This document shows, piece by piece, positions 1 through 37,094 of a stretch of DNA of 37,094 nt; the first letter of the stretch is position 1, and each line of letters starts with the position of its first letter. Made by a program: the position numbers and the translations under genes. The stretch is from Lachnospiraceae bacterium. Lineage in GTDB: Bacteria > Bacillota > Clostridia > Lachnospirales > Lachnospiraceae. The stretch is from assembly GCA_015056925.1 (NCBI GenBank), contig SVFJ01000025.1, positions 1 through 37,094 of the forward strand, given 5' to 3'. Under the pieces are notes generated by a model. That model did not search any database. It was given only the letters and a program-made list of their open reading frames with translations, and was not told the DNA's origin.

Positions 1-375
1 TTCAAGGCAGTGAATGATACACTAGGTCATGCAGGCGGAGATGAGGCACTGAAGCTGTTGGCAAGAAGCCTTGAGGAGCTGTTTGGCGACAGAGGAGCGA
101 TTGCAAGATACGGTGGAGATGAATTTATCTTATGTATCTATGGTATCGAAGAGGCAAGAGTAAGAAAGCTGTTAACGGAGCTTGTCTTAAAGATGTGTGT
201 AGAGCTTCCGTACAACGGAACGATAACCAAGATATCCATCAGTGTAGGAGCTGCAATTACAAATAAGAAGGCTAACTATGCCGAACTTTTCAAGAGCGCA
301 GATAAGGCGTTGTACATTGCCAAGGAGAATGGTAAAAACGGCTTCCACTTGGTGAAGTATGGAATTGATGAATAA
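1..375 (+). CDS. Diguanylate cyclase (GGDEF domain), 3' part only
   Basis: The reading frame is open from base 1, so the gene starts outside the window; 124 residues remain. They cover most of a GGDEF domain, which makes the second messenger cyclic di-GMP from two GTP. The first residues read FKAVNDTLGHAGGDEAL, the conserved substrate-site segment (F-K-x-x-N-D-x-x-G-H-x-x-G-D). The catalytic signature follows as ARYGGDEF (intact GGDEF), and the end ADKALYIAKENGKN is the usual closing helix (ADxALYxAKxxGRN-like). No RxxD inhibitory site is visible five residues before GGDEF. The active-site residues are all present, so an active cyclase is likely. The missing N-terminal part would hold the sensor. 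A strong terminator lies 20 nt after the stop, so this gene is transcriptionally separate from the hydrogenase genes. Confidence 0.92.
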   Translation, partial: FKAVNDTLGHAGGDEALKLLARSLEELFGDRGAIARYGGDEFILCIYGIEEARVRKLLTELVLKMCVELPYNGTITKISISVGAAITNKKANYAELFKSADKALYIAKENGKNGFHLVKYGIDE

Positions 376-394
376 AAATAAACACAAATCATGG

Positions 395-429
395 AAAAAT
401 GTCTTTCAGAGAAAGACATTTTTCTTTTT
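395..429 (+). terminator. Rho-independent terminator after the GGDEF gene
   Basis: A perfect 13-bp stem is formed by AAAAATGTCTTTC (395-407) and GAAAGACATTTTT (411-423) around a 3-nt AGA loop, followed by C and five T. It ends the transcript of the GGDEF gene. Confidence 0.9.
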
Positions 430-493
430 GGGGCAAACATTGTCTATTTTATATCAATTATTGCGTTGTTATGAAAACCGTTGTAAAATATCA

Positions 494-507
494 TGTAAGC
501 GGTTACA
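494..507 (+). promoter_or_regulatory. CcpA-type cre site upstream of the hydrogenase operon
   Basis: TGTAAGCGGTTACA matches the Bacillus cre consensus TGWNANCGNTNWCA at every defined position, and the match extends as ATGTAA/TTACAT arms. It lies about 50 bp upstream of the start expected from the TATAAT at 542-547. An upstream position of this kind would fit activation rather than a roadblock, but that is inference. A local LacI-family protein could also use such a site. Confidence 0.6.
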
Positions 508-518
508 TAAATGGCAAA

Positions 519-534
519 TGTGTATTTATACACA
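519..534 (+). promoter_or_regulatory. Rex-like palindrome and -10 region of the hydrogenase promoter
   Basis: TGTGTAT-TT-ATACACA is a perfect 7-bp inverted repeat lying just before a TATAAT (-10 candidate, 542-547). The -35 hexamer would fall inside the palindrome and is poor. The redox repressor Rex, which senses NADH/NAD+ and controls hydrogen and fermentation genes in clostridia, binds TTGTNANNNNNNTNACAA-like palindromes; this one has the TGTG/CACA ends but is not an exact match. Its place over the promoter is right for repression. The assignment is inference. Confidence 0.4.
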
Positions 535-589
535 ATTTATGTATAATCGGATGTGATAAATTGATTTAGGTATGAGTAGGAGGAATAAA

Positions 590-2422
590 ATGAGCAGACT
601 TGAGATTCCGGTACCGAATAAAGCGCAGATTGTTGTGGAGCAGCTTTATAAGGACCTGGAAAGAAGAATTGAAGCCAGTCCGTCAGGATTGTGCCCGATT
701 GATATGTCTAAGGCATTTTTGGAGCTGTGTCACGCACAGACCTGTGGAAAGTGTGTGCCCTGTCGAGTTGGTTTAGGACAGTTAAAGAAGCTGATTTCAG
801 ATGTATTGGATGGAAAGGCAACGATGGAGACTTTAGACCTGATTGGTGAGACAGCAACCAGTATTATGGAAACAGCTGACTGCGCTATCGGTTATGAAGC
901 TGCCAATATGATATATAAGGGATTGGTAGGATTTTATGATGAATATGTAGCACATATTGAGCTGGGAAGATGCCATTGTAATTATCAGCAGCCGGTTCCA
1001 TGTGTTTCTTTATGTCCGGCAGGTGTAGATATTCCGGGATACATAGCATTGGTAAGAGAGGGCAGATATCAGGATGCGATTCGTCTGATTCGTAAGGATA
1101 ATCCGTTCCCTACTACCTGTGGATTTATTTGTGAACACCCATGTGAGGCAAGATGCCGTCGTAACATGGTAGATGATGCTGTTAATATCAGAGGCTTGAA
1201 GCGTATGGCAGCAGACCTTGCAGGAAAGGTGGCACCGCCTGCATGTCAGCCGTCGACCGGTAAGAAGGTAGCTATCGTGGGTGGTGGTCCGGGAGGACTG
1301 AGTACTGCATATTATTTACAGCTGATGGGACATCAGGTAGTAGTATATGAGATGCTTCCAAAGCTTGGCGGTATGCTTCGCTACGGTATTCCGAATTATC
1401 GTCTGCCTAAGGACAGACTGGACGATGATATCAATGCAATCTTGGAGACAGGTGTACAGGTAAAGCATGGTCTTCGTATTGGTATTGATATCACAATTGA
1501 TGAGTTAAGAGAGCAGTATGACGCTGTATTAATTACTATCGGTGCCAGCACGGATAAGAAGCTTGGTATTGAGGGAGAGAATGCAAAGGGCGTTATCTCA
1601 GCAGTACAGTTTTTGCGTGATGTAGGTAAGGATGCAGCCATTGATTTGAAGGGACAGGAGGTATGCGTTATCGGCGGCGGTAACGTATCTATGGATGCTG
1701 TCCGTACAGCGGTGCGTCTTGGCGCGAAGAAGGTTAGTATTGTATATAGAAGACGAGTTGCAGATATGACAGCACTTAAGGACGAGATAGAAGGTGCTAT
1801 TGCAGAGGGCGTAGAGGTACAGACCTTAAAGGCACCTGTACGTATTGAGACGACAAAGGATGGTGCTGTTGCAGGACTTTGGGTGCAGCCTCAGATGATT
1901 AGTAAGATTACAGACGGCAGAGCAAGCGTGAAGTCTACCGGTGAGCCGGAGCAGATGATTCCATGCTCTACCATTATTGTTGCTATCGGACAGGATATTG
2001 AGTATCAGCACTTTGCAGATGCCGGTGTTCCTGTTAAACGAGGTGTGATTCAGACAGAGCGTGACGGAGGATTTGATTTGCTTCCGGGCGTATTTGCGGG
2101 AGGAGACTGTGCAACAGGTCCGGCATCTGTAGTGAAGGCAATTGGTGCGTCTAAGGTTATCGCAGCCAATATTGATGAATACTTAGGTTATCATCATGTG
2201 ATTACCTGTGATGTAGAGGTTCCGCAGCCGAATATTGAAGACAGAACACCTTGCGGACGTGTGAACATGACAGAGCGTGAGGTTTGCGAGCGCGTATGTG
2301 ATTTCAAGGGTGTTGAGAATCCGATGACAGAGGCGGAGTGTAAGCAGGAGGCTTCCAGATGCTTACGATGTGACCACTTCGGATATGGAGTACTGAAAGG
2401 AGGCCGCAAGACATTATGGTAA
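590..2422 (+). CDS. NuoF Fe-S region fused to GltD-like FAD/NAD(P) oxidoreductase, hydrogenase partner
   Basis: 610 residues. The N-terminal part (about 30-115) is the Fe-S end of NuoF/HydB proteins: CGKCVPCR gives C52, C55 and C58, with C98 about 40 residues later, the ligand set of the N3 [4Fe-4S] cluster. The FMN/NADH-binding part of NuoF is missing. From about 125 on it is a GltD-type glutamate synthase small subunit: a cysteine-rich segment (C138, C142, C177, C181, C185, C189), an FAD motif VAIVGGGPGG (227-236), a second dinucleotide fold (VCVIGGGN) followed by VYRRR, and a closing GGDCATGP. It probably passes electrons between NAD(P)H and the hydrogenase encoded next, whose start overlaps this gene's end. 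The start at 590 is chosen because AGGAGG (578-583) stands 6 nt before it; an in-frame ATG at 572 lies upstream of that site. The arrangement resembles the 'glutamate synthase-linked' (group A2) [FeFe]-hydrogenases. Cofactor preference is unknown; the arginines suggest NADPH. Confidence 0.85.
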   Translation: MSRLEIPVPNKAQIVVEQLYKDLERRIEASPSGLCPIDMSKAFLELCHAQTCGKCVPCRVGLGQLKKLISDVLDGKATMETLDLIGETATSIMETADCAIGYEAANMIYKGLVGFYDEYVAHIELGRCHCNYQQPVPCVSLCPAGVDIPGYIALVREGRYQDAIRLIRKDNPFPTTCGFICEHPCEARCRRNMVDDAVNIRGLKRMAADLAGKVAPPACQPSTGKKVAIVGGGPGGLSTAYYLQLMGHQVVVYEMLPKLGGMLRYGIPNYRLPKDRLDDDINAILETGVQVKHGLRIGIDITIDELREQYDAVLITIGASTDKKLGIEGENAKGVISAVQFLRDVGKDAAIDLKGQEVCVIGGGNVSMDAVRTAVRLGAKKVSIVYRRRVADMTALKDEIEGAIAEGVEVQTLKAPVRIETTKDGAVAGLWVQPQMISKITDGRASVKSTGEPEQMIPCSTIIVAIGQDIEYQHFADAGVPVKRGVIQTERDGGFDLLPGVFAGGDCATGPASVVKAIGASKVIAANIDEYLGYHHVITCDVEVPQPNIEDRTPCGRVNMTEREVCERVCDFKGVENPMTEAECKQEASRCLRCDHFGYGVLKGGRKTLW

Positions 2423-4161
2423 AGCTGACAATTGACCAAAGAGTAGTAGAGGTACCTGAGGGAAGTACGATTATGGACGCAGCAAATGTAGCAGGAATCC
2501 CGATTCCTAAGCTTTGCTTCCTGAAGGAGATTAATGAAATCGGCGCATGCCGCGTGTGTGTAGTAGAGATTGAGGGCAAGGAGAAGCTTGTTACCTCTTG
2601 TAATAATCAGGTAGAAGAGGGCATGGTGGTATACACCAACAGCCCAAAGGTTCGTAAGAACCGTAAGAAGACGGTGGAAATGATTCTGGCACAGCATGAC
2701 AGTAACTGTGTAACCTGTGCAAGAAATACCAACTGTTCTTTACAGAAGATTACGAATGAATTAAATATCTTAGATGTTCCTTATGAGAAGGAATATCAGA
2801 AGCTTCCATGGAACAAGAATTTCCCATTGATTCGTGATTCCAGCAAGTGTATTAAGTGTATGCGCTGTATTCAGATATGTGATAAGGTACAGGGTGTGAA
2901 GGTATGGGATACAGACGGAACAGGTTCAAGAACAGATGTCTATGTAACCAATAACAGGACCATCGAGGAGTCAGACTGTACCTTATGCGGACAGTGTATT
3001 ACCCATTGTCCTGTCGGTGCTTTAAGAGAACGTGATGATACAGAGAAGGCATGGTGGGCAATTGAGAACAGTAAGAAGATAACTGTTGCACAGGTTGCAC
3101 CGGCAGTTCGTGCTGCATGGGGAGAGGCGCTTGGTCTTTCCAGAGAAGAAGCAACGATGGGCAAGATTACCGATGCTTTGAAGAGAATCGGCTTTGATTA
3201 TGTATTTGATACCGTATTTACGGCGGATTTGACCATTATGGAAGAAGGCAGCGAGTTTATCGAGCGTTTTAAGAAGGGCGATACCAAGAAGATGCCGATG
3301 TTTACTTCCTGCTGTCCGGGCTGGGTAAGATTTATTAAGTCCCAGTATCCACACTTAGTATCAAGACTTTCTTCAGCAAAGTCACCACAGCAGATGTTTG
3401 GTGCCATTATGAAGACCTATTTTGCAAAGAAAATCGGTGTGAACCCTGAGGATATGGTAACTGTATCCATCATGCCTTGCGTTGCAAAGAAGGGCGAGAG
3501 CAATATGGAGCTTTTCTATGAAGAGTACGCAGGTAAGGACGTGGATGTGGTATTAACTACCCGCGAGTTGAACCGAATGATTAAGACAGCACATATTGAC
3601 CCTAAGACACTGGTAGATGTGCCATGTGATGACCCAATGGATATGGGAACAGGTGCAGGTGTTATCTTTGGTACAACGGGTGGTGTTATGGAGGCAGCAC
3701 TTCGTTCTGCTTACTATCTGATTACAGGTGAGAATCCTAACCCTGACGCATTCTGCGATGTTAGAAGCAGCAGAGAGCAGGATAAGTGGAAGGAAGCAGA
3801 GTATAATATAGATGGAATTACCGTGAAGACGGCAGTTGTAAATGGTCTGGGTAACACAAGGGAGTTGATTGATGCATTGGAAAGAGGAGATGTACATTAC
3901 GACTTTGTAGAGGTTATGGCATGTCCCGGAGGCTGTGTTGGCGGTGGTGGTCAGCCAATTCATGACGGCGAGGAGCTTGCAACCACACGTAGTCAGAATC
4001 TGAGAGCCTTGGATACGAATGCAAAGCTTCGCTTCTCGCATGAGAATCAGGCTGTGGCTAAGCTCTATGAGGAGTTTTTAGAGAAACCGCTTTCTCATAA
4101 GTCGCATATGCTTTTACATACAGACCATAATGCATGGGAGATGCCTCGAAGCAAACGTTAA
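2416..4161 (+). CDS. hydA: [FeFe]-hydrogenase, cytoplasmic, multi-cluster
   Basis: 581 residues. It reduces protons to H2 (or the reverse) at an H-cluster. Order of domains: NuoG-like [2Fe-2S] ferredoxin (C34, C45, C48, C62); His-Cys [4Fe-4S] site (H94, C98, C101, C107); two ferredoxin-type [4Fe-4S] clusters (C145, C148, C151, C155 and C188, C191, C194, C198); catalytic domain with all three signatures, TSCCPGW (C309/C310), MPCVAKK (C355) and MACPGGCVGGGGQP (C503, C507). The layout is that of clostridial CpI. No signal peptide, so cytoplasmic. The ATG overlaps the upstream stop in ATGGTAA, with AAAGGAGG 12 nt before it, which points to coupled translation. No NuoE/HydC partner and no maturases (HydE, HydF, HydG) are in the window. 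A strong terminator follows at 4228-4267, so this is a two-gene operon. Confidence 0.96.
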   Translation: MVKLTIDQRVVEVPEGSTIMDAANVAGIPIPKLCFLKEINEIGACRVCVVEIEGKEKLVTSCNNQVEEGMVVYTNSPKVRKNRKKTVEMILAQHDSNCVTCARNTNCSLQKITNELNILDVPYEKEYQKLPWNKNFPLIRDSSKCIKCMRCIQICDKVQGVKVWDTDGTGSRTDVYVTNNRTIEESDCTLCGQCITHCPVGALRERDDTEKAWWAIENSKKITVAQVAPAVRAAWGEALGLSREEATMGKITDALKRIGFDYVFDTVFTADLTIMEEGSEFIERFKKGDTKKMPMFTSCCPGWVRFIKSQYPHLVSRLSSAKSPQQMFGAIMKTYFAKKIGVNPEDMVTVSIMPCVAKKGESNMELFYEEYAGKDVDVVLTTRELNRMIKTAHIDPKTLVDVPCDDPMDMGTGAGVIFGTTGGVMEAALRSAYYLITGENPNPDAFCDVRSSREQDKWKEAEYNIDGITVKTAVVNGLGNTRELIDALERGDVHYDFVEVMACPGGCVGGGGQPIHDGEELATTRSQNLRALDTNAKLRFSHENQAVAKLYEEFLEKPLSHKSHMLLHTDHNAWEMPRSKR

Positions 4162-4227
4162 TATTACAAATGTTTTGTGTATAAAAAATAAAATATTATT
4201 TTAAATTATCTGAATACATGATAAAAT

Positions 4228-4267
4228 AAAGGTATATTAGGCGCTTTAGGCTTAGTATACCTTTTTT
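4228..4267 (+). terminator. Terminator of the hydrogenase operon
   Basis: AAAGGTATA (4228-4236) pairs with TATACCTTT (4256-4264); the stem continues inward through TTAGGC/GCTTAG with two G-T wobbles, leaving a 7-nt loop, and the 3' arm runs into six T. Confidence 0.85.
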
Positions 4268-4331
4268 GATGTCTGATGAATGAGGTACGAACGCGCCAGT
4301 CCAATGAAATAAACGGAGATGAATACTTAAG

Positions 4332-6470
4332 ATGAGTTATGTAGAACCTTTCATAAATTGGTCGGGAATGATGATTAGCTTTGCTTTCTGTGTTGCCATA
4401 ATAAGGCAGCAGGCTTCTAATGTGCAAAAGTGGTTGATGTTGACCTTTGCATGTGGATTTGTAACAGTTGTTGGTAATACCATGGAATTTTATGCGACCT
4501 CTGTAGATATAGCAATGACAGCGGTGAAAACGGCATATATTGGTAAAGTATATATGCTTTTGTTTGCGCTGATGTTTGGTGTTGAATTTACGGGACTCAA
4601 GATTTCTAAGATACCGTTTATTGTGTTGGGGGCATTAGATACATTATCTCTTGCGTTTATTATGACAAATGACCACCATATGTTTTTTTATACAGACATA
4701 GAGTTACTTCCTAAGCCGGATAATAAGTTTTACTTACTGTCTGAGAAAGGACCGATTTATTACATAGTGATGGGGCAAATGGTGCTTTGTATTTTTGCAT
4801 TTGCATATATGATTATCAGAGGAACGCAGAAAGCCTCCAAAGAAGCAAGGATACGAACAGCATTATTAGTTGTATCGGCATTGATTGTTTTGGTGTTGCT
4901 TGGCGGTGCTATTGCAGGAATGCTGGGGAATTATGACCCAACGACTTTTATGATTACTGTTGTAGAAATTATCATTATGATAAATGTAAAGCGGTATGGC
5001 TTATTAGATACCAAGCAGGTAGTGCAGGAGAGTGCGCTGGAGGCGACGCAGGAGGGATTGATTCTCGTAGATGAAAAGAAGCATTTGATTTATGCCAATA
5101 ATGTTGCAAGGTCGCTCTTTTATGATGTGGATTGGAATGATACCAAGCTGGTGCTTGATGATTTCTTTAAGGAAAGAGAATGGGTGCTGGATAAAGGAGA
5201 CCGACATTTTGAGGCACGAGTATCGGAGGTACGAAGCCAGAAGGGAAGGAATCTGCAAGGTTATATTGTATGGTTCTTTGATATGACTTTCCTGAATCAG
5301 TATACCAGTGAGATGATTCGACATAAGGAAGCATCAGAGCAGGCAAATAAGGCAAAGACGAATTTCCTTGCGCATATTTCTCATGAGATAAGGACACCGC
5401 TGAATGCTATTATCGGCTATTCGGAGCTGGGACTAAGGGAACGTGAGGCACTAAGAATTTCGGCGTATTTAAAGAGTATCAAGGTTGCAGCAAATACACT
5501 TTTGAATATGATGAATGAGATTCTGGATATTTCTAAGATAGAGTCAGGAAAAATGGAGCTTGTTTCTATTAATTATCGTTTTGACAAGCTGGTGCACGAG
5601 ATACAGTCCATGATGGAGGCACAGGCCGGGAAGAAGGGGCTGGAATTTCACCTGGAGGTAGCAAATGATATACCGAATCATCTGGTAGGAGACAGGGGAA
5701 AGCTTCACGAAGTCATGATGAATCTGATTTCAAATGCGATTAAATATACACCGGAAGGTAGTGTTACATTAAGAGTGGATAAACTGGAGGCTACCGAGAG
5801 TCAGGTGCTTCTTCGGATTGAGGTAGAGGATACAGGAATCGGTATTGAGGAAGAGAACTTTGACAAGGTTTTTGAGAAGTTTGAACAGTTTGATAAAGAA
5901 AAGAACTATAATATTCAGGGAAGCGGACTTGGGCTTTCGATTACCAAGAGTTATGTTGTCATGATGGATGGAAATATTTCACTGGAAAGTGAATACGGTA
6001 AGGGAAGTAAATTCATCGTTACGGTATGGCAGGGGATTTCAGAAGAGGTTGAGGAAGACGCAGGGGAATCCCTTGACAGCAATGTCAGAATCCGCAGTGC
6101 CAAGCTTCTTGTTGTAGATGATAACGAGCTGAATTGTGATGTGGCACAGGGTATTCTCAATTATATGGGAATGGATACAGATACTGTGCTGTCAGGTGCA
6201 GAGTGTCTGAAACTGTTAGAAGAGGGACATCATTATGCGATGATTCTGACAGACCATATGATGCCGGAAATGGATGGTGTAGAGCTGATGCATAGGATTC
6301 GTGAACTAGGTGGTAAGTATGAAAAAATTCCGATTGTTCTGCTGACGGCAAATGCAATACGCGGTGTCAGGGAAGATATGATAAAGGAAGGCTTTGATGA
6401 ATTTCTTACAAAGCCGATTGAGGTTGGCGAATTAAGACGAGTATTGATGAAGTTTCTTGGACAAGAGTAG
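4332..6470 (+). CDS. Membrane hybrid histidine kinase (7TM sensor, PAS, HisKA, HATPase, receiver)
   Basis: 712 residues. About seven hydrophobic segments fill residues 1-220, like the 7TM N-terminal region of some Firmicutes kinases. A PAS-like domain follows (about 230-325), then a HisKA dimerisation helix with phospho-acceptor H351 in AHISHEIRTPLNAI. The ATP-binding domain shows N-box NLISNAIKYT, G1 DTGIGI and G2 GSGLGLSI. A receiver domain closes the protein, with VVDDNE acidic residues, phospho-acceptor D641 in ILTDHMMPEMDG and K-P in LTKPI. The signal it senses is not known. Start ATG at 4332 has GGAG 13 nt upstream. No separate response regulator or DNA-binding output lies nearby, so output probably goes through an unlinked partner. 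The next gene is a close paralogue with the same domain order and nearly the same length. Confidence 0.93.
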   Translation: MSYVEPFINWSGMMISFAFCVAIIRQQASNVQKWLMLTFACGFVTVVGNTMEFYATSVDIAMTAVKTAYIGKVYMLLFALMFGVEFTGLKISKIPFIVLGALDTLSLAFIMTNDHHMFFYTDIELLPKPDNKFYLLSEKGPIYYIVMGQMVLCIFAFAYMIIRGTQKASKEARIRTALLVVSALIVLVLLGGAIAGMLGNYDPTTFMITVVEIIIMINVKRYGLLDTKQVVQESALEATQEGLILVDEKKHLIYANNVARSLFYDVDWNDTKLVLDDFFKEREWVLDKGDRHFEARVSEVRSQKGRNLQGYIVWFFDMTFLNQYTSEMIRHKEASEQANKAKTNFLAHISHEIRTPLNAIIGYSELGLREREALRISAYLKSIKVAANTLLNMMNEILDISKIESGKMELVSINYRFDKLVHEIQSMMEAQAGKKGLEFHLEVANDIPNHLVGDRGKLHEVMMNLISNAIKYTPEGSVTLRVDKLEATESQVLLRIEVEDTGIGIEEENFDKVFEKFEQFDKEKNYNIQGSGLGLSITKSYVVMMDGNISLESEYGKGSKFIVTVWQGISEEVEEDAGESLDSNVRIRSAKLLVVDDNELNCDVAQGILNYMGMDTDTVLSGAECLKLLEEGHHYAMILTDHMMPEMDGVELMHRIRELGGKYEKIPIVLLTANAIRGVREDMIKEGFDEFLTKPIEVGELRRVLMKFLGQE

Positions 6471-6489
6471 AATATGTGGTATGATGTAT

Positions 6490-6599
6490 AAGGTTACCGT
6501 TTGTATACGGTAACCTTTGTTATCGTTTGTATACGGTAACCTTTGTTATCGTTTGTATACGGTAACCTTTGTTATCGTTTGTATACGGTAACCTTTTTT
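6490..6599 (+). repeat. Terminator whose 3' arm is tandemly repeated four times (26-bp unit)
   Basis: Unit: CGTTTGTATACGGTAACC followed by TTTGTTAT. Three exact copies (6498-6523, 6524-6549, 6550-6575) and a fourth cut after 18 nt (6576-6593), which runs into TTTTTT. A single complementary arm, AAGGTTACCG (6490-6499), stands in front and can form a 10-bp stem with the CGGTAACCTT of any of the four copies. Only the last copy has the long T run expected of a terminator. It lies between the two kinase paralogues. The identity of the copies suggests recent slippage or unequal exchange. Confidence 0.9.
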
Positions 6600-6630
6600 G
6601 TGAGTCTGAGGTTTGTTAGGAGGATATCGC

Positions 6631-8772
6631 ATGGGATGGATTTGGCCGACTATTAACTGGATATGTTTGATAATATGCTTTGTGTTTGCAGTATATATTA
6701 TGAAAAGAGAAGCATCGAATGTGCAAAAGTATTTGATGCTATGCTTTGTATGTGGATTTGCAGCGTCAGTATGCAATATGGTAGAGATGTATGCTGATAC
6801 ATTGGAGGTAGCATTGACGGCTGCTAAGATTGCTTATATGGGTAAGCTGTTTATGGTACTTTTTGCGCTGGTGTTTGCAGTAGAGTTTGCACAGATTAGG
6901 TTCTCTGAGCTGCCCTGTTATCTGCTGGGACTAATTGATACAGCATTTCTTGCTCTGGTAATGACTAATGAGCATCATCATTGGTTTTATCGGGATGTCC
7001 ATATGGAGGAGAAATCTAACGGTATGCTGTATATGGTGACAGATAAGGGACCGCTGTACTATGTGATTATGGTGGAGATTGCACTTTGCATTATTGCAGC
7101 GGTTATCGTGGTTCTTAGAGGAACAAGGGGACAGTCAACTGAGTCAAAGGGAAGAGTTGTGGCATTGATAGCTCTTTCTACTCTTGTGATTGTTCTGATA
7201 GCATCAGCACTATGTTACATATTGGAGACAATAGACCCTGCAACGGTTGTGATAACCGCCATGGAAATTTTGATTATGATAGGGGTACATACCTATGGAC
7301 TTTTTGATTCCAAGCAGATTGTGCAAAAAAGTGCTTTGGAGGCGACACAGGAAGGTTTGATTTTTGCAGATGAGAAGAAAAGGCTGATATATGCGAATGC
7401 ATTTGCCAGAGAGCTTTTTGGTGAGTCAATCGCAAAAGGAGAGTCGTTAGCGTATTTTTTAGAAGAGAAGGAATGGGTATTTGATAAGGATGGGTGTCAC
7501 TACGAAGCCAGAGTATCGGAGGTTCGTAATAAGCAGGGAGATGCGATACAAGGTTACATTATGTGGATTTTTGATATGACCTTTATCAATCAATATACCA
7601 GCGAAATGATTCGACACAAGGAAGAAGCAGAAAATGCAGACCGGGCAAAGACGAATTTTCTTGCCCATATTTCGCATGAACTAAGAACACCGATGAATGC
7701 CATTGTAGGCTACTCGGAGCTTGCAGGAAAAGAGCAAACAACATCGAAGGGAATGACATATTTGAATAATATAAAGAATGCAGCAAAGATGTTAATAGGG
7801 ATGATGAACGAGATATTGGATATCACAAAGATAGAGTCAGGCAAGATAGAGATTACAGAGATTTCCTATAATTTGGATAAGCTGGTATGTGAAGTCAGTT
7901 CCATGATGGAGGCGCAGACAGCAAAGAAGGGGTTAGAGTTTGGATTAGAGGTTGACAGTCTGATTCCAAAGAATCTGATTGGTGACAGAGGAAAGATATA
8001 CGAGGTTATCATGAATCTGCTCTCTAACGCTATTAAGTATACAAGAGAAGGAAGTGTCAGTCTTAGATTAAAAAGATTGGAGAGTATTCAGGGGCAGGTT
8101 CTGCTTCAGATAGAGGTGGAGGATACGGGCATTGGTATCAAAGAGGAGTTCTTTGATAAGGTATTTGATAAGTTTGCGCAGTTTGACAGGGAAAAGAACT
8201 ATGATATTCAGGGAAGCGGTTTGGGACTTGCCATTACCCAGTATTATGTGCAGCTGATGGAAGGGGAAATCCATATTGAAAGTGAATACGGAAAAGGTAC
8301 ACGGTTTGTTGTTACCCTATGGCAAGGGATTGCAGACGGTGCGGTGGAAGAAGAAACGGAAACATTGTTCGATGAAAGCATCATACTAAAGAAGGCAAAG
8401 GTTTTGGTCGTGGATGACAATGAGATGAATTGTGATGTAGCAAGAGGACTTTTGAACTGTATGGGTGTGGAAGCAGATATTGCTTTGTCAGGAGAGGAAT
8501 GCTTAGCGATGCTGAAAGACGGAAAGGAATATGCAGTGATTTTGACAGACCATATGATGCCGCAGATGGATGGTGTCGAATTGATGCATCATATCCGTAC
8601 CTTGGGGGAAGAATATAAGCAGCTACCGATTATTTTACAGACAGCAAACGCAATCAGTGGTGTGCGGGAGCATATGCTGCATGAGGGCTTTGATGACTTT
8701 ATTGCAAAGCCGATTCAGATAGGAGAGTTACAGAAGGTATTACTAAAATATTTGGGAACAGAGGAGATATAG
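6631..8772 (+). CDS. Membrane hybrid histidine kinase, paralogue of the preceding gene
   Basis: 713 residues with the same order as its neighbour: about seven membrane segments (1-220), PAS-like domain, HisKA with H349 (AHISHELRTPMNAIVGY), HATPase with NLLSNAIKYT, DTGIGI and GSGLGLAI, and a receiver with D640 (ILTDHMMPQMDG). All catalytic residues are kept. Similarity runs through the whole length, including the sensor (for example KREASNVQKYLMLCFVCGF against RQQASNVQKWLMLTFACGF in the first copy), so this is a tandem duplication that has diverged. The start at 6631 is preferred because AGGAGG (6618-6623) lies 7 nt before it; a TTG at 6613 lies upstream of that site. The stop is 3 nt before the next gene, a beta-galactosidase, so the two are probably co-transcribed. 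The kinase may sense a sugar or a related state, but this is only inferred from that neighbour. Confidence 0.93.
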   Translation: MGWIWPTINWICLIICFVFAVYIMKREASNVQKYLMLCFVCGFAASVCNMVEMYADTLEVALTAAKIAYMGKLFMVLFALVFAVEFAQIRFSELPCYLLGLIDTAFLALVMTNEHHHWFYRDVHMEEKSNGMLYMVTDKGPLYYVIMVEIALCIIAAVIVVLRGTRGQSTESKGRVVALIALSTLVIVLIASALCYILETIDPATVVITAMEILIMIGVHTYGLFDSKQIVQKSALEATQEGLIFADEKKRLIYANAFARELFGESIAKGESLAYFLEEKEWVFDKDGCHYEARVSEVRNKQGDAIQGYIMWIFDMTFINQYTSEMIRHKEEAENADRAKTNFLAHISHELRTPMNAIVGYSELAGKEQTTSKGMTYLNNIKNAAKMLIGMMNEILDITKIESGKIEITEISYNLDKLVCEVSSMMEAQTAKKGLEFGLEVDSLIPKNLIGDRGKIYEVIMNLLSNAIKYTREGSVSLRLKRLESIQGQVLLQIEVEDTGIGIKEEFFDKVFDKFAQFDREKNYDIQGSGLGLAITQYYVQLMEGEIHIESEYGKGTRFVVTLWQGIADGAVEEETETLFDESIILKKAKVLVVDDNEMNCDVARGLLNCMGVEADIALSGEECLAMLKDGKEYAVILTDHMMPQMDGVELMHHIRTLGEEYKQLPIILQTANAISGVREHMLHEGFDDFIAKPIQIGELQKVLLKYLGTEEI

Positions 8773-8775
8773 CAG

Positions 8776-10884
8776 ATGATGAATGAGATGAGGGTTAAGA
8801 TTGAAAGGTCTGAGGAGAGAACCGTACTGCCGATTGGAGGAATTGACAAGGCAGGCAATGTTTATGAGGTGAATAACAAGTATCTGATGAAGAATGGAGA
8901 GGCGATTCTGCCGATTATGGGAGAGTTTCATTTTTCACGTTGGACACCTGCGGAATGGGAGGAAGCACTGCTGAAAATGAAAGCAGGCGGTGTGGAAATT
9001 GTGGCTACCTATGTATTCTGGATTCATCATGAGGAGAGAAAGGATGAATGGGATTTCACGGGTTCTAGAGATGTAAGGGCATTTCTTGAGGTCTGCAGGA
9101 AGGTAGGAATGTCTGTATGGTTTCGAATTGGGCCGTGGGCGCATGGTGAGTGTCGTAACGGAGGATTCCCGGACTGGCTGGTGCAGGAAGAAGGTATGGA
9201 AACCAGAGTGGATGACCCGAAGTATCTGGCATATGTTCGTAAGTTTTGGACGAAGCTTGCCGAGCAGACTGAAGGTATGATGTGCAAGGATGGAGGACCG
9301 ATTCTTGGAATACAGTTAGAGAATGAGTACTGTCATGCAGGCGGACCGGCGGATAAGTCCTTGGGTAAGATACATATTATGACTTTGAAAAGAATGGCAG
9401 TGGAGCTTGGTTTTGAGGTGCCATATTATACAGCTACCGGATGGGGCGGTGCATGGGTAATTGATGATGAGATGCTTCCTGTACTTGGCGGCTATGTAGA
9501 TGCCCCTTGGGCGGCACATACGCATGAGATGCCGGCGTGTGAGAATTTTTTGATTACTCCTTTTAGAGAGGATGACAATATTGCAACAGATTTAAAGCAG
9601 GATACTGAGAGTGAGTACACCTTCTCTATCAGCAAGAATCCGTATCTGACTGCGGAGCTTGGGGGCGGCTTGCAGGTAACAGCACATAGAAGAACATTTC
9701 CTTTTCCGGAGGATATTGAAGCGCAGACTATGTGTATGCTGGGAGCCGGAGCAAATCTCTTAGGTTATTATATGTACCATGGCGGATATAATCCTCAGGG
9801 TAAGGAGACTACACTACAGGAGTCGAAGGCGACAGGTTATGCGAATGATTATCCGATTAGAAGTTATGACTTTCAGACCTGCATCAGGCAGAGTGGTAGA
9901 TTGAATGAAAGTTATCACAAATTAAAGAAATTGCATATGAGTATACTGACTTTTGAAAAGGAACTTGCAACAGCGGCTGCGTTCTTCCCTGAAATGCAGC
10001 CTGCCAATGCAGAGGACTTGCAAACACCAAGAATCAGTGTACGTTATTCTGAGGAGTATCAAGGTGGTTTTATTTTTATAAATAATCATCAAAGATTAAG
10101 AAAAATGCAACCAATTGAAAATCTTTCCCTTATGATAAGTAGGGAAGGTGATGTGGATGTAGAAGTAACACATTTATATTGTCAAAGCGGACAGTGTGCA
10201 ATGATTCCATTCGGATTGCAAATGGGTGATTGCCGTCTTAAGACAACGAACTGTTCTATTCTGACAAAATTGCAAGACACGTATTTCTTCTATATAGAAG
10301 AGGATGTGGAACCTTATTTTGAATATGAAGATAAAGCATATGAAAAGGTAGTGGTACTGACAAGGCAGGAGGCAGAGATGGCTTATTTATTACGGGATAA
10401 GCTGATACTTACAAAGAATGCGCTTTTTGTCCGGGATGGTGAGCTTGTACTTCTAAAAGGTAAGGAGGCACAGACAATCCGTTATTATGATAAGAACGGT
10501 GTAGAAGGTGAGATTCTCTGCAAGGAGATAACAGAACAGAAAGCAGCGACGGTTCATACGGCGTTGATAGAGCAGAGTAAAGAAAGAGCAGTATATGAGC
10601 TGACAGTGGAGACTGAGGATGTGACGAAGCTTCATGAGCTGTATCTGCACATGAATTTTAAGGGTGACAGAGCACAGCTTTATCAGGATGAAGTATTACT
10701 GGATGATTGGTTCAGTAATGGTGAGGACTGGTATAGTGCCATGAAGAGATTTGATTATCCTGAAAAGCTCAGACTGGTGGTATTCCCGTATCAGGAAGAT
10801 GTTTATTATGACTTGCAGCCAAGAGTCGGCTGTGAGTTGGTTTCTGTTTCGGTGGAGACAGAGTATGATGTACGTTTGGCATAG
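8776..10884 (+). CDS. Beta-galactosidase-type glycoside hydrolase, family 35
   Basis: 702 residues. GH35 enzymes remove terminal beta-galactose from oligosaccharides and plant cell-wall side chains by a retaining mechanism. The N-terminal third is a TIM barrel with the family features GEFHFSRWTPAEWEEAL, RIGPWAHGECRNGGFPDWL and GGPILGIQLENEY; E184 (second E of ENE) is the predicted acid/base and E294, in LTAELGGG, the probable nucleophile. The last 300 residues are beta-rich and not recognisable in detail. There is no signal peptide, so it should act on imported sugars in the cytoplasm. AGGAG (8762-8766) serves the ATG at 8776; a second ATG follows at once at 8779. The substrate could be pectic galactan fragments, given the uronate genes further on, but that is inference. 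Confidence 0.88.
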   Translation: MMNEMRVKIERSEERTVLPIGGIDKAGNVYEVNNKYLMKNGEAILPIMGEFHFSRWTPAEWEEALLKMKAGGVEIVATYVFWIHHEERKDEWDFTGSRDVRAFLEVCRKVGMSVWFRIGPWAHGECRNGGFPDWLVQEEGMETRVDDPKYLAYVRKFWTKLAEQTEGMMCKDGGPILGIQLENEYCHAGGPADKSLGKIHIMTLKRMAVELGFEVPYYTATGWGGAWVIDDEMLPVLGGYVDAPWAAHTHEMPACENFLITPFREDDNIATDLKQDTESEYTFSISKNPYLTAELGGGLQVTAHRRTFPFPEDIEAQTMCMLGAGANLLGYYMYHGGYNPQGKETTLQESKATGYANDYPIRSYDFQTCIRQSGRLNESYHKLKKLHMSILTFEKELATAAAFFPEMQPANAEDLQTPRISVRYSEEYQGGFIFINNHQRLRKMQPIENLSLMISREGDVDVEVTHLYCQSGQCAMIPFGLQMGDCRLKTTNCSILTKLQDTYFFYIEEDVEPYFEYEDKAYEKVVVLTRQEAEMAYLLRDKLILTKNALFVRDGELVLLKGKEAQTIRYYDKNGVEGEILCKEITEQKAATVHTALIEQSKERAVYELTVETEDVTKLHELYLHMNFKGDRAQLYQDEVLLDDWFSNGEDWYSAMKRFDYPEKLRLVVFPYQEDVYYDLQPRVGCELVSVSVETEYDVRLA

Positions 10885-11009
10885 TATCATATTAAATTTT
10901 TACTAAGACATTATTTACCACGGCTAACGGAAAGACAATATGATATAATCACGTATGGAACAAGTTATTTTGGAGATACTAAGTAACAGTTAAGAAAAGG
11001 AGATTTATT

Positions 11010-11714
11010 ATGAAAAAGAAAGTAGCATTATTATTATTAACAGCAATCGTAGCAGGAACAATGATGACAGCATGCGGTACAACAGATGACAGAACATCTG
11101 ACGAGGTACAGACACAAGAAATTGGTGATGAGAATGATATGGTAGATACAGAATCAACAGTAGGTGACACTACTGTTGAGGAGACTGTAACAGAGGAGAC
11201 TGTCGTTGAGGAATCAACAGTGGTTGATGAGCAGGCAGCAGTAGCAGGTGGTGACCACCTTGCTACCTTTGAAGAGGTAGATGCTTTTATCAATGAGATT
11301 TACACAAAGATTCCTCAGGATAAGATGCCGATGGGAATTGGCAATATGGAGCTTGGTTTTGAGGATATGGACGCAGTTGCATATCATACAGGCTTAACAG
11401 ATGTAGCAGGAATTGACAGTATTGTATTATCTGAGTCAATGATAGGTTCTGTTGCATATTCACTGTTGTACATTAGAACAAACGATGAAGGAGATGCACA
11501 GCAGATTGCGCAGAATGTTATGGATAATATTAATCCTGCTAAGTGGATTTGTGTAACAGCAGAGAAGCAGATTGCTGTGACTATCGGTAAGGATGTGTTC
11601 TATGTAATGACATCTGCTGAGACTGCAGATTTGATTTATGATGCGATGGCAGAGCTTGCAGCACAGAAGGGCATGACTGTATCTGAGAAGCTTGAGAAGA
11701 CAAATGCCATCTAA
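11010..11714 (+). CDS. Predicted lipoprotein, function unknown
   Basis: 234 residues. A basic start (MKKK), a hydrophobic stretch and a lipobox M-T-A-C give lipidation at C22, so the protein should be anchored on the outer face of the membrane. Residues about 25-75 are an acidic, Thr/Val/Glu-rich linker with repeated TVEE/VVEE-like steps. The folded part (about 85-225) contains a conserved-looking stretch around SMIGSVAYSLLYIR and PAKWICVTAEKQ. This is somewhat like small Lachnospiraceae lipoproteins of the DUF4358 type, but I cannot confirm that. AAAAGGAG stands 7 nt before the ATG. A TATAAT at 10944-10949 may be the -10 box; no good -35 is seen. The next genes act on cell-surface polymers. 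Confidence 0.85.
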   Translation: MKKKVALLLLTAIVAGTMMTACGTTDDRTSDEVQTQEIGDENDMVDTESTVGDTTVEETVTEETVVEESTVVDEQAAVAGGDHLATFEEVDAFINEIYTKIPQDKMPMGIGNMELGFEDMDAVAYHTGLTDVAGIDSIVLSESMIGSVAYSLLYIRTNDEGDAQQIAQNVMDNINPAKWICVTAEKQIAVTIGKDVFYVMTSAETADLIYDAMAELAAQKGMTVSEKLEKTNAI

Positions 11715-11768
11715 AGCGGTATAATGATAGTATAAGATTCAATATAAAATGGAAGGGAGAAATGCAGT

Positions 11769-13271
11769 ATGCTTTTTTCCAGTATCACCTTTTTGTATTT
11801 CTTCCTGCCTTTGACACTGCTCCTATACGGAGTGGTGCCAAAGCAGGTTAAAAACTTAATATTATTTGTGATGTCATGCATTTTTTATGCGTGGGGAGAG
11901 CCGGTTTATCTGTTCCTCATGCTTATTCAGATTGTGATTGTATATGGCCTCACATTGATAATGGAGAAGAAACGGGAGACAAAGACAGGCAAGGTAATGT
12001 ATGTATTGGCTGTCCTGATACCTTTTGCTTCTCTATTTTTCTTTAAGTACTTTAGCTTTTTGTTAGGAGAAGTGCTGGGGGTAATTGGAAGCAGTGTAAA
12101 GACGTTAGTAGTGGATTTGCCTTTGATTGGCAAGACGGATTTACTCAAGATTACACTTCCGATTGGTATTTCTTTCTATACCTTCCAGTTGGTGAGCTAT
12201 GTGGTTGATGTATGGAGAAGGGAATGTGTAGCACAGAGGAGTGTATTAAAGCTTGCTACTTATATTACCATGTTTCCTCAGCTGATTGCAGGACCGATTG
12301 TCAGATATCGGGGAATGGACAAGGAGCTGGATGCCAGAGAGGTTTCTTCAAAGGATTATACGGATGGCATTGTGCGTTTTGTAATAGGTCTTGGTAAGAA
12401 AGTATTGATTGCGAATGTATTGGGCGAGATTGTGCAGGAGCTTGCGGATATTTCGGGCAATAGTATTGTTCTTGCGTGGATGTATGCAATCGCTGTGACC
12501 TTGCAGATTTATTTTGATTTTTCAGGATATTCGGATATGGCAATCGGACTCGGGGCCATGTTTGGTTTTTCATTCCCGGAGAACTTCAATTATCCTTTGA
12601 TTTCGGGAAGTCTGACAGAGTTCTGGAGACGCTGGCATATGAGCCTTGGCAGCTGGTTTAGAGACTATGTGTATATTCCTTTAGGAGGTAATCGGACAAG
12701 TACGGTTAAGTGGATTCGTAATATTCTGGTTGTCTGGATGCTGACCGGTGTATGGCACGGTGCAGGCTGGAACTTTATTGTATGGGGCTTGTTCTTTGGT
12801 GTGATGCTGTTGATAGAGAAGTTTATCGCTATGGGAATATTAGCTGTGAAGGAACGAGGAGCAGTAGCGGGAGACAAAACAGCGATGCATTTTGCAGGGC
12901 ATGGAGTGAAATATTGTCTGCGACATATTTATGTGATAGTTGCAATTGTGTTTAGTTTTTTGATTTTTAATGGTGCTAATTTATCTGAGGGCTGGCAGGA
13001 TATCAACAATCTGTGGAGTGCGCCTGTCCGGACGGATGAGTTATCTTTATTTATGCTTCGCAACAGAGCAGGAATCTTATTCGTTGGAGCTGTTGGAGCA
13101 ACACCACTGCCAAAGTATTTGTGGGAGAAGGCAGTACAAGGATTAGGTAAGGGAGCTTCGATGTTATTGATAAGGCTGATACAGCTTGTGTTTACGGCGA
13201 TATTGTTGCTGCTTTGTACGGCATATCTGATAGATGGTTCGTTTAATCCGTTTTTGTATTTTAGATTTTAG
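11769..13271 (+). CDS. MBOAT-family membrane O-acyltransferase (AlgI/DltB type)
   Basis: 500 residues, with about ten or more membrane segments. MBOAT proteins of the AlgI/PatA type move acyl (usually acetyl) groups across the membrane to a surface polysaccharide. Diagnostic stretches are NYPLISGSLTEFWRRWHMSLGSWFRDYV (shown here in pieces: EFWRRWHMSLGSW with H290, then YIPLGGNR) and MLTGVWHGAGWNFIVWG, where H330 is the invariant catalytic histidine. An AAGGGAG site lies about 10 nt before the ATG. The next gene, 11 nt downstream, encodes a DHHW protein of the AlgJ/AlgX kind, the usual partner that finishes acetyl transfer. The polymer modified is unknown; AlgI symbols refer to alginate, which is not expected here. 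Confidence 0.92.
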   Translation: MLFSSITFLYFFLPLTLLLYGVVPKQVKNLILFVMSCIFYAWGEPVYLFLMLIQIVIVYGLTLIMEKKRETKTGKVMYVLAVLIPFASLFFFKYFSFLLGEVLGVIGSSVKTLVVDLPLIGKTDLLKITLPIGISFYTFQLVSYVVDVWRRECVAQRSVLKLATYITMFPQLIAGPIVRYRGMDKELDAREVSSKDYTDGIVRFVIGLGKKVLIANVLGEIVQELADISGNSIVLAWMYAIAVTLQIYFDFSGYSDMAIGLGAMFGFSFPENFNYPLISGSLTEFWRRWHMSLGSWFRDYVYIPLGGNRTSTVKWIRNILVVWMLTGVWHGAGWNFIVWGLFFGVMLLIEKFIAMGILAVKERGAVAGDKTAMHFAGHGVKYCLRHIYVIVAIVFSFLIFNGANLSEGWQDINNLWSAPVRTDELSLFMLRNRAGILFVGAVGATPLPKYLWEKAVQGLGKGASMLLIRLIQLVFTAILLLLCTAYLIDGSFNPFLYFRF

Positions 13272-13282
13272 GTAGGTGTAGT

Positions 13283-14395
13283 ATGAAGTGGGAAAATCTG
13301 ATAAATAGAATATTTTCTAGTTTGTTTTTGGTATTTCTATGCGGAATGGCAGTCATCTTTCTTGTAAGTCCAAAGGCTAAGTATTCTATTGCTGAGCGGC
13401 GTCATTTGCAGGATATGCCGGAGCTTACTTGGGAAGGAATCAAAGATGCAAGCTATATGCAGGATTTAGAGTCCTATCTTTTAGAGCATTTTCCTTTTAG
13501 AGAAGCCTTTAGAGGAATGAAGGCCTTCTTTGTATATGATATATTGCTACAGAAGGAGAATAATGATATTTATGTAGTAAATGGTCATGCTGCCAAGCTG
13601 GAATACCCGATGAATGAGACAAGTATTATGAAGGCAGCAGAGAAGATGAGCGCATTGCAGGAAAAGTATTTTTCAAATGCAGATGTGTATTATGCGATTG
13701 TGCCGGATAAGAATTATTTTCTGGCTAAGGAGAATGGATATCCATCTCTTGATTATGAGAACTTAGAGGCACTGATGCAGGAAAATCTTGATGGTATGAC
13801 GTATATTCCGATATGGGACACTCTGACGGTGGAGGATTATTATACAACAGATACGCATTGGAGACAGGAGCATCTGGGAGAGACAGTAGAGCGTCTGGCA
13901 GAGTATATGGGATTTTCGGATTATGTGATGACGGAGTTTGAACAGCGGGAGATTCCGGATTTTTATGGAGTATATTATGGGCAGTCAGCATTGGCTTTGC
14001 CGGCAGAAAGTATGTATTATCTGACCAATGAGGTAATTGATGCGGCGACACATTTTAATGTGGAGACCAATCAGACAAAGCCGTTATATGAGCTTGATTT
14101 GCTGGAGGATGAGGCACTGATGGATAAATACAATATTTATCTGGGAGGAGCGGTGGCTATTCAGACCATTACCAGTCCAAAGGCAGCGGGAGACGGCAGG
14201 CTTATTATATTCAGGGATTCCTTTACCAGTAGTCTTGCACCTTTGTTAACCAATGCGTATCAAGAGATAGTTTTGATTGATACCAGATATGTAAGTGCGG
14301 GATTTCTGGGGAATTTTGTCGACTTTACGGATGCGGATGTGTTGTTCTTATATAATCCGCTTGTATTAAATAATAGTACGATGTTAAAAAATTGA
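13283..14395 (+). CDS. DHHW-family (AlgJ/AlgX-like) protein, partner of the MBOAT acyltransferase
   Basis: 370 residues. One N-terminal membrane anchor (about 11-29) precedes an extracytoplasmic domain beginning with YSIAERRHLQDMPELT, the usual opening of this family. The catalytic signature D-T-H-W is at 190-193, and FRDSFTSS (S313) is the probable nucleophile serine of the SGNH-like fold. Such proteins take the acetyl group delivered by the MBOAT protein and put it on the polymer outside the membrane. The gene follows the acyltransferase by 11 nt and so belongs to the same operon. The ribosome-binding site is weak (AGGTAGG), in keeping with coupling to the gene before. Acceptor polymer unknown. 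Confidence 0.88.
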   Translation: MKWENLINRIFSSLFLVFLCGMAVIFLVSPKAKYSIAERRHLQDMPELTWEGIKDASYMQDLESYLLEHFPFREAFRGMKAFFVYDILLQKENNDIYVVNGHAAKLEYPMNETSIMKAAEKMSALQEKYFSNADVYYAIVPDKNYFLAKENGYPSLDYENLEALMQENLDGMTYIPIWDTLTVEDYYTTDTHWRQEHLGETVERLAEYMGFSDYVMTEFEQREIPDFYGVYYGQSALALPAESMYYLTNEVIDAATHFNVETNQTKPLYELDLLEDEALMDKYNIYLGGAVAIQTITSPKAAGDGRLIIFRDSFTSSLAPLLTNAYQEIVLIDTRYVSAGFLGNFVDFTDADVLFLYNPLVLNNSTMLKN

Positions 14396-14428
14396 TGGTA
14401 ACATATGAAGTGCGAGAGGAGAATTGCT

Positions 14429-15292
14429 ATGCTATACGGTGCGATAGAGGCAGGCGGAACGAAGATGGTGGTTGCGCTTGTAGAAGATACAGGAGAAATC
14501 AAAGATAAGGTTGTGATTCCGACTTCGACACCGGAAGAAACCATGCCACAGATTATCGGGTATTTGAAGGGCAAAGATATCAAGGCTGTAGGAGTAGGTT
14601 CCTTTGGACCGGTGGATGTTGTAAAGGGGTCGCCTACTTATGGCTGTATTATGAATACGCCTAAGCTGGCTTGGAAGAATTATAATCTGGTAGAAGCGTT
14701 GGAGACAGGACTTGGTGTACCTGTTAGTCTGGATACGGACGTGAATGCAGCCTGTCTTGGAGAAATGACCTATGGGTGTGCAAAGGGGATAGGAAATGTT
14801 ATCTATGTAACCATTGGTACAGGTATCGGTGCAGGAATTGCAGTGGAAGGTAAGTTACTACATGGGATGATGCATCCGGAAGCCGGACATATATTGATTA
14901 CGAAGAGACTGGCAGACAGAGGTCAGAGTGTATGTCCTTATCATGACAGCTGCTTTGAAGGCTTGGCATCAGGCCCTTCGATTGAAGCAAGATGGGGAAA
15001 GAAGGCTTATGAGCTTGTGGATAACCAGATTGTATGGGAGCTTGAGAGTGAATATATTGCCAAAGGGCTTATGAATATGATTCTTACCTTGAGCCCGCAA
15101 AAGATTATATTGGGCGGCGGTGTGATGCATCAGGAGCAGCTGTTTCCTTTGATTCGTGAGAAAGTAGCAGAGGTATTGAATCACTACTATGACACAAGGG
15201 AGCTTGCAGATATGGATACCTATATCGTTCCTGCAAGCTTAAATGACAATCAGGGAATCCTCGGCGCAGCAGTACTGGCGATGAATGTGTAG
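14429..15292 (+). CDS. ROK-family sugar kinase, probably fructokinase
   Basis: 287 residues. The phosphate-binding motif GAIEAGGTK (3-11) is at the N-terminus; VSLDTDVNAACLGE carries the likely catalytic Asp, and IGTGIGAGI the second phosphate loop. HPEAGH with CPYHDSCFEGLASGPSIEARWG is the zinc-binding segment of Bacillus-type ROK fructokinases (ScrK/GmuE group), so phosphorylation of fructose, or of mannose, is the best guess. The start at 14429 is set by AGGAG (14417-14421) 7 nt before it; an ATG at 14405 lies upstream of that site. The gene follows the DHHW gene by 33 nt, so read-through is possible although the functions seem unrelated. It ends at a bidirectional terminator shared with uxaC. 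Confidence 0.88.
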   Translation: MLYGAIEAGGTKMVVALVEDTGEIKDKVVIPTSTPEETMPQIIGYLKGKDIKAVGVGSFGPVDVVKGSPTYGCIMNTPKLAWKNYNLVEALETGLGVPVSLDTDVNAACLGEMTYGCAKGIGNVIYVTIGTGIGAGIAVEGKLLHGMMHPEAGHILITKRLADRGQSVCPYHDSCFEGLASGPSIEARWGKKAYELVDNQIVWELESEYIAKGLMNMILTLSPQKIILGGGVMHQEQLFPLIREKVAEVLNHYYDTRELADMDTYIVPASLNDNQGILGAAVLAMNV

Positions 15293-15301
15293 AGTTGATA
15301 A

Positions 15302-15335
15302 AAAACACGGGTACCGTAAGGTGCCCGTGTTTTAT
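15302..15335. terminator. Bidirectional terminator between the sugar kinase and uxaC
   Basis: AAAACACGGGTACC (15302-15315) and GGTGCCCGTGTTTT (15320-15333) form a 14-bp stem with one T-G wobble and a GTAA loop. The A run on one side and the T run on the other let it work for both convergent genes. Confidence 0.9.
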
Positions 15336-15348
15336 GCCCTAATGGGGA

Positions 15349-16764
15349 TTATTTTGTCTCTAAATCAAATCCAAAGTAATTTACTGCATTGTTGTATGAG
15401 ATACCCTTAACGATTTCTTCAAGGATTTCCATATCTGCAGGGAACTCACCGTCCTCAACCCAGTTACCGATTAAGTTACACATAATACGTCTGAAGTACT
15501 CATGTCTTGTGTAAGATAAGAAGCTACGAGAGTCTGTTAACATACCAACGAAGCCTGAAAGGTTACCAAGGTTAGCAAGTGAAATCATCTGGTCCTGCAT
15601 ACCTGTCTTGTGGTCGTTGAACCACCAAGCAGAACCCTGCTGAATCTTAGCGCAAGCTGTAGAATCCTGGAAGCATCCAAGGATAGTACCGATAGCCTGA
15701 TTGTCGTTAGGATTCAAGCTGTAGATGATAGTCTTTGGAAGCTCATCTGTTGTAATCAGTGCATTTAAGAAGTCTGCAAGCTGAGCAGATGGAGCGTAGT
15801 TGTTGATACAGTCATAACCTGTATCAGGTCCGAGCTGTGCGTAACGAAGTGTATTGTTGTCACGCTTACAGCCATAGTGAAGCTGCATTACCCAGTTCAA
15901 TCTGTGATACTGCTTGCCCATGAATACCATGAATGCAGTCTTGAACTGTAATTCCTCTTCTCTTGTAACGGTTTCTCCGCTCTTTCTCTTAGCAAAGATA
16001 GCTTCAATCTCAGCATCTGTTGCAGGCTGGTACATAACGTACTCAAGTGCATGGTCAGATACAGAACATCCCATAGAAGCAAAGAAGTCAAGTCTGTTAA
16101 CAAGTGCAGCCTTCATATCTGCAAAAGTATGAATCTCAACACCGCTTACAGCAGATAACTTAGCAAGATAATCAAAGTAATCAGGCTTCTCAATGTTCAT
16201 AGCCTTATCAGGTCTCCATGCAGGAAGAACCTGTACATCAAATGTAGTATCTTCAGCGATAGCCTTGTGATACTCAAGAGAGTCGATAGGGTCATCTGTT
16301 GTACAGATTAATGTAACGTTAGACTGCTTAATTAAGCCGCGAACGCTCATTGAACTCTCCTGAAGCTTAGCATTACAAAGGTTCCAAACCTCCTCAGCTG
16401 TGTTCTTGTTCAGAACGCCGTTGTAGCCAAAGTAACGCTGTAACTCAAGGTGTGTCCAGTGGTAAAGTGGATTACCGATAGCCTTACCTACACACTCAGC
16501 CCACTTGAAGAACTTCTCCTTATCAGAAGCATCTCCTGTCATGTATTTCTCATCAACACCGCAGGAACGCATAAAACGCCACTTATAGTGGTCGCCGCCA
16601 AGCCATACCTGTGTGATATTGTCGAACTTTCTGTCATTTGCAATCTCTGCCGGATTAATATGGCAGTGATAGTCAAGAATTGGTGTTGTTTCAGCGAAAC
16701 TGTGATAAAGCTTGCAAGCAGTTTCAGTCTGTAACAAGAAATCCTTATCCATAAAATTTTTCAT
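15349..16764 (-). CDS. uxaC: Glucuronate/galacturonate isomerase
   Basis: 471 residues, the usual length of UxaC. It converts D-glucuronate to D-fructuronate and D-galacturonate to D-tagaturonate, the first step of uronate catabolism, in the cytoplasm. The N-terminal ILDYHCHINPAEI has the metal-binding H33 and H35 of this amidohydrolase-superfamily enzyme; other family stretches are VWLGGDHYKWRFMRSCGV, LICTTDDPIDSLEYH, LHYGCKRDNN and LTDSRSFLSYTRHEYFRR. On the minus strand AGGAGG stands 8 nt before the ATG at 16764; longer in-frame starts lie upstream of this site and are rejected. A terminator separates it from the lacI gene upstream on the same strand, so it either has its own promoter or relies on read-through; I see no clear promoter in the 50 bp available. 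Confidence 0.97.
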   Translation of the reverse strand: MKNFMDKDFLLQTETACKLYHSFAETTPILDYHCHINPAEIANDRKFDNITQVWLGGDHYKWRFMRSCGVDEKYMTGDASDKEKFFKWAECVGKAIGNPLYHWTHLELQRYFGYNGVLNKNTAEEVWNLCNAKLQESSMSVRGLIKQSNVTLICTTDDPIDSLEYHKAIAEDTTFDVQVLPAWRPDKAMNIEKPDYFDYLAKLSAVSGVEIHTFADMKAALVNRLDFFASMGCSVSDHALEYVMYQPATDAEIEAIFAKRKSGETVTREEELQFKTAFMVFMGKQYHRLNWVMQLHYGCKRDNNTLRYAQLGPDTGYDCINNYAPSAQLADFLNALITTDELPKTIIYSLNPNDNQAIGTILGCFQDSTACAKIQQGSAWWFNDHKTGMQDQMISLANLGNLSGFVGMLTDSRSFLSYTRHEYFRRIMCNLIGNWVEDGEFPADMEILEEIVKGISYNNAVNYFGFDLETK

Positions 16765-16816
16765 GGGTATTCCTCCTATAATTATATTTTTTAAGTTGGG
16801 TATAAGTTTAATATAA

Positions 16817-16854
16817 AAAAGTGCCTGCACGAACCATGCCGGTAAGGCACTTTT
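16817..16854 (-). terminator. Terminator between lacI and uxaC (minus strand)
   Basis: AAAAGTGCCT and AGGCACTTTT (16817-16826 and 16845-16854) form a 10-bp stem with an 18-nt loop. Read on the minus strand it ends in a TTTTTT run, so it should end the lacI transcript. With uxaC starting 50 bp on, it might instead be an attenuation point. Confidence 0.75.
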
Positions 16855-16870
16855 ATTATCCTATCAAATC

Positions 16871-17875
16871 CTAGAGAGTGGTACCTCTCTTAATCAACTC
16901 GCCGGAGAAGATAACCTTCTGCGGCATCTCTTTGTGACCTAAAATACCAATCAGAGTATTAACGATGTGGTGACAAAGGGTGTCTAACCGATTATCTACG
17001 CTGGTAAGCTCAGGCTCACAACAGGTACTTAAAATGGAGTTATTATAACCGATGACAGCCAAATCCTCAGGAATCTTCAAGCCCTTTTTGTGTGCGTACT
17101 TAATGGCACCGATAGCAAGATTGTCATCGGCAGCGACAACGGCATCGAACTTAATCGCAGGGTCAAGATTCGCAAGAAAATCTGAAATGGCAGTCAGATT
17201 CGCATGATCCTCAGGGAAGTACTGCATATACTCCATGCGAAGAGGAATATTATGCTGTGTTAATGCGCTCTGATAGCCTGACAGCTTTCTGATAGCTGAA
17301 TATGACTTAGAGTTATATAAATATAAAATATCCTTGCGTCCTGATGCAATCAGTGAAGAGGTAGCCTGAAGTGTAGACTTAAAGTCATCACAAAGACTGC
17401 AGTAAACGTTCTCATAATCAAAGTCTGCATTGAGAAGGAGAACAGGAATCTCCTTGGCAGCTTCGCGGATATAGTCGTTCTCGGCGTCATTGTTAGATAT
17501 AAAGTTGGAACCTACGAGAATTACACTGTCTACCTTCTTGTTCACAAGGAGGTTCAAAAACTTCTTCTTATCCTCGAGCTTGTAACCGGTACAGCATAAA
17601 ATACAGTTGTAGTTATTGGCACGAAGCTCCTGCTCAATGTGATAAACGGCATTGGCAAGATAAAGGTCGGATGAATCTGCACATAGAATACCGATAGAGT
17701 TCATGGTATTCAGACCAAGACCGCGTGCAAATGCATTCGGTGTGTAATCGCAAGCATCAATGACAGCAAGTACCTTCTTACGGGTTTCGGGGCTGACATT
17801 CTCAGAACCGTTCAAGACACGGGATACAGTTGCGATAGATACACCGGCTTTCTCTGAGATATCATAGATGGTCAT
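16871..17875 (-). CDS. LacI-family repressor, likely of the uronate genes
   Basis: 334 residues. The N-terminal helix-turn-helix and hinge read IYDISEKAGVSIATVSRVLNG and then SENVSPETRKKVL; the rest is a periplasmic-binding-like effector domain (SIGILCADSSDLYLANAVYHIEQEL, VVAADDNLAIGAIKYAHKKG, DLAVIGYNNS). AGAAAGGA lies 9 nt before the ATG at 17875 on the minus strand. It stands between uxaC and the divergent kduI, so a uronate or a pectin breakdown intermediate is the likely inducer. A promoter for it (18011-18039, minus strand) and an operator just downstream of that promoter (17985-17998) suggest it represses itself or is under catabolite control. Confidence 0.93.
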   Translation of the reverse strand: MTIYDISEKAGVSIATVSRVLNGSENVSPETRKKVLAVIDACDYTPNAFARGLGLNTMNSIGILCADSSDLYLANAVYHIEQELRANNYNCILCCTGYKLEDKKKFLNLLVNKKVDSVILVGSNFISNNDAENDYIREAAKEIPVLLLNADFDYENVYCSLCDDFKSTLQATSSLIASGRKDILYLYNSKSYSAIRKLSGYQSALTQHNIPLRMEYMQYFPEDHANLTAISDFLANLDPAIKFDAVVAADDNLAIGAIKYAHKKGLKIPEDLAVIGYNNSILSTCCEPELTSVDNRLDTLCHHIVNTLIGILGHKEMPQKVIFSGELIKRGTTL

Positions 17876-17984
17876 AATCAAAAATCCTTTCTGTACTACT
17901 AAGGAAAGCCCCACTGGAAGCTGTTCAATCGTAGGTAAAACTATGTAAGCTATGTCGGCTGAAAACCCCTTGTAAAAAGAGGGA

Positions 17985-17998
17985 TGTAAGCGCTATCA
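17985..17998. promoter_or_regulatory. cre/LacI-type operator just downstream of the lacI promoter
   Basis: TGTAAGCGCTATCA matches cre (TGWNANCGNTNWCA) at every defined position. It lies 12-25 bp downstream of the -10 box of the minus-strand lacI promoter, a position typical for repression by blocking. Confidence 0.6.
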
Positions 17999-18010
17999 TA
18001 ACCACTTCAA

Positions 18011-18039
18011 ATTGTACTACGGAAATAGGCTAAAATCAA
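18011..18039 (-). promoter_or_regulatory. Promoter of the minus-strand lacI gene
   Basis: On the minus strand: -35 TTGATT (18039-18034), exactly 17 bp, -10 TACAAT (18016-18011). Transcription would begin near 18004 and leave a leader of about 130 nt. Confidence 0.65.
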
Positions 18040-18083
18040 GCAAATGTTAAAAAATAAACAAATTTATAAAAGCCAAAGATTGA

Positions 18084-18126
18084 TTGACGTAAGTAGGCTT
18101 ATGAAGTAAAATGAAAACAGTTTCAT
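18084..18126 (+). promoter_or_regulatory. kduI promoter with overlapping operator
   Basis: -35 TTGACG (18084-18089), 17-bp spacer, -10 TAAAAT (18107-18112). A palindrome ATGAAA-ACAG-TTTCAT (18111-18126) begins in the -10 box and covers the start site; its core TGAAAACAGTTTCA differs from cre at one defined position. It is a natural operator for the divergent LacI-family repressor. Confidence 0.7.
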
Positions 18127-18165
18127 AACGAAACAAAATGTGAGATAAAAGGAAGGATGAAAGGT

Positions 18166-19026
18166 ATGGAGCTTCGTACAGCAGCGTCTCCAAGAGACGT
18201 AAAGCATTATACAACTGAGAGATTAAGAGAAGAGTTTTTAATTGATGATTTATTCAAGGTAGGAGAGATTAAGTTAGTATACAGTCATATCGACCGTATT
18301 ATCACAGGTTCAGCTGTTCCTGTTGAGCCAATCGTATTAACAGCAGGAGACGAGCTTAGAGCAGATTATTTCTGCCAGAGAAGAGAGCTTGGTGTGATTA
18401 ATATCGGACCTGCAGGTATCATTACGATTGACGGTAAGAAGTATGAGGTAGGACATAAGGAAGGTATGTATATCGGTATGGGCTCTAAGGATATTACATT
18501 TGAGTCAGCAGATGCTAAGAATCCTGCAAAGTTCTATTTCCACAGTGCACCTGCACACAAGACTTATCCTACTAAGTTAATCAAGCCGGAAGGAACACCT
18601 TCTGAGGATGTTGTTATTATCAAGGATGAGAATAAGGTTGAGTTAGGATGTCTTGAGGATGCAAACCACAGAGTTATCAACAAGTACATCTTACCGGGTC
18701 AGGTAGAGAGCTGTCAGCTTGTTATGGGTATGACATGCCTTAAGCCGGGAAGCGTATGGAATACAATGCCATGCCATACACATGACAGACGTATGGAGGT
18801 TTATTTATACTTTGATATGCCTGAGGATGCATTTGTTATGCATTACATGGGAGAGCCACAGGAGACAAGACACATCGTTATGAGAAATGAGCAGGCCGTT
18901 ATTTCTCCAAGCTGGTCTATCCATTCCGGTTCAGGCAGCCGTGCTTACACATTTATCTGGGGTATGGTTGGTGAGAATCAGGCATTCGATGATATGGATG
19001 GCGTAAGAAATCAGGATATCATGTAA
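18166..19026 (+). CDS. kduI: 5-keto-4-deoxyuronate isomerase
   Basis: 286 residues. It converts 5-keto-4-deoxyuronate, from unsaturated galacturonate released by pectate lyases, to 2,5-diketo-3-deoxygluconate. The cupin fold and zinc ligands are intact: H204 and H206 in MPCHTHDRRMEV, E211 in the same motif and H253 in SWSIHSGSG, matching the E. coli set with a steady offset of eight. Also diagnostic are YSHIDRII, RRELGVINIG and FIWGMVGENQ. The start at 18166 (MELRTAASP) is preferred to the ATG at 18157 because AAGGAAGG (18149-18156) is 9 nt before it and touches the earlier ATG; it also aligns with the E. coli start MDVRQS. It is divergent from its likely repressor. The next enzyme, KduD, is not in the window. 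Confidence 0.97.
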   Translation: MELRTAASPRDVKHYTTERLREEFLIDDLFKVGEIKLVYSHIDRIITGSAVPVEPIVLTAGDELRADYFCQRRELGVINIGPAGIITIDGKKYEVGHKEGMYIGMGSKDITFESADAKNPAKFYFHSAPAHKTYPTKLIKPEGTPSEDVVIIKDENKVELGCLEDANHRVINKYILPGQVESCQLVMGMTCLKPGSVWNTMPCHTHDRRMEVYLYFDMPEDAFVMHYMGEPQETRHIVMRNEQAVISPSWSIHSGSGSRAYTFIWGMVGENQAFDDMDGVRNQDIM

Positions 19027-19044
19027 TTTGAGCAGGAGTCATAC

Positions 19045-21285
19045 ATGAAGAGAAAATACTATAATTACGCACAAGCATTTGTTGTGAACTTTTTGATTGC
19101 GTTTATAGTGTTTGGATATTATATGCTTAAGGAAAAGGGATTGTTTACGTTAACAAATGATTTTAATACGCAAACAATTCCTTTTACTAAGTTAACACTG
19201 GATGCAATTCATGAACAAGGTGGTTTGTGGAACTGGCATATTGATTTGGGAACAAATCTAATTTCAAGCATGAGTATTACAACACTGGGAAGTCCTGTTT
19301 TTTGGCTGTTTAGTTGGTGCAAGGGAGAAAATGTACTTTATATTATCGGTTGGCAATATATTATAAAGTATGCCATTATGGGAGTAACATCATATGCCTA
19401 TCTGATTAGATATACGTCAAAACATAGAACAGCTATGATTGGAAGTGTGCTATATGCCTTTTCAGGATTTCAGACGGTCAATTTGATATTCTTTATTTTC
19501 TTTGATGCAGTGGCATTCTTTCCGTTATTATTGATTGCATTTGAGGAAATGATGGAAAAGGATAAAAAGTATTGGTTTGCTGCGTGTGTAGCACTCAATG
19601 CATTTGTAAATTATTATACATTTGTCGGAGAAGTGGTTTTCTTAATTTTATATTACATCGTCAGATATTTTGTATTCGACTGGAAGCGGAGTATTCGAAA
19701 GCTGGGACAGTGTATAACAGAAGGCATATGGGGAATACTGATGGCGGCTGCATTATTCATTCCTTCCATATTTAATATTTTGAGAACTTCGAGAATACAG
19801 GATAATTTGGGAATTGCACACTATTTTGATTTTAATAGAAGGGATATGCTTCAGGTGTTTGCACCTTTCGTTTTTCCGAGTGAGACGATGATGGGAAGGT
19901 CTTATATCCGTGAGGAGGATTGGACGTCAAGAGCTGCATATCTTCCTATGATAGGGATTATTTTTGTGGTGATATTTTTATTTCAAAAGCACAAGGAAAA
20001 GTGGTTAAAAGCCATGTTGTGCGTTTGTATTCCGCTTATGATATTCCCGATTGGAAATGGTTTATTTTCTCTGTTTACGACAATCTATTGCAGATGGTTT
20101 TATATGCCGATATTGCTTATGATACTGGCTTCACTCAAGGCGATTGAGGATGCGGGACGCAGGCCGGTAGTTATCCTTGCCGGTCTGATGTGTGCTTTCT
20201 TCGGAGCCATTTATGTATTCTTTGGATGGTGGGATAAGAACAAATTCCAACTGATATTCAATAAAGAGGCATTTACTGTGATATGGGCAATGGCTCTGAC
20301 AGGTATTATTTGTGTATTATTGATATACTGCATCAAGTGTAAGCAGGAAACACGTGAGAGACTGTTGTTTTTGGGGGTTGCTTTGTTTGCGGTGATAACA
20401 ACCTCATATACCTGCAATCAATATCAGAAGAATGATGGAAAGGATTCTTTCTATTTGGCTGATGAGATAGGTGCAATTGTGCAGCTGGAAGCAGAGGAGG
20501 GGTACCGTTACAGTACGCAGGAGATTAACCAGGGAATGCTTGGGCAGTTTGCAAATGCGAATACTTTTATTTCGACGATAACTGGTTCGATTCCAGAGTT
20601 TTGGAATAGCCTAGGGGAAGACAAGATTCTCTTTAGTCCAATCGGTCCTGAGGGAGCACAAGAGTTACTGTCTATGAGATATATTATTTCTAAAGACATA
20701 AAAGAGGAGTATCTTTTGATAGATACGTTGACTAGTGGACAAGTAACATATTATTTGTATGAGTTGCCACAGTATCTAAGAATTGGTTTTACTTATACCG
20801 AGTATATGTTAAAAAGTGATTTCTTTAAGCTAAATTCATCAATTAGAGCTAAGGTGATGTTGAAGGCATTGGTAATTGAGGATGAGGATGAAGAATTAAT
20901 GCCTAATGGTATGACACGTTTGATGGTAGATGATGTTGATTCAATGTCAGAAGAGAGTATTAAAGATTTGATATCTCTTCATAGCTCAGAGAATTCAGAG
21001 AAGTTTACAATAGCTAGTGATATGTTCTCATGTACAATTCATTCTGATGCAGAGAAGTATGCATTTTTTAGTGTTCCGTATGATAGAGGATGGAGTGCCA
21101 GTGTAAATGGGCAGGAAACGACGATATTGAATATTAATGGCCTGATGGCAGTTCCAGTTATGCCAGGAGAAAATAATATTGTTTTCACATATGAAGATAA
21201 GGTGTTTAAATGTGCTGTTGGAGTTTCCCTCCTATTTATTGGTTTGTGGATTTATAGAATGAAAAAAAGAGATTGTCGTGGATAA
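19045..21285 (+). CDS. YfhO-family multi-spanning membrane protein
   Basis: 746 residues. A membrane region of about 12 segments in the first 440 residues is followed by an extracytoplasmic domain and a last membrane segment near 725-741. The family opening is seen in LTNDFNTQTIPFTK (a D-x-x-x-Q element like those of GT-C glycosyltransferases), and the C-terminal domain ends in the typical FFSVPYDRGWSASVNGQ and then GLMAVPVMPGENNIVFTYE. YfhO proteins are thought to glycosylate lipoteichoic acid or other surface polymers, as shown for Bacillus and Listeria relatives; the substrate here is unknown. AGGAG is 6 nt before the ATG. It follows kduI by 18 nt with no terminator between, so it may be carried on the kduI transcript although the roles seem unrelated. 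Its terminator overlaps the last codons. Confidence 0.88.
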   Translation: MKRKYYNYAQAFVVNFLIAFIVFGYYMLKEKGLFTLTNDFNTQTIPFTKLTLDAIHEQGGLWNWHIDLGTNLISSMSITTLGSPVFWLFSWCKGENVLYIIGWQYIIKYAIMGVTSYAYLIRYTSKHRTAMIGSVLYAFSGFQTVNLIFFIFFDAVAFFPLLLIAFEEMMEKDKKYWFAACVALNAFVNYYTFVGEVVFLILYYIVRYFVFDWKRSIRKLGQCITEGIWGILMAAALFIPSIFNILRTSRIQDNLGIAHYFDFNRRDMLQVFAPFVFPSETMMGRSYIREEDWTSRAAYLPMIGIIFVVIFLFQKHKEKWLKAMLCVCIPLMIFPIGNGLFSLFTTIYCRWFYMPILLMILASLKAIEDAGRRPVVILAGLMCAFFGAIYVFFGWWDKNKFQLIFNKEAFTVIWAMALTGIICVLLIYCIKCKQETRERLLFLGVALFAVITTSYTCNQYQKNDGKDSFYLADEIGAIVQLEAEEGYRYSTQEINQGMLGQFANANTFISTITGSIPEFWNSLGEDKILFSPIGPEGAQELLSMRYIISKDIKEEYLLIDTLTSGQVTYYLYELPQYLRIGFTYTEYMLKSDFFKLNSSIRAKVMLKALVIEDEDEELMPNGMTRLMVDDVDSMSEESIKDLISLHSSENSEKFTIASDMFSCTIHSDAEKYAFFSVPYDRGWSASVNGQETTILNINGLMAVPVMPGENNIVFTYEDKVFKCAVGVSLLFIGLWIYRMKKRDCRG

Positions 21286-21303
21286 TACGACAATCTCTTT
21301 TTT
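21262..21303 (+). terminator. Terminator overlapping the end of the YfhO gene
   Basis: AAAAAAGAGATTGTCGT (21263-21279) and ACGACAATCTCTTTTTT (21287-21303) make a perfect 17-bp stem with a 7-nt loop. The 5' arm encodes the final residues KKRDCR, and the stop codon lies in the loop. Confidence 0.92.
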
Positions 21304-21452
21304 ATAGTAAGAAATGTGTTGAGGCTACAAAATAAGATATTTGATTTAATTGACTGATAATATTGCACGAAAATAAAAAATATTGTATTATTTATATAAT
21401 AATATTAAATTTTGCGATAATGAGTTTCTGTTATTACAAAGGGGCAAAGAAA

Positions 21453-23189
21453 ATGAAGATGAAAGCTATGTTTAAGAAAAATGAAAAACCAGTGGTAAAA
21501 GCAAATGAAAAACTAAAGAACATGAAGGTTGGAAAAAAGCTGAATTACGGCTTTAATATTGCTTTAGTAGCTTTAGTTGGGGCAATATTAGTAGGTTTTC
21601 TTGGAATGATTTTCATTAATAGCCAGTTGGCAAATTATAATGAAAAATACTATACGAATAATGACCTTCAGCTAGAGATTCGTAAGGATTTACAGATGGT
21701 AGGTAAGCAGGTGCTTTGGTCATTGACTACCAAGGATAAAAATACAACCGCAGACAGATTGGCGATAGCAGCAGAATATGCAGGTTATATTGATGCAAAT
21801 CTCGAGACTTTGGCGGCAAATTTTGATGATGAAGAATTGTGTGCAAGATTGCGGGCTGCGGTAGAAGCCTTACAGGTTGAGAGAGAAGAGATAATGGTTC
21901 TTGCAGGTGAGAATCTTATTAATATGGCATTGCTTGAATACAATGAGCAGTATTCTGTGGCAAGTGATGCAGTGCAGGAGATTCTGATTGAAATCGGACA
22001 TAAGGTAGATGAACAAGCAAGCTATGCATATATGTCATCTAGAATATTTGGATATGTTATGCAAGGCTTCTTAGGCGCCATAGGAATTGTAGCGTTTATC
22101 ATAGTAATGAGAGTATCAAAGAAAATTACGGTAACAATCTGTGATCCGCTTAAGGAAATCGGAGTTGCTGCAACCAAGCTAGAAGAAGGCGATTTAAATA
22201 TCGAAATTGCATATACTAGTGAGGATGAACTTGGTGAACTGGCTGAGAATTTCAGAACTACTTGTGAACAGATTAAAATAGTGATTCATGATGCAGGAGA
22301 GATACTGGTACAAATGGCAGACGGTAATTTTGACATCCATAGTAATGCAAGAGACCGTTATGTTGGCGAGTTTGAAGTATTGCTTCTGAGTATGAGAAAG
22401 ATGAGAGACCAGCTGTCTGACACCTTCCGTCAGATGAATGAAGCAGCAGAGCAGGTAAATATAGGTGCAACGCAGATGGCAGATAGTGCTCAGGAGCTTG
22501 CAGAAGGTGCAACAGAGCAGGCAGGGGCAGTGCAGGAATTAACAGCAACTGTAGATGATGTTAACAATATTTCGGAACAGAGTGCTAAGGCAGCATCTGA
22601 GGCAGCCCAAAATACAGAAGAAACCGCTAAAAATGCACAGCAAAGTACAGAAGAAATTAAGCATTTGACAGAGGCAATGGCGGGTATTACAGAGACTTCA
22701 AAAGAAATCGAGAATATCATCGGTGCGATTGAGGATATTGCAGAGCAGACAAATCTTTTGTCATTAAATGCGTCTATTGAGGCAGCAAGAGCAGGTGAAG
22801 CAGGTAAGGGTTTTGCTGTAGTAGCAGATCAGATTGGAAAGCTTGCAGCAGAAAGTGCACAGTCAGCAGTTATGACAAGAGAATTGATTAGTAAGTCATT
22901 AGAGCAGATTGAGAAGGGTAATGATATTACCAATCATACAGCGAAGAGTATTGAAGAGGTTATTCAGAGTATGGCAGAGTTTGCAAATGTTGCATCGCAG
23001 TCAGCAGAAGCATCGAATACACAGGTAGATATGCTTAAGCAGGTTGGTGATGGAATAGAGCAGATTAGCACGGTTGTACAGAGTAACTCGGCGGCAGCAC
23101 AGCAGACCTCAGCAATAAGTGAGGAGCTTGCAGCACAGGCCGAGCAATTAAAAGAAATGATTAATCAGTTTAAGCTTCCAAGGGATTAA
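21453..23189 (+). CDS. Methyl-accepting chemotaxis protein
   Basis: 578 residues. TM1 at about 33-55, an extracytoplasmic helical domain (about 56-195, four-helix-bundle type), TM2 at about 197-219, a HAMP domain, then the long signalling coiled coil. The hairpin tip that binds CheA/CheW reads [35 protein letters not shown] in pieces: [18 protein letters not shown] and [15 protein letters not shown], near 424-458. The start at 21453 is chosen because AAAGGGG lies 8 nt before it; the frame is open further up, but that part has no ribosome-binding site and would add an odd hydrophobic stretch. The ligand is unknown. It is followed by a debranching enzyme and, after that, a CheY, so chemotaxis and glycogen genes alternate here. 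Confidence 0.95.
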
Positions 23190-23275
23190 GCTGAATAAAT
23201 GGAATAAAATACCACAAAATATGCACCGGGTATCGGATATACTTGATGTATATTTTTAGAAAGGAAGGGATTCCT

Positions 23276-25357
23276 ATGTATTTTGCACCACTGGAAGAAA
23301 TTAATGGATTTAAGGTGAGACCGGGAGAATATCTCCACAATGGCGCAACTATGGTGGAGGGAGGTATCAGTTTTACGATACATTCTAACGGTGCAACTGC
23401 ATGTACCTTATGTTTGTTCCGCGAGGGAGAGGAGGTACCCTATGCGGAAATTCCGTATCCGGAGTCCTATCGAATTGGAAATGTTTTTTCCATGACAGTA
23501 TTTGACTTGAATCCGGAGGAATTTGAGTATGCGTACCGTTTGGACGGTCCTTATGATTTAAAAAAGGGACTTTTGTTTGACGGTGCCAATTATATTTTAG
23601 ACCCCTATGCAAAAGCAGTAACAGGCCAGCGTATCTGGGGAGAAAGAAGTCAGCAAAATCAGAAATTTTATAAAGCGAGGGTGGTAACAGGAACCTATGA
23701 TTGGGGTGATTTCCCACAGCCTAACCGTGAGTTCAAGGATATGATTGTCTATGAAATGCATGTGCGAGGCTTCACCAAGGATTATTCCTCAGGTGTTGAG
23801 CACAGGGGAACCTTTGCAGGAATCAAAGAGAAGATTCCATATTTATTAGAGCTGGGTGTAAATACCTTAGAGCTTATGCCGATATTTGAGTTTGATGAAA
23901 TGGAGGATATGCGTGTTCATGATGGCACGATTCTCTATAATTACTGGGGATATAGTCCTGTCAGCTTTTTTTCACCAAACACCAGCTATGCAGCAGCAAT
24001 GGAGCACAATCGTGAGGGACAGGAGCTTAAAGAGTTAATTAGAGAGCTTCACCAGCACGGTATTGAAGTCATTTTGGATGTTGTGTTTAACCATACGGCT
24101 GAAGGTAATGAAATGGGACCGACCTTTAGCTTTAAGGGAATTGATAATAATATTTATTATATGCTGACACCGGATGGAAAGTACTATAATTTTAGTGGCT
24201 GCGGTAACGTAATGAACTGTAATCATCCGATTGTACAGCAGTTTGTTTTGGAATGTTTACGTTATTGGGTGGTGGAGTACCGTGTGGACGGTTTCCGATT
24301 TGACCTTGCATCCATCATGGGAAGAAATGAAGACGGTTCGCCGATGAGTAAGCCTCCTCTATTGCAAAGTCTTGCCTTTGACCCGATATTGGGCAAGGTA
24401 AAGCTGATTGCAGAAGCATGGGATGCCGGCGGTCTTTATCAGGTAGGAAGCTTTCCGGCGTGGAACCGCTGGGCTGAGTGGAACGGCAAATACCGTGATG
24501 ATATGCGATGCTTTTTGAAGGGCGATTATGGTATGGCTCAGGCTGCAATTAGCCGTATTACGGGCTCTTTAGACCTGTATAATCCTGAAAAGCGCGGTGA
24601 GAATGCGTCGGTTAATTTTATTAACTGCCATGATGGATTTACTCTTTATGACCTGTATGCTTACAACCAAAAGCACAATGAAAAGAATGGTTGGAGCAAT
24701 ACGGATGGTGACGACCATAACAACAGTTGGAACTGTGGCGTAGAGGGAGAGACGGATTCGCAGGAGGTATTGGAGCTTAGAAACCGCATGAGGAAGAATG
24801 CTTTCGCTGTGTTGATGTGCAGCAGAGGTTCGGCCATGTTTCTTGCAGGAGATGAGTTCTGTAATACACAGTTTGGAAATAATAATGCATATTGTCAGGA
24901 CAGTTATATCTCGTGGCTGGATTGGGATAGAAAAGAGCAGTATTCGGAAATGTTTGAGTTCTGTAAATATATGATACAGATTCGTAAAAATCATCCGATT
25001 TTGCATGGACACTCAGGAAATTGCGGTTGTGGATTCCCTGAGGTAAGTGTGCACAATAAGACTGCGTGGAACAGTCATTGTGATGGAGATACCAAGACAA
25101 TCGGTGTCATGTTTGCGGGTAGAAATGCGGATAATACAGAAGATGATGTAATCTATATAGGTATCAATGCTTTCTGGGAACCGCAGGAGGTACAATTGCC
25201 GAATCTGCCCCTTGGAAGAAAGTGGCGAATCCTTGTGAATACTGAGTTTTCGCATACACCGGATGTTGATTATCAGACATTGACGCAGTGGAAAGGTCAT
25301 GAAGCCATTGTCATGTGTCCGCGAAGTGTCGTGGTAGCAGTAGTTGAGAAGTGGTAA
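23276..25357 (+). CDS. glgX: Glycogen debranching enzyme (GlgX/isoamylase type, GH13)
   Basis: 693 residues. It hydrolyses alpha-1,6 branch links in glycogen or limit dextrins. An N-terminal CBM48-type beta domain (about 10-115) precedes a GH13 barrel with all four family regions: DVVFNHTAEG (I), VDGFRFDLASI with nucleophile D343 (II), IAEAWDAGG with acid/base E380 (III) and NCHDGF (IV). The stretches WGYSPVSFFSPN and GDEFCNTQFGNNNAYCQD are typical of the GlgX/isoamylase group rather than pullulanase. No signal peptide, so it acts inside the cell. AAAGGAAGG stands before the ATG at 23276 and excludes the longer reading from 23243. It works with the phosphorylase (27434) and 4-alpha-glucanotransferase (31770) further on. 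An AT-rich hairpin follows the stop. Confidence 0.93.
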   Translation: MYFAPLEEINGFKVRPGEYLHNGATMVEGGISFTIHSNGATACTLCLFREGEEVPYAEIPYPESYRIGNVFSMTVFDLNPEEFEYAYRLDGPYDLKKGLLFDGANYILDPYAKAVTGQRIWGERSQQNQKFYKARVVTGTYDWGDFPQPNREFKDMIVYEMHVRGFTKDYSSGVEHRGTFAGIKEKIPYLLELGVNTLELMPIFEFDEMEDMRVHDGTILYNYWGYSPVSFFSPNTSYAAAMEHNREGQELKELIRELHQHGIEVILDVVFNHTAEGNEMGPTFSFKGIDNNIYYMLTPDGKYYNFSGCGNVMNCNHPIVQQFVLECLRYWVVEYRVDGFRFDLASIMGRNEDGSPMSKPPLLQSLAFDPILGKVKLIAEAWDAGGLYQVGSFPAWNRWAEWNGKYRDDMRCFLKGDYGMAQAAISRITGSLDLYNPEKRGENASVNFINCHDGFTLYDLYAYNQKHNEKNGWSNTDGDDHNNSWNCGVEGETDSQEVLELRNRMRKNAFAVLMCSRGSAMFLAGDEFCNTQFGNNNAYCQDSYISWLDWDRKEQYSEMFEFCKYMIQIRKNHPILHGHSGNCGCGFPEVSVHNKTAWNSHCDGDTKTIGVMFAGRNADNTEDDVIYIGINAFWEPQEVQLPNLPLGRKWRILVNTEFSHTPDVDYQTLTQWKGHEAIVMCPRSVVVAVVEKW

Positions 25358-25360
25358 AAT

Positions 25361-25401
25361 AATTGACAATTTATAAATAATATATTTCCAAATTGTCAAT
25401 T
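25361..25401. other. AT-rich 12-bp hairpin after glgX
   Basis: AATTGACAATTT (25361-25372) and AAATTGTCAATT (25390-25401) form a perfect 12-bp stem around a 17-nt AT-rich loop, starting 3 nt after the glgX stop. No T run follows, so it is a weak terminator at best; it may protect the 3' end of the message. Confidence 0.6.
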
Positions 25402-25430
25402 ATAATGTATAATGTATTGTGAACAGTGCG

Positions 25431-25640
25431 AAAAATCAGGCAGTGCCGAGTGTACTATTTGATTTTTGTACTCATAATAACGAGCAAACCGTCTGCGAAG
25501 CAGACAGTGAGTACGAAGTACGAGTTTGCGCGAGCAAAAAATCAAGCGGCACGTAAGTGACATTTGATTTTTGCCGTGACAACGAGCAAACCGTCTGCGA
25601 AGCAGACAATGAGCGCGAAGTGCGAGTTTGCGAGTGGCGA
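25431..25640. repeat. Two tandem copies of a ~105-bp structured, non-coding repeat
   Basis: The 340 bp between glgX and cheY hold no gene but two copies of one element (25431-25536 and 25537-about 25640). Each begins with a hairpin AAAAATCA...TGATTTTT (25431-25438/25460-25467; 25537-25545/25564-25572), with a variable loop. Then comes a 51-bp core, 25480-25530 and 25582-25632, identical at 47 of 51 positions. The core can fold as an outer stem GCAAAC/GTTTGC enclosing two hairpins: GTCTGC-GAA-GCAGAC, and GTAC-GAA-GTAC in copy 1 or GCGC-GAA-GTGC in copy 2. Three of the four differences keep the second stem paired. It looks like a dispersed REP/MITE-like palindromic element; its ends are not certain and no transposase is present. 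Confidence 0.85.
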
Positions 25641-25697
25641 GTGGCAAGTAACTAGTACAGAACGATAAATATATAATATATGAAAGGCGGTAGCATA

Positions 25698-26060
25698 ATG
25701 GCGAAAGTATTGGTAGTGGACGACGCAGCATTTATGCGTATGTCTATACAGAAAATGTTGGAGCCTCATGGCCATGAAATGATAGGAGAAGCAGAGAACG
25801 GTGTGGAGGCAATCAAGAAATATATGGAGTTGAAGCCGGACATTGTTCTTTTGGATATTACCATGCCGGAGATGAACGGTGTAGAAGCCTTGAAACAGAT
25901 TAAGGAAAAGGACCCGAATGCGAAGGTGGTTATTTGTTCGGCAATGGGACAGCAGGCGATGGTTGCCCAGGCGATTCAGTATGGAGCGAAGGATTTTGTT
26001 GTAAAGCCTTTTGAGGTAGAACGACTGATTGCTGCTATTGACAGAGTTATGGGTAAATAG
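25698..26060 (+). CDS. cheY: CheY-like single-domain response regulator
   Basis: 120 residues, a lone receiver domain. Phospho-acceptor D53 lies in IVLLDITMPEMNG, the acidic pair is D8/D9 in VVDDAAFMR, the switch Ser is S81 (ICSAMGQQ) and the conserved lysine K103 (VVKPF). VDDAAFMRM, DITMPEMNG and CSAMGQQ closely resemble Bacillus CheY, which on phosphorylation binds the flagellar switch. AAAGGCGG serves the ATG at 25698. It stands alone with its own terminator, some 2.5 kb after the chemoreceptor, and not in a che operon, so this may be an extra CheY copy or a general receiver protein. Confidence 0.9.
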   Translation: MAKVLVVDDAAFMRMSIQKMLEPHGHEMIGEAENGVEAIKKYMELKPDIVLLDITMPEMNGVEALKQIKEKDPNAKVVICSAMGQQAMVAQAIQYGAKDFVVKPFEVERLIAAIDRVMGK

Positions 26061-26091
26061 TCATTGGAAGTTTTAGGAAAAAATTGAAAAT

Positions 26092-26115
26092 AGCGGTTTA
26101 CAAACCGCTGTTTTT
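26092..26115 (+). terminator. Terminator after cheY
   Basis: AGCGGTTT (26092-26099) pairs with AAACCGCT (26102-26109) around a very short loop, followed by G and five T. Confidence 0.88.
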
Positions 26116-26128
26116 ATTGTATGATTAA

Positions 26129-26154
26129 GAAAACGTTTTCCGAAAAACGTTTTC
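26129..26154. promoter_or_regulatory. Tandem LacI-family operators upstream of the glycogen-locus regulator
   Basis: GAAAACGTTTTC (26129-26140) is a perfect 12-bp palindrome; 14 bp on, centre to centre, AAAACGTTTT (26144-26153) repeats its core. The central CG and A/T arms are the LacI/GalR-type operator pattern. They lie about 80-100 bp before the TTG start of the LacI-family gene at 26232, suggesting autoregulation. The cheY terminator ends just before them. Confidence 0.65.
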
Positions 26155-26231
26155 TGCTTGTGTGGCTTGAGAGAAAACGATAGACGCATGAGGAAAGGTT
26201 TACGGTCCGATATTTAGTAAGGAGTGATAGC

Positions 26232-27305
26232 TTGGTTTCCATTAAGGATGTTGCCAAGCATGCAGGTGTAGCAATATCTACAGTATCTAAGGTTCTGAAT
26301 AAGTATCCGAATGTCAGTGAGGAGACCAGATTAAAGGTCAATGCGGCAATTGAAGAGCTGGGATTTGTTCCCAATTCTATTGCATCAGCCCTTTCATCTA
26401 AGAAAACAGACAGGGTAGCATTGCTGTTAGATGCGAACAGGCATGCGCAGGCGATTGATGAGATTCCTATGAAATATATTGTAGGAGCCATTAATAAAGC
26501 AAAGGAATTAAATATAGATATCATCACAGTATTCTTTACCATGATTCAGGAGATGAGCGTGGAAGAGGTGACAAGATATTTCCAGTCGCAAAGTATTGAA
26601 GGCTTGATTATTTGCGGATTGTCGAAGCAGGATACCGTGTTGCATGAGTTGATTGCTACGGGCAAGTTCAAGATTGTACTGATTGATGCACCGGGAGTAA
26701 GCGAGAGTACTTCAAGTATTCATATTGACCATAAGCAGGCGCAGTATGAGGTTGCTAAGGAAATGATTGTTACGAATAAAGCAAGCTTTGAGAAGATGTA
26801 CGGAGTAGGCATGAAGGCACCGGATGTTGCGGATGATGAGTTGGGTGATGAACCTTATGAATGGGGTAAGAAGATACTCTATATTGCAGGTAAGCCTAAC
26901 GGTTATGTGTCTGATGAAAGAATGCAGGGGATGCTTCGTTTGGCAGAGGAGTTGGATTTGACACTGACGGTTCAGACAGGTAATTTCAGTGAGCTTCAGG
27001 CGAGAAATATTACTATGGAGTTTGCGGACGAGCAGGATGCCATTGTGTGTGCGTCGGACCTTATGGCGATTGGTGCGATGAAGGCATTGATAGATATGGA
27101 TATTTTCCGACCGGTATGTGGATATGATGGTATTAATCTGATGGGATATGCAGGTAAGCAGATGCATACGGTAAAGCAGGATTTCCAAGAAATTGCAGCA
27201 ACAGCGGTGAAGGAGATTACACGTCTGATGTCTGGTAAGGAAGGAAGAGAAGTGATTGTACCGCATCAGTTGATTCGAATTGAATATAAGGATGTTATTT
27301 CGTAA
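26232..27305 (+). CDS. LacI-family regulator upstream of glycogen phosphorylase
   Basis: 357 residues. The DNA-binding part reads VSIKDVAKHAGVAISTVSKVLN, then a hinge (YPNVSEETRLKVNAAIEELGFVPN in two parts), and the remainder is a sugar-binding-type effector domain (IVCASDLMAIGAMKAL, VCGYDGINLMGYAGKQMHTV). It begins with TTG: AAGGAG (26219-26224) stands 7 nt before it and no ATG is available at that distance, so expression may be low. An insert around residues 175-215 (KMYGVGMKAPDVADDELGDE) is longer than usual and charged. The gene is flanked by tandem operators and followed by glgP, so a role in maltodextrin or glycogen control is likely. Confidence 0.9.
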   Translation: MVSIKDVAKHAGVAISTVSKVLNKYPNVSEETRLKVNAAIEELGFVPNSIASALSSKKTDRVALLLDANRHAQAIDEIPMKYIVGAINKAKELNIDIITVFFTMIQEMSVEEVTRYFQSQSIEGLIICGLSKQDTVLHELIATGKFKIVLIDAPGVSESTSSIHIDHKQAQYEVAKEMIVTNKASFEKMYGVGMKAPDVADDELGDEPYEWGKKILYIAGKPNGYVSDERMQGMLRLAEELDLTLTVQTGNFSELQARNITMEFADEQDAIVCASDLMAIGAMKALIDMDIFRPVCGYDGINLMGYAGKQMHTVKQDFQEIAATAVKEITRLMSGKEGREVIVPHQLIRIEYKDVIS

Positions 27306-27310
27306 GAGAC

Positions 27311-27337
27311 ATCTCGAAAATCTACGATTTTCGAGAT
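27311..27337. terminator. Perfect palindrome after the LacI-family gene
   Basis: ATCTCGAAAATC, loop TAC, GATTTTCGAGAT: a perfect 12-bp stem beginning 6 nt after the stop. Only TTT...-poor sequence (TTGGCG) follows, so it is a weak intrinsic terminator or a 3'-end stabiliser. Confidence 0.6.
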
Positions 27338-27371
27338 TTGGCGTATCTGTTAAATGAAAGTGGAAAAGATA

Positions 27372-27416
27372 TATAATAAGAATTTTTATGCTGTCGGCGA
27401 GTGAAAGCGCCGGCAG
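27372..27416 (+). promoter_or_regulatory. glgP -10 box and GC-rich 5' leader hairpin
   Basis: TATAAT at 27372-27377 is a likely -10 box; no good -35 is seen. The leader then forms CTGTCGGCG (27391-27399)/CGCCGGCAG (27408-27416), nine pairs with one wobble and an 8-nt loop, ending 8 nt before the purine-rich ribosome-binding site. It may stabilise the message or tune initiation. Confidence 0.5.
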
Positions 27417-27433
27417 GGAAAGAAGAGGTAAAA

Positions 27434-29704
27434 ATGAGCGTAAAAACAAATTTGGAAGCAGCAGCACAGAAGATGTATGGTAAAGCGATTGCACAGCTTG
27501 ATGACAAGCAGCTTTACTTTGCAATCCTGCAGATGACTAAGGAGATGATGCAGGGTAAGGGCCAGATTAAGGGCAGCAAGAAGGTATATTATATTTCTGC
27601 AGAGTTCTTAATTGGTAAGCTTTTATCTAATAATTTAATTAATCTTGGTATCTATGATGAGTTAGAGGATGTACTTAAGGCTGAGGGTAAGGAATTAAGC
27701 CGTATCGAAGAAATCGAGCCGGAACCATCTCTTGGTAACGGTGGTCTTGGAAGACTTGCTGCTTGCTTTTTAGATTCTATTGCATCTCTTGGACTTCCTG
27801 GAGATGGTATCGGTTTGAACTATCATTTTGGTTTATTTAAGCAGGTGTTTGTTGACAGACAGCAGACAGCCGAGAAGAATGACTGGATTGAGGCACAGTC
27901 TTGGTTAACAAAGACAGATATCACATTCCCTGTATACTTTGGTAAGAAGAAGGTAATGTCAAGATTATATGATATTGATGTAATCGGTTATGAGCAGGGC
28001 GTGAATAAGCTTCATTTATTTGATATTGAGACTATCGACGAGAGCATCGTTGAGGATGGTATTGATTTTGATAAGAAGGATATTGATAAGAATCTTACAT
28101 TATTCTTATATCCTGATGATTCTGATGAGGCAGGTCAGATGCTTCGTATTTACCAGCAGTATTTCATGGTATGTAACGGCGCACAGCTTATCTTAAAGGA
28201 GATGAAGGACAATGGTTATGACCTTCATAAGATGTACGACCATGCAGTTATCCAGATTAATGACACACATCCGACTATGGTTATTCCTGAGCTTATCAGA
28301 ATCCTTACAGAGGAAGAGGGCTTCGAGATGGAAGAGGCTATTGAGGTTGTAAGCAAGACTTGTGCATACACAAATCACACTATTCTTGCAGAGGCACTTG
28401 AGAAGTGGCCAATCAAGTATTTACAGAAGGTTGTTCCGCAGTTAATGCCTATTATCTGGGAGCTTGATAAGAGAATTGCCATCAAGTATGATGACCCAAA
28501 GGTACAGATTATCGATAAGGATTTGAGAGTACACATGGCTCATATTGATATCCATTACGGATTCTCTGTAAACGGTGTTGCTGCTATTCATACAGAGATT
28601 TTAAAGGATACAGAGTTAAATCATTTTTATAAGATTTATCCTGAGAAGTTCAATAACAAGACAAACGGTATTACCTTTAGAAGATGGTTGTTATCATGTA
28701 ACAGGGAGCTTGCTGATTTGATTACAAAGACAATCGGTTCGGGCTACAAGAAGGATGCGGATGAGCTTGAGAAGCTTCTTAAGTTCAAGGATGATGAGGC
28801 TCTTTTAACAGCAATCAAGACAATCAAGAAGGATAAGAAGGCCGCGTTGGCGCAGTATATTAAGGAGAATGAGGGACAGGATATCAATCCTGAGTCTATC
28901 TACGATATTCAGATTAAGAGACTTCATGAGTATAAGCGTCAGCAGATGAATGCGCTTTATATCATTCATAAGTATCTTGAGATTAAGGCCGGTAAGAAGC
29001 CATCTACACCAATCACATTTATTTTTGGTGCAAAGGCAGCTCCTGCTTATATCATTGCACAGGATATTATTCATTTACTTCTTTGCTTACAGGAAATCGT
29101 GAATAACGACCCTGATGTAAAGGACTATATGAAGGTTGTTATGGTAGAGAACTACAACGTAAGCTACGCAGAGAAGTTAATTCCTGCATGTGATATTTCA
29201 GAGCAGATTTCACTTGCTTCTAAGGAGGCATCCGGTACAGGTAACATGAAGTTCATGTTAAACGGTGCGGTAACTCTTGGTACAAGTGACGGTGCAAACG
29301 TAGAGATTAATGAGCTTGTAGGCGATGAGAACATCTATGTATTCGGTGAGAAGTCAGAGGCAGTTATTGAGCATTATGCAAAGGCTGACTATGTTTCTAA
29401 GAAGTTCTACGAGGGCAGCAAGGTAATCAAGGAAGCGGTTGATTTCATTATCGGCAAGCAGGTTATGGCAGTTGGTAATAAGGAGAGATTGACAAGACTT
29501 CATAAGGAATTAATCAATAAGGACTGGTTTATGACATTACTTGACTTAGAGGACTATATCGAGACTAAGGATAGAATGTTTGAAGACTATAAAGATGAGG
29601 CTAAGTGGAAGCGTATGATGCTTGTAAACATCGCAAAGGCAGGCTTCTTCTCATCAGACAGAACAATTGCAGAGTATAACAGAGATATTTGGAAGTTGAA
29701 GTAA
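27434..29704 (+). CDS. glgP: Glycogen/maltodextrin phosphorylase
   Basis: 756 residues, GT35 family. It releases glucose-1-phosphate from the non-reducing ends of alpha-1,4-glucans. Diagnostic stretches include [35 protein letters not shown] and [11 protein letters not shown]; the pyridoxal-phosphate lysine is K606 in [14 protein letters not shown], followed by [11 protein letters not shown]. It is shorter than the 790-850 residues of enterobacterial and eukaryotic enzymes, as in other clostridial phosphorylases, because the N-terminal regulatory part is reduced. AGAGG is about 6 nt before the ATG at 27434. The gene follows a LacI regulator and precedes a 1-kb non-coding region. With GlgX and MalQ it forms a complete cytoplasmic route for glycogen or imported maltodextrin. 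Confidence 0.96.
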
Positions 29705-29716
29705 TCCGATGATGGG

Positions 29717-29744
29717 GCGGTACGCTATTTGGGCGTACCGCTTT
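29717..29744 (+). terminator. Terminator after glgP
   Basis: GCGGTACGC (29717-29725) pairs with GCGTACCGC (29733-29741) with a 7-nt loop, then a short TTT. Confidence 0.8.
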
Positions 29745-29899
29745 GTCGTTGTTGGTGGTAGGGATTTCGGAGGAAGCGAGGGTGTGATAAGGTGATAGGG
29801 TGAGGGGGGATAAGCTAAGACAATTATTATAGTACTAGAGGGTGGAATATGATGAAATATCATGGTTGGGCGTGAAAGTTGGCAAATAGAGGAGTTGGA

Positions 29900-30367
29900 A
29901 GTTGTGGAAATATGGAAAGTTGGTATAGGAAGTCTGAAAAGGGCTGTAATACCAAGTGAAAAATGAAAACTTGGTATTAGGAGCTTGAAAAGGTGACTGA
30001 GACCAAGTGAAATGTGGAAAGTTGGTCTCAGGAGTGGGAAAAGGTGACTGAGACCAAGTGAAATGAGGAAAGTTGGTCTCAGGAGCGGGAAAAGGTGACT
30101 GAGACCAAGTGAAATGTGGAAAGTAGGTCTCAGGAGTGGGAAAAGGTGACTGAGACCAAGTGAAATGAGGAAAGTAGGTCTCAGGAGTGGGAAAAGGTGA
30201 CTGAGACCAAGTGAAATGAGGAAAGTTGGTCTCAGGAGTGGGAAAAGGTGACTGAGACCAAGTGAAATGTGGAAAGTTGGTCTTAGGAGAAGAAAAGTCG
30301 TGCTGAGACCAAGTGAAGCATGGAGAGTTGGTCTTATGAGTGAAAAAAGGCAATAAAGACCAAGTAC
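29900..30367. repeat. Tandem array of 51-bp hairpin units (nine regular copies)
   Basis: The sequence ACC(A)AGTG recurs with the A at 29951, 30002, 30053, 30104, 30155, 30206, 30257, 30308 and 30359: eight intervals of exactly 51 bp. One more, decayed copy lies in phase before it (29900). A typical unit carries CTGAGACCAA, a 15-nt purine-rich loop, and TTGGTCTCAG, then a purine-rich link (GAGTGGGAAAAGGTGA). Seven middle units differ at only a few places. In the copy at 29947-29979 both arms are changed together (TAATACCAAG/CTTGGTATTA) and still pair over 10 bp. All three plus-strand frames are closed by TGA; one minus frame is open only because the unit is a multiple of three. The rest of this 1-kb gene-free stretch (29745-29899 purine-rich; 30368-30706 AT-rich) shows nothing I can name. 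Confidence 0.93.
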
Positions 30368-30706
30368 AGATGTAGATTATATATTAGACTAAGAAAATAA
30401 GCGATTTATGGTTGATTTTTTTGATATAAATGATTATTATGATTTTGATATATATAATTTTCTTTATTATTAATAAGATTAATGCAAAGGGGCAAATGAG
30501 TGCACTTAATCATATTAATACATATTTAAGAGCTAAAGATTATTTTAGCAGAATCTATTCATGCTTGATTCAAGCGAATATTTCACACTTAATTATAATT
30601 TACAATTAGTATATGGACATATGCAAAACATAGAGAAATTACTTGATTTTATTTGTAATCAACAAGTTTTGTATAGGATTTATGTGGCTAGTACAAAGGA
30701 GTTTTT

Positions 30707-31486
30707 ATGTTTTATGAACAATTGAAAAGGGAACAAGAATGTATCGCAAAGCAAATTACAAGTATCGAAGATAAGCTGGTAGGTATGCCAGAAGGAAAAT
30801 TGATTTGCGCTAAGAATAGGGAGTGGTACAAGTGGTATGTGAGTGATGGTAAGAAGAAAATATACATATCCAGTAAAAATAATGCAATAGCAGAAAAGTT
30901 AGCAGAGAAGTGTTATCTACTAGTTGAACTGGAAGAGTTAAAAAATAAGAAGAGTATCTTGGAAAAATTAGAGACTGGCTATTTAAAATATTCAAAAGAG
31001 ACAGAGCAATTCTGGGAAAAGCACCCAGGAATAAGGCAGCTGCTGAAGCTGTCAAAGCCAAATTTGTCGGAGGAATTGCAAGAATGGGCTAATGCAGAAT
31101 ATAAGAGAAATACTGGTTTTCCAGAGAATTTAAAGTTTGGTACACCGTGGGGAGAAGTGTTTCGGTCAAAATCGGAGTCGATGATTGCGAAGAGTTTGCG
31201 GGAGAGAGGGATACCGTATCGATATGAGTGTGCGTTAAAGCTTGGGGATGAGACGGTGTATCCGGACTTTACGATTCGGCATCCCAGGACAGGAAGAATC
31301 TATTACTATGAACACTTTGGGAAGATGGATGATGTGGGGTATACGAATAGAAATTTACCGAAAATTCTGTCATATACGAAGCATGGTATTATTCCAGGGA
31401 TTCATCTAATTATGTCGTTTGAGACGCAGGCTGAACCGTTGAGTATGTATACAATTGAGAGTATACTGTCGCAGTATTTCGAATAA
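30707..31486 (+). CDS. Unknown protein with N-terminal coiled coil and PD-(D/E)XK-like nuclease domain
   Basis: 259 residues, not a family I can name. Residues 1-95 are charged and helical (QLKREQECIAKQITSIEDKL; LEELKNKKSILEKLE), probably coiled coil. From about 145 it resembles the PD-(D/E)XK nuclease fold: E157 in SKSESMIAKSLRERGI, then P186-D187 in TVYPDFTI, then E202 in YYYEHFGKMDD. In such 'EHFG/EHLG' variants the usual E-x-K lysine is replaced, so activity is uncertain. AAAGGAG stands 5 nt before the ATG. It has no operon partner on either side and lies directly after the 51-bp hairpin array in an AT-rich stretch, which suggests it, the array, or both are accessory. A link between them is only a hypothesis. 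Confidence 0.8.
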   Translation: MFYEQLKREQECIAKQITSIEDKLVGMPEGKLICAKNREWYKWYVSDGKKKIYISSKNNAIAEKLAEKCYLLVELEELKNKKSILEKLETGYLKYSKETEQFWEKHPGIRQLLKLSKPNLSEELQEWANAEYKRNTGFPENLKFGTPWGEVFRSKSESMIAKSLRERGIPYRYECALKLGDETVYPDFTIRHPRTGRIYYYEHFGKMDDVGYTNRNLPKILSYTKHGIIPGIHLIMSFETQAEPLSMYTIESILSQYFE

Positions 31487-31599
31487 GGATTCTGTGGCAA
31501 AGAGAGGGGGAAACAAGTGTAAAACCATGGAAAACCTAAGGAAAATAGAAATACCTATTGCGAAAAAGTGAAGTAAATGATATGATTTTCTTAAATATT

Positions 31600-31611
31600 G
31601 GAAACGTTACC
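31600..31611. promoter_or_regulatory. Possible LacI-type operator upstream of malQ
   Basis: GGAAACGTTACC is a near palindrome around AACGTT, the same centre as the operators at 26129-26154. It lies 160 bp before malQ in a 283-bp stretch (31487-31769) that otherwise shows no convincing gene. Confidence 0.4.
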
Positions 31612-31769
31612 GATGGATAATAAAAGGATAATGGATGCGCTGATATTAAGCAGAGATAAGGTAATGGAGCGTATCTATGATAAACATCAAATATGCCAGG
31701 TAATGAAGGGGAAATCCAAAAGAGTAGTGTGATGAAAATGTATAGTTAAAAAGCATTTGGAGGTTATGT

Positions 31770-33251
31770 ATGAGAAATTGCGGAGTGTTACTACCGGTAT
31801 CAAGTTTACCAAGTAAATATGGTATTGGCGGCTTTTCGAAGGAAGCATTTGAGTTTGTTGATTTCCTTGCGAGGGCAGGTCAGACTTATTGGCAGATTCT
31901 GCCGTTAGGACCGACAGGATATGGAGATTCGCCATATCAGTCATTTTCAACCTTTGCGGGTAATCCGTACTATATCAGTTTGGAGAAGCTGGTTGATGAG
32001 GGATTGCTGACAGCAGCAGAGTGTGAGGCAGAAGATTCTTTTGATAATGAAAGCTATGTGAATTATGAGAAAATATACTATACCAGATTCAAGCTTCTGA
32101 AAAAAGCATTTGACAGAGCTGACATAAACGGAGATAATTCATATCAGAGCTTTGTAAAGGAAAATGAAGCATGGTTAAAGGATTATGCTTCCTATATGGC
32201 AATTAAGGATTCCTTGGGCGGTATCTCATGGATAGAGTGGGAGGAGGACATCAGACTACGTAAGCCGGAGGCGATGGCACGCTATCAGAAGGAGCTTGCA
32301 GAGGAGATTAGTTTTTATTGCTATCAGCAGTATCTCTTTGCAAAGCAGTGGAAGGAATTAAAAACATATGCCAATAAGAAGGGCGTTAAGATTATCGGAG
32401 ATATCCCGATTTATGTGGCATTTGACAGTGCGGATACGTGGGCGAATCCGGAGCTCTTCCAGTTAGATGAGAAGAATATTCCGATTGCGGTAGCAGGATG
32501 TCCACCTGATGCTTTCTCGGCGACAGGACAGTTATGGGGTAATCCTTTGTATCGTTGGGATTACCATGAGAAGACAGGCTTTGCATGGTGGATTCGTCGT
32601 ATGGAGTATTGCTTCAGATTATATGATATGGTTCGTATTGACCATTTCAGAGGCTTCGATGAGTACTGGGCGATTCCGTATGGTGATGAGACAGCTGAGT
32701 TCGGTGAGTGGAAGAAGGGACCGGGTTATGCACTTTTTGCCGAGATGAAGAAGCAGTTAGGCAACAGACCTGTTATCGCAGAGGATTTAGGATTCCTGAC
32801 ACCGAGCGTGTTAAAGCTTGTGAAGAAGACAGGATATCCCGGTATGAAGATATTGCAGTTTGCCTTTGATTCAAGAGAGGAAAGCGACTATCTTCCGCAT
32901 AATTATACGAACAACAGCGTAGTATATACCGGAACACATGATAATGATACAGTCAATGGCTGGATTCCTGCGATGAACAGAAGAGATTTGGCATTTGCAA
33001 AGAAATATGCCGGAGTAAAGAGAACAAAGGACTTATGCCCGGCGTTGATTAAGATGGCACTTGCCAGCGTATCAGATACTGCAATTATTCCATTGCAGGA
33101 TTATCTCGAGCTTGGCAGTGAAGCAAGAATTAATACCCCATCCACACTTGGAGGCAACTGGGAGTGGAGAGTGACATCAGAGGCTATGACTGATGAGCTT
33201 GCAAAGAAGATGCTTGAGTGGGCACGTATTTTCGGACGTGTTGCAAGATAA
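31770..33251 (+). CDS. malQ: 4-alpha-glucanotransferase (amylomaltase, GH77)
   Basis: 493 residues, the normal length of bacterial amylomaltases of the Thermus type. It moves alpha-1,4-glucan segments between maltodextrins and frees glucose, making short chains long enough for the phosphorylase. The N-terminus RNCGVLLPVSSLPSKYGIG is characteristic. The catalytic residues are D291 (nucleophile, RIDHFRGFDEYW), E338 (acid/base, IAEDLGF) and the aspartates of GTHDNDTVNGW near 391. DSPYQSFSTFAGNP is also typical. TTTGGAGG stands 6 nt before the ATG. It is cytoplasmic, with no signal peptide. It is followed by a LacI-family regulator gene. Confidence 0.97.
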   Translation: MRNCGVLLPVSSLPSKYGIGGFSKEAFEFVDFLARAGQTYWQILPLGPTGYGDSPYQSFSTFAGNPYYISLEKLVDEGLLTAAECEAEDSFDNESYVNYEKIYYTRFKLLKKAFDRADINGDNSYQSFVKENEAWLKDYASYMAIKDSLGGISWIEWEEDIRLRKPEAMARYQKELAEEISFYCYQQYLFAKQWKELKTYANKKGVKIIGDIPIYVAFDSADTWANPELFQLDEKNIPIAVAGCPPDAFSATGQLWGNPLYRWDYHEKTGFAWWIRRMEYCFRLYDMVRIDHFRGFDEYWAIPYGDETAEFGEWKKGPGYALFAEMKKQLGNRPVIAEDLGFLTPSVLKLVKKTGYPGMKILQFAFDSREESDYLPHNYTNNSVVYTGTHDNDTVNGWIPAMNRRDLAFAKKYAGVKRTKDLCPALIKMALASVSDTAIIPLQDYLELGSEARINTPSTLGGNWEWRVTSEAMTDELAKKMLEWARIFGRVAR

Positions 33252-33305
33252 TAATAAAGAGGGATTGCTTCGTAAGAAGCGTTACAAGATAATACAAAAG
33301 ACTAT

Positions 33306-33340
33306 ATCTGCGTCGATTGGGAAGGGTCGGCGCAGATTTT
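33306..33340 (+). terminator. Terminator or attenuator between malQ and the next lacI-type gene
   Basis: ATCTGCGTCG (33306-33315) pairs with CGGCGCAGAT (33328-33337) with one wobble and a 12-nt loop, followed by TTT only. It lies 19 nt before the ATG at 33359, just upstream of that gene's ribosome-binding site. Confidence 0.65.
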
Positions 33341-33358
33341 AGAAAGGTGAGGATTACA

Positions 33359-34396
33359 ATGTTTGAACCTACTATTAAAGACATTGCGAAGATATGCGGT
33401 GTTGGTGTCAGTACAGTATCCAGAGCAATTAATAATCATCCTGATATCAATCCTGAGACAAAGGCGATGATATTGGAGACGATTAAAGAGTACGGCTATG
33501 TACCGAATAACAGCGCCCGTAATCTAAAGCGTGTGGATGCAAAGGCGATTGCTGTATTGGTAAAGGGTATCACGAATCCCTTCTTCTCTAATATGATTAA
33601 GGTGATAGAGGAAGAGTGTAAGCGTAAGAAGTATTCGATGGAGTTGCAGCATATCGAGACCGATGAGGATGAGGTAGAGGTAGCACAGAAGGTAGTAAAG
33701 GAGAAGCGTCTGCGAGGAATTATATTTCTTGGAGGCCGTTTTTCGCATTCAGAGGATAAGCTGAAGAAGCTCAATGTTCCTTTCGTATTCAGTACGGCAG
33801 GTTCCGTGCCGGAGAATATCAGCAAGCATCATTATTCAAGTATTGGTGTAGATGATAGGAAGGAAGCAGCCAAGGTGATTGATTATCTGATTGGACTTGG
33901 ACATACGAAGATTGCGCTGATTGCGACTGAGACAGAGGCAAAGAGTATCGGTCAGCTGCGTATGCAGGGATACTTTGATTCGCTGTCCAAGCATGGAATA
34001 CCAGTGAATTACAGATTGATTTATCAGACAAGAGAGGATATCGACCATTTCTCGATGGAGAATGGATATCAGACCACGCAGAGACTGATTGCGTCGGGTG
34101 AGCCATTTACAGCGGTGTTTGCGATGTCAGATACTTTGGCGATTGGAGCGTCCAGAGCCTTGACGGAGGCGGGGTTAAAGATTCCTGATGATGTTTCGCT
34201 GGTTGGTTATGACGGTATCGAGATAGGTGATTATATTACACCAAGGCTGACTACGATTCGTCAGCCGATAGAGGAGATGGCAAAGGCAACAACCAAGCTT
34301 TTGTTTGATATTATTGCAGGTAAGAAGGAGCATCAGCATCTGGCATATGATGCCGAGCTTCTAGAGAAGGAATCAACCAAGCCATTGGAAGGATAG
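33359..34396 (+). CDS. LacI-family transcriptional regulator
   Basis: 345 residues. The DNA-binding part is TIKDIAKICGVGVSTVSRAIN followed by NHPDINPETKAMILETIKEY; the effector domain has the standard marks IAVLVKGITNPFFSNMIKVIE, TAVFAMSDTLAIGASRAL and VSLVGYDGIEIGDYITPRLTTIRQP. AAAGGTGAGG lies 6 nt before the ATG at 33359, which excludes the longer TTG reading from 33317. It follows malQ and precedes, by 10 nt, a BTAD-type regulator with which it is probably co-transcribed. Likely target: the malQ/glycogen genes, by position only. Confidence 0.92.
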   Translation: MFEPTIKDIAKICGVGVSTVSRAINNHPDINPETKAMILETIKEYGYVPNNSARNLKRVDAKAIAVLVKGITNPFFSNMIKVIEEECKRKKYSMELQHIETDEDEVEVAQKVVKEKRLRGIIFLGGRFSHSEDKLKKLNVPFVFSTAGSVPENISKHHYSSIGVDDRKEAAKVIDYLIGLGHTKIALIATETEAKSIGQLRMQGYFDSLSKHGIPVNYRLIYQTREDIDHFSMENGYQTTQRLIASGEPFTAVFAMSDTLAIGASRALTEAGLKIPDDVSLVGYDGIEIGDYITPRLTTIRQPIEEMAKATTKLLFDIIAGKKEHQHLAYDAELLEKESTKPLEG

Positions 34397-34406
34397 GATA
34401 TAGCTG

Positions 34407-35612
34407 ATGTTTCAGATAAAAATGTTTGGATACTTTCGAATGACGAGAAAAGGACAGGTGCTGGACGAGGGAAGCATTCATTCGACAATACTGATTAAGC
34501 TTTTGGTATTTATGCTGTTAAATAGAGACAGAGTACTTACCAATATTGAGCTGGAAAGACATCTGTGGAAGCCGCAGGAGATTGAGAATCCGGCGGATGC
34601 TTTGAAGAATCTGATGTACAGATTGCGTAAGGCGTTGCAGACAGCCTTTGGTGAAGGCAATTACATACTGACAGGACGCGGGAATTACCGATGGAATCCG
34701 GAGCATGCAGTGGAGCTTGATACAGAGCTGTTTGAACAGGCCTATGAGAAGGCAAGAGATGTGGACAGCAAAGAGGATGAGAGGCTGATTCAGCTTGAGA
34801 GGTCGATAGAAATCTATGAAGGAATGTTTCTTGCCAATATAGAAAATGACTATTGGATTAGTAATCAGAGTATGTTTTATCATTCGAGGTATTTGTATCT
34901 GATGGAGAAGCTTCTGGTGTATTACTGGGAGCAGGAGGACTATGAGGCAGTTGAGAGATACTGTACGCAAGGTCTTGCAATAGATGAGTATGATGAAGCA
35001 ATGAATCTGTATAAGATGAAGGCACTCTCTAGAATGGGGAAGGAGCGTCAGGCAGAGAAGTTCTTCTATTCATTGGAACAGAATGTCAAGAACGGGCTTG
35101 GCGTGAACGGAATTGAACTGATTCGTAATATGAAAAGGGAGCTTCAGCTAGAGGAACGTACCAATGAGATATCCAGACAGGAGCTACAGAGAGCTTTAAC
35201 AGAAAGAGCGGCTGTTCTGGATAAGAAGTCGGTCATCTGTGATTTTGAGGAGTTCAAGTTCCTATATGCATTGCAGGCACGTAAGAATGCAAGACGTCAG
35301 GAGGAGGGATATATTATCCTGCTGACAGTGGAGCTCAATGATGACCTGGAGGTAAACCCTCATAATGTGGAGGATTATCTGCTTCAGTTTGCCATGGATG
35401 GAGTGGGCAAGGTGCTGGAGAACTATCTGAGAGAATTTGATATCGTTACAAAGTGCAGTAACTGCCAGTATATTATCATGCTGGACCGTTGTTCTTATAA
35501 TAATTCCATTAAGGTGGCACAGCGTATGCTGAAGCGGTACGAAAGTACAGCTGGTACCAGATTCGTAAAATTAGTGCCAGATATCCATAAAATAACAATG
35601 GAAGTTGAATAA
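34407..35612 (+). CDS. SARP/BTAD-type transcriptional regulator with a degenerate GGDEF-like C-terminus
   Basis: 401 residues. Residues 1-95 look like an OmpR/SARP winged helix (KMFGYFRMTRKGQVL; NLMYRLRKALQ; ILTGRGNYRWNP). Residues about 100-250 are a TPR-like BTAD domain (YEKARDVD..., LERSIEIYEGMFL, YEAVERYCTQGLAIDEYDEA). After a charged linker, residues about 300-385 resemble a GGDEF domain without its signature: YIILLTVELNDD, then LREFDIVTKCSNCQYIIML where GGDEF would stand. Such a domain could bind a nucleotide but not make cyclic di-GMP. The pairing of a SARP head with this tail, and 10-nt coupling to a LacI-type gene, suggests two regulators acting on the same locus. Function otherwise unknown. 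Confidence 0.82.
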   Translation: MFQIKMFGYFRMTRKGQVLDEGSIHSTILIKLLVFMLLNRDRVLTNIELERHLWKPQEIENPADALKNLMYRLRKALQTAFGEGNYILTGRGNYRWNPEHAVELDTELFEQAYEKARDVDSKEDERLIQLERSIEIYEGMFLANIENDYWISNQSMFYHSRYLYLMEKLLVYYWEQEDYEAVERYCTQGLAIDEYDEAMNLYKMKALSRMGKERQAEKFFYSLEQNVKNGLGVNGIELIRNMKRELQLEERTNEISRQELQRALTERAAVLDKKSVICDFEEFKFLYALQARKNARRQEEGYIILLTVELNDDLEVNPHNVEDYLLQFAMDGVGKVLENYLREFDIVTKCSNCQYIIMLDRCSYNNSIKVAQRMLKRYESTAGTRFVKLVPDIHKITMEVE

Positions 35613-35731
35613 ATTGCACAAAAAGAATTTTTGGAATGGAAAAATGAAACATATTATGTTATTATAGACCATGCATAAGTGTTACTTAGGGGGATTGACA
35701 ACACGTATTACAGCGTTAAGGAGAGTATCTT

Positions 35732-35773
35732 ATGTTGAGAGAGATATTATACGTGCTAATTAATGTCGTATGA
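35732..35773 (+). CDS. Possible 13-residue leader peptide
   Basis: MLREILYVLINVV, ATG at 35732, with a perfect AAGGAG (35718-35723) 8 nt before it. It lies in the 205-bp leader of the surface-protein gene and ends 44 nt before that start. The good ribosome-binding site is the only support; it could be chance. Confidence 0.3.
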   Translation: MLREILYVLINVV

Positions 35774-35817
35774 TATAGAAATCACACAGAGTATAAGAGG
35801 GAGGAGGAGAGATCTTT

Positions 35818-36417
35818 ATGAAGAAGAGAGTTTTAGCATTGGCTTCCGCAGTTATGTTGGTATTCGGTATGCAGATGACAGTTTGCGCAGATAGCCCAAC
35901 AGCTCAGGAATTACTTGCACCTCGTGTAGATATCGTTATCGATTTAGAGGATGCAGATATTACAGTAGCAGCAGGAGATGTAGAGGTTGCCAGCACATCA
36001 GCACAGTTCAAGGTTGGTGTTATGGAGGCTTTACAGGAGTGCTTAGGTGAGGATATCACAGTTAAGAATATCGTTGATGTTAAGGGCGAAGGCGCTGTAG
36101 CTTTGAATGTACCTGGTGTACAGGAAGGAGACAGCATTAAGGTTCTTGCTTACAACAACACAGCTAAGAACTGGGAGTTCCTTCCAGCTATGGCAACAGC
36201 TGACACAGTTAACACTGTAGTAGGTGATAACAGCAAGCTTGTTGTATTAGAGGATGAGGCAGTTGCTTTAGCAGCTACACCTTCCGTTTCTTTAGATTCT
36301 AGCGCTTTAGTAGCACCTAGAACAGGCGAAGCAGGTATCGCTATGGTTGCTTTCCTTGCATTAGGATGTGCAGCAGTAGTAGTTGCTTCTAAGAAGAGAC
36401 TTGCAGCTTTTAACTAA
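35818..36417 (+). CDS. Secreted, probably sortase-anchored surface protein of unknown function
   Basis: 199 residues. A signal peptide (MKKRVLALASAVMLVFGMQM...C-A-D, cleavage probably after VCA, residue 24) leads into a small acidic domain. The C-terminus has the order of a sortase signal: VAPRTGE at about 166-172, a hydrophobic stretch (AGIAMVAFLALGCAAVVVA) and a basic tail (SKKR). The motif is xPRTG rather than LPxTG, near the S/P-P-x-T-G forms of some clostridial sortases. No sortase gene is in the window. GGGAGGAGGAG precedes the ATG, a very strong ribosome-binding site, which together with common codons suggests high expression. An LCP-family gene follows. Confidence 0.8.
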   Translation: MKKRVLALASAVMLVFGMQMTVCADSPTAQELLAPRVDIVIDLEDADITVAAGDVEVASTSAQFKVGVMEALQECLGEDITVKNIVDVKGEGAVALNVPGVQEGDSIKVLAYNNTAKNWEFLPAMATADTVNTVVGDNSKLVVLEDEAVALAATPSVSLDSSALVAPRTGEAGIAMVAFLALGCAAVVVASKKRLAAFN

Positions 36418-36470
36418 GCTATAGGTTTTATATTTTATTGTATTGATTTTGATATGTGTGGTTTTGATGG

Positions 36471-36520
36471 GTCCCCGGTTCACACCGGGGACTTAACTTT
36501 AATTATCAATTAAAGTTAAG
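36471..36520 (+). terminator. Paired hairpins between the surface-protein and LCP genes
   Basis: First GTCCCCGGT/ACCGGGGAC (36471-36479/36484-36492), a GC-rich 9-bp stem with TCAC loop. It abuts a second perfect stem, CTTAACTTTAATT/AATTAAAGTTAAG (36492-36504/36508-36520), loop ATC. The first, followed by T-rich sequence, probably terminates; the second, all A/T, is 17 nt before the next start. Confidence 0.7.
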
Positions 36521-36536
36521 AACACAGGGAGAAAGT

Positions 36537-37094
36537 ATGAAGAAGAGAAAGAAGAACAAAGTCCTGCAGTTTGTAGTGGGATTTGTCATTTGTATCGCGA
36601 TATTGGTTACAATGGGAGTGGTAACCTTCGCTATTGTAAGTCATATGGGAGGTCAAAGGCTGAAGCAGCAGGCGACTTCTAAGGCACCGGTTTTTACGGA
36701 TGCTGTTGTAGATGTATATGAGATATCTGAGAAAGCGAAAGAAGATGCTGCCCTGAAGGAAGGACAGATTTATTATAAGGGTCAGAAGTATCAGTATAAT
36801 GAGGATATTATGACTTTTGTTTTTATGGGAATTGATTACATGGGAACTGTAGATGAGCTGCTTGAGGAGACGATGGGAGGCCAGTCAGATTTGATTATGC
36901 TGGGCGTACTGAATCCTCATAAGAAGTCGATCGAGCTGATTGCGATTAATCGCAATACGATGACACAGATCCATCGCTATGCGACGGATGGCACCTATGT
37001 AGATACCGTGGATGCGCAGATTACACTGCAGCATGCATATGGTACCGGTGGTACAGACAGCTGTGAGAAGATGGTGGCAGCAGTGGATAATCTG
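36537..37094 (+). CDS. LytR-CpsA-Psr (LCP) family protein, 5' part
   Basis: 186 residues are in the window and the frame is still open at its end. A basic start (MKKRKKNK) and one membrane segment (about 11-33) anchor the protein with its catalytic domain outside. The LCP domain opens with TFVFMGIDYMG, then GGQSDLIMLGVLNPHKKSIELIAINRNTMTQI in two parts (SDLIMLGVLNPHKKSIELIA; INRNTMTQI) and LQHAYGTGG. LCP enzymes attach teichoic acids or capsular polymers to peptidoglycan. The usual R-D-T after the second strand reads R-N-T here, so one conserved acidic residue is replaced. It would fit with the MBOAT, DHHW and YfhO genes as another surface-polymer function. AGGGAG stands about 7 nt before the ATG. 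Confidence 0.85.
   Translation, partial: MKKRKKNKVLQFVVGFVICIAILVTMGVVTFAIVSHMGGQRLKQQATSKAPVFTDAVVDVYEISEKAKEDAALKEGQIYYKGQKYQYNEDIMTFVFMGIDYMGTVDELLEETMGGQSDLIMLGVLNPHKKSIELIAINRNTMTQIHRYATDGTYVDTVDAQITLQHAYGTGGTDSCEKMVAAVDNL

Follow-up and report, generated by a model that had tools for sequence, protein, structure and literature searches.

The window, i.e. the whole stretch of DNA analysed here, is the 37,094-nt contig SVFJ01000025.1 of a Lachnospiraceae bacterium (assembly GCA_015056925.1). Its right-hand part carries a tandem array and a gene for a nuclease-like protein, arranged as follows:

27401 to 29704, + strand: glgP, glycogen phosphorylase, upstream of the array
29902 to 29946, no strand assigned: partial, degenerate unit at the 5' edge of the array, delimited by eye (TRF begins at 29907)
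29947 to 30354, no strand assigned: eight 51-bp units, each an inverted half-site pair, from TRF and unit alignment
30355 to 30400, no strand assigned: ninth unit, degenerate, at the 3' edge of the array, with the left half-site intact and the right one decayed
30707 to 31486, + strand: gene of a nuclease-like protein of 259 aa, from profile, fold and model comparison
31770 to 33251, + strand: malQ, 4-alpha-glucanotransferase, downstream of the nuclease-like gene

Nine ACCAAG anchors follow each other at a spacing of exactly 51 bp from 29951 to 30359, and TRF reports 29907-30350 with a period of 51, 8.7 copies and a score of 591. The exact periodicity with an inverted repeat in each unit, as claimed in a sequence-only reading of this DNA, was borne out by these positions. 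The half-site core is GACCAAGT in the 51-bp units, AATACCAAGT in the first of them; an 11-bp interior lies between the half-sites and a purine-rich 18-bp spacer separates the units. Unique spacers, by which CRISPR differs, are absent as had been stated, interiors and spacers being nearly identical within an array. Rfam gave no match at gathering score in the window. A second tandem repeat of the window (26 bp, 6493-6596, 4 copies, 98% match) has a sensor-kinase-like gene on either side (4332-6470 and 6613-8772), the two being paralogous.

The glgP loci of 29 relatives from the genus were read up to 1.5 kb past glgP (326 bp in one) and contain neither the gene nor an array with a period of at least 30 bp. 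In the four relatives with malQ in reach, glgP and malQ are 195-565 bp apart, compared to about 2.07 kb in the window. Neither a target-site duplication nor a precise border was found.

The sequence-only reading proposed that pairing, not sequence, is kept in the array. The unit alignment confirmed the joint replacement of both arms in unit 29947 (TAATACCAAG/CTTGGTATTA) and the change giving a G-T pair in two late units (unit starts 30253 and 30304). In the case of the seven units said to share both arms, this is correct for the left arm CTGAGACCAA, but the right arm TTGGTCTCAG accompanies it in units 29998, 30049 and 30202 only; units 30100 and 30151 have the right arm TAGGTCTCAG, which leaves one position unpaired. 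A G-G mismatch adjoins the arm (column 11 with 25) in all seven units having the left arm CTGAGACCAA. In the window arm family (22 aligned units, 18 distinct rows, 190 cells), 90.0% of the cells pair against a shuffled mean of 87.9%. Two-sided change was observed in five of the 190 cells, all in edge units (mean of 1.5 in shuffles, with none of 500 having as many as five), so that a little covariation of the stem is present, whereas 19 of the 190 cells are unpaired and the G-G mismatches likewise speak against it. For the sister family from another genome, G087 (ten arrays, 99 units), 214 cells are changed one-sidedly, 45 of those leaving a G-T pair, in contrast to 8 compensated cells, 1 two-sided G-T and 7 two-sided unpaired cells. 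A general maintenance of pairing is thus unsupported, since one-sided changes far outnumber the compensated ones; judged from the aligned units, the half-site and its spacing seem to be conserved within a genome, rather than base-pairing.

The window array folds far better than its shuffles (z of -12.2 on the + strand and -9.6 on the - strand). This is expected of a transcript and counts against a reading as DNA. It favours an RNA system, like type III toxin-antitoxin or of another kind, in which transcripts of the array would form repeated hairpins and bind the nuclease-like protein. The slight two-sided change in the window arm family points in the same direction, the dominance of one-sided arm changes in the opposite one, and together with the evidence given below we regard such a system as unlikely.

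For the 259-aa protein, residues 1-96 comprise an N-terminal helix, a three-stranded sheet and a 41-residue helix, followed by linker helices, and a REase-like domain is predicted at about 151-259. The predicted model aligns with REase-fold nucleases; Foldseek returned no match at E<=0.001 and Pfam no family at E<=1. The N-terminal half also matched prefoldin, Rad50 and V-ATPase subunits, which we read as generic coiled coil. The C-terminal domain matches PDC-S68, a candidate defence protein of PADLOC (E 2.3e-23); the PDC-S68 models comprise about 1200 aa, and the match is confined to their last 140 positions. Across 64 sequences the residues E157, D187, E202 and H203, which are putatively catalytic, do not vary; the nuclease motif is without its usual lysine. 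The missing lysine would suit a protein that acts as a regulator, with little or no remaining nuclease activity, and arrays that serve only as operators or titration sites to control its own and other genes. However, the invariance of the four putative catalytic residues speaks against this reading, which we consider improbable.

Relatives of the protein recur in Lachnospiraceae genomes. The genome of the window holds six further relatives, one of them a fragment. Of 37 other genomes from the genus, 7 gave matches, and in three of these 7 the matching part forms the C-terminal domain of a larger, helicase-like open reading frame. In a sample of the family, 69 of 220 genomes match (profile, E<=1e-25, the window's own included), 7 of which have only partial or fused copies by our reading of the match list. 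In a sample of the phylum 6 of 299 genomes match at E<=1e-30; four belong to the Lachnospiraceae (again including the window's own) and the other two cover only part of the profile. A scan of named genomes delivered at least 582 stretches, at least 558 of them encoding a relative, from which the 80 best loci were taken as discovery set. These are mostly from Lachnospiraceae, some from other Clostridia and one from a record named Treponema. Two of the discovery loci, L055 and L056 (JAGAQI010000047.1), are inverted copies identical over 6,774 bp and about 142 kb apart on one 265-kb contig, which is either a recent duplication or an assembly artefact.

Plasmids showed no DNA match and protein matches to the C-terminal part only, the genes being annotated as 'AAA family ATPase' in 6 of the 7 records and the seventh record being unannotated. 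Two phage records match the protein. In one of them, MT839528.1 (L324; 4,212 bp, from human faeces), which is filed as phage, the encoded homologue is nearly full-length and has 29% identity, and TRF finds no tandem array. IMG/VR contains 7 partial relatives. The C-terminal nuclease-like domain was also seen at the end of far larger, partly helicase-like proteins (L031, L030) and of open reading frames of 1,112-1,260 aa (G096, G140, G149, G235, G251), an arrangement like that of PDC-S68.

Homologues of the protein are repeatedly accompanied by tandem inverted half-site pairs, and the half-sites vary by gene. Within the genome of the window, other relatives have arms of their own, for example AGGTCCA/TGGACCT, GACGGAAAA/TTTTCCGTC and CCGACTG/CAGTCGG (TRF). 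For quantification, TRF arrays with a period of at least 30 bp and a score of at least 100 were counted in the 600-bp flanks and, as control, beyond 1.2 kb. The 80 discovery loci (L055 and L056 both counted) have an array coverage of 11.4% upstream and 8.7% downstream of the gene, compared to 0.6% and 1.0% beyond 1.2 kb. A replication set of 109 out of about 150 listed places, 3 of which share a 70% cluster with the discovery set, gave 26.2% and 8.4% versus 1.1% and 2.0%. The restriction to 104 independent clusters (replication loci without a discovery-set relative at 70% identity) changed little, with 26.8% and 8.5% versus 1.1% and 2.1%. A recurring 7-mer hairpin arm was detected at 44 of 91 loci (4 of 62 control stretches), at 64 of 109 replication loci (6 of 57) and in 62 of the 104 independent clusters (6 of 55). 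L056, L044 and L063 were dropped from the hairpin-arm and period counts; L058, with a stop inside the match, was excluded from the protein references with its flanks kept in the counts, and three partial matches with reported stops (L197, L229, L232) were retained in the replication count.

When only non-coding DNA was considered, with one locus per cluster, the counts were 71 of 148 upstream compared to 6 of 52 far upstream; downstream the contrast is weak (27 of 122 versus 10 of 60). By these measures 47 of 91 loci, and 45 of 109 in the replication, are without an array. About half of the homologous loci therefore have an array of their own, for the most part a short way 5' of the gene, and only the upstream excess is firm. 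Co-occurrence with homologues of the protein, which had been suggested as a check, is seen as an enrichment beside the gene in the discovery as well as in the independent sets. The upstream arrays end at a median of about 130 bp before the gene, a concentration that would also suit operators, whereas the many units per array exceed what an operator needs.

Tandem slippage alone would make the arrays ordinary minisatellites which lie beside these genes by chance. The homogeneity of the units within an array and the degenerate edges fit this explanation, but the association survives the flanking and the non-coding controls. It is further opposed by periods that are quantised and tied to protein relatedness, and by arms and spacing that are kept across arrays whose other bases differ (see below). 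We therefore hold it to be very improbable.

The periods of near, hairpin-bearing arrays, taken once per protein cluster and period (n=58), fall into the groups of 40 (2 arrays), 51-54 (22), 62-64 (9), 71-75 (22), 85-86 (2) and 117 bp (1). At 10.5 bp they are phased with R=0.795 (Rayleigh p ~1e-16). This holds for the discovery set (R 0.764, n=17), the replication set (R 0.813, n=41), the independent clusters (R 0.810, n=40) and one array per 45%-identity cluster (R 0.779, n=35), and the bootstrap peak is at 10.65 bp (95% 10.2-10.85). Near arrays without a 7-mer hairpin phase less (R 0.405, n=72), and arrays beyond 1.2 kb showed no phasing (R 0.158, n=19); the few non-near arrays of at least 48 bp show some (R 0.331, n=15). 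About 10.5 bp is the helical pitch of B-DNA, whereas an RNA duplex has about 11 bp per turn. The unit lengths of the arrays are whole turns of B-DNA. The arm-to-arm distance within a unit is off the 10.5-bp grid (R 0.09, 86 arrays).

The period class is linked to the protein. It agrees with that of the nearest protein relative (<70% identity) at 45 of 75 loci, with 22.9 expected and 0 of 5000 permutations reaching this value, and at 44 of 73 when one locus per cluster is taken (22.6 expected); four of 86 arrays were outside the class filter. At all seven loci with two classed arrays both agree in class. Arm similarity, in comparison, shows only a weak increase with protein identity (Mantel r 0.142, 0 of 5000), which argues that the arms change fast.

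Further evidence bears on an RNA system. Since the periods come in steps of about 10.5 bp, i.e. on the grid of B-DNA, a structured RNA, which had been offered as one option and for which the strong fold of the window array speaks, is disfavoured. One strand of the DNA between the arms is strongly enriched in purines: relative to the gene strand, 41 of 66 upstream arrays are R-rich, 11 Y-rich and 14 between (downstream 6, 5 and 6). Purine-rich interiors, mostly on the gene strand, are in favour of RNA and count against a pure DNA view, because unpaired RNA linkers would show such a bias too. In type III toxin-antitoxin systems (ToxIN, CptIN, TenpIN), tandem repeats are located 5' of a nuclease gene and the repeat length is conserved within protein groups, according to PMC5086642. 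The present loci are alike in that a tandem array directly precedes a nuclease-like gene and repeat length follows the protein group. They differ in that no toxin family, the ToxN/AbiQ type included, was found for the window protein in the Pfam, NCBIfam or PADLOC results; the protein family is unrelated. Arrays also occur 3' of the gene and at distant sites, and the periods of the near arrays show DNA-helix phasing. No terminator-like site was detected on the + strand of the window between 30400 and 30707, and none between array and gene in any of 66 upstream arrays, an absence that is weak since the shuffled mean is only 1.2. By the criteria in PMC5086642, type III membership fails on the missing terminator (0/66) and the unrelated protein.

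Arrays with the same arms also occur away from the gene. A DNA search of the window's assembly revealed three further arrays with the half-site GAGACCAAGT and the 51-bp period, on contigs C96, C43 and C127; none of the window protein's seven relatives in its own genome lies on these. The three orphan arrays resemble each other (95% and 89% identity) over about 300 bp, which comprise the array and, on one side, a flank of about 90 bp, as if array and flank had been copied together. This flank is not shared with the window locus, and comparison with the window array shows that the arms are kept and the spacer differs. Short perfect palindromes were noticed in the common flank (L011:430-521, L010:2640-2731, L009:2485-2569). 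The flank of one orphan array has weak matches in five relatives (E 0.012-0.086). The exact-unit pattern of the window array had no match in genome_contigs or viral_contigs, and the array likewise gave 0 matches when 59 relatives were searched with it at the DNA level; as far as searched, the arm is therefore private to its genome.

For five other arrays of the window's genome, further same-arm arrays were found only at contig ends, and we therefore read these as assembly breaks. A search with 20 arrays across 14 genomes yielded same-arm matches at many places, among the matches listed. From these genomes 20 same-arm stretches were fetched, and by profile the nuclease is absent from every one of them; four (L304, L308, L320, L321) end at or near a contig end and may be broken-off pieces of another array. 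In G087, ten arrays, one of which adjoins the gene, all retain GATACGTA/TACGTATC and a 53-bp period, with interior and spacer uniform inside each array and different from array to array. The half-site pattern, with a gap of 8-30 bp allowed, occurs at 81 sites of this genome (reversed control 0), and the gap is exactly 15 bp in 48 of the 50 sites listed out of 81, on 12 contigs. Some half-site pairs are apparently solitary. Such pairs would be compatible with scattered operators, whereas whole arrays far from the gene are more than operators need.

The nearest known organisation is that of REPIN-RAYT, where an enzyme gene lies beside its own inverted repeats; a genome has several such pairs, which differ in repeat type, and its repeats are dispersed, as described in PMC3116915. 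The likeness consists in a nuclease-like gene beside its own repeat type, at about half of the loci, and in inverted half-site doublets dispersed in the genome. The differences are the REase-like fold in place of an HUH/Y1 transposase, for which there was no family match, and the long tandem arrays with helical phasing. Membership fails because the protein is not a Y1/HUH transposase (no Pfam family at E<=1). Homing endonucleases of the EDxHD/Vsr-like type (e.g. I-Bth0305I) differ as well: the present gene is free-standing beside arrays of probably its own sites, the N-terminal half of the protein is different as far as seen, and no intron or intein was seen. The window gene is intergenic, the glgP-malQ gap is much shorter in the four relatives mentioned, and Rfam shows no intron in the window.

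We consider it rather probable that the array is the cognate DNA of the adjoining nuclease-like protein, i.e. a phased double-stranded binding array in a REPIN-RAYT-like organisation with an unrelated protein. The alternatives of RNA hairpins, type III toxin-antitoxin or CRISPR agree less well with the data. That the array might be bound by the adjoining protein or be its substrate was among the first suggestions, and it gains support from the co-occurrence, the same-arm arrays elsewhere and the link between period and relatedness. Association, phasing and dispersal of the arms are what the data show, whereas binding, cutting and movement are our inference. In this model a probable dimer of the protein would bind the inverted half-sites on double-stranded DNA through its N-terminal coiled-coil/beta half, and the phasing would set successive dimers on one face of the helix, which might allow stacking or looping. 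The REase-like domain may then introduce nicks or breaks in the array or close to it; their repair, or copying with the array as template, could lead to expansion, homogenisation and spread of the array, similar to the action proposed for RAYTs on REPINs. Where the bound array lies upstream, the protein would in addition regulate its own gene. Apart from the purine bias and the RNA fold, several observations count against this explanation: about half of the loci have no array, the downstream excess in non-coding DNA is weak, the arm distance is off the grid, non-near arrays show some phasing, and there is no Foldseek match, no motif lysine and no target-site duplication.

Every known kind of system tested fails a defining feature, and the likeness to REPIN-RAYT is one of organisation. 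More tentatively, and as a possibility we would not yet call probable, it could represent a new class of self-spreading bacterial DNA, in which a REase-fold nuclease reads phased half-site arrays and expands and disperses them by break repair, with a specificity that re-evolves fast and several mutually blind pairs per genome. In the open-access literature searched, we found no account of such tandem repeats in gut Lachnospiraceae. Should gene and array indeed function as a pair, this would account for this kind of tandem repeat and would constitute a second, independent arrangement of the REPIN-RAYT type with a different protein. These bacteria would then provide a range of natural nuclease-like proteins, about 260 aa in length and each beside its probable own recognition sequence, in which the spacing reports the geometry of the complex.
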